Translations under genes and position numbers: made by a program
In this document: positions 1-64,000 of the stretch, piece after piece
How the letters are laid out: each line of letters opens with the position of its first letter
Position numbering within the stretch: position 1 is the first letter of the stretch
The notes under the pieces: generated by a model
What the model was told of the DNA's origin: nothing
The model's database searches: none
What the model saw: the letters and a program-made list of their open reading frames with translations, nothing else
Origin: Halichondria panicea
Taxonomy: Eukaryota; Porifera; Demospongiae; Suberitida; Halichondriidae
Direction: 5' to 3'
DNA: 64,000 bases
Assembly: GCF_963675165.1 (NCBI RefSeq)
Contig: NC_087377.1
Span: 8,077,122-8,141,121 of the forward strand

Positions 1-192
1 GTCAGGTCAGGCTACCTCTTCACATGTATGAAGTCAGGTCAGGAGTGGCAATTTAAACATTTCATAGGTCAATGAATTCCATTCAAACAGTACACGTACG
101 TATGTGGAAGTCATACTATTCGCAACAGAGTACCAAATATTGTAAGCACATGTACATAGTAGGTATATAGGATGTCTGTACGACATTAACAC

Positions 193-402
193 CTAATTCC
201 TGTCTACCTCTTCACTGTTGACCACTTCTCTGAACTCCCTCCTCACTCTAGTCACGTGCAGCTGAGCCATAAAACCACACTCTCTCAGGCCTCTGGGTCC
301 AACACAGAACTTTCCTGGCTTGTCCTTCGTTTCTAGTTGAGTTTTAACTTTGGTAGCTCTCGCTCTGTGTGCTGTTCTGTGTGGCTTCAGAGCAATGTGC
401 AC
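193..402 (-). CDS. Possible terminal exon of an unrecognised protein
   Basis: A 69-codon open frame on the minus strand ends in TAG. It is rich in Arg and Lys, with readable segments such as GPRGLRECGF and VRREFREVVNSEE, which looks more like real protein than chance. There is no ATG at its 5' end; the frame opens just after an in-frame TGA near a weak 'ttcaag' acceptor, so it would have to be a last exon of a gene whose other exons are not identified. I recognise no family. It could equally be a pseudogene fragment. Confidence 0.3.
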   Translation of the reverse strand: MHIALKPHRTAHRARATKVKTQLETKDKPGKFCVGPRGLRECGFMAQLHVTRVRREFREVVNSEEVDRN

Positions 403-483
403 TTTGAACCTTGAATGCAGTCACATGTAGGGAAATCCCCACAACACGTAAGCAACCCGTTCTCATTTAATATTTAGGACTCG

Positions 484-512
484 ACCAGTACCAGCTAGCT
501 AGCTAGCTAGAG
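484..512. repeat. (AGCT)n-type microsatellite
   Basis: A short run of tandem agct/gcta units lies in the otherwise featureless stretch upstream of the first gene. The rest of 403-870 holds no gene that I can support. Confidence 0.6.
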
Positions 513-877
513 ACTATACTAGACTGTACTGCACAAGGTCATGTGTGTGAGTTGAGTCTTTGCCTGGTGCAATTTTTGGTACTGTGCTCTTACTATATTA
601 TGTTTGTGGTTCCTTTCTTTACCTTGTTCATCTACGTGTCCCATTTCCAAGTCTTCGCATGCGCTGCAGATGTTATGAGATCAGGGGAGGTTATACATAT
701 ACCATAGATAGAACAGGAGAGGGATTGGAAACGGCCGGGCCTCCCTGTGTAAACAGTTGAAACATTCCGCGTTATGATTTAGTGATCACAGATATTTTCG
801 TGGTTGATTGTTCTGTGGTTATAGCTCCCCTATCTCCACTAGCGATCACTCAGGAGCTGAGAGATACTCTAGAGAAG

Positions 878-1110
878 TACCGTAAATGATGTAATTACAG
901 CGCCTGAAAAAATTAATTCCATTTCTGAGTGGTCTATCTTTTAGAACCCCAAAAATTGCGTTCAGCCCAGCTGGTGCCTAAATATGATGGCGCTTATGTT
1001 CTACAGCTAGTATACCCATTTTAGAGAAAATGGGCTAGGTATAGCTCAGTTTCACTTGCTAGCTAGCTATACCGTTGAGTGCTGACCTGTGAACAACATT
1101 TATGACAGCA
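878..1110. mobile_element. MITE-like dispersed repeat, partial copy
   Basis: This stretch begins with taccgtaaatgatgtaatta and shares long blocks (tcagcccagctgg, atgttctacagctagtat, tcagtttcacttgctagct) with 42920-43080. At the second locus the far end (43258-43288) reads as an inverted version of this start, so the family appears to have terminal inverted repeats. There is no coding capacity. It lies just upstream of the RAMAC-like gene. Confidence 0.55.
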
Positions 1111-1344
1111 AAGGACATTGCTTAACTTCATTATAAATAGTGCTACACTCTAAATAATAATGCGACACAAGAACTTCAACAAAAATGGTTGATCTCCAAA
1201 AGATCTAAGCGCCTTGACCAGTACTGTATGGCTGCATTAACACTTTAATCGTCATGCCATTTTTACCCTTCTCATTGATCGACGTACCAGATCACATTTG
1301 AAATAATTATTTTTGTGACATGTGCAGCTTTTAGTGAATATCCA

Positions 1345-4300
1345 ATGATCATGGCGACCATCGACATACCATTCAAGACCCCTCTGGAGATAAAGGAGAC
1401 AATTGCTCGCCTGGAGGAAAAGTTTGCTGATCGCTACACTGAACAAGATCCGTGGTATCGTCACACCGTCCAAGAGAGACATCGGTTAGTTGTTAGGGCA
1501 ACTCTATCTGTATTATGTACTTGTGCACATGCATGTTTGCTATGTAGTATATACGTGTGAACATGCACTATCCAGTCAACGAATATTTTACTTGTTGCAT
1601 ATTACGGATCGATGGCGTTTGATAGGCAATTACGGAACATTTTACCTGCCTCTCTATGGACACAAAGAACAGCTACATGTAGTGCTTCCACCACTAAAAT
1701 CCTATTTCCTACACAAGCAAGGTGTACTAACACATGGGCTTCCCTAATGCTCAAAATGCTGCCTAATAGTCTAGTCTTGATGTCTCATCAATGTTGTTAC
1801 CTATAGTTAGTGTTTTGATTCTCACCCAATAGTTGTTGGATTACCTGTCATGCATTAGAAGCTTGTATTCTAAATCACCGTATGCTTCTCTTCTTCTTTT
1901 TACCAAGCATACATTACATGAAAAGTTTCATCAGCTTCTGCTGATAATATATGTAGCAGGGCTACATCCAAGATTTTGGGTCACGGGAACAAATATAGGG
2001 CGAATGAAAAATGTAGGGGGGCAAAGCCACCCGCAGCGGCGTATGCTTCAGTGCACGCCGTCTGGGGGCATGCTCCTCTGGAAAAAATTTGAGGGCATTC
2101 TGGTGCAATTTCTGCTGACAAGTCATCAGAATTATAGCAGAACTTTACAAATGCCAATTACTGAATCTAGGGAGCGAAACTAGGCCTATTACCCCCCCCC
2201 CCTCAATGCAGCCCTGAATAGTGTTATTTTGTGTGATGTTGATCAGTTTAAAGGGTACAACTGTACATGTGGATCTCCATGATTAATTACTCCTCACATG
2301 TACAGATTAGCAACAATGCATTGCTTTCTGTGTGTAGATGGAGGAATGTCCCTGTAATGCACCCATGGCCACCAAAGACAGTCAGAAACAGGCAAAGGTA
2401 AATTTGGCCAAGCTGAATGCCCTTAACAATACCTAGGGGCATTTGCTAATTAGCTCATAATTTATGACCTCTGTATACAAAATGTAATAGACTCGCAAGC
2501 TGTCACTGTTGCACGGGCGAACTACTCTCCGTGTAGAGACTTGTGTTGCACAATAAGCATCAGACTATAAAAATTATGGTTGTGGTTTTCGTGACGTCAG
2601 TCTACTGCACGTGATACTTAGTGCTACGTCACTATCAATGATCTTGCGGTAAACGCATGCGGTCTAGCCACTTGAGTTGCCACAAGTATCATAAACGTTG
2701 CACAAGTCTCTACACGGAGTTTGACCAGTCTACTGTTTGCCGTGCAACAGTGACGGCTTGCGAGTCTATGTTTAAGTCACTCGTAGATAATACGTTAATT
2801 GTTTCCCTACAATGCAGGGATGGTGGTCGTCGCCATTGCTACCACGAGAACCGGGGCGGAGATTATCGGGATCGCCGTGGTCACCATGACAGAGAGAGGA
2901 GACGGTCACGTTCCCCACGTCCCTCAAACTATCATAATCGCACACCCCCTCCACCTTACCACCAACAATCACCTCCACCACCCTCACACCATCACACAAT
3001 GCCCCCACACCCACACAATCAGTACCACCTGTCCCCGTCTCGTGAACACCCTCCCACGCAACCATTTCTAAGTTCCTCTTTGGAGCCGCACCCGTACCAG
3101 GGAAATGTTCATCAAAGCATACCTGACAAGGGAATTCCACCTCCACCAGGTGATTAATTTTTTAGTGACTAATCACTAAAAGAGTGCTGCTAGATTTGTC
3201 CAATCTCATTGCACCATCTGATTCATCATCGGAGAGTATTACGGGCCCATGCTAGGCTGTTTCGAAATACTCTTAATTGTGCTGTGGACACGCTTGCATA
3301 ACTATGTTATAGTGGCCATTACCGCATTTCCATTATTATGCGTTTCTTACTGTACCTGCAATTACGTGATGTGTACTGTGCTTCACTATAGAGGTGCCGA
3401 TGTTGGAGGCCCCGCCCACTCCCACCGAGTGTGCCTCCACTGAGGAGTCCAATCCTTTCACCAAGACAGAGTCTGAAACAGACAAGAAAGGATTTGATAT
3501 TGAAGGTGATTAGATCATGGGAAAACCTGATTTCCTGTCTAGCAAAATTGTATTTCCTTATTCACGTAGACCGGCACTGTGGGGTTTTTTATGTGCTCTA
3601 TATATAGTGTTGTGGCAGCTTGTCTGCTATTAGGTTACGAACTATCTCACAGTAGTGGTAATAATTTATGTCACAATACACTATACATGTACATGGCTGT
3701 AACATTAACAGTGCTTGGATCATTTGGAGATGATGAGCCTAAAGCTCCGCCCACTAAGAGTGATGTGACGGACATCCTCAACATGGCTCACGGAGGTCAC
3801 ACCAAGAACAGTCTCAAACCGGTACATACACATCTCCATAGGTAAAACACACACATGTACATGTATATATTTATGTCTGTTGGGAGAAGGGCATGCACAA
3901 ACCACTTTCTTTGTGTTGTTAGGTAGTTACCGTATAGCGAGTTATTTTTGTATTGGGGAAATTTTCATATTATAGAGCATAATTATATCATACGAAATTA
4001 AAACTACGAAGTAATTATTTGGTTACTATAGCTGGACAGCGAATCACATAATAATTACATGTGTAGACAATTGGATACATTCAGGCTAGAAGGCTAGAGA
4101 TGATCGAAATGATCGAAACTTAATTCTTTGCCACTAGGAGAATGTTGATCATTGATGAGCATACATGATTTAGATCAACCGAGCCACTTTATTTGAGTGT
4201 ATAAGGCAACGAGCGTAAGGTTTGTTTGCTTTAATCGAGTGACATATAATACAAATAATTATACAACCATATACTGTACATGCAAACAGCACACGAATAG

Positions 4301-5185
4301 CAAACAAATTAACAAAGGTCGATAATCACTTCACTCGCCTAATTAGTACACTCATTGATACCTCCAACCCGGCAATTATATAATTATTGCTGTTTTTATT
4401 AATTAGTACACTCATTGATACCCGGCCATATATATTTCATGGCTGGCTGTTTTTACTCTCTCCAGAAGACAACCTCCCTCACTGGCAAGCACAGACGTGG
4501 AGAGAAGCACATGAAACAGTCAAAAAAACAATTTGAAACCAACCAACCGTCTAGCTCAAGCAATCTACAAATCACACACGGACACTCTGTGAACGTCTCT
4601 CCTACTGCGTTGCTCGTTAACCCGACAGCAAGCGAACAGAAACACTCGATTATTGCATATTCTTCAGAAAACTCGGACAGTGATATAGATATTATGACCC
4701 ATGATGTCAACATTATAAGACCGTCAACTGTCAAGTACAACACAACAAAGCTTGGGACAGGATATACTTCAAATGAACCTGGTGGTGTAAATATTGGCTC
4801 TTCGGTTGTGGCATCGAGTAATCGAAAATCAGCTTTCTCGGTCCTAAACGAAAGTTTGAGTATGACTGGATCTATTAACACTACTCCTGGAATTGTACCA
4901 TCTATAGCTACAAACGTGAACGTCATTCAAAACGAACCTGATGATAGTTTCGTTGTGCGGATACAAAGATGCTTCACATCAGAGGGTAATTCCTCTAATG
5001 AACTTGCCGTAACCACAACAGCCCCAGGCAATACACTCTCATCACAAGCTGAGCAGGTGGATGGTGGTCATGATAAGAAAAAGAAAAAGAAAAGAAAAAA
5101 GAAAAGGATGAGAGATGAAGATTTGGTGTCTACCGTATTCGATGATGGAGCTCAAGTTAGGATAAAATTGAAGCTCCATAAATGA
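1345..5185 (+). CDS. Six-exon nuclear-type protein with RAMAC-like N-terminus
   Basis: Predicted exons are 1345-1484, 2338-2397, 2818-3149, 3392-3505, 3712-3821 and 4466-5185. All have GT-AG borders and every splice phase agrees (2, 2, 1, 1, 0), giving 1476 nt and about 491 aa. Residues around 20-65 (LEEKFADRYTEQDP... then W and PW/PP residues) resemble the N-terminal module of RAMAC (FAM103A1), which activates the mRNA cap guanine-N7 methyltransferase RNMT. An Arg-rich RG/RS stretch and a Pro/His-rich stretch follow, as RAMAC also has low-complexity RNA-binding and proline/tyrosine regions. The last exon is Ser/Thr/Asn-rich and ends with a KKKKKKRKKKR nuclear-localisation-like block. It is far longer than RAMAC (about 118 aa), so orthology is an inference; the gene structure is much surer than the function. 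ATG 1351 is an alternative start, and an upstream acceptor at 1326 suggests a 5' UTR exon. Intron 1 contains a MITE. Confidence 0.72.
1957..2217. mobile_element. MITE in intron 1 of the RAMAC-like gene
   Basis: The ends cagggctacatcc (1957-1969) and atgcagccctg (2207-2217) form an imperfect terminal inverted repeat. The interior has G-rich and C-rich runs, including a C tract at 2192-2202. A second, partial copy starts near 61746. No coding capacity; it sits wholly inside an intron. Confidence 0.65.
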
Positions 5186-5541
5186 GGTTAATTTTATGTA
5201 CTCCATGCTATATATAATTATGATCTGTATATAAATTATTGTATTATACACCTACAGTCATGTATATATAAATTGCTAGATGGTATATAATTATATCCGA
5301 TTTTTGTCTCAAGTGATTGCATGTGCATGTGACTGATGTATGTTTTTAGACACGAGAAAGAATAACCGTCAGTTATCAATCAATGATCACATAAAATTAT
5401 ACTCAATGATTGTTTATGAAAGCTAAAAATGAATGATTTGATAAACACAAATACATACAACACGTATACAGTACTGTAACAAGTGCGTAAAAATTATAAT
5501 TATATCTTGTATCTATGTGGATAATTTCTAACGAGCCTTTT

Positions 5542-8500
5542 TTAACTGTTCACAGAGTCCAAAGAAGCAGTTGTGTTAATTGGTGGGGGTGCTGCATCTG
5601 TTAGTGCGTGCATGCGTGTGCATGGGTGACATGTGACGTGTGTAGGGTGTTAACTAGCGTAGAGCATCATACGAACATTAAAACTACACAATAGGTTGTA
5701 TATACGTCACTACGCTGAACTGCATGAATATTAATATGAAATACTTATAGTTAGGCAGTTCATACGAACGTGCATTAATTTGCACCAACGAAAATTACCC
5801 GCTGGTATACTGGTACGTACTTACCATGATTATTACTGTATATGCATGCTTGATCAGAAGCCGCGGCTACTAAACGTTTCATTTTGTTATAATTATAGCA
5901 AAGGAGGCTACTATTTGAGAGCGGCCTCCAAACATAATATAATTATACGGTATGTACTTATTGGCATTAAGCTTTATATACTTACGGTCAACAAAATGTA
6001 AGATTAGCAAACTGCAGCTGCTATGAATTTTATTGTGCTAGCTAAATTAATATCCCGAGCATAATTATAAACTTTATTACGGTTATCGTCATTCCCTACT
6101 GCCGTTAATTGAGTCCTATAATTATAGATCTATATGCCCAAAAATACAATACTAAATACTCAAGATATTTCCCTGCAAGTTGCTACTGCTTTATAGAGTG
6201 GCACTATAACAATTAACACTTACTCGTCGCTTCGTTACTCCCATCTGTGCTCATTATGCCATTGCCGTGGTGACTGGATTTTTTGTTACCTACAGAAAAT
6301 GATTATCGTGAAAGGAAGCTTGTACGCAAGCGCCAAAACCACGTGTTTCAAAGCTGAAATGAAATATTTTTTTCATAACAATGATATAATTTTTATAGTT
6401 TCTATAATTCTAGTGCCTGTAAATCTAGTGCCCTTACCTTGTTTCATGCGAGTTCGTTGAGCTGTAGAAAGATTACCATGCACATGAATGAATATCTCAC
6501 AATTAAAAACTAGCTTTACCAGATTTCTTTTTAGCTCCATCAATAGTGTCATCACGACTGAGATCACCTGCATAATTATACCAGGAGCCCATAAATAAGA
6601 GAAAGAGAGATAACTAGGGGATCACGTTTCATAATTGCTGGTAAACATTTCTTTTATGGAAGCGACTAAGTACTTGCAAACTGCAGCCCTGTGTTATTGC
6701 GTACTGTTGTATAGCTGGTTATTTTTTAGGCACAAACTTTTCTGCATAATTATAATTATGGAACGTGATCCCTGTAGTTATGTGATTCTCATGCGAAAAT
6801 ATATCCCACAAACTTACTAAATTAATTTTTGATCACGCCCGGAAATTACCCGCTACTACATGCATGCACTTAATATAGTTTGTGAGAATGAGTTGTTCTC
6901 CAATGCTCCGTTTGTAGACCCACACATGCACATACTTACAGCAACCGTTTTTGGCTTCTAACTTTGTGTTTTTGGCTTCTAACATTGCCTTTCTTTTGTC
7001 CGTTTCATGATCAGTTCTGTTACGATGACCTGCATGAAATAGTTATTGATCAATAAAACAAAAAACCGACAAGGCCTTATTTCGGAGCTGAAGACAGAGA
7101 TGTGTTACCGTGAGACCTCTAATTAGGCGACCCTCCAAATAATTATGCGACATCCTCGAGCTTAGGCAATTTTTTGACCTCTAAAAGTAGTGACAGCTGC
7201 GTTAACGTAAACGGAGGTAAATGTACCACACCCTAGCCTCGATTCTCTAGCCAGTGCAGCCAGCTACATGTACCTCTAATTAGATGTGACGCTCTAAATA
7301 AGCGACACCAGGTCTTCAATATAATTTTTAACCTCCAAAAGAAGCGACATCTTCGTAATTTTTAACAGTGTCATCTTAATTAGAGGTCTTTAATACGGTA
7401 ATTACATATGCTGGAAAATTAATACCGTATACACAATGTAGCAGGTAATTTTCGGGGGACAAAATATTCATGGTTCAGCAATAATTATTGAGACATTTCG
7501 TGGGTAATATTTTCGTGATTGGAGCTTAGGTAAAGGTAGGCAAGGTCGCTTCATTCGTGGTCAGACCTTCAACCACAAAAACCATGAATATTTTGCCCCA
7601 CGAAAATTACCCTCTACACGGTCAATACATAGGTTCATATATAAAGAGATCCATCATATAATTATAACATGCTAATGTTTTTAGGCATCACACAGGACAG
7701 CCTATTATATTAGAGATAGACACAAAAACCAACCATCTGGAGCTATTCTGCGCTCCAACATCTGCATGTCCATTGCTCTTGGCAATCTGTAGTCTTGTTT
7801 AGTGTCTAAAGGAGTGTCTAAAGGTTCCTTGGCTTGCACCTCCATCTGAACTGCACTGGCTAAGTTAAGTAAGTACAAAGGAAAGGGATTGGAAACGCAT
7901 TACGTCATACGGTACAATCCTACTTACGGATTGTAGCCTCGATTACAGGCCCTCCATTGCGGCGTAAATCGAAGCCACATGGTATAATTGTGGTATCTCA
8001 AGCTGGAGCCCTAAGCATGTCTAAGCTCATACTGTGGACAGTGTAGTTAAAGGATAAGGGCTTCATGATGGCATCCATATCAGTAAAAAAAAGCTAGATC
8101 TATTTTAGTTACATAATTATAAACACGACAACAATGTATTTATTATCTTACTAAACTCCCTTTGTGAGTCTTGACACTAATCATAAGTGTAATACTGTAC
8201 TCTAATGGATGTCAATAAATTATATTATATAATGTTTAAAGTAAGTGGTTGCAAAACTACAGTGTATACACACAAGCAAAAATAAACATGTATATATGTA
8301 TACTTAATGATGAGGTGACAGGTGAGGTTACTAAGTGTCTTATGGTTGAATTTATATCGTCGAGAGAGGGTAGGATCTGGTTGAGGTCGAGGATGGCTTG
8401 AATTTTTTCTTACGAGCTTTTTGCTTCACATCCTAAAAAGACAATTATATAAATTACAAAAAACATGTACGTAGTACGTAAAAGTTGTTGTAAATCAATA

Positions 8501-9846
8501 GTGCATGGGTGTCTTGATCACTCCAAAATCATTTGCACCTCATTTACTAGCATGAGTACTACAACATACAAATAATAATAAAAAAAAATCTGCCAAAGCA
8601 TTATGAAAAGGCGCCCACAAAATTGTCACTACAACGAGAATGATTTCGATCTCACTAATCCATGTAACATGCCTCTTATATCACATACCACCTTATAGCT
8701 CAATCATGCCAGAAAAAGATTCTTTCGTGCAATCAATCCTTGTTACCTCCTATTGAGTAATAAAGCGCCTGCAAACAACTCACCCTAACTTTCAAGGTAG
8801 AAAAACACTTTTTTGGGTACAATATACATCCAAACTTTATGGTACCACTACCATTGGAAAGCTTATGTTTTTATGTACCCAAATAGCTCACTTGATTGGC
8901 TTGAAGGCTGAAAGAATGATCTTGAGGTCCAAAAATATAGCTTTAAAAACAGCAAATGATCTTTTGACTAGCAATGAATAACATTAAAAATCGTAAGTAG
9001 GACCATAGGTGTAGAGAGAGGGATTGGAAACGGAAGTGGGCCTCGGAAAACATCCGCGCCTCGCTTTCTTGTCTTCTTTTCTTGCCTCAAAATGAGGAAA
9101 ACTCATTGCATAAGCGGTGAAAGAAGAGGGAAAGAGACACAATCAACACAACAGTGCATTGGTGGTACATGGTAATAGTAAGGAGAATGTACAGAGCTAG
9201 TGGTATTGGATACTTGTTTCACAGTAGATATAAAATCATCAGAGGATGCTTAGTTCCCTGAAATTGTGAATGTATTTGTGACTGTCAGAGGCTTCTCTTT
9301 TGCTGCCAACTTAATTAAATGAAAAAGAAAACCATCAAGAAGTCCACTAGTTTGAGGCAATAACCATGATCATTCATACGACAAGATACATAATACACCA
9401 TGTAACTTTCTTAATAATAATTTATTGTTTTCACTTTTGATGAATCAATTGTACTATAATTATATATATATACTAGGCTGGTGAGCGTACATTTCAATTT
9501 CCAATTCATTAAGTATAATTACATACACTTGGAGACAGCAAAAACACTCCACAGCACTGCCAGTTGCTTTCTAAGTGTAAAACGAGTGGGATCAAACCGA
9601 ACAACATTAACAAAAACTTACACGATAAAAATGATTATTATACAGCTATAATTATGATTAGTTTAGCACTCTAATCAGACAGTCTTAGATGGAGAGAAGC
9701 TGGTGAGGTATACAAGGGTGTATATATAGCCGGAACAGCCGATAACATTTACGAGGGCGGTGACGTGTAGGGGTGTAGAGAGGAGGGGTATTCTTCTGTC
9801 TTCTTTTCTTCAGCGTACTCAGTAAGTTTTGGCTTGCGAGGTATTG
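5542..9846 (-). CDS. Multi-exon gene, unrecognised protein (5' end not found)
   Basis: Predicted exons in transcription order are 9846-9753, 7855-7734, 7029-6940, 6567-6520, 6289-6224 and 5591-5542 (stop TAA). All junctions are GT-AG and phases chain without conflict (in 1, out 2; then out 1 four times). Together they encode about 156 aa of charged, Ser/Lys/Asp-rich sequence including PRKPKLTEYAEEKKTEEYP, RAMDMQMLERRIAPDG, two tandem LEAKN motifs and DDTIDGAKKKSG. I recognise no family. The 7734 donor (gttggt) is weak. The last acceptor has an alternative 6 nt upstream that keeps frame. The first exon must be upstream of 9846; 10310-10365 carries a good donor (minus strand, TTTAG then gtaagt) but no clear reading frame. 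The ATG at 7845 could also start a shorter 121-aa product. Confidence 0.6.
7106..7400. mobile_element. MITE family A (taccgtnagacctc ends), full length
   Basis: The left end taccgtgagacctctaatta is mirrored by the right end taattagaggtctttaatacggta, giving terminal inverted repeats within a 295-bp element. Inside are sub-terminal motifs such as gcgacaccaggtcttcaatat that recur at 16114-16215 and 17580-17715, so this copy is a template for reading the nested locus. It is non-coding and lies in an intron of the minus-strand gene. Confidence 0.75.
7423..7622. mobile_element. MITE family B (gggtaattttcgtgggg ends)
   Basis: The left end (taccgtat... gcaggtaattttcgggg) and right end (ccccacgaaaattaccctctacacgg) are inverted repeats around a 200-bp core. 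The same ends recur at 19363-19721, 41830-41982 and 53690-53847. Non-coding; it lies 22 bp from the MITE A copy, in the same intron. Confidence 0.75.
8350..8435 (-). CDS. Possible alternative terminal exon, Lys/Ser-rich
   Basis: On the minus strand an acceptor (tgtctttttag) is followed by an open frame of 26 codons beginning DVKQKARKKKFKPSS and ending TAA. It needs phase 0, whereas the upstream exon 9846-9753 ends in phase 2, so it does not fit the main gene model. It could be an alternative last exon or chance. Confidence 0.25.
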
Positions 9847-10568
9847 CTATATAAAATATAGATGAAACAGCATTTGTAGTAGTTAAATATCTCGGGCCTA
9901 CAGGCCCTTCACCACAATCTACTACCGGGCCAATAACAATTATGAGGTAAAAATAGGTGACTACACATTCATGCACACAAAAGCTATACATCCACCTGAT
10001 CCAAAACTAATGCTCTTGGGGTGATCACCAATCATAAGGGAATGTATGCCTAAAATTAAAATTTCTGTAACGCTTAGCGTATTCCCAAAAAAGGGATCTT
10101 TAGTGGTGCTCTTTAATTCAACTTTTTTCTAGCACTAAATTCTACCAGCTGATGTATGACTAATTTTCTTTGGCTTGGGGTGATACCACATGATTTACCA
10201 ACAAGCATATTGAAGTATACGACCTAAACATTAATCATTTCAGAGAAAAAGGGATAAATGTGTACAATACAAGATTAAACTTACCTAAATTCAATGAAGA
10301 AGATAGTTGCAACAGTAAATAGAGCTTGAATAATGGTTATTCACTATCTATATAAAGCACAGTTGCACTGGATACTGGAAAACTTGACAGAATACTAGTG
10401 ACAACTCATAAAATCCTAGATGTGCAATAATCTCAGTTACCCGCGAAGTTCCTGGGGAATAGATTAGCCCTCATTAAGCGAGGCGCGGATGTTTATCGAG
10501 GTCATATGTGAAGTACATTGACATCTACTTCCGTTTCCAATCCCTCTCTCCTACATCTATGGTAGGAC
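8998..10568. mobile_element. Inverted-repeat pair bounding 1.57 kb, candidate non-autonomous element
   Basis: 8998-9066 and 10476-10568 are inverted copies sharing agagagggattggaaacgga and catccgcgcctcgctt, with a 20-25-nt indel between the arms. A second, outer pair with the related motif aggaaagggattggaaacgc lies at 7878-7899 and 10605-10627. A single copy of gagagggattggaaacgg is at 718-735. No transposase is visible inside, and the inner interval contains a predicted exon of the minus-strand gene. The arms may therefore be two separate insertions in opposite orientation. Confidence 0.5.
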
Positions 10569-10808
10569 TGTGCCATCCAGACTCTGTTGAAAACAATGGT
10601 GCACGTGATGCGTTTCCAATCCCTTTCCTATGATTATACTTGGGCGAAGCCTATATCTAGCTCCGCCCAACTACATGCTCATCATCAGAGATCGCGATAC
10701 GCATCACGTGCGACTTGGATCCATCGCGCTCTAGCGTTTGCCTGTGCGGTCTCCAATAGCGATCTAGCGTGCAGAGAATTTCATTTATTCATGCAAGTAT
10801 TGAAGAAG

Positions 10809-12263
10809 ATGGGGAAGAGAATACGTAGAAGGTTTAAGAAGGTCATCAAGACTGTTACCAAGATCATCTTCTGTAGAGGTTGCTCAACTCCAGTCATCCC
10901 CATTGATGACAATCAAACTGATACAAATCCTAAAATGAAGGTAATTCATTGACACCATTATAAGTAGATATACTAGCCATTACTGTATACAGTGTCGGGA
11001 GATTAGTGTTTAGCTGTAACATTTTCACATCCTTGTGAAATTGTAGGAAAAGCTCAAGCAAAAAGTAATGTCAAGGTCTGCAAAAAATCGAGCTACTCCT
11101 ATCACTGTGGTTGCTGCCACCAATTACTCTACCTCAACAGGAACCAGTATCGGGCCAGTTGATAGTGAGACCTCCACTCCCATCACTGTGGTTGCTGCCA
11201 CTACCTCAACAGGGACCAGTATCGGGCCAGTTGATAGTGAGACCACCACTGCAGTTGCTACCACCAGTCACTCCACCTCAGCAGGGACCAGTATCGGACC
11301 AGCTGATACCACTCCCACCACTATTATAATAGCTACCACCAGCCATTTTACCTCAGCAAGGACCAGTATCGGGCCAGCTGATGGTGAGACCTGGTCTCCT
11401 GATGCCTCCACTCACACAAATACGGTAGATCAAGAATATCTACAGGTGAGACCTGGATGTTATTGCTTTGAACTGTTTATTGCAATTTTCCCTGTGGAAT
11501 CTCAGAACAATGAAGGCATTGTTATGCTGAGTGTAGCAAGTGAACCTGTTGTGATCTTTAGAATACCTTCTGCTGAGCTCTTGGAAAAACTCGAGAAGTT
11601 TATAGAGAATCAAGAGGTTACCAGTAGGCCGTTGCCTGATCATTGTGAGATTGTCGATGCTTCCTTGCCTTGCGACACTGAGCAAGACGAACCATTGAAA
11701 CTCTCTGTTTCAGACATGTTATGCATTCAGAATGAACCAGTAAGTTACAAAAGATGGTATAGAAAAAGTATTGAGTAGTGTGTATCTCATTTATGTAGGG
11801 CCTGGCAGATCATATTGACAGATTCCAAGGGGGTACTGTTACCAAACAAGAACCTCTGTACATTGCTATTGATACCAAACTCTCAAGTCCTACTATCTTC
11901 CAGTTTGATCAGCCACTCTTTTGTGAAGGTTGCTTTGCATCCCGTGTTCACAGAAAAAAGATATCTCTAGAATACTGCTTGTATGGGTGTGGAAATGAGT
12001 TCACGGGATTCGTACGGGTGTCTGACTCTGTACCAGCAAAAAAGTTGTTTGTTCATTACACACTTGATGAATGGAAATCATGCGCAGACGTTTCAGCCAC
12101 CTTGATCAGGACTAATTACAAAGGAGAACAAACCAATAGATATGCGTTTGACCTACCGTACTTTAACCCTGGCTGCACTGACTTTGCCTTGTGTTTGGAG
12201 TCTGAAGATAGAAAGAGTTGGTGGGACAATAATTCCGGCAAGAACTACCGAGTTGGACTCTAG
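10809..12263 (+). CDS. PPP1R3-like glycogen-targeting subunit of protein phosphatase 1 (CBM21)
   Basis: Exons are 10809-10940, 11047-11739 and 11799-12263, all phase 0, giving 429 aa (409 aa if an in-frame 60-nt intron at 11446-11505 is also removed). The last exon holds a CBM21 carbohydrate-binding domain (about residues 326-429). It shows the hallmarks of PPP1R3 proteins: FQFDQP followed by KKISLEY, the LFVHYTLDEWKSCADV strand-loop, FALCLES and the C-terminal WWDNNSGKNYRVGL. The family tethers PP1 to glycogen so that glycogen synthase and phosphorylase are dephosphorylated. The first exon is basic; KIIF at residues 18-21 fits the loose RVxF PP1-docking consensus, but the usual strong RVxF is not seen. 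Exon 2 carries four Ser/Thr-rich repeats built on TSxGTSIGPxD. The ATG was chosen because upstream codons read through repeat DNA. Domain call is confident; orthology to a specific PPP1R3 paralogue is not attempted. Confidence 0.85.
11125..11400 (+). repeat. Coding minisatellite in the PPP1R3-like gene
   Basis: Four imperfect tandem units encode Ser/Thr-rich peptides centred on GTSIGPVD or GTSIGPAD, followed by variable T/A/V-rich linkers. The nucleotide core caggraccagtatcgggcca is repeated each time. Unit length varies (about 66-78 bp) but keeps the frame, as expected for a disordered, copy-number-variable linker between the basic N-terminus and the CBM21 domain. Confidence 0.8.
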
Positions 12264-12800
12264 TAGCCGCAAACTACACGTATACAGAACTCTTAATACA
12301 GCAATTCATATTCATGAATTTTGTAAGTATGCCGTGTATAAGTTCCTGCAAGCCACAATTATGTGTTGAGTTCAATCCTGTATTATTATAGGCTATAATT
12401 TTAACACACATGACAAAGTCAGACTAATATACGTCAAGCTATAGTTGAAGACTACATCAAGTTAACAAAATTAATAAGAAGCCATAACATTGCAGGAGAA
12501 AAACTCTAATGATTAGAGTAGCTTTAAGAGGACGGAGGTCAAAACAATTCGTAAAATGTTAGAATTAATATGAGAATAACATAATAATTATTATGATTGT
12601 GGCATAAAATTAATCCATGATTCCGTGCAAAGTTTACATAGCTCATTGGCAATTTTTGTGCCAGCTCAGCAAAAAAAGTGGTGCACGTGATCGTGTCCAA
12701 CCACTTCTGTGTTACATGTGTTACCATCATTCAGTGATCATCAGATTGGCCTAAATGTAAATTATGCTCGGAATAATAGGTGTCTAAAGAATAATATGAT

Positions 12801-12923
12801 ATTATCCTATGGATACTGAAGATTATCACGAGTCTGTGCCAGTAACTGCATGAGTGCCTGCAAGGTACGAGTGACAGTTACTAGGCACGGATGAGTGATA
12901 ATCATCAGTATCCATGGGATAAT
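12801..12923. mobile_element. 123-bp foldback MITE
   Basis: The arms attatcctatggatactga and tcagtatccatgggataat, continuing inward through gtgccagtaactg and cagttactaggcac, form a long imperfect hairpin with a loop of about 25 nt. Non-coding. Confidence 0.7.
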
Positions 12924-13299
12924 GCATTTATTGCTTGGCAACCAAAATGCAGGTTGAATCTGCGCATGCGCAACATGCGGTTGCTTTACAACCAGAAGAA
13001 TGCGTAGCAACAAAATTGAGTTTTCCCAGTTGAAGACGAGTTTAAGAGAAAGAAAACAGCTATAAAGACAAAGAAATAAGACTCTAGAACACCAAGAGAG
13101 CTTGCAGAAGGCTACTTAAAGATTTTGTAGAGAACAGACAAGAAAAAAAGACAAGAAAAACGTTGACAACCAGCAACCCGTTTTGAAAATGGATAGTTCT
13201 GCAGCATGTGCTTGCTTTCTATCATGCTCCAGTGTATCAGAAGAGGAAACATGCACCGCTATAACTGAAGAAAAGTGTGACAACCGTTTTTGAAGCCAA

Positions 13300-13391
13300 A
13301 TGTAGAAGTGTACTGCACCGTACCACCATAATTACAAGCCTGAACATGCAGGCTTATAATTATGGTGGTACGGTGCAGTACACTTCTACAT
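13300..13391. repeat. 92-nt near-perfect hairpin
   Basis: Two 43-nt arms, from atgtagaagtgtactgcacc to its inverse ending acttctacat, differ at one position and are separated by a loop of about 6 nt. It could be a short foldback element or encode a hairpin RNA (miRNA or endo-siRNA precursor). Nothing in the sequence decides between these. Confidence 0.8.
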
Positions 13392-13892
13392 GTGCAATAC
13401 TCCGCTCAAAGCACCCACTCCCAACACTGATGCTTGTTTGATGCATTAAATATGAACACTGACAATTAACCTCCTGACCCTCAGCTTCACTGCAAAAAGA
13501 GCACAGAAGTGATACAGAGCATCAGAAAACAAGAAAAGAGACTGATAAACATAACAATGCATGATTATAAGTGTGTAAACTATGTTTTTCTTGTTCTCTC
13601 ACTGCTGAAAACGTTTTATTCCAAATAAGAATCACTTCCTAGTGTGCAATAACAAGTGCAATAATACTTCCGGGTGTGTAATATGGAAAAATATCTGCAC
13701 AGTCGGTGATGAGTCGCTTCCTGTGCAATTTGAATGTAAAACGCTGATGTCAGCACTTATTAAAAAGCAATAATGGGGAATAATAGGTATCAAGAGTAGA
13801 TAAGACTCTTATCTATAGCTACTCTTGCAGGCATGTCCATTTTTATTACGTTTTGTATAACTCATGACAGCAAGATAACAGAGAATCATGAT

Positions 13893-14103
13893 TACCATAA
13901 AGCGCGAAATTTTCGAGGCACTTATATTTCGTGGATAAGCCATTTCGTTGCAGAATGTTCGCGGAATGACTGCTTACCTGCTTACCAGAAGCCACGCCTT
14001 TAATTAAAGAGCAATTTTCGGGGAGTTAATTTTTGTGTAGAATTCTAACCCACGAATCCGTGAAAATTAAGCCCCTCGAAAATTTCGCGCTATATATACG
14101 GTA
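13893..14103. mobile_element. MITE family C (gcgcgaaattttcgagg ends)
   Basis: The left end taccataaagcgcgaaatttt and the right end aaatttcgcgctatatatacggta are inverted repeats, with inner blocks (aagcacttatatttcgtgg-like and cacgaatccgtgaaaatta) also mirrored. A related element forms the inner insertion at 17275-17491. Confidence 0.7.
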
Positions 14104-15938
14104 TACTGTGTCAGTTGGTCTTCGCATTTTTTGGACTTTTATAAGGATTTTTATTAGAATAATAGGCACATTTTTCAAGATTATAATAATGGGTGAAAAA
14201 AAAGCATAGGGCCTACCTAAATGCTCCGTTCACGCTAAATTATATGTTCGCATTAATAAAAACTCATGAAAAATTAATGTACTACCATCTATACTGCATA
14301 CATGTTGGCTAGTGTGGTGGCATAATCAGGGTCAGAATATTACTGAGGTAGCCTCGGAAATTATAGCAATGAACATAATAGGCAATTCAGGGAAACACCA
14401 GCTGCAAGGTAGCTAGAGGTTGGTAGATTATGCTCGAGATAACTATTATGCTATTCTTTTGTGCTCCCTATTATTCTTTTCAAATTCTTTTCTATTATTC
14501 CCACATTATTCCTCCAAAGCACAACATAGGCCCCATGTCGTGACCATCAAACTAATTGCCACGTGACTAATTGCCACGTGACTATCTATTAACACTATAG
14601 CATTTCAAGGAGATAATTAACCACCAGTAATTCCAATTGTTGTTTATACACTGACCTGTATATCTATAAATGTACCTATTATGCCAGCATAATTCTCACC
14701 CAAAAAATGTACCTATAATATAGGTACATTTTTAATTTTGTGCTCAAAATTATGCTAGCCAACCCCTACTGCAAGGTGTTAGCAAAGAGCTCGATCGTAC
14801 GCGGCAAATATGCTCGACAGGCAAAAGCTTAGAGAAAGTGGCAATAAAAGTAGCAGAAAGAAATTTCTGAGCATAACTATAATTATTAATTTGCCTTTTT
14901 GGAAAAGTTCCCCATTCTAACAATATACGTTTATATCAATGATCATTTGTACATGATGCTGACACTTTCAACCCATTATACCCACAGGAGTTGCTGGTCA
15001 TGTCGCTGCCTTATTGTGCTGCTGTGATGAACTACATATAAAAGCAAGATCATCAAAGGATGTCGTGGTGTGTGCATGTAGTTAAAGCCTATTGGGAGTA
15101 AGATCGCACAATGGACTTGTGGGTATAATGCTAGGACTGTACATTCGATGATGATTAAACATCTTCACAGTGTTCATGAAATGACCCCTGGCACGCCAGT
15201 ATTCTCAATGAGAACCATGCACTGCTTCCAAAGACCCTGACAGCTCTACATATCTAGAATCATCTGACAATTTCCTGATGATCTATTAGAAACTGATCTG
15301 CATGCATGATTGTGATTGACTTTAGAGTGTCCGGAGGGAGGGAGCCATCACCAGAGAGACACTACCATCCTCTTCACCACCTCACTGAACTCAGGCTGTG
15401 GGGGGGGGGGGGAGGGGTGAAAGAAGCTATAGGCAGTAGGTGTGTGGTGGTATGCATGTAGTGTCAAGTTATATAGCAGTATACAGTTGTGGCTATAATC
15501 TGACAATTTCCTGATGATCTATTAGAAACTGATCTTATGATTATATATAGGATGGGGGGTACGTTTATTTCAATGGTATCTATAATAATTATTTAATCTA
15601 TAATTATAATTACATGTAATTTCGTGCAGCTGATTGCCGAACTCTGGAGGCACCTAAGAAAGGAAAACAGCCCCCAGATGCTGATCTTTGGACAAATTCA
15701 TTCAGAAAATATTGGAATGTGCCAAACCAGTACCAGTAGAGCATCCAAGAAATTGTTGGGGAAATTGGACAGTTGCAGGTATAATATTATTCATAGGGGC
15801 ATTTGTGCTTGAGTATTGCTAAGAAAATAGTCGACATTGTGACAACTGTACAAACGATGAAACCTGCATGTCATTATCTTATGGAGTGCCATTCAGGTCA
15901 AAAATGCATGACAGAATCATCAATGGATGGCAGGTCAA

Positions 15939-16054
15939 TCATCGATCATTGCCAATCGGTTTGTCGATCACACCAATCGGTTCATCGATCATTTCCAATC
16001 GGTTTGTCGATCACACCAATCGGTTCATCGATCATTTCCAATCGGTTTGTCGAT
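15939..16054 (+). repeat. Minisatellite, 'caatcggtttgtcgatcacac' type
   Basis: About five alternating copies of a 19-22-bp unit (caatcggtttgtcgatca or caatcggttcatcgatca) are present. The same units occur in reverse orientation at 18361-18495, so this array forms one arm of the inverted structure. Confidence 0.8.
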
Positions 16055-16216
16055 CGAGCTTTGCCTCTATGCTTGACCCTTGACCTGAGCTCTCAACCTT
16101 CACCTTGACACTACCGTAAGATCTCGATTTAAAGCAACACTTTTTAATAATTACGAAGCCAGGGGTCGCATCTTTTGGAGGTTGAAAAATTATATTGAAG
16201 TCCTGGTGTCGCATAT

Positions 16217-17269
16217 ATGGGTCCATTGCTATTTTTGGTTTTTATAAATGATTTACCTAACTCTGCCCTGTGTTCTTTTATTCATTTGTTTGCTGACGAC
16301 ACAAAGTGTTCAAAACAAGTCATATGTTGGAACGATGTCTCTAACTTGCAGGAAGACTTGGATCGTCTGTATAGCTGGAGTATGAAAATTAATGGTCTCT
16401 CTTCTTCAACGATTCAAAGTGTATTAGCATGTCTTTTTCCTCTTCTCAACCATCCATCAACTCTTCCTACCACATCGCTGGTAATAGTGTTAAACAACTA
16501 AACTTCCATAGAGATCTAGGAATTATATTGCAAGAGAACTTGAAATGGGATCATCACTACGACTCATATCAGCAATAGCTTACCAGAAACTTGGTTTAAT
16601 TAAGAGAACATTTTCTACCTCAAACTCCATCTAACAACTGTACCTCTCTCTAGTAAGGTCCCAGCTCTCCTATGGCGACCAATTATGGCGACCAATGCTC
16701 ATTAAGCATAATTATTGTTTCACTTGAAAAGATTCAACGCAGGGCAACTAAATTCACAGTAGGATACAACTCTAACCTGTCATAATTATAAAGAGAGGCT
16801 CATTCAATTGAACCTACTTCCACTGATGTATCATTTGGAGCTATTGGATGTTGTATTTTTTGTGACATCTTTCAAAAACCTATCAAATCGTTTTGATATC
16901 AGTAAGTATGTCTCTATCTCTACAGGGAAAACTAGGAGCTCTGACAAAACCACCATCAAACATAATTTTGCCAGTTCAAGTAAACACCATCACTTCTATT
17001 TTAACAGGATATCCAGATTATGCAACTATTTACCACAATCTGAAACAATTCTTCTGGTCTCAAACTTTGACTCGGAAAACCCTTGTTCATATCATTTGAA
17101 ATGTCCTTGCATTCTTAAGCGTTAGCTAGTTAATATAATAGTTTTGGTAACCTGTTCAATCAGGATTGCCCTCAGCATCACTTATTTTATGTAATCATAT
17201 CAAAATCTATCACTGTACATGTGTATGTCTATTGCTGTAAAATCATATTGATTGATTGATTGATTGATT
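16217..17269 (+). mobile_element. 5'-truncated non-LTR retrotransposon (LINE), reverse transcriptase remnant
   Basis: The sequence starts inside the reverse transcriptase domain: GPLLFLVFINDLP then FADDTK, the catalytic YADD/FADD-type motif. It continues with frame breaks through the thumb region (LLPLMYHLELLDVVFFVTSF at 16808 onward). It ends in an (attg)n tail at 17247-17269, as in LINEs that use short tandem tails rather than poly(A). A related copy lies at 57090-57740. Pseudogenic. Confidence 0.8.
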
Positions 17270-17274
17270 TAGAG

Positions 17275-17491
17275 GGTCGCATCTACGAAATTTTCGAGTG
17301 GCTTAATTTTCGTGGATTTCGTGGGTTAGCAATCATACACGAAAATTAAGTCCACGAAAATCGTTCTTTACCTGCTATAACGTGCAAGACTTAAAGGCAT
17401 GGCTTCCGGTAAGCAGTCATTGCGCGAACATTGTGCTTTTAGAGGCCATTCCACGAAATATAAGTTCCTCGAAAATTTTACGCTATACGGT
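17275..17491. mobile_element. MITE family C copy nested in MITE A
   Basis: The left part (tacgaaattttcgagtggct) and right part (ctcgaaaattttacgctatacggta) match the inverted ends of the 13893-14103 element. The left terminus is slightly truncated or diverged. It lies inside the interrupted MITE A just after the LINE tail. Confidence 0.6.
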
Positions 17492-17895
17492 AATTGGTTT
17501 ACAGAGTCTACTTGCCTCGATTTCAGGCCGCTTAAAAACACTGATTTCCAGTGGGCTACAATCGAGGCTAGGGAGTGGCTACATTTACCTCTATTTAGAA
17601 CGCGACATTAAAAAATAATTGTCAACGCAGCTGTCGCTACTTTTAGAGGTCAGAAAATTGCTGAAGCTCCTGGGTGTCGCATATTTGGAGGGTCGCCTTA
17701 AATCGAGGTCTTACGGTATATATATTAGACTGGAACTCGACTACTTACGTATTACGTATCTATAGCTAGCTATTAAAGATCAAGACAGAAGTGAAGCTCG
17801 AAGAGGGCCAGTCGTATTATGAATTCTGATGTTTCCCAAGTTGCATGCCCTCTCTTCTAGATCTTTTATACCCCATGGTATTTGTGTTTATGCAG

Positions 17896-18090
17896 GAAGT
17901 GATGTCGTCCCTTTTGGGGTTAGACTTGTCGCCTGTACTCGCATTCTGGCCAAAAGGAATGTTCCCCACATCATCAACCTGTGCACTCCACCTTACACTA
18001 CCAACACAGTACCACAACCAGCCAGCTCTTTTCAAAGAAAAATGCTGTATGCATGGCCTCAAGAACCATAGAGGTTTTGGGAAGCGCTAA
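17896..18090 (+). pseudogene. HECT-domain C-terminal exon fragment
   Basis: An acceptor (gtttatgcag, ending 17895) opens a 64-codon frame that ends in TAA. The sequence MFPTSSTCALHLTLPTQ, then a Phe/Lys-rich helix and the terminal GFGKR, follows the pattern of the HECT E3 ligase C-lobe: (L/M)PTxxTC with the catalytic Cys, then a final hydrophobic residue near a GFG motif. No upstream HECT exons are seen next to it. It lies inside the inverted-repeat structure, so capture by or remnant of a mobile element is likely. A longer HECT-like piece is at 50421-51088. Confidence 0.5.
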
Positions 18091-18531
18091 GTGTTGCTCA
18101 TAACTCATAACTCTGTAAACACACTCTCATTTATGCCAGAACATGTTTTCTGTATTTAACCTCTTTGGACCATGTTTTCATGAACATGCATGCGTGTTAT
18201 CATGTAATTTGCGTCACTTATTCATCCAGTATTGTCTCACACTGTTTTCTGAAGCTGTATTCCAACATTATATATCTTTCATTTCAATTGACATGTGCAC
18301 ATACAATTTAATACAAGTTAAGTGTTTCTAGCGAAACTGTAAAGTTGAAAGGTCAAGGGTCAAACCGATTGGTGTGGTGAACAATAAACCGATTGGAAAT
18401 GATTGACAAACCAATTGATGTGATCGACAAACCGATTGGCAATGATCGACAAACCGATTGATGTGATCGACAAACCGATTGGTAATGATCGATGATTCTG
18501 TCATGCATTTTTGACTTGAATGGCGCTCCAT

Positions 18532-19362
18532 ACTATCTAAGCAGGCCCGTGATTCATCCATCCGGTTGCAGCCCACTGCTTTGCATTAATTGTGTGATGT
18601 ACTGTGGAGTGCCAAAGTGTTGCTATAATAATTATTGTGGAAAAAATTATAATCGCAAACTATAAGGATATACTCTATACCTCGGAAATATACCAGCTTT
18701 TTGCAAAAATATCACGTTACACTATAAATATGAGTTAATTATTGAGCATTAATTTGTGTACTATAATAACACATGTGTATATTGTACATTGCATGTGGGG
18801 AGTGTATAAACGTGACATTTATGCATGCATGCATAATCATAATTAAGTAATCACATTTCTGATAACAGCACTGATTGTATACATGCAGGCTTCACTGAGC
18901 ATGGCAGCAGCAGCAAATTATTGTAGTAACGTCATCCTTCCTTGCTTGTGAAAACTGCATGATGAGAATGGGGTTGTCAGCAAAGTCTTTTTGATTTGCG
19001 AAAAGACAATCATATCCCCAATTAAAGGTGTAGAGGCCCCAATTGTCCTTCTAGCAGCATGCAGTACCCAAAGGGATTGCAATCCAATTGTTCACTCTCA
19101 TGCATGGAAATACTCCTTTGTGGTTTGAAGCCTAAAAAATGCCCACCATTGTATCGAACATGCTTGGTATAGTGATGAAGTAGAATATAGATATGACTGA
19201 TTAATTGTACTATCCCTCCCTAGTAGCTGTATACTATAACAATTGTGTTTTAACATTTGATTGTTGTGTATTATTTGCATGTGCAAAGTACTATCGTAAT
19301 CGAATTTATTATTATGGAATTTTTTACATGGTTATTATGACGCGCTTGCTGTGTGGAATGTT
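18532..19362. other. Gene-free stretch
   Basis: No exon with supporting splice signals and no clear repeat structure was seen; the sequence is AT-rich with scattered cat-gcatg strings. Confidence 0.5.
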
Positions 19363-19721
19363 ATACCGCATAGCGGGTAATTTTCGTGGGGTAAAATATT
19401 CGTTATTTTCGTGGGCAGGCTGACCTCCACGAAATTTTAACATAGGCGTGGCTTATCTGAACGTAGGAATGCCGTGCAGCCACGAGACTAAACGAAATTT
19501 TTACTCACGAAAACCACCTTTTCATCGAGTGTTACAGTGTATTGATATAAAAAAAGTAAAACTTTTTTGTTTTCGTTGTCAAGAAGATGGTGAAGAAGAC
19601 TTAGCTATAGACACTCCCGAGTATACACTGACGCAAGTTGCTGAACATCTTAAAGTATGAATCCAACCTTCACGAGTTGAACGAATTTTTTACCCCACGA
19701 AACTTACCCGCTATACGGTAG
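19363..19721. mobile_element. MITE family B, long copy
   Basis: The ends taccgcatagcgggtaatttt and taaaaattcgt-type inverse cgaaacttacccgctatacggta are inverted repeats. The 359-bp interior holds a 70-codon frame ending EYTLTQVAEHLKV that does not look conserved and has no splice support. It is the longest copy of the family in the window. Confidence 0.75.
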
Positions 19722-20446
19722 TGCGTTAAAACCACACCAAATTTTGAGTGACTACTGTGGCAAATGAATCACGCACCGTTTTGCGTGAAAACCACGCATC
19801 ATTTTTTACAGTGTATAGTCAGTCAGTGGGTAACAGCTGCAGAAATTTGCACGTGAATCGGGTGAGATAGCTTGCTTAATGGTGCTATCTCATGTCTCAG
19901 ACAGCTCAGAGACTAGCTGCATGCCTCATACAATAATTGCTAAGGCATACTATACACGCATACTTCAACCTGCTGTCTTTACCTTGCACAAGTAAACTCC
20001 ACAATCTCTCGAGTTGGTTTGCTTAGGAACAATAATTATCGACAGAGTGAGTGCATGTATTATTATTGTTACCGACGACAATTAAGTTGGTACACTCAAC
20101 AATTAAATGTCCTATATAAAATGACGTCCTATAAATACATATAGTTATCATGACATGTTGCATGCATGGGCAGTATAATTATTATGTTTGATAAAAATAA
20201 TACTTACACAATAATAATTATTGGTTTCAGCAAAGAGTGATCGAAGCCATAACGTCTCACTTTATACTCCGAAAGAATAAGGGTGGTATATACCAGTGCT
20301 AGGAAACCATGAGCGTTTAGACCACACCACGAGGCAATGAATGCCGCATTACATACATACGTATAACATCCCAACATTAATTTTATTGTCCAAAACTGAA
20401 GAAACCCTATCATTTTTGTCTATTGATGATTTCGAACACAATACAG

Positions 20447-20668
20447 GAAAGCCAATACTGCCCTCTACATTATGTTGTTGGACCAATCAACCTCACAACT
20501 TCAGAAGTGCCATTATATCTACAACTTACATCATCATTCAAGCGAGTGTTTACCACAACAAATCCTTATTTTATTCAGCTGAGTATGGTCAACACAAAAC
20601 TAAACGGGACAGTACAATGTGCACATTCTGTGCTGGAGGAGAGGAGCAATACGGTGCCTCGTGGATAA
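20447..20668 (+). CDS. Possible exon, unrecognised protein
   Basis: After an acceptor (cacaatacag, ending 20446) a 73-codon frame opens. It includes YCPLHYVVGPINLTTSEVP and the Asn-Gly-Thr and Asn-Leu-Thr glycosylation sequons, giving an extracellular-protein look. No good donor is visible; the frame ends at TGG-adjacent TAA near 20668. A second exon-like piece (20699-20793, acceptor gacattcag, donor gtaagc) follows, but its phase does not join cleanly. Family unknown. Confidence 0.35.
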   Translation, partial: ESQYCPLHYVVGPINLTTSEVPLYLQLTSSFKRVFTTTNPYFIQLSMVNTKLNGTVQCAHSVLEERSNTVPRG

Positions 20669-21765
20669 TGTACCGATAGTTATCCTCAAGACATTCAGGT
20701 TGCTACTGTACGTTAGAGGCTGGTATGCTGTTAAAGTTCAAAAGGATACACTGCCTGCAGCTTGCTAGAGCAGTTCAGTTGGAAGCACTTTTTGTAAGCA
20801 CCTAGCTGTCACAGCAAGCAATTATGAATACCTTGACATTGATTTAGTCAGAGCAACATAAACACCTATTTATTAAGTAAAGCCCGAGAGTGCGTTGGGA
20901 GGACAATTCCTACCAGCTAAACCGTTGGAACAGGGGAGTGAAGCGGAGGGCGCTCCATACTCGAACTCGTACTCTGTGCCGTACATGTTGATCAATCCTC
21001 AAAAGCATAATGAGGGAAAGAATTTGCTGAGGCCAAGGAATGCGCTTTAATTGAGCAGCTGAAAGGATCGAGACAACAACATACCAGATCACTTCAGTTG
21101 GAAGGCAGAGGTTTGGTACTACCAAGTCTTTGGAAAGCCACCCCCAGGACAATCTGTTCCTAATTGAGTTTTCAAGGTATACTTGACTTTTGGTCTTGCC
21201 TTATTGTCTTGCCTGTTCTTTTATCTTGGGAGTGTCTCTGGTGGTTCAAAGAGTAGGAAGGTACAAAATGATGCATGCAGTCGATTTAGGAAAGTACTTA
21301 CACTATGCAAATGCGGAGATGGCAGATTGGATCAACACCACCAAAATTGAGTGGCCAGGTCTCAAAGCTAAACGTTATCTCGCAGAGCAGTACGTACACG
21401 AGGATTCTCATGCTATAATAATACTGTTCATATACATGTATCATGACGACCCTGCAAATTTATGTTCACTTAATAGAATTATGTTAGCTCCTTTGGGATT
21501 AACATTCTTCCAACTACCAATGACCAGCGTCCCATCTGAATACCTGGTAAGTGCAGGTTAACTTGGGCACCTTAAATATAGCTATACTGTATATAATTAA
21601 ATTATGATGAATATCATTTGCAAGCACAGACTTTTGTTATTCACCGCTACATGTTGTGTACAAACAATGATATCTCAACAAAATAATTTGCAGGATGCCA
21701 AGTGACGTCTCACAGGAGAAAGTACACTCATCTCATCTCAAATTTGTAGCTTCAGATAATTATAG

Positions 21766-22090
21766 CTAAGCATGGCAACTACCTACCCTATGTCATCACA
21801 ACATATCCCGCAGTAGTGAGATATGCTAGAGTTGCTGTGCGTATGATGGAGCAGGCATACGTCAACATGCCAAGGAATCAACAAATACAAAGTAAGTCTG
21901 TAGCAACCTACAAATTATTTGTATAGTTAGGTGTCACCCAAATTCCTGAGCAGGTAAAAATAAGTAAACATGAATATATACTGTAGAAATTTATCCTGCA
22001 GATGATGGACCTATTGCGCCCAGGACGAGGTCAAAGACAAATAAACAGACAAGAATAATCCAATGTAACAATCAATCATCACAGCCTTAG
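21766..22090 (+). CDS. Last two exons of an unrecognised gene
   Basis: Exon 21766-21891 (acceptor ataattatag, donor gtaagt) and exon 22002-22090 (acceptor ttatcctgcag, stop TAG) join in matching phase 1. They encode about 71 aa: HGNYLPYVITTYPAVVRYAR, a MMEQAYVNMPRNQ segment, then a basic tail PRTRSKTNKQTR. An upstream exon is likely around 21280-21546 (WINTTKIEWPGLKAKRYLAEQY; donor gtaagt at 21547), but its phase does not match directly, so at least one exon is missing. Family not recognised. Confidence 0.5.
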
Positions 22091-22374
22091 ACATAAAATT
22101 ATAATTATATACTCGAGAGTGGATCATTTTCTCCTTAGCATGATCTATGGGTTAGAATTACGGTAAGAAAGATTGTACAATAAAATTATTACTAATTGCA
22201 AAAATAAATTATAAGTGAAGATTGCAACCCATTGCCAAATTCACCAGGCGAAAACATGACAATCACAGGAATAAAATTATACTTTTTGCCTCAATCATTA
22301 TAATGATTTCTTTAGTAATGAAGGTTTATACAAGCTCAATATATATAATAGTATCTACGCTTATACTTACTTAC

Positions 22375-22590
22375 GTACTTAGATAGCTTGTAAAGTATAT
22401 ACTGGTTCCAGGATTTGGGATTTTGGATATTGGTTAACTGCCTGGAATATAACAAACAGTTTTGTGGAATTATCATTGATGAAATGAAGGCCTCATGTAT
22501 GACGGTGAGGTTTGTGGCTACTGTGAAATTGGTGACTGAGTGTTTACATAGGTCCTGAAGTGTTTGATGACCTTCCATAATTTCCTCAAT
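22375..22590 (-). CDS. Internal exon candidate, unrecognised protein
   Basis: The minus strand shows an acceptor (attaacacag), a 72-codon open frame starting IEEIMEGHQTLQDLCKHS, and a strong donor (gtaagtaag). The exon is phase 0 at both ends. The peptide is helical-looking, with a Thr/Val-rich middle and NQYILYKLSKY end. Neighbouring exons were not found, so the gene is incomplete or the exon spurious. Confidence 0.4.
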
Positions 22591-22629
22591 CTGTGTTAAT
22601 GTATACCGAATGTATGTTATCTTGGTAAA

Positions 22630-22925
22630 AAATAAATAAGAAAAAGGTGTGGCGGGGGCAGACCCAGGTCAGATCAGTCCGGCACTGAGAGGGTATGACG
22701 CCCATCCCTGAGAAGGTAGTGAAAAATGGAATTGGGGGACCTCTTGCCGGAAGTCTGGACGAGAGAGGCCTCCATTCAAGAAATGTACCAAAGAAAAAAA
22801 CGGGCCCAGTAACAAACGTGGAGCAGTGAGTACAGTGTTTTTCCGGGTTTGTAAGTGTACTGTCGACACGATACCCGGCGGCAGTCCCAGAACTATAATA
22901 ATGCCCACCATAGTGAAGTGTTCAC
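22630..22925 (+). pseudogene. Decayed retrotransposon gag-like fragment
   Basis: The plus frame reads GPVTNVEQ, stop, VQCFSGFVSVLSTRYPAAVPEL followed by two stops. It matches the GPVTDIGQWIQCFAEYVTL block at 25090-25150 and the general pattern of gag-like proteins from invertebrate retrotransposons (W/QCF core, RYP...PELM). Stops show that it is dead. It borders the 216-bp tandem array on the left. Confidence 0.55.
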
Positions 22926-23051
22926 GAGACTACCACGAAGTTTAGGAAAAAGCGTCTCACATCACATTTGATTGTATGAATTTCAACTATAACTCAAAGT
23001 TAAGAAAAAAGTAGTTAATGCGTTATAATCATGTAGTATCTGCGAATCGGC

Positions 23052-24347
23052 CAATTCATTCCTGCAATGCTTTGAGGTTTTATACTTAGCCTTGAGACTG
23101 TAGTGTTTTTATCACAAGATATGAAATGCCATATTGGTAAACGCACCAAAATAATAACTAGCCACGAATATGAAAGAATACACTCCGATTCAACCAACCA
23201 CAACAAACATCAGGAACACAATGCACTGAGTTATTTTCGGGAACTCATTGTCCGTACACACCAGCTGCAATTCATTCCTGCAATGCTTTGAGGTTTTATA
23301 CTTAGCCTTGAGACTGTGGTGTTTTTATCACAAGATATGAAATGCCATATTGGTAAACGCACCAAAATAATAACTAGCCACGAATATGAAAGAATACACT
23401 CCGATTCAACCAACCACAACAAACATCAGGAACACAATGCACTGAGTTATTTTCGGGAACTCATTGTCCGTACACACCAGCTGCAATTCATTCCTGCAAT
23501 GTTTTGAGGTTTTATACTTAGCCTTGAGACTGTGGTGTTTTTATCACAAGATATGAAATGCCATATTGGTAAACGCACCAAAATAATAACTAGCCACGAA
23601 TATGAAAGAATACACTCCGATTCAACCAACCACAACAAACATCAGGAACACAATGCACTGAGTTATTTTCGGGAACTCATTGTCCGTACACACCAGCTGC
23701 AATTCATTCCTGCAATGCTTTGAGGTTTTATACTTAGCCTTGAGACTGTGGTGTTTTTATCACAAGATATGAAATGCCATATTGGTAAACGCACCAAAAT
23801 AATAACTAGCCACGAATATGAAAGAATACACTCCGATTCAACCAACCACAACAAACATCAGGAACACAATGCACTGAGTTATTTTCGGGAACTCATTGTC
23901 CGTACACACCAGCTGCAATTCATTCCTGCAATGTTTTGAGGTTTTATACTTAGCCTTGAGACTGTGGTGTTTTTATCACAAGATATGAAATGCCATATTG
24001 GTAAACGCACCAAAATAATAACTAGCCACGAATATGAAAGAATACACTCCGATTCAACCAACCACAACAAACATCAGGAACACAATGCACTGAGTTATTT
24101 TCGGGAACTCATTGTCTGTACACACCAGCTGCAATTCATTCCTGCAATGCTTTGAGGTTTTATACTTAGCCTTGAGACTGTGGTGTTTTTATCACAAGAT
24201 ATGAAATGCCATATTGGTAAACGTACCAAAATAATAACTAGCCACGAATATGAAAGAATACACTCCGATTCAACCAACCACAACAAACATCAGGAACACA
24301 ATGCACTGAGTTATTTTCGGGAACTCATTGTCCGTACACACCAGCTG
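23052..24347. repeat. Six-copy tandem array, 216-bp period
   Basis: Exactly six 216-bp units start at 23052, 23268, 23484, 23700, 23916 and 24132 and end at ccagctg (24347). They are nearly identical. One substitution alternates along units 2-6 (caatgctttg in units 2, 4 and 6; caatgttttg in 3 and 5), pointing to duplication of a 432-bp dimer. The period is a multiple of three, so both strands stay open for 63 codons per unit; this is a by-product of periodicity, not evidence of genes. Diverged single units occur at 55490-55700 and 56935-57070. Confidence 0.95.
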
Positions 24348-24620
24348 CACACTGTTAAAACAAAGGTGTACGCTCTACACCCTAAAAGGTGCATGCAAAG
24401 TGTTAGCAAAGAGCTAGACAGCAAGAGTAAGTGGCTAAAACTGAGTACGCAACTAATTTTCTGGATGCTAATTAAGCCACCTTTTTGCAGGCCTATAACC
24501 ACTGGATTAGGGGTGCACCCCCCTTCACATTATGTGCACAAAAATTGATGCAGAAAGCAACAAATCTTTCAATCGAGCAGATTCTTGGGCTGGGTGCCCA
24601 AATGGTTTTGCAATGTACGT
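24348..24620. repeat. Dispersed repeat adjoining the array, homologous to 55695-55910
   Basis: Shared blocks include gtgttagcaaagagctaga, aattttctggatgctaat, ggattaggggtgcacccccct and attgggctgggtgcc. Together with the 216-bp unit this reconstructs one dispersed element whose single-copy version lies at 55215-55910. Confidence 0.8.
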
Positions 24621-25039
24621 TCAAGACATGGCAAGGTCTAAACGAAAATTAAGTTATAGATAGTACATGGGCATGAGGTATGGGCCCGCATGATAAACTA
24701 CTAATTGGCCTAATTTCTTGGGACCACACTATAATAATTATTATGACAAAAGTCTGGGTGGCTCGATAGGGCCAGGACTCCATCTCCAGGGTCTAATGTG
24801 CAGTGATGTAAGTACCTTTAGAGAACTGGAGTACAAACGTTGTGACCCCCGTATTTTTGCAAACAAGTAATACATCCAAGTATTTTCATCCCAAAACATG
24901 GAAAGCGGGGGTTGATCTATTGACGGGCCAAGCATTGGTATGGCTTTGTGGTAGGAAGAGAATGTTGGTGCAAATTTGCATGGTTAGCATTAATTTTTGT
25001 GTAAGAAATAATATTACATGTATGTGTAAATTAAATGTG

Positions 25040-25250
25040 GTAAATGTTCGGCTGTGTTGGAAAACCAAGTGTTGCCCAAAAAGCGACCAGGGCCAGTAAC
25101 AGATATCGGACAATGGATCCAGTGTTTTGCTGAATATGTAACTCTCGATCCACAAAGTACCCTCAGATCTAGCAACGTCTGTCGATTCGAAAAGTGTCGG
25201 TTTGCTCATGTTTATTGGCACCATAGCTTGGGCAATAATAATATGTAAGA
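25040..25250 (+). pseudogene. Retrotransposon gag-like fragment with CCH zinc motif
   Basis: The frame encodes GPVTDIGQWIQCFAEYVTL, then after an apparent internal deletion NVCRFEKCRFAHVYWHH. This resembles the capsid-like core and the Cys/His (CRxxxCxxxH) box of gag-like proteins of invertebrate retrotransposons (DIRS-like is my best guess). No protease, reverse transcriptase or recombinase is adjacent. It pairs with the fragment at 22630-22925. Confidence 0.5.
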
Positions 25251-25955
25251 CCAGCAGATGAGCATGCAGCTAGATGTTACGCACGGAACGAGACAGAATT
25301 CACGGCTCCAGTTTGCATGTCCGCCGGTAAGAGTAGTTGTCGGGTGGGACAGTCACCACGGTAACTCCTTTTCTATTGGTACACTAGTAAAGATGGGAGC
25401 TGAGGGAAAACAACTTGGATTAGGGTATTGTCCAGAACTATTTAAAGGAAGTTATGAGGCACAGCCACACAGACCATGTCCCAGTGCCAGAACTTTTAAA
25501 GCCGGTCTACACATTGCTTATAAAAACAAAAAATCGAATAACGAAGAGCCAAAAAAGAAGGTTAAATTTACTTTAGCGAAAAATTTAATGGTGTAAAACT
25601 AGAACAGGAGTGAGAACTCACTATAATTTTTCATGTTGTACCTGCCATGTGTATGACTATTAATAATCATGACAATATTTAATAACATGTGGTCTGGCTT
25701 GTGAGAACGATCTGTATGCACTGAAGGCCAGAACAAATGTGTATACTTCTTGGAAGCAACAGGACCACTTTCAGTTCACACCACACCTTCGTAATTAGAG
25801 GGCCAATCAGAATTAATATGCACTGATGCTGAATGGTTATTTGAGTTTGTTATAGAAGGTCAGGACATTAATTGGTCCTCTAGTTTAATATGCCAGGCTC
25901 AGTGATTCTATAGTAAGAAGTTTCATATATTTTCTCAACCTTCTCATCATGCATG

Positions 25956-26453
25956 TCACATGGCTGGAGAAACTCCTACACTGTCGACTTCAAAATACTC
26001 AGCGTGTGAGGACATGCAGCCCGAGGAGTATTGTACATTGAGTGAGTGCACTTGCATTTTTAGTGTAGGTGATTTTTCCTCTTGAAATGTTTTGTCACCC
26101 GCTTGGATTCCTACTTGCACCTGCAGTCTGTTAAAAAAAATGAGAAGAAGTGGTGAATGATCTCAACCTCCGCTCTTAGCACATCAGGGAAAGAGTGCGG
26201 ATGTGAGTTGAAACCTCTAAATTCTGTTTGTTCGGTTGCAGATCAGCTCTTTGTTGGTCTGTGTGTGGGAAATACTCACCTCAATGTTGAGAACTGATAA
26301 CCCACTCGGCCCCACTAGATCATGCATCACCCAGGTATCGTCATAATTAATTAATTCACTTGGGAGCTCAACTACAACAAATTCTTCAGTTTCGGTGATG
26401 TAACTGGTTGTCCCCACTGAGGGGCTCGTCGGAAACAAGGCACACCTGCTACC
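25956..26453 (-). CDS. Two-exon protein resembling TFIIIC subunit 6 (GTF3C6)
   Basis: The minus-strand exon 26453-26280 (acceptor ggtgacag, donor gtgagt) joins in phase 0 to exon 26120-25956 (acceptor actgcag, stop TGA), giving 112 codons. The segment ETEEFVVVELPSELINYDD, then LSVLNIE followed by VQVGIQAGDKTFQEE, recalls the triple-barrel domain of TFIIIC subunit 6. That domain starts with an acidic (E)EFVxVEL strand and later has a 'xQVGxxxF.GxYExxxG' strand pair; the subunit helps load TFIIIB on tRNA and 5S genes. The match is by pattern only. The start is not found: no ATG opens the first exon, so an upstream exon is expected beyond 26453. Confidence 0.5.
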
Positions 26454-26830
26454 CTGTCACCCGTAAAAGAAAAGAAGAGTACTAAGAAGTAAGTTGCCAG
26501 TGAAAAGCCGGCCTCGGGGATGATCATTCTTAATTGCCATCTCATCTAAATGCTCTGAAACAGAGGTTATCCGATCTGGTTTCTTATATTTGAGAAGGTC
26601 AGCTATGACTCAATTCCTAGCTTAAATGCAAAAGTAAAAGGCAAACAACCCTTGGGTCATTTTAAGACCTACTTCGATGGTTTGAACTTAATTATTCGAA
26701 TCAAATTTGGGAAATAAATCACTGGCGGTAAATAGGATGCTCTGCATGGGATTTCCTTCTCTCCGCCAAAGTATTACAGTCATAATTATATTTAAGATCG
26801 AGTGATATTTGGCCGACGCCTATGGATCCA

Positions 26831-26983
26831 GAGGTGGTTAAGTAGTTGATCGAGGAGGTTGGACGTAGCACTGGTAAGTAAAGAGGTGGTTAAGTAGTTG
26901 ATCGAGGAGGTTGGACGTAGCACTGGTAAGTAAAGAGGTGGTTAAGTAGTTGATCCAGGAGGTTGGACGTTTGCACTGGTATA
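26831..26983. repeat. Three-copy 52-bp tandem repeat
   Basis: Units at 26831, 26883 and 26935 read gaggtggttaagtagttgat..., with the third slightly diverged (gatccagg for gatcgagg). Confidence 0.85.
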
Positions 26984-27185
26984 GTGTAGTCATTATATTC
27001 ACTATCAGCCTCTAATCCAGTAACCAATTAATCTTGTATCGTGTACATTTTAACAAGTAATGTTTGGTCAACATTCACTTGAAAACACTCTTGACGACTC
27101 ACCATTTTTGTGAGAAAATGGATGAGGTAAACACCTCATCAGTGCTCTACTGACACCAACATTAGAGCTCCAAACTGACTGTGAT

Positions 27186-27560
27186 ATAGTCAATGATGTC
27201 TACCTGTTTAATTTCAGGACCATGCACGGTGACTTGTAATTAATACTGTCACAATACCGTGTATTCACTAGCTGTGTGACGTCTACCTGTTTAACTTCAG
27301 GACCATGGAGAGTTGTATTAATTATTATAATTTTTGTACTGTCACATAAATGCACAATACTGTTGTGTTACTAATTTTATGATCGTCGTGGATATGTACG
27401 GCATTCCACTATTTTCCCATTGTAGACACAGAGTGGCTGGATGGAGGATTCTGAAGAGAGACCATCCTTCACTGACCTGTCTGTATAGATAGGTTCATTG
27501 TCATAGTAACAAAATACGCGAAGCAAAACCTGGCGAGAGGCATTAGCACAGACAAAAGAT
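27186..27560. repeat. Dispersed repeat, also at 30063-30485
   Basis: Both loci share long near-identical blocks (tcaatgatgtctacctgttt, accatgcacggtgacttgta, cgaagcaaaac...gagaggcattagcacagac), in the same order with small indels. The terminal block aggcattagcacag also occurs inverted at 46140-46165. Each copy contains an internal duplication of the 'gtctacctgtttaa-ttcaggaccatg' block. No gene is seen. Confidence 0.8.
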
Positions 27561-28130
27561 ACGCATACGTCTTTCATGGTGTTACTATTGGACTTATGTC
27601 CCCATGATGGGACTTTATATGATGTTTAGTTAGACCTTTATTTTCCGTGTACACATGTTCCTTGATAAATGCTTATCAGATGGAGAAGTAAGAAAAAAGA
27701 GAAAGAGGATGAGGAAGAAAGGATCTAGAGGGAAAGAAGGGATGAACTGGAAAACATAATTTCCTCCATCTGCAGATATTCAAAGCCCCAGTAACAATAA
27801 ACCAGAACTCTTGAAGTAGACTTGTTTAATTAACGCCTGCATGCAATAGATGTCTAGTTACATCATTCAAGACACTTAGAGCCAAGTGAAATCAGACTCT
27901 GCATGAGGGTCAAGGTCAAATTATGATTTTAGTGCCCCAATGCTAGTTCTACCCCTCCTTCTTCAGCAGCACGTGAATAAGCGTCTGCATTTCCATTAAC
28001 AGTCCCAACTCTGTGCAAAACTTCAAATTCTCCAGCGGGTGATCCTTTCAAAGATATTACACAAAATTAATAAATACTTTGACGATGTGATGTTAATGCC
28101 ACTTTCTTTTTATCTGCATGTATTATTAGT

Positions 28131-28193
28131 TGTTACACGAATTCAACGAAGTGGAGGGCAATGATATGCTAGAGACAATGAAGACAAACTGGA
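28131..28193 (+). CDS. Small exon candidate
   Basis: The acceptor gtattattag is followed by LLHEFNEVEGNDMLETMKTNW and a donor gtgagt at 28194 (phase 2). It could join to sequence starting at 28610 in a frame that closes after about 25 codons. Function unknown. Confidence 0.3.
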
Positions 28194-28609
28194 AGTGAGT
28201 ATGCATGTGAGCAGCTTAAGGATGATTCACTAGAATTGTTAGAAAGTTACAACGTCTACATCCGTCTGTCAGGGACAGAGTATGTTTCAAAACTGTAACA
28301 ATTGTACTATTAATAATGTTACAGTTAATAACAGTAGTTTTGTGTACTTTGTTTATGAATAATTTGCTCTCAAATGACAACTTACTAATTTCAAGCCGAT
28401 TTTCAAAAGGAAAAGCTAACCATCAATTGCAAGGTCTAATTTTCAGGAACCATAGTCGATAGTTATCGGCACAGTAAAAAAAAAAAAGGAAAAGGGGCAA
28501 AATGGAAATGTATAGAAAAGAACGAAACAATGATGTATGATCCTGTCAGACGTTTTACTTTATAAATAATACATAAGTCAATTAATTAGTTCCTTTGATA
28601 TAATTTTAG

Positions 28610-28888
28610 ATCCAACGTGGGCACAGTGACTGTGAAGGGTTCACGAAAGACTATCGTGACGGAACAGAGTTCAAGGAACACATAATTATTTGGAGGATCT
28701 ATCTACAGATTTCCCTCAAGCAGGGCGAATGTGGTTGCAAAGTTGATGTCTATTACTACGATGACGACATTCTGGTATCTCTCGTGAAAGAAATAGCAAT
28801 AGTAAGTGTGCCAACCCTTGCCAAAGTTAGGTTTAATGGAAATCGAGTTGTAACAGGAATTGAATTTGCTCAAGAAGCTGGAGAATAA
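28610..28888 (+). CDS. Exon-like open frame of 93 codons, unrecognised
   Basis: An acceptor (gatataattttag) is followed by a frame without ATG that stays open for 92 codons to TAA: CEGFTKDYRDGTEFKEH, then a hydrophobic helix-like segment, KVDVYYYDDDILVSLVKE and a C-terminal FAQEAGE. A gtaagt at 28803 could be a donor. The minus strand is also open here, which weakens the case. I recognise no family. Confidence 0.35.
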   Translation: MQRGHSDCEGFTKDYRDGTEFKEHIIIWRIYLQISLKQGECGCKVDVYYYDDDILVSLVKEIAIVSVPTLAKVRFNGNRVVTGIEFAQEAGE

Positions 28889-29433
28889 TTGAACATTATG
28901 TACGTATTTATCAAAGTACAGATCAAAATGACTCTCCCAGGACCAGTAGCGGTCAATAAAAAGTTCCCGTATATCGTTTCTGTAGTACATGCGTCGTACG
29001 TTTGTACCGTCCAATTAAAATGTTATAAAAAAATATTCAAAAACGCTACGCAAAAAACGGTCCATAATTATACTGTTTATTGTAAACAGTGCATAGTGTC
29101 TCGAACACTGCAGGGATGATACGTAGCAACTGCCAAACAGTTTCGAGTGCAAAGCACTGACTGAGTCTGCTGCAAAGGATGGTTAACTCACAAACAAGCA
29201 CTGAAGGCTATACAAGTAATGGCTGTTTGCTTCTACATGTTATAAGCAAATTGGCTAGGATGCACGTTGCCGAATCAAGATTGGCGTTTGGTACGAGTCC
29301 TCCAGCCTCTGCTGCAGTAGTAACTTACCATCATAGTCTTTCTGCTAGAAATGCACTAAATAGTGCATTCCCTCATTAACCAAAACCTATTACGTCTCAT
29401 TTTCCTACTGCTCTTTAACTCGTCTAGCCGTAT

Positions 29434-29730
29434 TTGTTGAGTTTGCCATTTCGTAGGAAACCAAATTGTCAGTATATTGATGGTAAAAGATGCTTGCAGT
29501 CCATATCCTTGATTTGTCAGGTAGCTAAGCATACACATAGAGTATGTTATCCAGACGCAAATGATACGTTACAAGACAAACTGTTGGCTGAGGCTGCTTC
29601 TGCCAAACTGAACAGCCTAAAAAAAATATATGATTCTGTTTCTGAGTCACAGAACAATGAAATTCTCCTTGCAAGATTTGCTTATGATGCATGGACACCA
29701 ACAACATTTAATTATGATTCATGGATATAG
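29434..29730 (+). CDS. Hypothetical exon or ORF
   Basis: The 98-codon frame ends HRVCYPDANDTLQDKLLAEA..., LNSLKKIYDSVSESQNN and a final aromatic-rich stretch. The Ala/Leu/Lys helix composition is protein-like, but no strong splice sites bound it and no family is recognised. It may be a mobile-element remnant, given the repeats on both sides. Confidence 0.3.
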   Translation: MLSLPFRRKPNCQYIDGKRCLQSISLICQVAKHTHRVCYPDANDTLQDKLLAEAASAKLNSLKKIYDSVSESQNNEILLARFAYDAWTPTTFNYDSWI

Positions 29731-31667
29731 TGTAACCTCAGCATGTCTTATACCAAACAATCTAACTACACCCTGAATAGCGGACACCATCTAAACACCG
29801 CTAAGCTCCGAACAACGAACAACAGCCTTGCACGAAAGATACATTTGTAGTGCTCTTCAATAAGAAGAAATTATTACAGCAAGCCTTATCAAGTTATCGT
29901 CAACGGTATACAACAAAATAGCGAGAAAATGGCAGAGCAAGAAAAATTTCGTGTAAACTGTCACCCGTAAAAAAAAGATGAGTACGTTGAAACGACGCAG
30001 ACACACATGGCAGTCGGAGTTGCAATAATAAAACAAACTTGCATTGGCATGTTTCTATAACATTAGTCAATGATGTCTACCTGTTTAATTTCAGGACCAT
30101 GCACGGTGACTTGTAATTAGTACTGTCACAATACCGTGTATTCACTAGCTGTGTGACGTCTACCTGTTTAACTTCAGGACCATGGAGATTTGTATTAATT
30201 ATAAATTTTCATACCGCCACATTAAAAATGCACAATACTGTTGTGTTCACTGTGTGTAAGAAGTTACTAATTATGATCGTCGATTTGTACAGCATTCCAC
30301 TATTCTTTCATTATAGACAGAGTGGCAGGTGTGACCGAAGCATTCCTCACTGTTGTGTGAGAAAATGGGACAGGGACCGTGTATAGGTTTGTTGTCATAG
30401 TAACCAAATATTTCAATAATTAGCTGTACACTCTTAATACTTATTGGCGAAGCAAAACATAGTGAGAGGCATTAGCACAGACCAGCTTGCATCATACTTT
30501 ACGACCTGATCATTCCATTGCGCACCTAGCAATCATCCGAGTGTAGTGCTGATTTGCTGTCCACTGTTGCCATGAATGTACCTCTGCCGAGGTTGAGGAT
30601 GCAGCCCGACTCTTGGTCGACTGATACGATATATACTGGATTCTATCATTGACGCTGGTGTTATAATAGATCGAAAATAAGTCGCCATGCATTTGCCTTC
30701 TTTGCATATTAATGTATGGGATCTGTCCCTGAGGTTTTATCACCATGTGTGCGGAGTTCCTGCTGCAGGTAGTCGTTGGGCGGACGTTTCGTGTAGTTTG
30801 TAAGGAGCCTTTGACTATATCACCTTATCCGTTTACGACATACGAACTACATTGGGTATGCTACAATCGTCCAGCTCAGCAAAAAATTGCCATCATGGAC
30901 CGGGTATGATTACAACTTTCGGGAGGACGCAGCAGCAATAAGACAGCTCAGTTTCTTAGAGTGATTGGTCAAAAAGCGAGGCTGGAATATAATGTGACAT
31001 GCAAGCCGTATTCTAGGCGGGCTGGTGTCACATGTGCAACTCCATGGACCCATTCCCAGCCGCTCCAAAATATCCGATTAAGGGGCACTAGCGTCACTCG
31101 GTGTTGTCGACTCCACCCCCAAAGCGACTACGACTGGATAATTTTTAATACCCGTATTTCCTAACTTTAATGGCAACCTGTCTATCTGCAAACATGCAAA
31201 TCAGCCCTGCAGCAAGGGGCTAAGCTTTAGATGTAGTTAAACGTAGTTAACGAGGGAGCGGCCCACAGACATACGGGCATGCCCCTTTTTGCTAAGCTAC
31301 CGCACATGCGTAGCCTATAAGTGCAAGTACAGCTGCTTACAAAACTGCCTCACAAGCACATCCACTAGACTGGCTGCTGCTCAATTTTCGAGTCTTGCGA
31401 CAGTAGTTAACCTATAATTATGTCTAAAGACATGCATGCAGCTTGTGTACCATGCACGATCTGCTGGCCAACTTTACATTCAGCAGCTGGAAGTGTGGTA
31501 ATGCATGCACATCACGACACCATTAAAAGCCGAAGCATGGGTGGCAGAACCGAGCCACCACCCAGATAGCAAGCATACGGCACGGCTTGGCTGAGAATAA
31601 CTGCTGCATATAATGTGTATTACTACATGCATGAAGTGTACAACCTCTATAAAGACATATGCAACAA

Positions 31668-32465
31668 GTAAGAAGTTATAGTCATAGGGCATTGCTCAGG
31701 AGTCACTATATCAGATAAACCGTCCGTTAATACCAACTGTTATGCAAGAACAATAATTATATATGTAGTACCTACCCCTCCATACAAAGACACATTAAGC
31801 TGTAATGTAAGAAGTTATAGCCGTAGGGCATTGCTCAGGAGTCACTATATCAGATAAACCGTCCGTTAATACCAACTGTTATGCAAGAACAATAATTAGT
31901 ACCTACCCCTCCATACAAAGACACATTAAGCTGTAATGTAAGAAGTTATAGCCGTAGGGCATTGCTCAGGAGTCACTATATCAGATAAACCGTCCGTTAA
32001 TACCAACTGTTATGCAAGAACAATAATTAGTACCTACCCCTCCATACAAAGACACATTAAGCTGTAATGTAAGAAGTTATAGCCGTAGGGCATTGCTCAG
32101 GAGTCACTGTATCAGATAAACCGTCCGTTAATACCAACTGTTATGCAAGAACAATAATTAGTACCTACCCCTCCATACAAAGACACATTAAGCTGTAATG
32201 TAAGAAGTTATAGCCGTAGGGCATTGCTCAGGAGTCACTGTATCAGATAAACGGTCCGTTAACTGTGCTTAAGAAGTTGTAGCCTTAGGGCATTGCTCAG
32301 GAGTCACTGTATCAGATAAACGGTCCGTTAACTGTGCTTAAGAAGTTGTAGCCTTAGGGCATTGCTCAGTAGACACTGTATCAGACAAACTGTGTTTTGT
32401 AAGAAGCTATAGCCTTAGGGCATTGCTCAGGAGTCACTGTATCAGATAAACCGCCCGTCAATACA
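31668..32465. repeat. 131-bp satellite with embedded shorter (about 70-bp) units
   Basis: Units start with gtaagaagttatag at 31668, 31807, 31938, 32069 and 32200 (steps of 139, 131, 131, 131). After 32220 the period drops to about 68-70 bp because the middle block (taccaactgttatgcaaga... to ...attaagctgtaat) is lost and only the ttgctcaggagtcactgtat core continues, to about 32460. The core is present eight or nine times. Confidence 0.9.
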
Positions 32466-32990
32466 AAGGCATCCCTTTCCATTTCTTCTTGTGGTATTCT
32501 TTCTGACACTACATAACAAGGGTCGGTGCTTGTTGGAACTGCACGTTATATACGGAAGAATTTCCCCCGTGAACTAGTGGTCCCTAAGAATAAGGGAAAA
32601 GGGCACTATGACTATCGTTCCTCCGGTCCCCTCCTAGCTGGGTAGACAGCCGTTCAATTTATTTCCTAACGACAATTCATTTAGCTGTGGCCTCAACTGT
32701 ATCCCAAGTGAAGCGCACTACCCTTGATGGTAGTTGTATCTGGGTTACATGCCCTCCTCTTATGCCGGACCACCAGAGGTGTATGGGTGGTGTTGACAGG
32801 GGAGACCACCTGATTGCGTGCTACAATTTAGGTGGCCTCACAGCAGAGACTCGACTCTAGGCACAGCGCATGCAGCCTTGCAATCCTGTGCTCTATATAG
32901 AATTGAATTGACCTGAATAAAGCTTTGCAAAAATGTATGCTTGACCACCGTACCCCATGGCGACACTATTCATACGTACTTGTTTCTTTG
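32466..32990. other. Non-coding stretch, probably retroelement-derived
   Basis: No open frame is supported. The text ends with tgacctgaataaagctttgc, which contains a polyadenylation-like AATAAA. It adjoins the satellite and the piggyBac remnant, and could be the end of an older element. Confidence 0.3.
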
Positions 32991-32999
32991 CAGAGGTTT

Positions 33000-33440
33000 G
33001 GCATAATTATACTAATGGGCGCTCCGAGAAGTGGTGGAAGCGTGTGTCTTCCTACCTGTTAGAGACGAGCATCCTTACCATCTATGGAAGTTTACTCGAA
33101 AGGATTGGTCACATGAGAAGCTGAAGAGGAAGGGTAGTTACATCAGGCTCAAATTAGAGCTAGCAGAGCAGCTCATAGATATCTACCGTAAGAAAGTCAA
33201 CAAAGGTAGACCAAAGACTGCAGCTAGGGAAACTAAGATTCCACCCTTTTCATAATCCCGAGTACAATAACACGGAGCAACAGTGTGTCGTGTGCAATGC
33301 TGTAAGACGCAAGAAGAAGCTTACTAGGACACAGTATAGGCATGCACGGGGCGTGCTTCTCGTGTTCAGTGTGTAACGCCCGCCGTGTATCAACAAAGAG
33401 CGCAACTGTTGGAAGAAGTACCACCATGAGCAGCGCAACT
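33000..33440 (+). pseudogene. piggyBac-type transposase C-terminal fragment, copy A
   Basis: The frame VRDEHPYHLWKFTRKDWSHE...LELAEQLIDIYRKK continues after a frame change into a Cys-rich end (CVVCNAVRRKKKLTR). The order of a helical region plus a C-terminal CxxC zinc-binding domain matches piggyBac transposases. Stops and frame changes make it inactive. Copy B at 35420-35735 preserves the Cys-rich end better. Confidence 0.65.
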
Positions 33441-33459
33441 ATGCCTGCTAGGTGATTTT

Positions 33460-33900
33460 TATTTCAATTCCTTGGGGGTAGGACGTTCGTCCGGTGGGGC
33501 TATGACTGGTGGGAGTGGTAGCTAGGCCACGTCTTTATCCCCAAGTACTTAATTAGGGGAGCAATTATTTTAAATCAGCGGGGTTGCATTCCTCTAATTA
33601 AAGAGGGGATGCCTAACCCTATAATTAACAATCATCAGTCATGGTCCGACTCACCCTCCAAGGAGCGTTGCGGTAATGGATATATATGTTGTTTGTAGGT
33701 GTAGTTAGCATTATTATGTTTCTCGGAGTACCGAGATTAATTAGTGTCAACAGCTACGTAGTTACATACACTAATTTTGTTCTACTCTCTCTTGACACTG
33801 GCACAGAAGATATGGAACCTAGTTATGACTCTAATGTTTCACACACTGTGGACTTAGTAGTTCGCAATATAAAAGGCCGCTTAAATTAATGACAACAAAT
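33460..33900 (+). repeat. Duplicated segment, homologous to 36588-36990
   Basis: Blocks such as ctaggccacgtctttatccc, ggatgcctaaccctataatt and tcggagtaccgagattaatt are shared in order. Each copy contains an exon-like frame DTGTEDMEPSYDSNVSHTVD and the following KGRLN with stop. The homology continues into 34930-35260 and 37097-37450. Confidence 0.85.
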
Positions 33901-33990
33901 CCCTCCGTATACACTGCATGTACTTGGTGGTCAGTCTTCTATTAGCATTCTACATGTTAATAATTATGCATCTATCCAACCCTAACTCAG

Positions 33991-34677
33991 GTTCCTAATG
34001 TGTTACCTGGTTTACACCAACTTCCAGCGCCAGGGCGCAGTGGTCAATATGACAATGCGTGAATTGAGGAGTACGGAGAACAAGAATGAATTTAAGGTGG
34101 TGTCGGTGTGGGGGCACAAAACTGCAACATCACATGGATCTGCAAGGATCGTGATGCCTGTTAATATATACAAGATCATCATCGACCAATCACCACCAGG
34201 GGAGGATACCAACTTAGTATTTACGACTGCGGCTGGGGGGAAGGTAACACACATCGGTGCAGAACTGACAAAGCTGGGGGACTCTTTCGGAAAGAAGTTT
34301 GCTGTAAGTGTTAATTTAAGAGTTGAACTTCTGCTCTCACTTGCAACAAACTGCTGCAGATTACACCCACCCTGAATCGGAAGGCAATCGCAACCAAAGT
34401 GGGCAGAGAGTGCAGTGACGTTGAGGAAAGACAAGTGGCCAAATATATGACACACTCCATAGAAGTTGCCAGGGCCAGCTACCAACACCTGGCAACAACC
34501 GAGCAGGCGGTGTCTGTCTATTCCTCTCTCAACAAACCGACTGACAAGGAAGAACCACCCACAAAAAGGAGGAGGTTTTTTACAGAAACTGAAAGTGAAT
34601 TAATCACAAATTACTTCAAACCTAACAAGGCCTCCAAACCACCAAACCCTGACATTCAGAACAGTGTGTATAACTGA
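33991..34677 (+). CDS. Crypton-like tyrosine recombinase, last two exons
   Basis: Exon 33991-34303 and exon 34360-34677 flank a 56-nt GT-AG intron in phase 0. The peptide has the tyrosine recombinase catalytic pattern: an Arg in NFQRQGAVVNMT, WGHKTATSHG (the Lys/His region), then YMTHSIEVARASYQHLATTE with His and the nucleophile Tyr. An acidic/basic tail PTKRRRFFTETE follows and the stop is TGA. This domain is found in eukaryotic Cryptons and in derived host genes. The first exon here begins in phase 2, so upstream exons are required; the deleted sister copy carries a candidate first exon at 36238-36477. Frame and splice sites look intact. Confidence 0.75.
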
Positions 34678-35419
34678 GTGTATCCATTGCAAAAAAAACT
34701 TGTGAGCATACATGTTCTTCCTTTAGGAATTGGTTATTGTGTTACAACTGGGACGAAATGACTATGAAGTTATGGTCAAGAACAAACACAACATTTTTTT
34801 TTTCGAACTTTAAAAATTATTCTTTTCATTCAGCTGGCGAATTTGTGTTTTTTTTTTAATGGCATACTCTTTTTCTACAGTGCAATGATGTCCACAACAA
34901 CAAAAGTCCCGCCCCAAATGTTGGGGCTAACGTGCATTGCTATCGTACCCTATCATACACTGGATTGTTTAGCCATCCTACCTTAACGAACTTAAATATA
35001 AACCGCGGGTGCTGATACCTCGGTGGAGGTGGCAAAGCTAATGCATACATGTACATGTATATAGAGCTTAGCTTTGGTTTCGTACTCGTGCTAGAACATA
35101 TCTGCATGTAGTCATTAATTTTCTTGAAAATTTAGCTGATGGGACCCATTGACATATGGACGTCAGTGCAACATGGATCGAGGCGTACCATCAAATTTTA
35201 ATGCTAGCTATAATTATGGGAGGAGTTATGGCACTCAATGCCACAAAGCAGATTGTTTGAAAATTTTTCAAAAATTATTCACAGATCGTACCACGTAGTG
35301 TGTTATATTGAAGACATTTCAAGCTACACACACAAGATATCATTTCCTATTCTCCTTGGGGATCAAAACATATTTTGGAATCTCAGTGGCAGCTGTTGAT
35401 GAGCATGCATCAACTGATG

Positions 35420-35735
35420 ACATAGTTTACTCGAAAGGATTGGTCACGCGAGAAGCTAAAAAGGAAGCGTAGTTACATCACATTCAAATTAGAGCTAGCA
35501 GAGCTCATAGGTAAGTAACTAAAGGTAGACCAAGGACTGCAGCTAGGGAAACTAGGCTCGATTCCACCCTTGATCATAATCCCGAGTACAATAACAAGGA
35601 GCAACAGTGTGTTGTGTGCAATGCTGTAAGACGCAAGAAGAAGCTTACTAGGGCACAGCATAGGCACGAGGCGTGCTTCTCGTGTTCAGTGTGTAACGTC
35701 CAGCTGTGTATCAACAAAGAATGCAACTGTTTTTA
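35420..35735 (+). pseudogene. piggyBac-type transposase C-terminal fragment, copy B
   Basis: After a degenerate start (SKGLVTREAKKEA-like region), the frame from about 35565 reads TLDHNPEYNNKEQQCVVCN, then paired CxxC and final CxxC-like cysteines (HEACFSCSVCN, INKECNCF) and a stop. This is the Cys-rich zinc-binding tail typical of piggyBac transposases. It is 85-90 percent alike with 33080-33400 by eye. Confidence 0.7.
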
Positions 35736-36237
35736 GTTTTTATGTACGTGGAGAATGCCGAACCACTATAAAAAACAAGCTAACCACAAGAATGCAGATA
35801 GTATGGCTGCAATAATTGCACACGTGCAATGTTTACAATCACTGTGTGTGCGTATCTCTGGCTGCGCTCACATGTATATTGTACTTACTACCGTACGGTG
35901 CAGCAGTAATACAAAGTTTGTAGACCACATTATAGCTAGCTAGTATGTCTTCCAGGACCACAAATAAAAGCTGGGATGAGGTGGTGGCGTAATGGAACAA
36001 TAAAAATCGTATGCCAGGTACAAGGATTTCCAATTCAGAAGCTAAAATGGGTGTAATAAAATGAAGAATTAGGAATAACCACAAGAGCGCCTAATGCAAC
36101 TACAGGCTTCCAGAGAGGCCAAAAAAAGTCTGAACTCTGAGAGAGGTGACAGTTCATAATTATAAATACAACAATAAACAATTACAAATTAAACCATAAT
36201 ATTATGTAAATGCATAGATGATGACAATACGTTCAGC

Positions 36238-36477
36238 ATGCCAAGTGTTGGGGTGCAAACAGAGCATGAGCTTGTCTGCCACGGCGTGCAGACGGCGGAA
36301 GTAACTACGGATGACAAGAGTATCCAGTTCCCTGAGCCCCAATCAGCAGATGTCAGAATAGATGCTGTATCCCGTCTTTCAGAAGCAGCACAGCAGGCAG
36401 AGTATTCTCTTGATTCTGAGAGTCTATCATCTTTCGTCTCTAACGGGAGTGTGTCACTTCAATCGGTGGGTACTTTC
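36238..36477 (+). CDS. Candidate first exon of the recombinase-type element gene
   Basis: An ATG opens an 80-codon acidic, Ser-rich frame (GVQTEHELVCHGVQTAEVTT, later SLDSESLSSFVSNGSVSLQS) ending at a donor gtgggt. It lies in the second copy of the duplicated segment, upstream of the shared exon DTGTEDMEPSYDS (36881 onward). The order suggests it is the N-terminal exon of the same gene whose recombinase exons survive only in the first copy. Inference; no direct homology evidence. Confidence 0.45.
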
Positions 36478-36587
36478 CACATGCACAACTCCAGCTGTTC
36501 CTGGACACAATACTATCTAGTGTTAACATTTCTACTCAATGGTTATTTGCACGCGGATTACTTTCGATTGTATGGTTCTTTAATAGT

Positions 36588-37450
36588 GGGCTATGACTGG
36601 TGGCTAGGCCACGTCTTTACCCCTAAGTACTTAGAGAAATTATAATCATTATTTAACCAGCGGGATTGCATTCCTCTAATTAAAGAGGGGATGCCTAACC
36701 CTATAATTAACAGTCACGGTCCGACTCACCCTCCAAGGAGCGTTGCGGTAATGGATATAATTATATGTTGTTTGTAGGTGTAGTTAGCAAGGGTAGCATC
36801 ATTATGTTTCTCGGAGTACCGAGATTAATTAGTGTCAACAGCTACGTAGTTACATTTTATTCTACTCTCTCTTGACACTGGCACAGAAGATATGGAACCT
36901 AGTTATGACTCTAATGTTTCACACACTGTGGACTTAGTAGTTCTCAATATAAAAGGCCGCTTAAATTAATGACAACAAATCCCTCCGTATACACTGCCAT
37001 GTACTTGGTGGTCAGTCTTCTATTAGCATTATTCAGAACAGTGTGTATAACGAATGTAACTAACTCTATCCATTGCACAAAAACTCGTGAGCATCGTTAT
37101 CGTACCCTATCATACACTGGATCGTTCCGCCATCCTACCTTTGTTCAACCATCCTACCTTAACGAACCCAAGTGAATTAAATATTAAAATGAAAGCACCG
37201 CGGTGGCAGTGCTGATACCTCGATGGAGGTGCCAAAGCTAATGCTAGAACATATCTGCATGTAGTTATTAATTTCCTTGAAAATTTAGCTGATGGGAAAA
37301 ATGCTCCTCTGCCACCATTGACATATGGACGTAAGCGCAACGTGGATCGTCTTCGTACCATGGGCGGAGACGCGTCATGTGTACCATCAAATTTTAATTC
37401 AAAAATGCTAGCTATAATTATGGGAGGAGTTATGGCACTCAATACCACAA
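36588..37450 (+). repeat. Second copy of the duplicated segment, recombinase exons deleted
   Basis: It aligns with 33490-33945 and then, after tctattagcatt (37030), jumps directly to attcagaacagtgtgtataac, which in the first copy is the last codons of the recombinase (34655-34675). About 700 bp are therefore missing here. It then follows 34680-35260 (ctatcatacactgga, tggaggtgccaaagctaatg, ctataattatgggaggagtt) to about 37450. Confidence 0.85.
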
Positions 37451-37774
37451 AGCGGAAAAGTCAGCACACCACCTCTCCTAACAAAAGTACAAAGAGCACT
37501 GCATAGCTCAAATGAACCGCTCTTCCTACCCTTTTTTGCCAGTATCATTCGCCAATGCAAAGGATTGGCTCTGTAAAAGCAAGTAGTTGCACGTCTACTC
37601 TTTTTCTAGTCTCGTGGGATCATACGATAGAACACTGGAATATTACAAATAGTTGCTGTGAACACTCACTGATACATCCTAATTATAGAGCACTGGTAAA
37701 CTCCGTGAAGCGAAGTATTTTATGAATGGGAAGGGAAGGGGGCGGAGTTTTAAGAGTTTTTTTGGGTTCTAATA

Positions 37775-37924
37775 CAGAGGAGGTACGACAGGCGCAGTGC
37801 AGCTCAAGTAATAATTATTAGCCTCTGATTACTCTCAGCAAAAACATACGACGTGGGCGGATAATTATTGCTCAATCAAAGGCTAATAAACTTGAGCTGC
37901 ACCACGCCTGTCGTACCTCCTCTG
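37775..37924. mobile_element. 150-bp Mutator-type MITE with 9-bp target duplication
   Basis: The ends cagaggaggtacgacaggcg and its inverse cgcctgtcgtacctcctctg extend to about 33 bp of terminal inverted repeat. The element is flanked by perfect direct repeats GTTCTAATA (37766-37774 and 37925-37933). A 9-bp target duplication is characteristic of Mutator/MULE-like elements. Non-coding. Confidence 0.85.
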
Positions 37925-37933
37925 GTTCTAATA

Positions 37934-39190
37934 GGCCCAGATCAGGATAAAACCCCGCCCCCTCCCATCTAATTACTCAAACCTCATTATAATTGTGCAT
38001 CCACACCAGGTTGAAGATGGAGCTTGAGCCTCAAAAAAGTACGTGATATTGCAACCGGATCTTTGCTAAAGTGTGTGCAACAGGAATTAAAGGCGAATGA
38101 CAAATTTGATATAATTATTGCTATCTTATATAAGTACTCCCAACTGCCAAGTCAGTTTTACCTTGGTGATAATCTCTGATAAGAAGGCACTGTGTTGAGG
38201 CGATGCATAATTATAGATCTAGGTCTCCCTAGCTGCTCTTTGTCAATATTCGGCAGACTGTGACACTGAGTGAGGAATGTATAGTCACGTGCACGGTATC
38301 TGTTAATGTAAGTTACATTCAGAATTTTGGACAAACAACAATTCTCACAATATTCACGAATTTTGCAGCTACCGTAATTATTATTAGTTTTCGATTTAAG
38401 GCGACTCTCTAACAATACGATAACCTTGATCGAACACAATTTTCTACCATCGAAGGCCTTAAGTCTAAGCCATTATAATAGCTCACAGTTTAACTTGGAA
38501 CAACTCATTTAACATGTGGCACAAATACGTACAAATACAGAATAAATACATATTTTTCTTTTCGTATCTCATGAACCATACATTGAAATCACTCGTAACT
38601 ATTTCCTACAGGTAGCCCAGATCTCGCTAAGATTATCCTACGAAGATCTGTAGCAATTACCAATTCGTCACTTTTCTTTCGATAATACTGTATGAAGCGT
38701 TCGAGGCAGCACAATCAAAATACCAGGTGAAAGAGCAGCTCAATGCACATGTGCTGGTACCTACAGAGTGTGGCATAGCTCCAACACAGCGCGCGCACAA
38801 TAATTTTTTGGAAATTAGCAGTAGACATAGCGGCTAGGCTAAAGCGGAGAAAGGGCACTTAATAGAAACACAAACTGTGGTATAATTCAGAAGGAATGTA
38901 TATATTGCTGCTTTATAATTATACTAGGAGTCAAGGTAGGCAGGACTAGGCAGGACCACGTACGTACGCATACCACAGATCAGTTCTTCAGGGTGCTATA
39001 ATTAGAATGACAACGGTATGTACGTTTAATACAATAAAATGCAGTGCCGTGTATCCCACTTGATCCAACTATACTGTCACAGGTTTTATGAAAGATAATT
39101 TATTGAAATAAGTGCCAAAGTTAATCATCTTGCTAAAACTGAAGCGAAGGAATAAAAATAGTTCAACTTACCTATATATATCTATGGCTG
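37934..39190. other. Stretch without a supported gene
   Basis: A partial MITE A end (accgtaattattatta...cgatttaaggcgactctct) lies at 38371-38412. A 93-codon minus frame at 38158-38439 overlaps it and is therefore not trusted. Nothing else was recognised. Confidence 0.5.
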
Positions 39191-40039
39191 CACACAGATT
39201 GTGAAGACCAGTGAAGGTTTTAGCATGGTTTTAGACATATATCCCAGTCTAGTCTGTCAAGCATCATGTATGGAGTATACAGTGAGTAGGAGTTCGAGTC
39301 TTCTCAGGAGTGAGCTTTTTAGGACCACGAGGTCCAATCCTCGATTTCAAGCCGCTGCCTCGGTGCGCGTGCGCATGCGTACCGTACATACATGTACTAC
39401 AAGTCATAATGAAAGCAGACTTGACTTCTACTACAAGTGATAATGAAATCAGACTTGACTTGACTGCTAACCTCCTAACAGAGGTGTGCAGTAACGTTAG
39501 CACCGAACCAGAGCTGCAACCTATCACTAGCTCTGAGAGAGAACTGAGAACTGAGAACTGCTGCGGTGCATTGTGTCTGTCCGGCTGCTGACTATACAGT
39601 AATCCGTTAAATTTCTGCACTACTCTCTGACTTTATGTGTGCTGTGTTGTAGCTGCCACTGGGCTTAGATAATCTAAAAATTCGAGCGTGGTTCTTGTAA
39701 CTGATATATGTGATTGTTGTGTATCGTTGCGCACGTGTCTTGTGTGACTGTTGTACGACAGCTGTGCTGTGTGATGTGTGATAATTATATTTGTGTGATA
39801 TTTGTGATTCGGCTTGAGATATCGATCGGCGTCTGGCGTTGTTTTTTGTCAGATAAATCTTCAATTTGTTATTATTAATTGTTTGGCTCGACATGCATGC
39901 TTGTTAGCGGTTGTCATGGAATTTTCAAAGGTGGGACTGTTAAAAGCCAATCGGTTAAAGGGAAACCTGCTGTGAAACCTAATGAGAAGACCCCTTCTTC
40001 AGACCCACATTCTTTTGAAACTCAATAAATTGAAGCTGT

Positions 40040-40740
40040 GGCTCCACTGAAGACGACGGGAGTCCAATGGTGGAGTGCGATGTCTGCCAGAAATGGTCCC
40101 AGTCTCAATGTATTGGTCTCTCTGAGGCAGATGCTATCTCTGCTACATGCTCTCCCGACACTATAGCAATACTCAAATATCGTTGGAACTTGCTCGTATC
40201 AGCAGTTCCAGGAAAAAAGAAATGCATGGTGGCTCAGAGTCACCACAGGAGTCTCTCTCTAATTGATGAGAAATGGGATTCCCTCTCCTGCCCACCACAC
40301 ACTCCCACTCTGATCGATTTACAGGCACTTCTTCCACTGAGCAGGAAAATCCCCCCTCCCAGAGTGATTCCCCTGTGACTTCGGAGAACATACCTATGAC
40401 TACTACTAACACCCTCCAAGATAACACCTCCCAAGATAAGAGATCCGTACGTCTCCCCTGCTCCCTCAACGCGGAGCTGCATGGAGGGGGTAGACTAAAC
40501 CAACCTCACAATACGCACTTACATCAATTCTAAATTTCGGCTAAATATTAGAGGCTTCAAATCAAATATTGATTATCTGCGTACATGCACTACTTATATG
40601 CCACACGATTTATTCGCGATTTCTGAACACTGGCTTCATGAGTACGACCTGCATCTACTCTCCTCCTTAGTCTATGAATATTCATCATACATTATTATTA
40701 TTTTGGCACTTCTTATTCAACTGAAGACATTCAAGAATTA
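40040..40740 (+). mobile_element. LINE remnant: PHD-type ORF1 piece and start of endonuclease
   Basis: The frame at 40067 encodes MVECDVCQKWSQSQCIGLSE, the PHD-finger-like Cys/His motif of CR1/L2-type LINE ORF1 proteins. From about 40510 another frame reads FRLNIRGFKSNIDYLR, then PHDLFAISEHWLHEYDLHLL, the N-terminal part of an apurinic-type endonuclease (AISE..W motif). It ends in a degenerate stretch near 40740; no reverse transcriptase follows. Pseudogenic. Confidence 0.75.
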
Positions 40741-40834
40741 GGTAAACATGACTCTATAATAATAATTATGCACAAAATAATTAATAATACATTGTGATAC
40801 TTGTTGCAGATTCGTGTCACTTTTCTACCATGCA

Positions 40835-41815
40835 GTAGCTACGTAGGTCACACTCATGAAGATGTGGATCAGCTTTTCCAACACATTAATTTTATCTCGT
40901 GTGGGTGCAGAAACCATTATAATGGTGAGCATTTAATTGTCTGATCATGAATTATGCACGTCATTCACTTTCACCGTACGTTTACGCAACTTTTGACGTG
41001 TATAATACAATTTACAATTGCATCACTAGATATTGATAAAGTAACCTATGCATGGTTGACTATAATTATTGAGTGTGTGAGATACATTTTTATTAAATGT
41101 AAGTGCAAGTTGTTATAATGAGAGCTGGTATTGTTTTAAAACGTTTGATGAAGGTGACAGCACAAAGCTATACGCCACAGCCAGTCACAATTCAACTGAA
41201 GAGTGTTTACGATGTGCGTTCTTGGCTAGTTCCATACATTGAGGAGCTTCATGGACATAACCAGCCACATTGCTTTCGTCACTTTAGATGAAGATGGACG
41301 AGCAGTGATGCACTACAAGAATTGGAGCGAAGATGGATGGTAAGAGAAAGGTCTTATCTTGCTAAAGGTATATATACACAATGTCATGGGCTGTCAACAT
41401 GCATCGGAAAAAATATACAGATGTGCGTCAGAGATAATTATCTTTAGTATAATTATAATTATATGAATGCATGTATATATTATTATCATGGATTCAGCAC
41501 CTATTATGTATACTAAATTAATTATAAAATTAATTATACTATGCAAACTTTTAGGACGTGCCAGAGAGTTGCCCTTCAGCAGTTATTCCTTCTGATGAGA
41601 AGCAGGATGGACAACCAGTTGCGAATCGACATTCCCAAGTGGAAGCAATGGCTTTCTCCTCAATCCTGGGAGGAATCGGAAGAATTTCTACTTGTCTGGA
41701 TTAGACAAGCTTGGAGGCACATCACAAGAAACTTCACAGTGGCCTTTGGAGCTGCTGGCAAGTACCATACAAGCTGACTCACTCCCTCCACACAAAAGAG
41801 AGGCAATGGTAAGAA
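40835..41815 (+). pseudogene. DUF7869-type transposon protein remnant in several exons or fragments
   Basis: A first piece encodes SYVGHTHEDVDQLFQHINF, the GHTHEDxDQxFS-type motif of DUF7869 proteins found in eukaryotic transposons. A second (41150-41340) reads VYDVRSWLVPYIEELHGHN and, after a one-base frame change, AVMHYKNWSEDGW, in the order expected for the same family. A third (41553-41810) is Ser/Pro/Gln-rich with a stop at 41690. The breaks show decay; some gaps could be true introns (gtaag at 41810). Confidence 0.5.
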
Positions 41816-41829
41816 TCATAACGATGCAG

Positions 41830-41982
41830 TATACCGTACACAGCGGGTATTTTCGTATGCATGGTCGTATAATTATTTCGTATGAGCATCATACGAAAAT
41901 TCATTATTCTACCGCTAGATTCTAATATTCAAAATAGGTCATTCGTACGAAATTGTACACCAACCAAAATTACCGGCTATGC
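41830..41982. mobile_element. MITE family B-related copy
   Basis: The ends taccgtacacagcgggtattttcg and aaaattaccggctatgcggta are inverted repeats around a core with tcgtatg and catacga mirrored. Non-coding. Confidence 0.65.
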
Positions 41983-42447
41983 GGTATGGCAATGCATTAT
42001 ACCCCCACACTAAATCTAACCCCTCCCCCTCCGATGTAAACAAGGAACACGCACTAACACCTTTAATTATACGACACTTACGTCACCACTACTTGATCTC
42101 ATTGGTCAACAGCTGTAGGATATTATTATAGGGAGAGCATAATTATAGCCCCAGCCGGGCATGCACAGTTTTTCAAGTTGTTTTTTAGTCGAATGCATGG
42201 TAAACGCTTGGACCAAGGAAGCTCTTGAGCTGCTCAACTAGCTATTTGACGGCCCCAAATCCATCGTGGATTGAATTGTTGCTAGGGGGAGGTCCCTGTG
42301 GTATAAATCAGATATGCCACACCGGTGTGGTATATATACTTTACTTAATCACACTGTACACATTATACATGACAGTGAGCAAAATAATTGTGCGGCGTTT
42401 GTATCATAAAAAAATCAAATTTGAAACACCTTCGACCCCACCTTCTT

Positions 42448-42630
42448 AAATTTGAGACCCCTGATAAATAGGGATCTCAAGAAATCGTTGACACTTAAAA
42501 CACCCTTCACAAATTTGAGACCCCTGCTTAAACGGGGTCTCAAGAAAATGATGACATATTACACCCTTCTCAAATTTGAGACACCTATTAAATAGGTGCT
42601 GTTTCAAAGAAGACCTTGTGTACCCACCGA
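42448..42630. repeat. Three-copy 61-63-bp repeat with internal palindromes
   Basis: Units beginning aaatttgagaccc at 42448, 42511 and 42572 each contain an inverted pair (gagacccctg and caggggtctc variants). In the third unit both arms have changed together: acacctatt faces aataggtgct. Confidence 0.75.
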
Positions 42631-42843
42631 TTGGATAGCATAACCGCCGACAGTTTTATTTTTGTGAAATGTGCAAACAAACGTGTTAGAATCCTAGATG
42701 TCAGCCCAGAGATGGATGGTATAACTCTTAACCAGATTTACCCTCACGGCTCCATTTATATTCGTTTAACAGATTCTATAGTGTTCCTGCACCAAGTCGA
42801 CCTTCCAGTGGAACTCAACCTCCTATCAATGCTCTTAGTGTGA
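42616..42843 (+). CDS. Hypothetical ORF
   Basis: The 75-codon frame (ITADSFIFVKCANKRVRILDVSPEMDG..., VFLHQVDLPVELNLLSMLLV) has balanced amino acid use and a hydrophobic end, but no recognised family and no clear splice sites. It lies between the palindromic repeat and a MITE, so a mobile-element remnant is likely. Confidence 0.3.
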   Translation: MCTHRLDSITADSFIFVKCANKRVRILDVSPEMDGITLNQIYPHGSIYIRLTDSIVFLHQVDLPVELNLLSMLLV

Positions 42844-42909
42844 CAGCTCCCAACTCGTCCTCCTTCCACTCCAACGGCACCTCCTAGTGGGATTCCACTT
42901 CAGAGTGGC

Positions 42910-43291
42910 GCATTTAATTTTAATCTTTTAGAACACAAACAATTGCTTCAGCCCAGCTGGCCCCTAAATTATGGTGGCGTTTATGTTCTACAGCTAGTAT
43001 AGAATTTGTAGAGAGAATAGGTGTGGTCTAGCTCAGTTTCACTTGCTAGCTGCCCTGTTGAGAGCTGAGTGACTCGTGAACAAGGTTCATTGACTGTAGC
43101 TATGGCATGGGTTAGACCTGTTTAGAAGGGTCAAAGATGCATGTGTTTTGATGTCTCAAACAAGCCTTTTTATAAGCACCAGAAACCAGCAACGGTTGGT
43201 GCTTCTTTAGGACCTAAAAAATTATGCTAATGCTGGCTGACGTGACGCTTAAATTATGGTGGCGCTGTAATTACATAAATTACGGTATATT
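42910..43291. mobile_element. MITE, second copy of the 878-1110 family
   Basis: It carries the shared blocks ttcagcccagctgg and cagtttcacttgctagct. It ends ggcgctgtaattacataaat then tacggta, the inverse of the family's other end at 878-905. It abuts the piggyBac element at 43303. Confidence 0.6.
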
Positions 43292-43302
43292 CAATTATTT
43301 AA

Positions 43303-44226
43303 CCCTTTAACCGTCACGGGCCACGATCGTGGCCCGCAATAGTGACTTTTTTTGCGAAATTCTAATTCTGCGATACTTAGGAAGTAGCTCGAACTACGCA
43401 CATCCCTGTATACAGGAAGAGCTGTAGAATCACGTGCAATTTAGTCTAGAATTTTCCAAGCCACGTTGCTATGTTAAAATTTCAGTAGCATCTTACCGCA
43501 CGAAGTTTATAGCTATGGCTAGGTTGTTTACTTGTGCTGATGTGCTTGAACAGCTTGAGGACAGCAATGGTGATGTCTCCTCTGGTGATGACAGTGCCTA
43601 TGAAGGAGAGGGGATAGTAGGATACCTCCCAAAGGCTACCAGCTTTATGCCAGACGCTGATGAACTGTCTGGGACTGAAGACATGCATGACATGGACCTA
43701 GACGCTAGAGCTATGGACCAGGACGGTGAAAGACCAGGAGAGGGCTCACTGTGTGACTCTGGCAAGTAGTATAGTATAGCTAGAATATCAGTAGTAAGTA
43801 TAGTATAGCTAAAATAGAATTAGCAGTAATGAACAGTCTTTATGTGAGCTTGTAAATTTCATAGATCGTTCACCGATATAGTAATACATGTACGTATTGT
43901 ACTTCAAATTTATATATCTTAGCACTGTTACATTCATATGATGTGAAAATCAAGCTTAGTCAAGCCTTTATACCATATGATAGGCTGATCCATAAAAAAA
44001 AATTTTTGGATTTTATCTCACTGCTGGCCGAGCATTTAAAATGATAAAAACGGGTGAGCGTAATAACCGTGGTTGTTATGGCAACACATGTTGCACCATT
44101 TTATTCCTTGTTGTATGGGCATTCTATTGGTATATGGTTGCTAGGCATTTTATTGCTCTGGAAACCCGATAGAGAATTTACAGACATTTCACTTCACTGT
44201 TAATTAAAAATCCGACGGTTAAAGGG
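43303..44226 (+). mobile_element. 924-bp piggyBac-type element, TTAA-flanked, internally deleted
   Basis: 13-bp terminal inverted repeats CCCTTTAACCGTC and GACGGTTAAAGGG are flanked on both sides by TTAA (43299-43302 and 44227-44230), the obligatory piggyBac target. A perfect 20-bp palindrome (cgggccacgatcgtggcccg) follows the left end. Inside only the N-terminal part of a transposase-like ORF remains (43515-43769), so the element is non-autonomous. The clean ends suggest recent mobility. Confidence 0.88.
43515..43769 (+). CDS. Truncated piggyBac-like transposase N-terminus
   Basis: ATG opens 84 codons: MARLFTCADVLEQLEDSNGD followed by an acidic Asp/Glu/Ser-rich region (SSGDDSAYEGEG, DMDLDARAMDQDGE) and a stop. 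piggyBac transposases commonly begin with such an acidic, disordered N-terminus; the catalytic domain and Cys-rich tail are missing. Expressed, it could not transpose. Confidence 0.6.
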   Translation: MARLFTCADVLEQLEDSNGDVSSGDDSAYEGEGIVGYLPKATSFMPDADELSGTEDMHDMDLDARAMDQDGERPGEGSLCDSGK

Positions 44227-44268
44227 TTAAATGCATATAGATAGCATTGTTCATAACTATAACTTACC

Positions 44269-44552
44269 AGGGGTAAATTTAACTTCTTCCTCAGTCTTCC
44301 ACCACTGACATTGATGGGATTTGATAACTTTGATTCCCATTCTACAAGCAGCAACCCAATTAGATTATGAAGATCCCTTAATTCGGAGAGGTGTTCTTCA
44401 TCACCAGATTCAGAAATACTTAAGTAGTTACCAATGATCAGGGATAGATTTCTCATCACACTGATGCAATCTAGTTCTACATTTCCTTCACCCCTGCACT
44501 GTCTAATCACATCCTCCACAGCTTCTAAACAGTCCTCCATCGACATCATCAT
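44269..44552 (-). CDS. First exon of a possibly transposon-derived protein
   Basis: The minus-strand frame starts at ATG 44552 (alternatives are the next Met codons) and runs 94 codons to a donor gtaagt at 44268. The peptide is helical and acidic: CLEAVEDVIRQCRGEGNVEL, then RDLHNLIGLLLVEWESKL and GGRLRKKLNLPL. The pattern of a helical acidic N-terminus followed by a basic linker resembles N-termini of integrase-core transposon proteins common in sponges and cnidarians, but I cannot confirm this. The next exon would lie downstream of 44269, where the piggyBac element sits in the presumed intron. Confidence 0.45.
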
Positions 44553-44989
44553 GACTCGAGGCTACAAATCTCTGCTTTGTAGTAGGAATAGTCACGTGAC
44601 ATGCAAGAGTTGATTTTGCCCCCGGCGCGGGATATAAATGTGTACACTGCGAGATAAAATGTGTACACCGCGGGATAAAATTGAAATTGCTGGGTGGTTC
44701 GCCAACGCAGTTTTGGCCATTCCATACACTTGCAGCCCAACAGCAAAACCACCAGATATGAATTTCATTGCCAATAATAATGAAAGCACCGCAGGTGCAG
44801 ATGCTCGGTGGAGGTGCCAAAGCTACATAACATAATTATAGCTAGCTTTTTATACACACATTAATTTATCATGATGAATAATTTTCTTCATGCGGGAAAC
44901 TCAAATATGACCATGATTGTTGTTAAAAACATGGCAAGTCAGCAGAGCCGTGCAGCTCTCTTCTTGCTCTGCAGCTACCAATAGCTAGC

Positions 44990-45270
44990 GTTCTAGTGCA
45001 GAGCTAACTACTAAGTAGAGTAGCAACACTCGGTGAACACATTTTGCTATGGACTATGGCATTCCAAGTAAGCAAAACTAGGCATAACTCGAGAACGAAG
45101 CTTTATTTTGCAAATCCAACCATTGCAAGCCAAGAAAACATGACTAGAAGCCTATAGAAACTCTTACTTGCATTTCATTGACCCTTGAGCAGCTGAAATA
45201 GTCTACACACACAGACACACAAACACACTACCATATACCTCGCTTGCGCATGTGCACCGAGACATAACTA
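44990..45270. repeat. Dispersed repeat, also at 49480-49785
   Basis: Both loci read ctagcg(t/c)t(c)tagtgca, cataactcgagaa(c/a)gaagc, tagaagcctatagaa and a (ac)n-like acacacagacaca tail, in the same order and orientation. Non-coding, probably a SINE or MITE. Confidence 0.75.
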
Positions 45271-45744
45271 TAAGCTCAGCTTGCACTTTTAGCAGAATCT
45301 CATCAAATTGAATCTACAAGCCCAAAAAGGTGCTCAGTCACACATCTCCATGCGATTATATAGACTATTACTCACAGTGACTCAGTATTAGGCAGATCTC
45401 CACGTGGCAGAATTAAAACATGGCTATGAAGGTGTTGTTGTCTTACATGGATAGGAATAAACCTATCACAATTCCAGCCCAAGTTCAAGCTGTGCCGTTT
45501 CTAAAAGCTGAATTTGTAAAGCATTTCAACTTTATAAAACGTGAAGCTTAGTATTGTTTTTAAAATATGAACCTTACTTGGACTGAGTTTTAGACAAAGA
45601 TGCTGTTATAAAAGATAAGGACAAATTAAAGGTGGTTGTGATACCACTTCCTACCTAGGGTGAAGAGCTAGAGCTATCTGATCAATTCGGAAAGGTTAGT
45701 TTGTAGTACATGCATGTAGTTAAATGCAGTCTTATACATTGGTA

Positions 45745-45993
45745 TCATCGATATCTGAAAAACCATGCAGTAAGTAGGTCATCAAAAATTTTAGTTGAAG
45801 ATGTGATGATAATGTTGTGACCTCTCTGGGCGTACTCTTGTTTTTCTTTTGAAGGAATTAATGGAGTCTTGCTAAAACAAGTACATGGAAAACAAGGAAT
45901 TGCCTTACAGTGCAAGCGTACATACAGTATGATCAAGGCAATTCCTACACAGCATGCTGCCATATAGTAGTAAGGAACCACATAACGCCAGTT
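45745..45993 (-). CDS. Possible C-terminal exon with one membrane segment
   Basis: The minus-strand frame contains NWRYVVPYYYM, a 20-residue hydrophobic stretch (ACCVGIALIILYVRL), a Cys-rich juxtamembrane piece (CFPCTCFS) and a polar tail ending in TGA. No AG acceptor is obvious at its start. A possible membrane protein tail; otherwise chance. Confidence 0.3.
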   Translation of the reverse strand, partial: NWRYVVPYYYMAACCVGIALIILYVRLHCKAIPCFPCTCFSKTPLIPSKEKQEYAQRGHNIIITSSTKIFDDLLTAWFFRYR

Positions 45994-46559
45994 GAGGTAT
46001 AATTATAATTATGGTTTTTACATTCAGGTCGAAAAGAATTGTGTCTGAATAAAGCATACACGTGGCTAGCTCAAAAGAAACCGGAATCAATACAGTCAGC
46101 GTGTAAGTGATTACATTATGAAACTAGTGTTCAAGCTGGCGCTGTGCTAATGCCTCTCGCCATGTTTTTGCTTTCGCTGAAAAGTATTAGAGTGTTATAT
46201 TAGTTTCTATAATGAATTTTATATTAAAGTTAGCTTATCTATATAAAGTCACTGAGAAGAAAATACTTATTTACATGCATCTATTGTTGTATTATGTGGC
46301 TTACCAGGACCTCAAGAAAGAAGAAAATTGATCCTTCCAGGATCTGTGTAGTTGCAGTGTATATAATATCTAAGAAGAAAAGACCTGTGTACATGCATAT
46401 TGTTATCTATATTGTTATATGGTAGTGTTTTGTGGCTTACCAGGCCTTCAAGACAAAGATGATTCTGCCAGGAAGTCTTGGATACAGAGGTTTTCAGGTT
46501 CCTTGAGAAACTATCATGTGCGCTTGCGCAAAACATTGAACTATGTACTCTGGTTTGCT

Positions 46560-46850
46560 GTGTCAGCACAGCTGCAAGATCATCTGATCATGGAACCAGG
46601 ACAGCCTTTGTGTTCACTTTCGCTTGCTGTAGCTGCCACTGGGCGCCGAGTGACTATTAATAGTGGATCACAGAAACAAGTATCAAAGAACGGTGGTGGG
46701 TGCGTGTTAATTACACCATTAAGTAAAGGTACATATTCAATGCCAAATGTGCCTACTGCAAAACTCAATACAACATTACAAGGAGCTTCCCCACTTCTAT
46801 CCAAAGTTTTGGTGAAAGTTGCATCAAAAGATGGGCCTATAAGCTCCTAA
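46560..46850 (+). CDS. Open frame upstream of the PB1-like ORF within the element
   Basis: A frame open from 46419 crosses the left terminal repeat. From Met 46590 it reads PGQPLCSLSLAVAATGRRVT, then SKNGGGCVLITPLSKGTYSM and SPLLSKVLVKVASKDG. Before the LINE insertion it would have closed soon after position 46833. It may be a leader ORF, part of the 5' UTR of the PB1-like ORF, or chance. Confidence 0.3.
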   Translation: MSAQLQDHLIMEPGQPLCSLSLAVAATGRRVTINSGSQKQVSKNGGGCVLITPLSKGTYSMPNVPTAKLNTTLQGASPLLSKVLVKVASKDGPISS

Positions 46851-47436
46851 CCCAAACTTGAATACTGCGCCGCAGTATGGGACCCCCATCAATCAACACT
46901 CACCAAGAAACTGGAGAACACCCAATCATTTGCCTGCAAAATCATAACCAAAGAATGGAAATCTGACTATACTTCTCTACTTAACAAACTCCAACTCAAA
47001 TCTCTTAAAGACCGCAGGAATATCCAAAAACTTAAAGTATGCTTCAAAATCATCAACAACAAATCCTGTATTCCTCCCTCTGTCTTCTCACCCCACCCAT
47101 CCCCTTCCCCCCGTCATCCGCACAGCCAAATACTCTTTATACCACATGTGGGCACCTCATCCCACAAACATTCCTTTTTTCTGGATGTAATACCAAAATG
47201 GAATTCTTTACCACCAGAAGTTATCAACAGCTCCTCTGATTCATCATTTAAATCGAACCTCAGTAGCTTTTTGTGTAATAATTATTATAATTAGCCGTAG
47301 CTCCTGTTTTATTTCTCTGTTTTTGTGTTGTCCAGGGGAAGTCTTCACACTAGCCATCTGAGCTACCTGATCTACCCTTATGCACACCTTGGTTTTGCAT
47401 AAAAATTTCTTAAATAAAAAAAAAAAAAAAAAAAAA
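46834..47436 (+). mobile_element. 5'-truncated LINE with poly(A) tail
   Basis: It encodes the C-terminal end of a LINE reverse transcriptase: PKLEYCAAVWDPH, then KSLKDRRNIQKLKVCFKIIN, and IPKWNSLPPEVINS. It ends with 21 A residues (47416-47436). The sequence aaaagatg occurs just before it (46826-46833) and at its 3' end (47433-47440), fitting a short target duplication that overlaps the poly(A). It differs from the (attg)n-tailed LINE at 16217. Confidence 0.85.
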
Positions 47437-47437
47437 G

Positions 47438-48163
47438 ATGTTCACTCTTCGTGATTTAGATATTACTACAATTCTCACATGTGAGAACTTAAAAGATGCC
47501 ATTAAGAGACAGTTAACTGATGACATTGTTGATAGTGACTTCGATGTTGGATATGTGGAGGGTTCAAGTGTTGTGCGGATTAGAAATAGGCGTGATCTGG
47601 AGGAGGTGTGGTCCTGTATTGCAAAAAGTAAAGGCAAAGTAATGCTGTGGTGTGATGGCTTAAGCAACACCAAAGAGAGTCGCAAGCGTCCTCGAAGTGA
47701 TGGCGTATCTGTGGTTAATACAAAGAAAAAAGTACCTGACAAGGCTGACAAGGAACAGAAAGTTCAGCAACTGGTCGACTCATTGAAAGAAAAGCACCTT
47801 AGTGATTATACACCTATGCAATTTCGTATATGGGCCGAAATGGTAGCAAGTGGTATGTATTGTAGTATGGACAATCCGCCTAACACCACAATGTTCACTC
47901 GTGCTGGCAGCGGCACTCCATCTCGAAATGTGCCAGTTGCTCGGGCTCTCTCTGATGCGGCAACTGTGATTGCTACAGCTTTGTCTCCTACCAGTTCGAC
48001 ACATATTTCAAGCAATAGCCCAGCAAAAGTTATAGAAAGTAGGTCGAAGCTATACAGGCAGTTGAATGAACTACAAAATCTAAAGCAAAGCGGGGTGTTG
48101 ACTGACGAGGAATATTGTGAAGAGAAGGGTACAATCATGAAGTTACTTCAACAACTAAAGTGA
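47438..48163 (+). CDS. Transposon-borne PB1-like accessory protein (ORF1)
   Basis: An intact 241-aa frame. Residues 1-75 form a ubiquitin-like/PB1-like fold candidate: MFTLRDLDITTILTCENLKD, DDIVDSDFDVGYVEGSSVVR and KVMLWCDGL. A basic linker (KRPRSDGV...TKKKVPDK) follows. A middle conserved-looking block LSDYTPMQFRIWAEMVASGM precedes a Ser/Pro-rich stretch and a C-terminal coiled coil (RQLNELQNLKQSGVLTDEEY...MKLLQQLK). PB1-type domains mediate oligomerisation, so a structural or transposase-partner role is plausible but unproven. The ATG is the 3' copy of the LINE target duplication, so the original promoter and 5' UTR are now separated by 604 bp of LINE. Confidence 0.75.
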   Translation: MFTLRDLDITTILTCENLKDAIKRQLTDDIVDSDFDVGYVEGSSVVRIRNRRDLEEVWSCIAKSKGKVMLWCDGLSNTKESRKRPRSDGVSVVNTKKKVPDKADKEQKVQQLVDSLKEKHLSDYTPMQFRIWAEMVASGMYCSMDNPPNTTMFTRAGSGTPSRNVPVARALSDAATVIATALSPTSSTHISSNSPAKVIESRSKLYRQLNELQNLKQSGVLTDEEYCEEKGTIMKLLQQLK

Positions 48164-48233
48164 CATAATATTGATTAAACTGACAATTTTTGGTGTGCTG
48201 TGCATAGTTATTATTATACGTTGTGATAATGTT

Positions 48234-49202
48234 TTAGTCAATGTATCCACTATGAGAGATATAAGAAAGGCAGTCTTGTTTGGTTACCATACTAAATGCC
48301 ATACTTAAGAGTACTCTTGAGGCACTGCATGATTGAAATACTCCATCGTTTTGCTTCATAATTGATTTCACTTGACTGAAAACCTCTTCGCAAGGATTCA
48401 AATCAGGTGAGTATGGAGGGAGAAAAAGCAGTCGTGCTCCTTCTTGGTTTTCAATTAAATCCATAACACCCTCCACATGGTGTATGGAGGCATTGTCCAT
48501 AATCACAACTGAATGGGGATTTACCCAATTGAATGGATTTAGAATTGGAAGAACACAATCTCTCAAAAACTGCTCAAACCTTCCACCATCCACAGTCCCT
48601 TCAAAGAAGCATACATCATGTATTCCATCAAGGGACAGTACAGGAATTGCTGAGTAGCGTGTTCCACATGCTAGCAGCCTATGGTCTCTGGGCGTCATAC
48701 CTCTTATACTGTATGCCCATTTTCGTACACAATTTCTTCTATCACACCCTGTCTCATCTAGCCATATGAGCATTCTTGGATCATAGGTTGTAACTTCAGC
48801 CATAAACTTAGCACGTAATTCATCATTACGCCGTATATGAATGTGTTGAATAACTTGCCGTGTACAGTTCATGAACTTCAGTGTTCGACAGATGGTTGCA
48901 ACACTTACAGTAACGCCAAACATTGTAACAAGTTTTGCTTGAATTTCATGTAAGTATATGCCAGTGTTCTCCAAAATGATTCGTAGAAGTACAAGCTGTT
49001 CAAAATCTCCGAGTAGTTTCTGAGGACCATGTGTTGAAACTCTTGGCGCTACATCACCAGTTTGCTCAAAAGCATTAATATATCTATAGACAGTGCTCTC
49101 AGAAAGGCTGACTTGGTGTGATATGTCTTTACAATTCAAGTGATGAGCAAGATGGAGCCAAATTACTCTCCAACAAAGGTCCAACGAGTATGGAATCGGC
49201 AT
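48234..49202 (-). CDS. Tc1/mariner-IS630 transposase, DD35E
   Basis: Intact 322-aa frame from ATG 49202. The N-terminal region has two helix-turn-helix-like segments (CKDISHQVSLSESTVYRYIN near residues 24-43, and VTVSVATICRTLK near 97-109) that would bind the terminal repeats. The DDE_3 catalytic core shows IWLDETG (Asp149), VVIMDNASIHH (Asp236) and PPYSPDLNPCEEVF (Glu272). By my count 35 residues separate the second Asp from the Glu, against 34 in classical Tc1. No stops or frame breaks are seen, so it may be active. It cuts and pastes at TA dinucleotides. Confidence 0.9.
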   Translation of the reverse strand: MPIPYSLDLCWRVIWLHLAHHLNCKDISHQVSLSESTVYRYINAFEQTGDVAPRVSTHGPQKLLGDFEQLVLLRIILENTGIYLHEIQAKLVTMFGVTVSVATICRTLKFMNCTRQVIQHIHIRRNDELRAKFMAEVTTYDPRMLIWLDETGCDRRNCVRKWAYSIRGMTPRDHRLLACGTRYSAIPVLSLDGIHDVCFFEGTVDGGRFEQFLRDCVLPILNPFNWVNPHSVVIMDNASIHHVEGVMDLIENQEGARLLFLPPYSPDLNPCEEVFSQVKSIMKQNDGVFQSCSASRVLLSMAFSMVTKQDCLSYISHSGYID

Positions 49203-49876
49203 CTTAGTTTTTGAATTTCGCGAGTTTATTGATTGAAGTAGCCGGGCGGAGTCTATAGCTATTGTGCATTGCGCATGCTCTATTTATTTCACAGTCACTA
49301 TAGTCAACCAACCTGAAAACCTCTGTATTATTTCTCACACATGGGGAATGAGCGCGCATGCGCATTACATCCACAGGAATAATTAAAGGGTGTGTCCAAA
49401 GAGATCAATTTTCACAAATGGCTACTGCTAGCTAGCTGTTTTAACAGATATTTTCTGAGTATTGTAGCTAACAAAAAGCTAGCGCTTTAGTGCAAGGCTA
49501 ACTCATATGTTGAATAGAAAGTTTGTGCGGACAGATGATGCTATGAAAGATTCTGAAGAGACTGCAACAGCCTTCAATGTGAGTCAAACTAGCCATAACT
49601 CGAGAAAGAAGCTTTAGTTTGCTAATCCACGAATCAAAATCCAAGAGAACGTGGCTAGAAGCCTATAGAAGCTGTTAGCTTTCGTCGCATTGCAACCGTT
49701 GAGCAGTTACAGCTGGAACAGACACACACACAGACACAGTCAGCTTTACCTTATCCCTCATGCGGCTACGCCTCGAGGCATAATTAACAATGCTACATGT
49801 GATTAACAGAAAATTAATCTATCAGTTAATTGTGTGGGCTGTGAAAGAGTTTAAATTATGGCTATATCCAGATACT

Positions 49877-50107
49877 TATGGAGCTTAATTTGTGTCAAAA
49901 TTCTAAGAGCAGTTTATTCAATTCCAAGTCCATGTTCCAATTCAAATTCCAATATTAAATGTCAACAATCCAATGCAAATTCCAAAGGCACATACACACA
50001 TATGGAGCTTAATTTGTGTCAAAATTCTAAGAGCAGTTTATTCAATTCCAAGTCCATGTTAAATGTCAACAATCCAATGCAAATTCCAAAGGCACATACA
50101 CACATAC
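49877..50107. repeat. Two-copy tandem duplication
   Basis: tatggagcttaatttgtgtc begins both copies (49877 and 50001); the second lacks 20 nt (the ccaattcaaattccaatatt block). The duplication keeps one reading frame open by chance. Confidence 0.8.
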
Positions 50108-50420
50108 AGTAAAAACATTACAATTTCAAGTCAGTGTTCCAATTAAAATTCCAATATTTAATGTATTTCTCGTAAACAATAATATTTCCAAAATTTAATA
50201 GTATTCATTGTCCGTAACATAGTCCAACACTTCTTGGAAGACATCTACAGCATGAACACTGGAATGGAGAGTTCTTTGTAGAGGATAGAATGCTGGAAAT
50301 GAGTCTATCGTACACACAAGGGGAACAATTGAACAGATACGAGAGATATTTATTTTTTAGCTTTGCACAGAGGATGTTCACCTTTCAACCAGACTGTTAT
50401 TAAAGAATGACCTAAAGCTG

Positions 50421-51088
50421 ATGCTGAGGATAATGAGACTAAGAATGAAGAAAAGGAGACGTTCTGTTGAGATAGATCCCAATGACATAGTCAGCAGTTT
50501 CTTAAGCCTCTACGAAACTGGCTTTGATGTTGCCATTCCGTTGGAGGTGTCGTTCCGTCATCAACAGGCAATTGATGTCGGAGGTGTGCGGAGGCATTTT
50601 CTTTCTCAGTTGCTGATAAACTTAGCTACGAGCAGTACCCTCTCATTGTTTGAAGGACAATTAGCTACGGGTGTTTTACCTTCTGTCAACCAGCATGCAG
50701 TGATGGCAGGCTATGTTAAGATGTTTGGTCAAGTGATAGTCCACAGTGTCCTTCAGGAGGGGCCTGCATTTCCCTACTTCCCCAAGTCTGTGTTTTTGTA
50801 TCTGTGCAAAAAGGATTTGAATGCTGCCGTTCCCTTTTTGACAAAAAAAGATTTGCCACTGCCATCACGGATGATTGTCAATCAGGTGCGCAAATAATAA
50901 TTATGTTTGTGTATTATACATGTACAAGACATTGATTTGAGAACCACCTTTTTTCCTATCATCGTTATCGCTTTTCTATTTCTTTATAGATACTAGAAGC
51001 AAGCACTGATGAAGAGCTAATGACTATGGCAAGAGAGGAAGAGTGTGCTCTGTTGCTGGCTCAAAGTGGTTCACGAGCGTTACTGAAG
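50421..51088 (+). CDS. HECT-like E3 domain fragment, two exons
   Basis: Exon 50421-50885 (donor gtgcgc) and exon 50990-51088 (acceptor tctttatag, donor gtaatt) join in phase 0. The first encodes a basic start, then DPNDIVSSFLSLYETGFDVA, the HECT N-lobe signature AIDVGGVRRHFLSQLL (the conserved DxGGxxREFF-type motif), a TLSLFEG strand, and GQVIVHSVLQEGPAFPYF. These match HECT domains of the G2E3-like kind often found in sponge and cnidarian gene families. The C-lobe with the catalytic Cys is not found downstream; 51219 onward is a mobile element. So this is truncated or interrupted. Confidence 0.65.
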
Positions 51089-51218
51089 GTAATTCAATGC
51101 AAACTCATAAAAAAGTGGAACCTCCGCAACCACACGACGCGTTGCTAGGGAAGTTGCATTCGTATCTCTTCCCCTAGAGGCATATATCACACACTGAACA
51201 TTTCTACTATATAGTATA

Positions 51219-52529
51219 GCCTCGATCCCAGGCCGATCCGTCTCTAATTGAACGCTAGGTCGCCTCCTCAGCCTGGTATTGATTGTATCTGGGCGTGACC
51301 GGAAACTGGTAAGTATCAGCTATGTACTGTAAAATCTTCAGTTCATCACAGTTGGCTAAAAATACAGCGATATAATGATATAATGACACTAGAAATTAAT
51401 ACTGTGCACACCAGTACTGCGTCCATAATAAATGCAGATGTTTAGAAGCGAAGATCTCAAACAAGAGCTTCCAGAAAGACTTAATAATTACTGCGCCTTC
51501 AGATGGCATAACAAAGATTGTGTGTTCACAGTGCATCAAGAGACAGTAGAATCCTGACGTCACTGGTCAGGATAGCAACCACAAGTGTTGAAAGAGCCAT
51601 TCCACGTCAGTAGTTTTAGTGCAGGTAGTTCTATAAGATCGGACCCTTGGGAAGGACACGAGTGGCACTGGGGCATCCTCTTTCAATGAGTTCACACCCA
51701 TCAGCTAGGAGGAGTACGACGGGGGTTGGAGGGGAAGGTTCCATTTTGCTCCTGTATACAAATTAGTATGAACTTAAATTCACCATTCCACTATACATTT
51801 TGTAACTCACAGTGATGGTCCACACAAAACTAGCCACGATCCCAGGCCGCACTTCCTTGAAGGCCGGTGAAGGAGGCTATCACAACACCAGTGCCAGTGC
51901 CGTAATGTCATATCTTGATCCAGATACCAAGGATTGGGCTATAGGCTATAGTGTACAATTTCCAATGATGAAAGGGTATTATTGATTTATATCGCTCACC
52001 TTGACAATACATCCCAGGCCCAGCCACTTGTGGACACCCCTGAGCATAGTATACAAGAGATCGATGGCCAGAGTCTGAGGATAGACTCTACCAAGTGTAT
52101 CTGGCAATCAATGGTCTAATCAAGCGCTTGTATTAAATTGTGTAGTCAATCAAAAGTAGCCACTGATAGCAGAAACTTGAGAACCTAGATCTGTTCTTTC
52201 ACAAGAGTGATGCTCCTTCTTCCTTGGCACAAGACAGCTCCTCACACTCTAGCTAGCTAAGCCTATATCTATGACAAACTAAACGAATAGACCTATGACA
52301 CGGAGTTCTTTGTGATTTAACGGTGATTTTACGGAGTAAGTATGCTTACATACACTATTAGTGTTTCTATTCGCTCCACCTTGCTCAGGTATTCGCTCTT
52401 TTTTAGTGAATACCTGAGCAACCACAGCAACCACAGCACATGCCCAGATACACGCCCAGATACAATCAATACCAGGCCGAGGAGGCGACCTAGCGTTCAA
52501 TTAGAGACGGATCGGCCTGGGATCGAGGC
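51219..52529. mobile_element. 1.31-kb element with about 90-bp terminal inverted repeats
   Basis: 51219-51300 and 52448-52529 are near-identical inverted copies (gcctcgatcccaggccgatc... to ...ggcctgggatcgaggc). Both ends are flanked by the 14-nt string tactatatagtata (51205-51218; 52530-52543), which reads as a long target duplication or a palindromic target. No transposase ORF is visible inside. Solo ends of the same family occur near 7935, 17509, 52600-52697 and 61725. Confidence 0.8.
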
Positions 52530-53089
52530 TACTATATAGTATAGATGTCAATCACAAAAGGGAAGCAATTTTAGTAATCTCTGCTTTTGTTTCCGGTTCC
52601 TGCCATGCCCAGATACAATCAACAATACCAGGCCGTATTTTTCAACTTCATTCTATTAAAAAAAAATTCGGCCTGGGACCGAGGCTAGTATATAGTGCTG
52701 TGTGTGTAATGATTGTGTCCAACTAATTGTGTTGCCTGTAAGTTATTTTGTACACTACGTGCATGCATTAATTTAGATTTGATTGTAAGCTCTCGCCTGA
52801 GTTCCTTAATTCCACTGGCCTATGGACGCTGAAGGTACACGAATGGCGTCAATTTTTATGATACCCCCAGGGTTTCATCTAATGGGAGGGCATGCTTAGT
52901 TCCTCCCAAAATTTGGGACATTAGTACTGTCTATGAAGTGCAATATGTAACTATAATATCTACTGTGATGCCAGAGGAGGTCCGACATGCATGCACGAAT
53001 CACTATAAGTTCAGTGCATTGTGGTCATTGGGGTAACGTGATATGTTCAGGCCAAATGCACTGCAAATAATGGGCCTCCTTAAATTGAT

Positions 53090-53246
53090 TAGGTCCTTTC
53101 CCGACATTTTTTACCCCTCTTTGTTTACACTGGCAATGTGTCTGCTGTGGAAGTTGCTGAAGCCATATTTGTCGACAGGGATTTATCTGCTGATGAACAT
53201 GAAGTCACAAAAAAGAGGGGTAAAAAAATGTCGGGAAAGGACCTAA
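53090..53246. repeat. 157-bp inverted repeat with a coding-like loop
   Basis: The arms aggtcctttcccgacattttt and its inverse (to ggacct, 53212-53243) enclose about 90 nt. The loop and right arm form an open frame TGNVSAVEVAEAIFVDRDLS then DEHEVTKKRG, with a distinctly protein-like composition. It could be a captured exon flanked by an inverted copy of its own end. Confidence 0.6.
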
Positions 53247-53264
53247 AATTGTGACATTCCCGCA

Positions 53265-53410
53265 CCCGGTTGTGGCAATCGATCCCTCTTTGACAATCGA
53301 TGGTGGCAATCGATTCCTGCAATCGATTCCTCTATGACAATCGATGGTGGCAATCGATTCCAACGATCGATCACTTAAAGGAAATCGATAATCGCCATCA
53401 ACAATCGGAA
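53265..53410. repeat. Clustered ATCGAT-centred repeats
   Basis: At least seven copies of caatcgat with short spacers (ggtggcaatcgattcc, ctatgacaatcgatgg) occur in 140 bp. Confidence 0.7.
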
Positions 53411-53689
53411 TCAAACTCTAGTATTGTCCACTATGGCATTCCATATAGACTCGCTTCGCTTGGAGCAAGATTAACTGCGATATAGTCTTCCATGTGTCTG
53501 CGACCATCAGCATTCGTTAAGATTTATCGATCTGTTTAATTGATTATAGTAAGTACTGTACCTAATATCTGTTCATCATCATAAAGTTATTTAATCCACG
53601 GTCATGTGACAAGTGGATTTGCTGGAGATCATGTGATCAGCAGTACTAATTACAATTCAAGAAATAGAAACCTAGCAAACAAACTATAT

Positions 53690-53847
53690 TTCGTGGGATA
53701 AACTTTCGCGGAAATACTTTTAGAAAGGTTTTCGCGGATTTAATTTTCGCGGAATATAGCACCCTTTTGCAATCGCATGCATGTGGTATTAAATTCGTGG
53801 GTATAAATGTTTGCGGTTACCCACAAAAATTACCCGCTATACGGTAT
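53690..53847. mobile_element. MITE family B copy
   Basis: The left part (tatatttcgtgggataaactttcgcgg) and right end (aaaattacccgctatacggta) are partial inverted repeats. The right terminus is identical to other family B copies; the left is diverged. Confidence 0.55.
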
Positions 53848-54296
53848 GTCGTGTTCAATTTTACATTGACCCTTGCATGCAGGTACATGCACCCACCAAT
53901 GGAACAACAGCAAAATTTCCACTAGCAGAGGCCGAATAATATTGGCCACACCCCCTCCGCTGCCCCCACCCCTACCAAAGGGGTAATATGTTTCCTTAGA
54001 ATTTCCAAAACCACTGGCCAAATACCCAGCCCCTCAACCAAATACAAAGAATAAAGTTATTTATGCAAGTATAAATTTTTCGTCAATGGCAGACACTCTG
54101 AGGCAACTGGAAACTGTTTTACCGTTAATACACTCGCTTCGCTTGGAGCAAGATTAACTGCGATAATAGTCTTCCATGTGTCTGCGACCACCAGCATTCG
54201 TTTCAGCTGTCCATTAGTGTGGCTCATTTAATCATTTTTGAGAGTGTAGTGTTATCAGGTTATTGTGGTTTATAAACTATGCATGTATAAGTATAG

Positions 54297-54436
54297 GATA
54301 GACTACACCTAAGAGTAGAATATGCGTCTATGTAACCTCCGCGGTTGCGGTTAGCCCGAGGCGCAAAGCCGAGGGAATCTAACCGTAACCAAGGCGGTTA
54401 CTAAGACACATATTCTACGAGTGGGTGTGGTCTATC
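54297..54436. mobile_element. 140-bp foldback element
   Basis: Arms starting gatagactacaccta and ending gtgtggtctatc continue inward through gtagaatatgcgtct and agacacatattctac to ggttgcggttag and ctaaccgtaacc, around a cccgaggcgcaaagccgaggg tip that is itself palindromic. Non-coding. Confidence 0.75.
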
Positions 54437-55001
54437 TAACTTGGACTTCATTGCGCATGCGCGAGGCGTGGTTATAAAAAGCCAGGTTTGGTGCGTAGCA
54501 ACAGAAATTGAATTTGTGCGAGCTGGACGAGCTGGAGCTGTGAGAGACACCAGTTGACAGAAAAAGACAAGAAGATGGCTTCAAAACAACGAAAAACTAC
54601 AGTAAAACTTAGTAAAGCTTGTGAAACGCTTCCTGAAGATACTGGAAAGAACAGACACGTAAAAAGAACATAGAACTATGCTAGAACTGACTCTGCAACA
54701 CTACAAGAAGAATGAAGCACTGTGGTGGAGTGGAGGGGGTATAGAGCAGACTGGACCGGCATGGAACCTCAATAGAAAGTGTCAAGCGACTACTAAAGTG
54801 TTTTTGATGCTTCCTGGCCCCCCTGCCCATGCCCAACTGGAAAAAGCAATACAAAGCAACAGTGGACATGGAAAGAATGGATATTGACTGAAAAAACTAT
54901 TGCATTCTGTGTTTTTTATAATGTTTTTGTCATCTTCTTGTCACTTTCACTAAAAATTTCATTCCAACTTTTGAGAACTTCCTGCAAATTATTTGTCACT
55001 T

Positions 55002-55106
55002 CCTGTAGAATATACGTCCATTTCCTGTAGAATATGTGTCCACTTCCTGTAGAATATGCGCCCATTTCCTGTAGAATAAGTACCTTCCTGTAGATTATGC
55101 TTCCAT
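55002..55106. repeat. Five-copy 22-bp tandem repeat
   Basis: Units of cctgtagaatat(a/g)(c/t)gtcca(t/c)tt are repeated about 4.7 times. Confidence 0.85.
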
Positions 55107-55214
55107 GTAATCTACTGTTTTTAGCCAATCAGATCAATTACAGATGATGTAATGTAGTCTAATTATAGAGAGAGGGGAATGAACCACGAAGCTCAACCAA
55201 ACCCATACTTCACA

Positions 55215-55910
55215 CCAGGTAAGATTTATCGATCTGTTGAATAATTATTATGATTATAGCTGCTCATCATTATAAAATTATGTAATCCACAGTCATGTGA
55301 CTCTTTTAGCCAAGCGGATTTGCTGGAGATCATGTGATCAGCAGTACTAATTACAATTCAAGAAATAATTACGATTAGAAACCTAACAAACAATATGAGC
55401 TGCTTGATGATAAATAAAGTGCAAGTATAGAGAGCACTAGCACACTCAACATTAATTATCGTTACACATTAATTTTGTCTCGTGAGTTTTTGTGAGACTG
55501 TCACAAATTTGAAATACTGTATTAGTAAGTACACCAACATGAAAGAATGCACTCCAATTTAACCAAGAAAAATTGCACAACAAAAATCAGGTATACAATG
55601 TACTGCGGGAACCCATTGCCAAAATGAGTCTGTAGCTCTGTAATTGCTGCATGCAAGCGTATCCTCCCAACTTAGGAATTTCAGGGAAACACCAGCTGCA
55701 AAGTGTTAGCAAAGAGCTAGAGTAAGTGGCTAAAAGTACGCAAGTAATTTTCTGGATGCTAATAATTATTAAGCCAGTTCGCCCAGGCCTATAACCGCTA
55801 GCTGGATTAGGGGTGCACCCCCCTCCACATTACGTGCCCAAAAATTGATGCATAAAAATGTCAAAGATCACAAATCAGCAGATTATTGGGCTGGGTGCCA
55901 GCAGCAGAAC
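55215..55910. mobile_element. Dispersed element containing a single copy of the 216-bp unit
   Basis: The left part (aagatttatcgatctgtt..., tcatgtgatcagcagtacta) matches 53518-53660. The centre (55490-55700) matches the 216-bp tandem unit. The right part (55695-55910) matches 24348-24620. A third partial copy spans 56830-57070. No coding capacity is visible. Confidence 0.7.
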
Positions 55911-57069
55911 TACAGCTGATACGTTTATATGGGAACAATATTATTTTCCTAGAGCCATTCCATAAAGAACCCAAATAGTGTTAACACAAGGATCTTAACA
56001 GTTCGAATAAAAAAAATCGGAAAGAATTTAAAAGACGAATGGATGGCTCCCTTAACGAAAACAAAAACTTGCAGCAATCAAACACTGTCTAGCAAGTGCA
56101 GTCACATGCATATGAAGTAATGTTAGAAGTGAGTCTTGAAGAGTGCATTTGTATGCACTCTTCAGAGACGACATGCAGAGCTATGAGAAGGGTGATCCTC
56201 CTCCGGTATTGGACGGAGAAAACCCTTGTGAACATTGTCACTTGTCACCCTGCGTCATAGCTACACCCAGCTGGTTGAGCAGCAGCTAATTTGGGCAACT
56301 TATGCAAGCGCTTCAAAATGTACCGGAAGTTTTGAGGCGAAGAGGTGGACAAACTAATAGATTGGGTATTTGGGCCTAGTCTCATGAAGAATCTACTCCA
56401 TTTATCAAGCTACTCAGACACAAAGGACTATTTTATTATGTGCATGTTCGAGGGAGCTTAGTCGCAAATGTAGGCCTACACCCTTCTCATCACTCGATGC
56501 ACTCCATCACAACACCTACAAGCCCATGGGGCCGGTGCTCCACAGTCCACAACCTCACACATCAGCCCCTCTCTCCTATATCTATACCGTTCACCACACC
56601 TTCCCTTTTACTATGGCCGAATCTATCTACCCATCTATCCATTCTCCACAAAAACAGCTGCACAAACCTCTCGAAAGAGAAAAGCTAAGACGGTGTTCAG
56701 TGACAAACGTACGAGGCAGCTTGAAAAAAGTTTCACAGAGAAGAAGTATTTATCCTTTCCTGAGAGGATTGGACTATAGCTCAAGCGAGCTCTGATCAGT
56801 ACGAATGTGCTACTCTTTGTAGGAAGTCAGGTCAGCTGTAGCAATTCAAGGAATAATTATGATTACAAACAAACTGCTACGATATAAATGAAGTGCAAGT
56901 AGAGCGCTAGCACACTCTACATTATATGCTTACATATTAATTGTTGTCTCGTGAGGTTCCCGCCGTATCGGTAAGTGCACCAAAATGCCTGCATGGAATG
57001 CACTCCGATTCAACAAAATAGATAAATTCAACACTCATCAACCATGTTCCCAACCAGTGGAATTTGTAC

Positions 57070-57740
57070 AGGAGATTTAAGTAAGAAGATTTATCAGCTA
57101 TCAGCTCGTGGTGCGAACAGTGGAACCTTAGTCTCAATTACAAAAAAAATGCAGTGCTGTTCATTTTTCCAACAAAGTCCTCGCAACAATCCAACGTGTA
57201 TACTATAGGTGAATGTGGTATTCCTTTTCTGGAATCTCAGCATGATTTGGGTGTAACAGTTTCAGGTACCCTATCTTGGAGTCAGCAGTGTGATACTGTC
57301 TGCTCCAAAGCATATGGAGCTCTCTATGTATAATTATACTACGCAGAAACGTGCATACAACATCATAGATAACTATCAAAAAGCAACTATATCTCTCGCT
57401 AGTTAAATCTTCAATCAGCTACTGTTGTCAACTCTGGATACCTCACCTTTGTAAAAACATTCAGTCAATAGAAAGAATTCAGAGGAGGGCTACGAAATAC
57501 ATCTTGAAGGACTACATTAGTGATTACAAGTCAAGACTGTTATCTTTACACATGTTGCCCCTCATGTATTGGTTAGATCTACAAGACATTATACTGATGA
57601 TTAAATGCCTTAAAGATCCTCAAGATACGATCAATATCCACCAGTACATACAATTTGTAAATAGCAATACCAGAGCAGGAAAAAACAAAAAAATGTGTCA
57701 CAGATTCGCAAGACTACAAGGAATTTTTATTTTGTTTGAA
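57070..57740 (+). pseudogene. LINE reverse transcriptase C-terminal remnant
   Basis: Frames read AISSWCEQWNLSLNYKKNAV, HDLGVTVSGTLSWSQQC and, after frame breaks, IQRRATKYILKDYISDYKSR and LLSLHMLPLMYWLDLQDIIL. These follow the order of the thumb and connection of CR1/Jockey-type LINE reverse transcriptases and are close to the 16217-17110 copy. Truncated at both ends. Confidence 0.75.
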
Positions 57741-57811
57741 TATGGATGTTTGTTGTAATCCCAAATGTTATACCATACACTATAAATATAAACGGGTTCC
57801 ACGTACTGCAT

Positions 57812-58369
57812 TCAATTATTTAGATTACTTTTAAAAAGTATACGTCTAGTTCCTTTCCATTGTTGTTTACTGCGTGGCATTGTTGTTTTGGACAAACATA
57901 CTCGAGCAAAATGGTTGGGTTTGTCGCATTTCTTGCAAGTTTTTCCGATTGCAGGGCACGGAACTTCCTTGTGGGGCCATGTGAGTCCACACTTTCGACA
58001 TTGGTTCGAAGGGGTGTGAGTTTGCTTCATCGGGAATTTACGTGGAGGTCTCTTCACGTGGAGTTGGTTCACAGACGCAGAGAGTTGTTCCATCCCACTA
58101 GCCTGGGTCTCGCTCATTTCCATTGATCTGGCTTTGCCAATCAGAGTATCAAGTGTGAGATCGTCACGAAGTGCTATTCTACGGAGTCTTTTCGATAAAC
58201 AGTTCTGAATAAGGTTTAAATCGTTAAACTCGCAATTCTGGGCCAACTTCCGGAGTCTTGTTGTGTATTGTGTTTTGAGCATCAGTGCGAAACTTGAATC
58301 AACATTCTTCTTGGGGGCGAAGTATTCATCCAGCTTGTCTATAGCTGTGTCATAGTCATCTCGGATCAT
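57812..58369 (-). CDS. Ty3/gypsy-type retrotransposon gag, partial
   Basis: A 185-codon minus-strand frame: a capsid C-terminal-like helical region (DKLDEYFAPKKN, FNDLNLIQNCLSKRLRR), a basic linker, and two zinc knuckles. The first is irregular (CRKCGLTWPHKEVPC); the second is canonical CCHC (CKKCDKPNHFARVC). Protease and reverse transcriptase do not follow; the frame ends at 57812 and no LTR was recognised. The capsid N-terminal part is missing too, so this is a fragment, though with no internal stop. Confidence 0.75.
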   Translation of the reverse strand: MIRDDYDTAIDKLDEYFAPKKNVDSSFALMLKTQYTTRLRKLAQNCEFNDLNLIQNCLSKRLRRIALRDDLTLDTLIGKARSMEMSETQASGMEQLSASVNQLHVKRPPRKFPMKQTHTPSNQCRKCGLTWPHKEVPCPAIGKTCKKCDKPNHFARVCLSKTTMPRSKQQWKGTRRILFKSNLNN

Positions 58370-58510
58370 GACGGATACACGGCTCCATGGCCGAGAGGAA
58401 AGGGGGCGTAGTCAGAAGTCACATGGTGACACGCCCACTTCCAGTACGCATCTTTCGTGCGGATGACAAACGCCCATTTATTTCGCACCACTGCACTGAT
58501 AAATTCACGG

Positions 58511-59218
58511 TAATATTTTAGTATGTCTCTCATTAATGTTGGTACAGCAGCTTTTGGCTCACCAAGGTGTATCTAAGAAGTCTTGGTTTGCTCGCAGATG
58601 ACATTGTGTTCGGTAAGACAGTATAACTCTAGAAAACATTATTAAACACAAATCATTATAGTTGTGGTGATGACATGGAAGAGAGACTGAGGAGAGATGT
58701 GAAGGATGGGTATAAGTGGTGGTGCAAGGCGTGTAAGACGAGCAAAACTGTAAGGGCGGGCAGTTTCTTTGAGAAATCAAAGATTCCCCTTCGGACCTGG
58801 ATCCTCCTGATTCACCTCTGGGCCTACCAACTTCCAGTGTGTACAGATGGTGGACACCTCCACGACTCCATCGTTAGGCTATATGGAAATAGTTCAAGAC
58901 CGACAGGCAGCCACACTCCTCCCAATAATCAATGCCCATGTTGCAGCAGGGACAACAATTTATTCGGACCAGTGGAGTGCCTATAGCCAGGTTGGCTCTC
59001 TCCCCAATGTTGGTAGCCACTCAAGTGTGAACCACTCACTCAACTTTGTTGATCCAGCTACGGGAGTTCATACCCAGAACATTGAATCCTACTGGTCATC
59101 GGCCAAAAGGAAATTGAAGGCGCCATCAGCTACCCAGTGGAGGGAAAGATATGGATCAGATGGCTGTACAGCTTACAGCAGCATCACACAAGACATAAGG
59201 CAGCAGTACCCAGTTTAA
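58511..59218 (+). pseudogene. ISXO2/Merlin-like transposase remnant
   Basis: The frame from 58675 has a zinc-ribbon-like region (YKWWCKACKTSKTVRAGSFF) and the helical IPLRTWILLIHLWAYQLP. After a frame change near 58850 a second frame reads GYMEIVQDRQAATLLPIINA, GTTIYSDQWSAYSQV and VHTQNIESYWSSAKRKLK. These are the ISXO2-like DDE core features (D in the SDxWxAY block, E in the QNIESYW block). Merlin elements are the eukaryotic members. The frameshift and missing first catalytic Asp region make it inactive. Confidence 0.75.
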
Positions 59219-61020
59219 ACTACTACTGTCTATAGCTTACATCTCCGCTTGGATCATTTAACCTCACATTTAACCTCACATCATTATTCTCTCCTCATAT
59301 TTTATCCTCAAATCATCTTGTTACAGTGTCTTTTTGGCTGTTATTCAATGGAATGTTATTTCACTGTTTTAAGGGGCGCGAAGAGTAAGTCACACTGTCG
59401 ACACACTTCATGGTATGACAAACAAGTTGCGGGTGAAGAAGGAGACATCACAACAAGACCTCAGGATCATCGCAGAATTGTCTCACGTAATCTTGTGTGC
59501 ACGCATGCAGATAAAGCAAAACCATCCAATTATGGATTTAAATAGACAGACAGCAATGTTGAGCACTATAGGTATAACTCGTATCATACACATACATAAT
59601 ACATACACATAGAGACAACTACAGCAAACACTGTACATTTCCTTTCCATGGCATGCTTTATTTTACAGATTGTATGGACCTTAAACAAAGTGGTAAAATT
59701 CATCGCATCTCTCAACCAAAAATGTCGGGATATACGAAGACAATAATTATTGTCAATGAAAACTGGTTACTCGTATACTTTATACTTGAGAGAAAACGGA
59801 TCCAATTGTATGATCTTGCACATTCTTGTAGCAAGATCTTACGACAACATTTTCACTAGCAAATTGATAACAAACAAACAAAAAGCACCAGCGCAATCAA
59901 CCTTTTCTCGATCTCAGTTCAAGCAGCTCGATTGTATCTCGTTTATCGGACAGGAAAACTTCGTTAGCTACAAACGATGGAATGTTTGCTGCCTTCTTTA
60001 CCCGTTTGAGATATTTCTCCAATTTGTCTGGCCAGTATACATACTCGATGGTAGCAGAGGCTTGTTGATCGGTGTTGTTATTTCTGGTAGGGGCCACCGA
60101 TCACATGATCAAGAGCTTTGCCCAGCACAACACCAGAACTGTCCCTAACCTAAGGTCAGTGTACAAAATTGCAGCCGGTCATAGGCCAATTTCCGTGCAA
60201 TTCACACAAATGACCTAGCAAAACAGCACATGGTCATCCCTTGTGACCGATCAATCATTTGGGGTGTGGCTCAATTTATCCAAGAAGAGTTAGTAAACAC
60301 TTGGCTAAAAGTCTCAGGCGTGTAGCTATGTAGATCTAGACTGTCCGACTAACCACTTGAAATTGCTAGTCTGTTTTTGTGTAGTCTCTCAGGCTCTGCA
60401 TGTGTAGCTATGTAGATCTAGCTAAATGTTCAACCAGCTATAAAGTATAGTTTAGTGAAGTTCTCTAGCTCTAATCTAACTTCTTAAAAATAGATAAAAA
60501 AATAATATTGTTGATGATCAATAAACACCAGAAGAATTGTACACAGTATAGAGTATAGAGTATAGTTACATGTACCGGGCATGTATATATATATAGTGCA
60601 GCGATGTGCATGTCCTAGCAAATTAGTGGTATGTCCAACCAATATGCTACTTGGTCTGACAAATGGCCTAGCAAGTTATTTTGTACACTGAAGGTGTTTA
60701 CTGTTGAGGAGATGGTGAATAGGAATCCCTCGGGGAATACGCAGTCTGCAAATCTTGACAGAATATAGATTGCAAGCAAAATGAAATACAGGAGAGACAT
60801 AATTCAGTACCGAATTACATTCCTTTGTAAATTCTGTTATCGTGTTCAAACTACATGTACGTCCAGACGACTACCCATTTTTGAACGAGACCAAAAAACG
60901 GCTCTTGTCCAATTAACTTTCAGGACGTTAGTTTTGCGAATCTGGTAGAAACTACTCTAGCGTGAGTTAATTGCTGATAGTTGTAATGCTTACACAAGGT
61001 TCTTACTCTCTTAATACTCG
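59219..61020. other. Mostly featureless stretch
   Basis: A minus-strand 66-codon frame (59897-60097; YVYWPDKLEKYLKRVKKAAN) looks protein-like but is unsupported. A (ta)n run lies near 60585-60597. Nothing else recognised. Confidence 0.4.
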
Positions 61021-61745
61021 GTTTATCTCTTGTCGGTTATTAGTTCTCCGTACAAAGCACAACAAGTGATTTCAAATTTTTTTTACCACACTAGGGTTGC
61101 TAGATGTTTATTTATTCCGTCACAAATGCTTTTTTCTGGACTCAAGTTCTGGGTTGTGTTACCATATAAAGTGTCTCGCTTTTTAATTCAATCATTTTGT
61201 CATCATATCCTGTCTAGGGCCATAATTATGCTGCCTCAGGGTGAACAGGTTAGCTTAAATGCTTCATACAAATTGCTGGGTCATTCATTCTTTATCCTTT
61301 TCTCGTTACAGTGTCACGATCCGTCTTCACCACTTTACTGGCAGGCAATTCCCTCACAATCTGTTGTGGAACGAAGTTCAAGTATCAAATTATACTACCC
61401 ACAGGCGCAGTAATTTGCTTACAAATAATTTTTCCTCATTGGTGGAAAAATGTGGCACTTTCGGGGGGGTCAGTACTTGACAAGACACTCATGCGACCCT
61501 GCTCCAGCTCCTTTTGAAGGTACGAGTCTATCACCTCCGGGTGTCCCAGCGCTGACCCCTTGCAATTTGTACTCGTGTACTCATGTCACCCACTTGTGTT
61601 GTAGTCAATCCTCCATTATTAAACGACTAGTTGGTACTGGGTATAGTGGCCTGGGGGTAGCAAGCTAATTACCTCAGTTGCGCATTCGCAGCTAGGTATG
61701 TGGTAGTTTTCGAGAAAGTGTGGCCTGGGATCGAGGCTCTTTGTG

Positions 61746-61900
61746 CGTCTGCTAGTCAGGGCTGCATCCAGGATTTTGGGTCAGGGGGGCAAAGGCATGC
61801 ACCGGGTAAGGCCAAATTAGGGGGGGTCCAGGGGCATGTTCTTCCAGAGGCTTAGATCACTTCTGGCGCAATTTTGGCTCATAATACCGTATAGCAGGGC
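61746..61900. mobile_element. Partial copy of the cagggctgcatcc MITE
   Basis: It begins cagggctgcatccaggattttgggtca, matching 1957 onward, followed by G-rich runs and aggggcatgttct. The right end is missing. It adjoins a family B or C MITE end (accgtatagcagggcactaa) at 61884. Confidence 0.6.
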
Positions 61901-64000
61901 ACTAAATTTTAGCGGATTGCCCAAAATAAAACATTTCGAGGATAGAGGTTCAATTGACCACACCCCTAACAGTAAAGAGGTTCAATACCGGATGTAAACC
62001 AATTTTCGAGGCACTAAATATACTACTATAGTATGTACCTGTGCAGATTTCATTTGCCCAGAAGCACAAAGGAATTATAATGTTTGCTTGTGAATTCCTA
62101 CCAGTGAGGCAAAGGTTTTTCACCAGTAAAATATAAATGTAAACCTCCATGTGTACCACAGTGCAAAAGCGTGGGCGGCTTGTTAAATTTGCTCACTTAG
62201 CTCTATTCTTACGCAAAAAAAAAGTTATGTCTTGCTCCAGTAAGAGAAAGCGCTGCTCGGGTGGAGATGGAGGATTAGGATTAGGAGGACACAAACCCCC
62301 ATTGTGACCCCCAAGAGTTACAGCCAAGGGATATATAGGGATAGGGATATAGATCTAGTTATAGTTTTAAATTTAGAATCACTCAATATATAAAATAATA
62401 TTGTAAAGTATACCAATAGTGCAAATTAATTAAGATCATGACAACAATTCACCTACTTTAAAATTGTTCGTAAGTAAATATCTTACAAATGCCATGTTTG
62501 CTATTTTGAACGATAACACTTTCAACGCCACTTGCTTTTCAACTGTCTAACAGTGTCTTTATTCTCTGATAAACTGTTCGAGTTTTTGTTTGAGTTCAGA
62601 TTCTGGGTTAGAATTGTTGCCTCTATGACCAGTTCCTCAGTGGAATGATTGAACTTTTAACTTATATACATCATAGTCTTTCTGCTGGAGAAATGCACCA
62701 AAATAGTATAGGCACTTTAATATAGCGAGCTGCTTGGGCTCGGTTTATAATTATAAATTATGGAGCAAAAAAAAAAAAAAGTAAATTTGTGACAGTGACA
62801 GTGAGCCTGATGAAGCTGATGAACTAATAACAATAACAATAACAATAACAATTCATTCATAATTATCATCAAGAGATCAATCTACCATTTACACTTTATG
62901 CTATTGTACTTTACACCCAATGCTGAAAAAGCAAACTTGGTGACATTATTTCAGCCAAACCAGCTGAAGCTGCTCCTGTCAAAGAAGTTGTCATAGCAAT
63001 TTAGCTGTTCCCATGCATTATTCTGCTTGCAACTGGAAACAGAACGACCAACAAAAACAGTACGTGTACTGGTATTAGAATAGACATTTATTGTGTACAT
63101 AAGAATTAAAAATTCGAACCATCATCGAGTGCAAGAAAAATGTATTGCGTCATTACCAATGACATCATTAGGATCCAGTCCAGTGATTGTAAACAGTCAA
63201 ATTTATTTTCTAAAGGGTTTTCACCAGTAAAATATTTAGTGTTCTCTGTTCTACTGCCGGTGTTCACCCCCAGGCAACTGACCAAGGAATTAATTATAGT
63301 CAATATTGCACATGCAATGCAATGGCTGCTACCAAAGTGCTCGGATGTCACTGTATAATTTCTGAAGTCTAGTTAAAAGTGAGCTATATATAGCTTCCAG
63401 AGACAAGCGTTGGTAGTTTAATATTGAATAATGAACTGAATGACATATGCATGCACATTAGACATCAACTTAAGAATAATAAGGCCTTGTAAAAATATCC
63501 ACTGTCTCGCGTATCTTAACCAGCCCAACGTTAAGATGTAGCTGGAGTAGGAGCATGCATATACTTTTGAGCCCCATCTGAAGCGCTCGAATTTCCACCA
63601 GATGTGATTTTATTTATGGATTTCTTGTCACGTTGTCTCTGGCTACTACTTCCATGGTTGAAGTCTAGTCTTTGGAGGGTCCCCCAGGAGCATGCAGATA
63701 TATCTAGGGCCATCTTTACCATTCTCCACCAGTTGTCTAGATTGTACAGCGTTCAAAATTCTTGCCATGTGGCCTTCACACGTTACCACGATTCTCAATC
63801 GTAATTGTATCACATCATGTAAGGTATATACGCATACTACATCTATACATTGAAAAATAATGTCTGTTTCTTAATTGGCACAGATCTGTTAAAATCTGTG
63901 TAAGATGACTTTCACGCCATAACCCTACACTAGAAACGAGTTACGAAGCGTGTGGAAGGTGCCAACCATGCAGTGAGAAAGTATATGAGCCAGAAGTTTT
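61901..64000. other. Stretch without a convincing gene
   Basis: A (acaata)n microsatellite is at 62828-62853. A minus-strand 63-codon frame (63531-63722; SSSQRQRDKKSINKITSGGN... to a stop) might be a last exon, but no acceptor is clear. The remainder shows no supported exon. Confidence 0.4.

Follow-up and report, generated by a model that had tools for sequence, protein, structure and literature searches.

Organization of the Element

The window, i.e., the whole stretch of 64,000 nucleotides that was analyzed, was found to contain a Tc1/mariner-type element in which a transposase gene and a second gene, ORF1, point toward each other. The left terminal inverted repeat (TIR), CAGAGGTTTTCAGGTT, is located at 46485–46500 and its exact complement at 49310–49325. 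The following features were identified:

46483..46484, no strand: TA target duplication, left (window sequence; TA-flanked TIR pairs in 29 of 44 fetched loci)
46485..46500, + strand: left TIR, 16 bp (perfect match with the right end; exact TA 18-mers in the genome)
46590..46850, + strand: upstream ORF1 fragment, from ATG to a stop within the insert (the frame continues in sister copy L002, which has no insert)
46847..47436, + strand: LINE-like 3′ fragment with poly(A), inside ORF1 (absent from L002; copies elsewhere in the genome)
47438..48163, + strand: downstream part of ORF1 with the remaining PB1-like region, basic linker, LRxWA/DxPP motif and SHOCT-like C-terminus
48234..49202, − strand: DDE_3 transposase, 322 aa, HTH + DD35E (uninterrupted ORF)
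49310..49325, − strand: right TIR, 16 bp (perfect match with the left end)
49326..49327, no strand: TA target duplication, right (window sequence)

The perfect 16-bp repeats with TA outside both ends and the uninterrupted DD35E transposase agree with the original prediction. The transposase matched the Pfam families DDE_3 (E 1.7e-28) and HTH_29 (E 2.8e-8) and showed a D2-E spacing of 35. The proposed search with the 16-bp repeat plus TA was run genome-wide and listed 21 exact matches to the 18-mer; with up to three mismatches, 306 forward and 301 reverse matches were found, in excess of the backwards pattern used as control (57 forward, 58 reverse). A 12-bp TIR-like motif within the transposase gene (48376–48387) was rejected as a functional site, as it is part of the coding sequence for the catalytic Glu region. 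This motif (up to four mismatches to the 16-mer) was present in 7 of 14 loci scanned, all from the clade to which the window copy belongs, and L010, a derivative described below, has its deletion junction at another site.

Interruption of ORF1 in the Window Copy

The convergent ORF at 47438–48163 (+) encodes 241 aa and had been predicted to be an uninterrupted protein with an N-terminal PB1-like region. It was shown to be convergent and open, but it represents no more than the downstream portion of a gene that an insert has split. An additional stretch of approximately 590 bp, starting at 46847 and missing from L002, is present in the window, and the stop codon of the upstream ORF1 fragment (46848–46850) lies inside this insert. 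A poly(A) closes the insert directly 5′ of the ATG at 47438, and because of this A run the 3′ border (47436) is uncertain by a few bases. When translated and inspected by eye, the insert resembles the 3′-terminal part of a non-LTR retrotransposon. A 558-bp part of it was found full-length and with 100% identity at eight places in the genome with equal top scores, one of them being the window, and two further copies listed were 100% identical after rounding. In L002, the ORF1 frame is unbroken and encodes a 349-aa protein in which the PB1-like part is central, so the N-terminal position was not borne out. As judged from this comparison, the window copy is one in which the transposase frame is still open and the complete ORF1 has been lost to a recent LINE-like insertion; it would therefore now rely on ORF1 from other copies.

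Distribution and Pairing of the Two Genes

All family counts refer to one genome, which was searched whole. ORF1 was found within 5 kb of 58 of 89 transposase clusters, and 56 of these 58 pairs were convergent. None of the three outcomes named beforehand as refuting was seen in this genome. All 20 uninterrupted transposases listed (at least 300 of 322 query residues, no internal stop) belonged to convergent pairs, showing that complete copies do not mostly lack ORF1. Nor was ORF1 found mainly outside such elements, as 9 of 67 ORF1 clusters stood alone. Profiles detected both genes in all 44 loci fetched from the 58 pairs, the window included. Among the 31 transposase-only clusters, 15 were fetched and searched with an iterated profile: ORF1 remnants were detected in 11 (reversed-sequence control, 0 matches), and no ORF1 was detected at the remaining four (L048, L049, L053, and L058). 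L053 was found to be a member of another family.

Pairs of 20-bp repeats flanked by TA, with a maximum of four mismatches, were present in 29 of the 44 loci and in none of the other 15, compared to 0–4 of 44 loci in the shuffle control; with a maximum of two mismatches, they were present in 27 of 44 loci, and each of the 10 shuffles gave 0 of 44. The start of the repeat pair in L023 differs from that of the rest, and this pair is possibly a different repeat. The D2-E spacing was 34–36 in 12 of 17 transposases, the motif search being without result in five.

Two deletion derivatives, L010 and L011, are 1350 bp long and identical at 1350/1350 positions, with different flanks. In both, an open ORF1 frame extends onward from the PB1-like part; since the N-terminal part is outside that frame, they were given no weight concerning ORF1.

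Selection and Co-inheritance

Between subfamilies with 45–48% amino-acid identity, ORF1 showed pS of 0.76–0.86 and pN of 0.37–0.38, and the transposases of matching subfamilies showed pS of 0.75–0.83 and pN of 0.22–0.27; pS and pN are reported instead of a ratio, because dS was saturated in nearly all pairs, and they were obtained without a simulated control from codon alignments that followed the protein alignment. By between-subfamily pN, ORF1 evolves faster than the transposase. On these values ORF1 is judged to be under purifying selection between subfamilies, at variance with neutral evolution. Among recent ORF1 copies, dN/dS ranged from 0.13 to 0.90 with few changes and was uninformative.

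Gene trees were compared for 26 loci out of the 44; those of ORF1 and the transposase had 18 of 23 splits in common, without conflict at support of at least 0.9 on both sides. The distance correlation of the two genes was 0.95 for the 26 loci and 0.80 for 13 non-redundant loci, and each was reached in 0 of 5000 permutations. Judged from these trees, ORF1 and the transposase have been inherited together through approximately 13 diverged lineages. The view that the second ORF matters to the element, as a conserved partner, is supported by architecture, between-subfamily selection, and co-inheritance.

Domain Content of ORF1

None of the 10 ORF1 proteins with Pfam scores shown had a domain above its cut-off. 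PB1 (PF00564) scored 14.9 bits in the window and 16.2 bits in L002 (cut-off 23.6 bits) and was matched at E ≤ 1 in 4 of 18 ORF1 members. Comparison by hhalign of the PB1-like region with five PB1 sequences yielded a probability of 45% and a score of 26.0, compared to 13.1 for the best of 30 column shuffles and 0.1 and 0.3 for other ORF1 regions. No PB1 chain was present among the 60 matches listed in a PDB profile search with the ORF1 alignment, and ORF1 was absent from the six matches of a whole-genome search with the PB1 family. PB1 domains have a ubiquitin-like fold and are classified as type I by an acidic OPCA motif and as type II by a basic first strand; in the ORF1 alignment, inspected by eye, the acidic OPCA cluster was not visible and basic residues were frequent around the first strand. 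With the Pfam score below its cut-off, an hhalign probability of 45%, and no visible acidic cluster, homology of ORF1 to PB1 is only suggestive.

SHOCT (PF09851) was matched at E ≤ 1 in 11 of 18 members, the best match being 25.4 bits (E 1.1e-5, L034; cut-off 27 bits). The basic motif K[KR]x[KR] was present in ORF1 of 10 of 11 lineages vs. 4.9 expected by shuffling (reached in 5 of 2000 shuffles), and in 2 of 11 transposases vs. 1.9 expected. In L017, ORF1 lacks this motif and the transposase has one. Matches to 8-oxoguanine glycosylase (three sequences, E 0.007 over 36 residues, the best PDB profile matches) and to p53 (many PDB chains, E ~0.3–1.5, from the profile search with the ORF1 alignment) were judged to be due to chance, and single-protein PDB searches showed nothing with E < 0.5.

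Another Tc1-like Lineage and Its Partner Gene

The same genome contains a second lineage of Tc1-like elements, with a DD34E transposase, in which a different partner gene encoding a coiled-coil protein was found. Seven of nine partner places were paired with a transposase, all seven convergently. Sixteen transposase places were counted in this lineage, leaving aside one further transposase match that belonged to the main family: seven had the convergent partner, and no partner was found at the other nine, L053 and L065 with their long open frames included. The lineage is thus partly two-gene with a partner that is not universal. A 458-aa ORF at L067 was not counted, being unrelated to the partners by BLASTP. 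The partner is possibly BEN-like, its match (12.3 bits) being far below the BEN cut-off (23.2 bits). As a tentative proposal, which we hold to be possible but doubtful, the two lineages might represent an unrecognized two-component class of Tc1/mariner elements, in which at least two lineages independently gained non-homologous, convergent partners needed for efficient transposition via nuclear import, scaffolding, or anti-silencing.

Proposed Role of ORF1

We consider it somewhat probable that the element is one copy of a large and diverse two-gene IS630/Tc1/mariner-type cut-and-paste family, in which the transposase would bind the element ends and cut them, and ORF1 would assist it. ORF1 would get into the nucleus by way of its basic linker, self-associate through the SHOCT-like C-terminal helices, and use its PB1-like and LRxWA/DxPP regions to contact either the transposase or some host factor, and thereby import or scaffold the transposase. 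The import or scaffold role is suggested by the basic linker, which is enriched in ORF1 and not in the transposase. According to a title cited in the reference list of PMC2874221, mariner transposase suffices in vitro when purified, and a partner need therefore not be required.

The conservation and co-inheritance data would also fit with ORF1 being an anti-silencing or regulatory protein that acts on host chromatin or element transcription and is dispensable for the transposition reaction, and the basic linker would suit such a nuclear protein. BEN domains occur in known chromatin factors, and the possibly BEN-like partner of the second lineage points in the same direction; however, that match is far under its cut-off, and ORF1 itself has no recognized chromatin or DNA-binding domain, so we regard this role as somewhat unlikely. 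The constant linkage of the two genes and their congruent trees could also be explained if ORF1 acted within the transposition complex as a subunit that binds DNA or pairs the ends, as PHIS elements, which have two ORFs, carry a DNA-binding second protein (PMC4482050). Yet end binding can be ascribed to the transposase itself, which has HTH matches, and neither Myb/SANT nor any other DNA-binding match was found in 18 ORF1 members, making a role like that of the Harbinger-type second ORF unlikely. Finally, ORF1 has no known function, capture of a PB1 exon by a plant MULE is documented (PMC8616336), and the 1350-bp derivatives, which lack most of the transposase, keep part of ORF1 and have moved; these points would fit a captured host gene carried as cargo without benefit to the element. 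Long purifying selection, the constant convergent position, and congruent trees across approximately 13 lineages argue against cargo, and no closely related host gene was present among the ORF1 matches (three of nine stand-alone ORF1 places examined), which renders it highly improbable.

Transposons that work with a single protein are classically exemplified by Tc1/mariner and its transposase. The existence of a diverse family with a second protein, retained under selection and co-inherited, suggests that in its host a single protein does not always suffice, and the role of ORF1 becomes testable as import, scaffold, repression, or anti-silencing. The different partner in the equal position in the second lineage hints at a repeated solution.

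Comparison with Known Elements

The core idea of a Tc1/mariner-type element encoding a putative conserved partner protein is supported, and no animal Tc1/mariner element with such a partner gene was found in the open literature searched. Scans of virus and prokaryote contigs, which catch only close relatives, showed none for ORF1 of L008 (viral contigs), ORF1 of L017 (genome contigs), or the window transposase (viral contigs), and tblastn of L017 ORF1 against phages gave no match; being limited to these collections, the scans are silent on other animals.

Two ORFs, a transposase plus a second protein, are also present in PHIS elements (PIF/Harbinger, ISL2EU, and relatives), in which the role of the second protein is described as uncertain (PMC4482050). 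In PHIS elements this protein is Myb/SANT or YqaJ and the target sites differ, whereas the present elements have TA, DDE_3, and an unrelated ORF1; Myb/SANT and YqaJ were absent among the 18 families listed for 18 ORF1 members at E ≤ 1. The ciliate Tec/TBE elements are described as having a Tc1/mariner-type transposase with additional ORFs, three ORFs in all, including a zinc-finger protein or a site-specific recombinase (PMC7325037); the present elements differ in that two ORFs were followed and neither the transposase nor ORF1 had a zinc-finger or recombinase match. As in the plant MULE-derived MUGB genes, a PB1 domain may be tied to transposon-derived proteins, but in MUGB a transposase-derived gene is reported to have gained a PB1 exon (PMC8616336), whereas here the gene is separate and convergent and its PB1 identity only suggestive.

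TA flanks, TIRs, and an HTH + DDE_3 transposase are shared with IS630/Tc1/mariner elements, and on these features the element is assigned to Tc1/mariner (ITm) as a whole. The HTH + DDE/D transposases of ITm have a D2-E spacing of approximately 31–39, a range that includes the values found here. A nuclear localization signal is given as a usual motif of Tc1/mariner transposases (PMC2874221), whereas K[KR]x[KR] is no commoner in the present transposases than in shuffles. The transposase as the only gene is typical of Tc1/mariner, though not strictly defining, and in contrast to such single-gene elements, the present family combines the transposase with a second conserved convergent gene at 58 of 89 clusters and, as remnants, at 11 of 15 more that were examined.

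Structure of the window element

As originally predicted, the element carries perfect 16-bp terminal inverted repeats (TIRs) with TA flanks, and an uninterrupted transposase ORF convergent with a second ORF (ORF1).

Features of the window element
46485-46500: left TIR, CAGAGGTTTTCAGGTT, TA on the outer side
46847-47436: inserted DNA ending in poly(A); the match to sister copy L002 resumes just before ATG 47438
47438-48163, plus strand: ORF of 241 aa (downstream part of ORF1), directed towards the transposase
48234-49202, minus strand: transposase ORF, 322 aa, frame open; Pfam HTH_29 (E 2.8e-8) and DDE_3 (E 1.7e-28)
49310-49325: right TIR, exact complement of CAGAGGTTTTCAGGTT, TA on the outer side

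Within the transposase gene, 12 bp of the TIR were repeated exactly (48376-48387) at codons around the catalytic Glu, and among the loci scanned this internal copy was found in the window's clade only. Further long inverted repeats in the window, at 15937-18497 (119 nt, 89%) and 51203-52545 (95 nt, 93%), could be the borders of further transposons.

The 241-aa ORF exists as described, but it is not the complete protein. L002, located on contig C5 of the host genome G000, aligned to the window in two blocks, one of 377 bp at 96.0% identity and one of 1894 bp at 98.5%, and approximately 590 bp between them were present in the window and absent from L002. Since the uninterrupted ORF1 of L002 encodes 349 aa, the 241-aa protein is the downstream part of ORF1; the PB1-like region, previously placed at the N-terminus, is central in the full-length protein, and the insert splits this region between the strands presumed to be its first and second. 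A 558-bp segment of the insert was found at 100% identity, with equal top scores, at eight places in G000 including the window, which shows the insert to be recent and multi-copy; two more places showed 100% after rounding. From its translation and poly(A) end, we read the insert as the 3′ end of a LINE-like non-LTR retrotransposon.

Distribution and pairing of the two genes

A 78-aa frame of G000 is similar to Par6 (E 1.8e-9), which makes an animal or a near relative the likely host. Searches of G000 (131 Mb, 39 contigs) gave at least 80 ORF1 and at least 127 transposase matches, clustering into at least 67 and at least 89 places, respectively; these counts are lower bounds because 124 of 188 transposase candidates were scored. 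ORF1 was found within 5 kb of the transposase at 58 of the 89 transposase places (lower-bound counts), 56 of the pairs being convergent, one same-strand and one divergent. Most complete copies did not lack ORF1: all 20 listed transposases without internal stops and covering at least 300 of the 322 residues belonged to convergent pairs. Nor was ORF1 mainly found outside such elements, as a transposase was missing from the surrounding 5 kb at only 9 of its 67 places; one of the three fetched (L062–L064) contained a weak transposase remnant (L064, E 5.9e-4).

Of the 58 pairs, 44 were fetched, and an iterated profile detected both genes in all 44; in 12 of them each gene kept a single open frame across the greater part of its profile. 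The window copy is included among these 12 because the profile begins at the second strand, leaving the N-terminus outside that count. Fifteen of the 31 transposase places without ORF1 were fetched, and the iterated profile detected ORF1 remnants at 11 of these (weakest L055, E 4.5e-5), with zero matches in reversed sequences used as control; none was found at L048, L049, L053, and L058. The predicted element with a partner protein was right in part as an observation and is supported in part as an interpretation. At the level of the family, the result is stronger than could be known when the prediction was made.

A TA-flanked pair of 20-bp inverted repeats was reported in 29 of the 44 loci and not found in 15. 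Pairs with at most two mismatches occurred in 27 of 44 loci, whereas 10 shufflings of the full set produced none, and the terminal repeats varied from lineage to lineage. Two 1350-bp deletion derivatives (L010:142-1491 and L011:159-1508) were identical at 1350/1350 positions and had different flanks; as most of the transposase is gone from both, they were probably moved after the deletion by a transposase from elsewhere. Short-spaced paired repeats one base off the TIR, for example at C2:930358-930497 and C8:987406-987550, look like miniature non-autonomous elements.

Selection and co-inheritance

Between subfamilies (45–48% amino-acid identity), ORF1 showed pS of 0.76–0.86 and pN of 0.37–0.38 over 290–302 codons, compared to 0.75–0.83 and 0.22–0.27 for the corresponding transposases; in both genes, most differences were at third and fewest at second codon positions. 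Neutral evolution of ORF1 was thus not seen between subfamilies. Because synonymous sites are close to saturated although the protein has been conserved, these comparisons indicate that ORF1 has long been under purifying selection, weaker than that on the transposase; among recent copies the dN/dS ratio of ORF1 was noisy (0.13–0.90). ORF1 and transposase trees of 26 loci had 18 of 23 splits in common and no conflict at support of at least 0.9 on both sides. Their distance matrices correlated at 0.95 (0.80 for 13 non-redundant lineages), values matched in 0 of 5000 permutations. ORF1 has travelled together with its transposase, as expected of a single mobile unit. At the level of sequence comparison, the two genes are shown to be one unit with both under selection.

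Anatomy and proposed role of ORF1

An alignment of 18 ORF1 members contained a PB1-like region in which GY is invariant, followed by a basic linker, a conserved motif (LRxWAxMI..G.H...D.PP; W and PP invariant) and a C-terminal stretch. An apparent intron acceptor was seen by eye ahead of the PB1-like part in some diverged lineages (L017, L024, L029, L034, and L037). In profile-profile comparison with five PB1 sequences, the region reached probability 45 and score 26.0, the best of 30 column-shuffled controls scoring 13.1. In Pfam, it stayed below the PB1 cut-off (14.9 and 16.2 vs. 23.6 bits). At E up to 1, PB1 matched 4 of 18 members and SHOCT 11 of 18 (best 25.4 bits, cut-off 27). No PB1 chain was among the matches listed in a PDB profile search with the alignment, and ORF1 was absent from the six matches of a PB1 family search of G000. 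The region is therefore termed PB1-like, not proven PB1. The acidic cluster of type I PB1 domains allows front-to-back pairing; it was not seen in the PB1-like region of the 18 members, and canonical PB1 chains are therefore not predicted.

The motif K[KR]x[KR] was present in ORF1 of 10 of 11 lineages (4.9 expected) and in transposases of 2 of 11 (1.9 expected); in most lineages an ORF1 site lies within the linker (the listed site of L029 is further on). ORF1 would act in the nucleus as a partner that associates with itself and either imports the transposase or serves as its scaffold. Alternatively, it may act in anti-silencing or bind the element ends; import or scaffolding is preferred because the basic linker is enriched in ORF1 and not in the transposase, a weak reason.

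A second lineage and comparison with known elements

A second Tc1-like lineage in G000, reached through other DDE_3 places, showed sub-threshold HTH_Tnp_Tc3_2 matches and, in L053, a DD34E triad counted by eye. The 373-aa partner ORF of one locus, L066, gave 11 matches at nine places by hand count; seven adjoined a second-lineage transposase, all seven convergently. Seen from the transposase side, the partner was found at only 7 of 16 places, and none was found in L053 and L065, which have long open transposase frames.

Paired loci of the second lineage
L066:1648-3552
L068:1590-3601
L069:629-2661
Paired places in G000: C9:1639615, C1:8446021, C4:3277144, C17:4119339

The three partner ORFs of L066, L068, and L069 are related by homology and are not recognized by the ORF1 profile; the second-lineage partner has proline-rich and coiled-coil parts and possibly a BEN-like one. 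The last 88 residues of the L066 partner matched nearly the whole BEN model, but below its cut-off (E 0.2, 12.3 vs. 23.2 bits); the L069 partner had no match, and a PDB profile search gave no match either. Among 10 second-lineage loci, 3 had reported TA-flanked repeats, of which only those of L072 look convincing.

Among the titles and beginnings of abstracts listed in searches of the open literature, none described a partner of the PB1, SHOCT or BEN type in a Tc1/mariner element; the family may already be catalogued in Repbase or in subscription papers. In the parts of the sources consulted, a PB1 domain is mentioned for MULE-derived MUGB genes (PMC8616336), extra ORFs are described in the ciliate Tec and TBE elements (PMC7325037), and PHIS elements carry a Myb/SANT or YqaJ second ORF of unknown function (PMC4482050).
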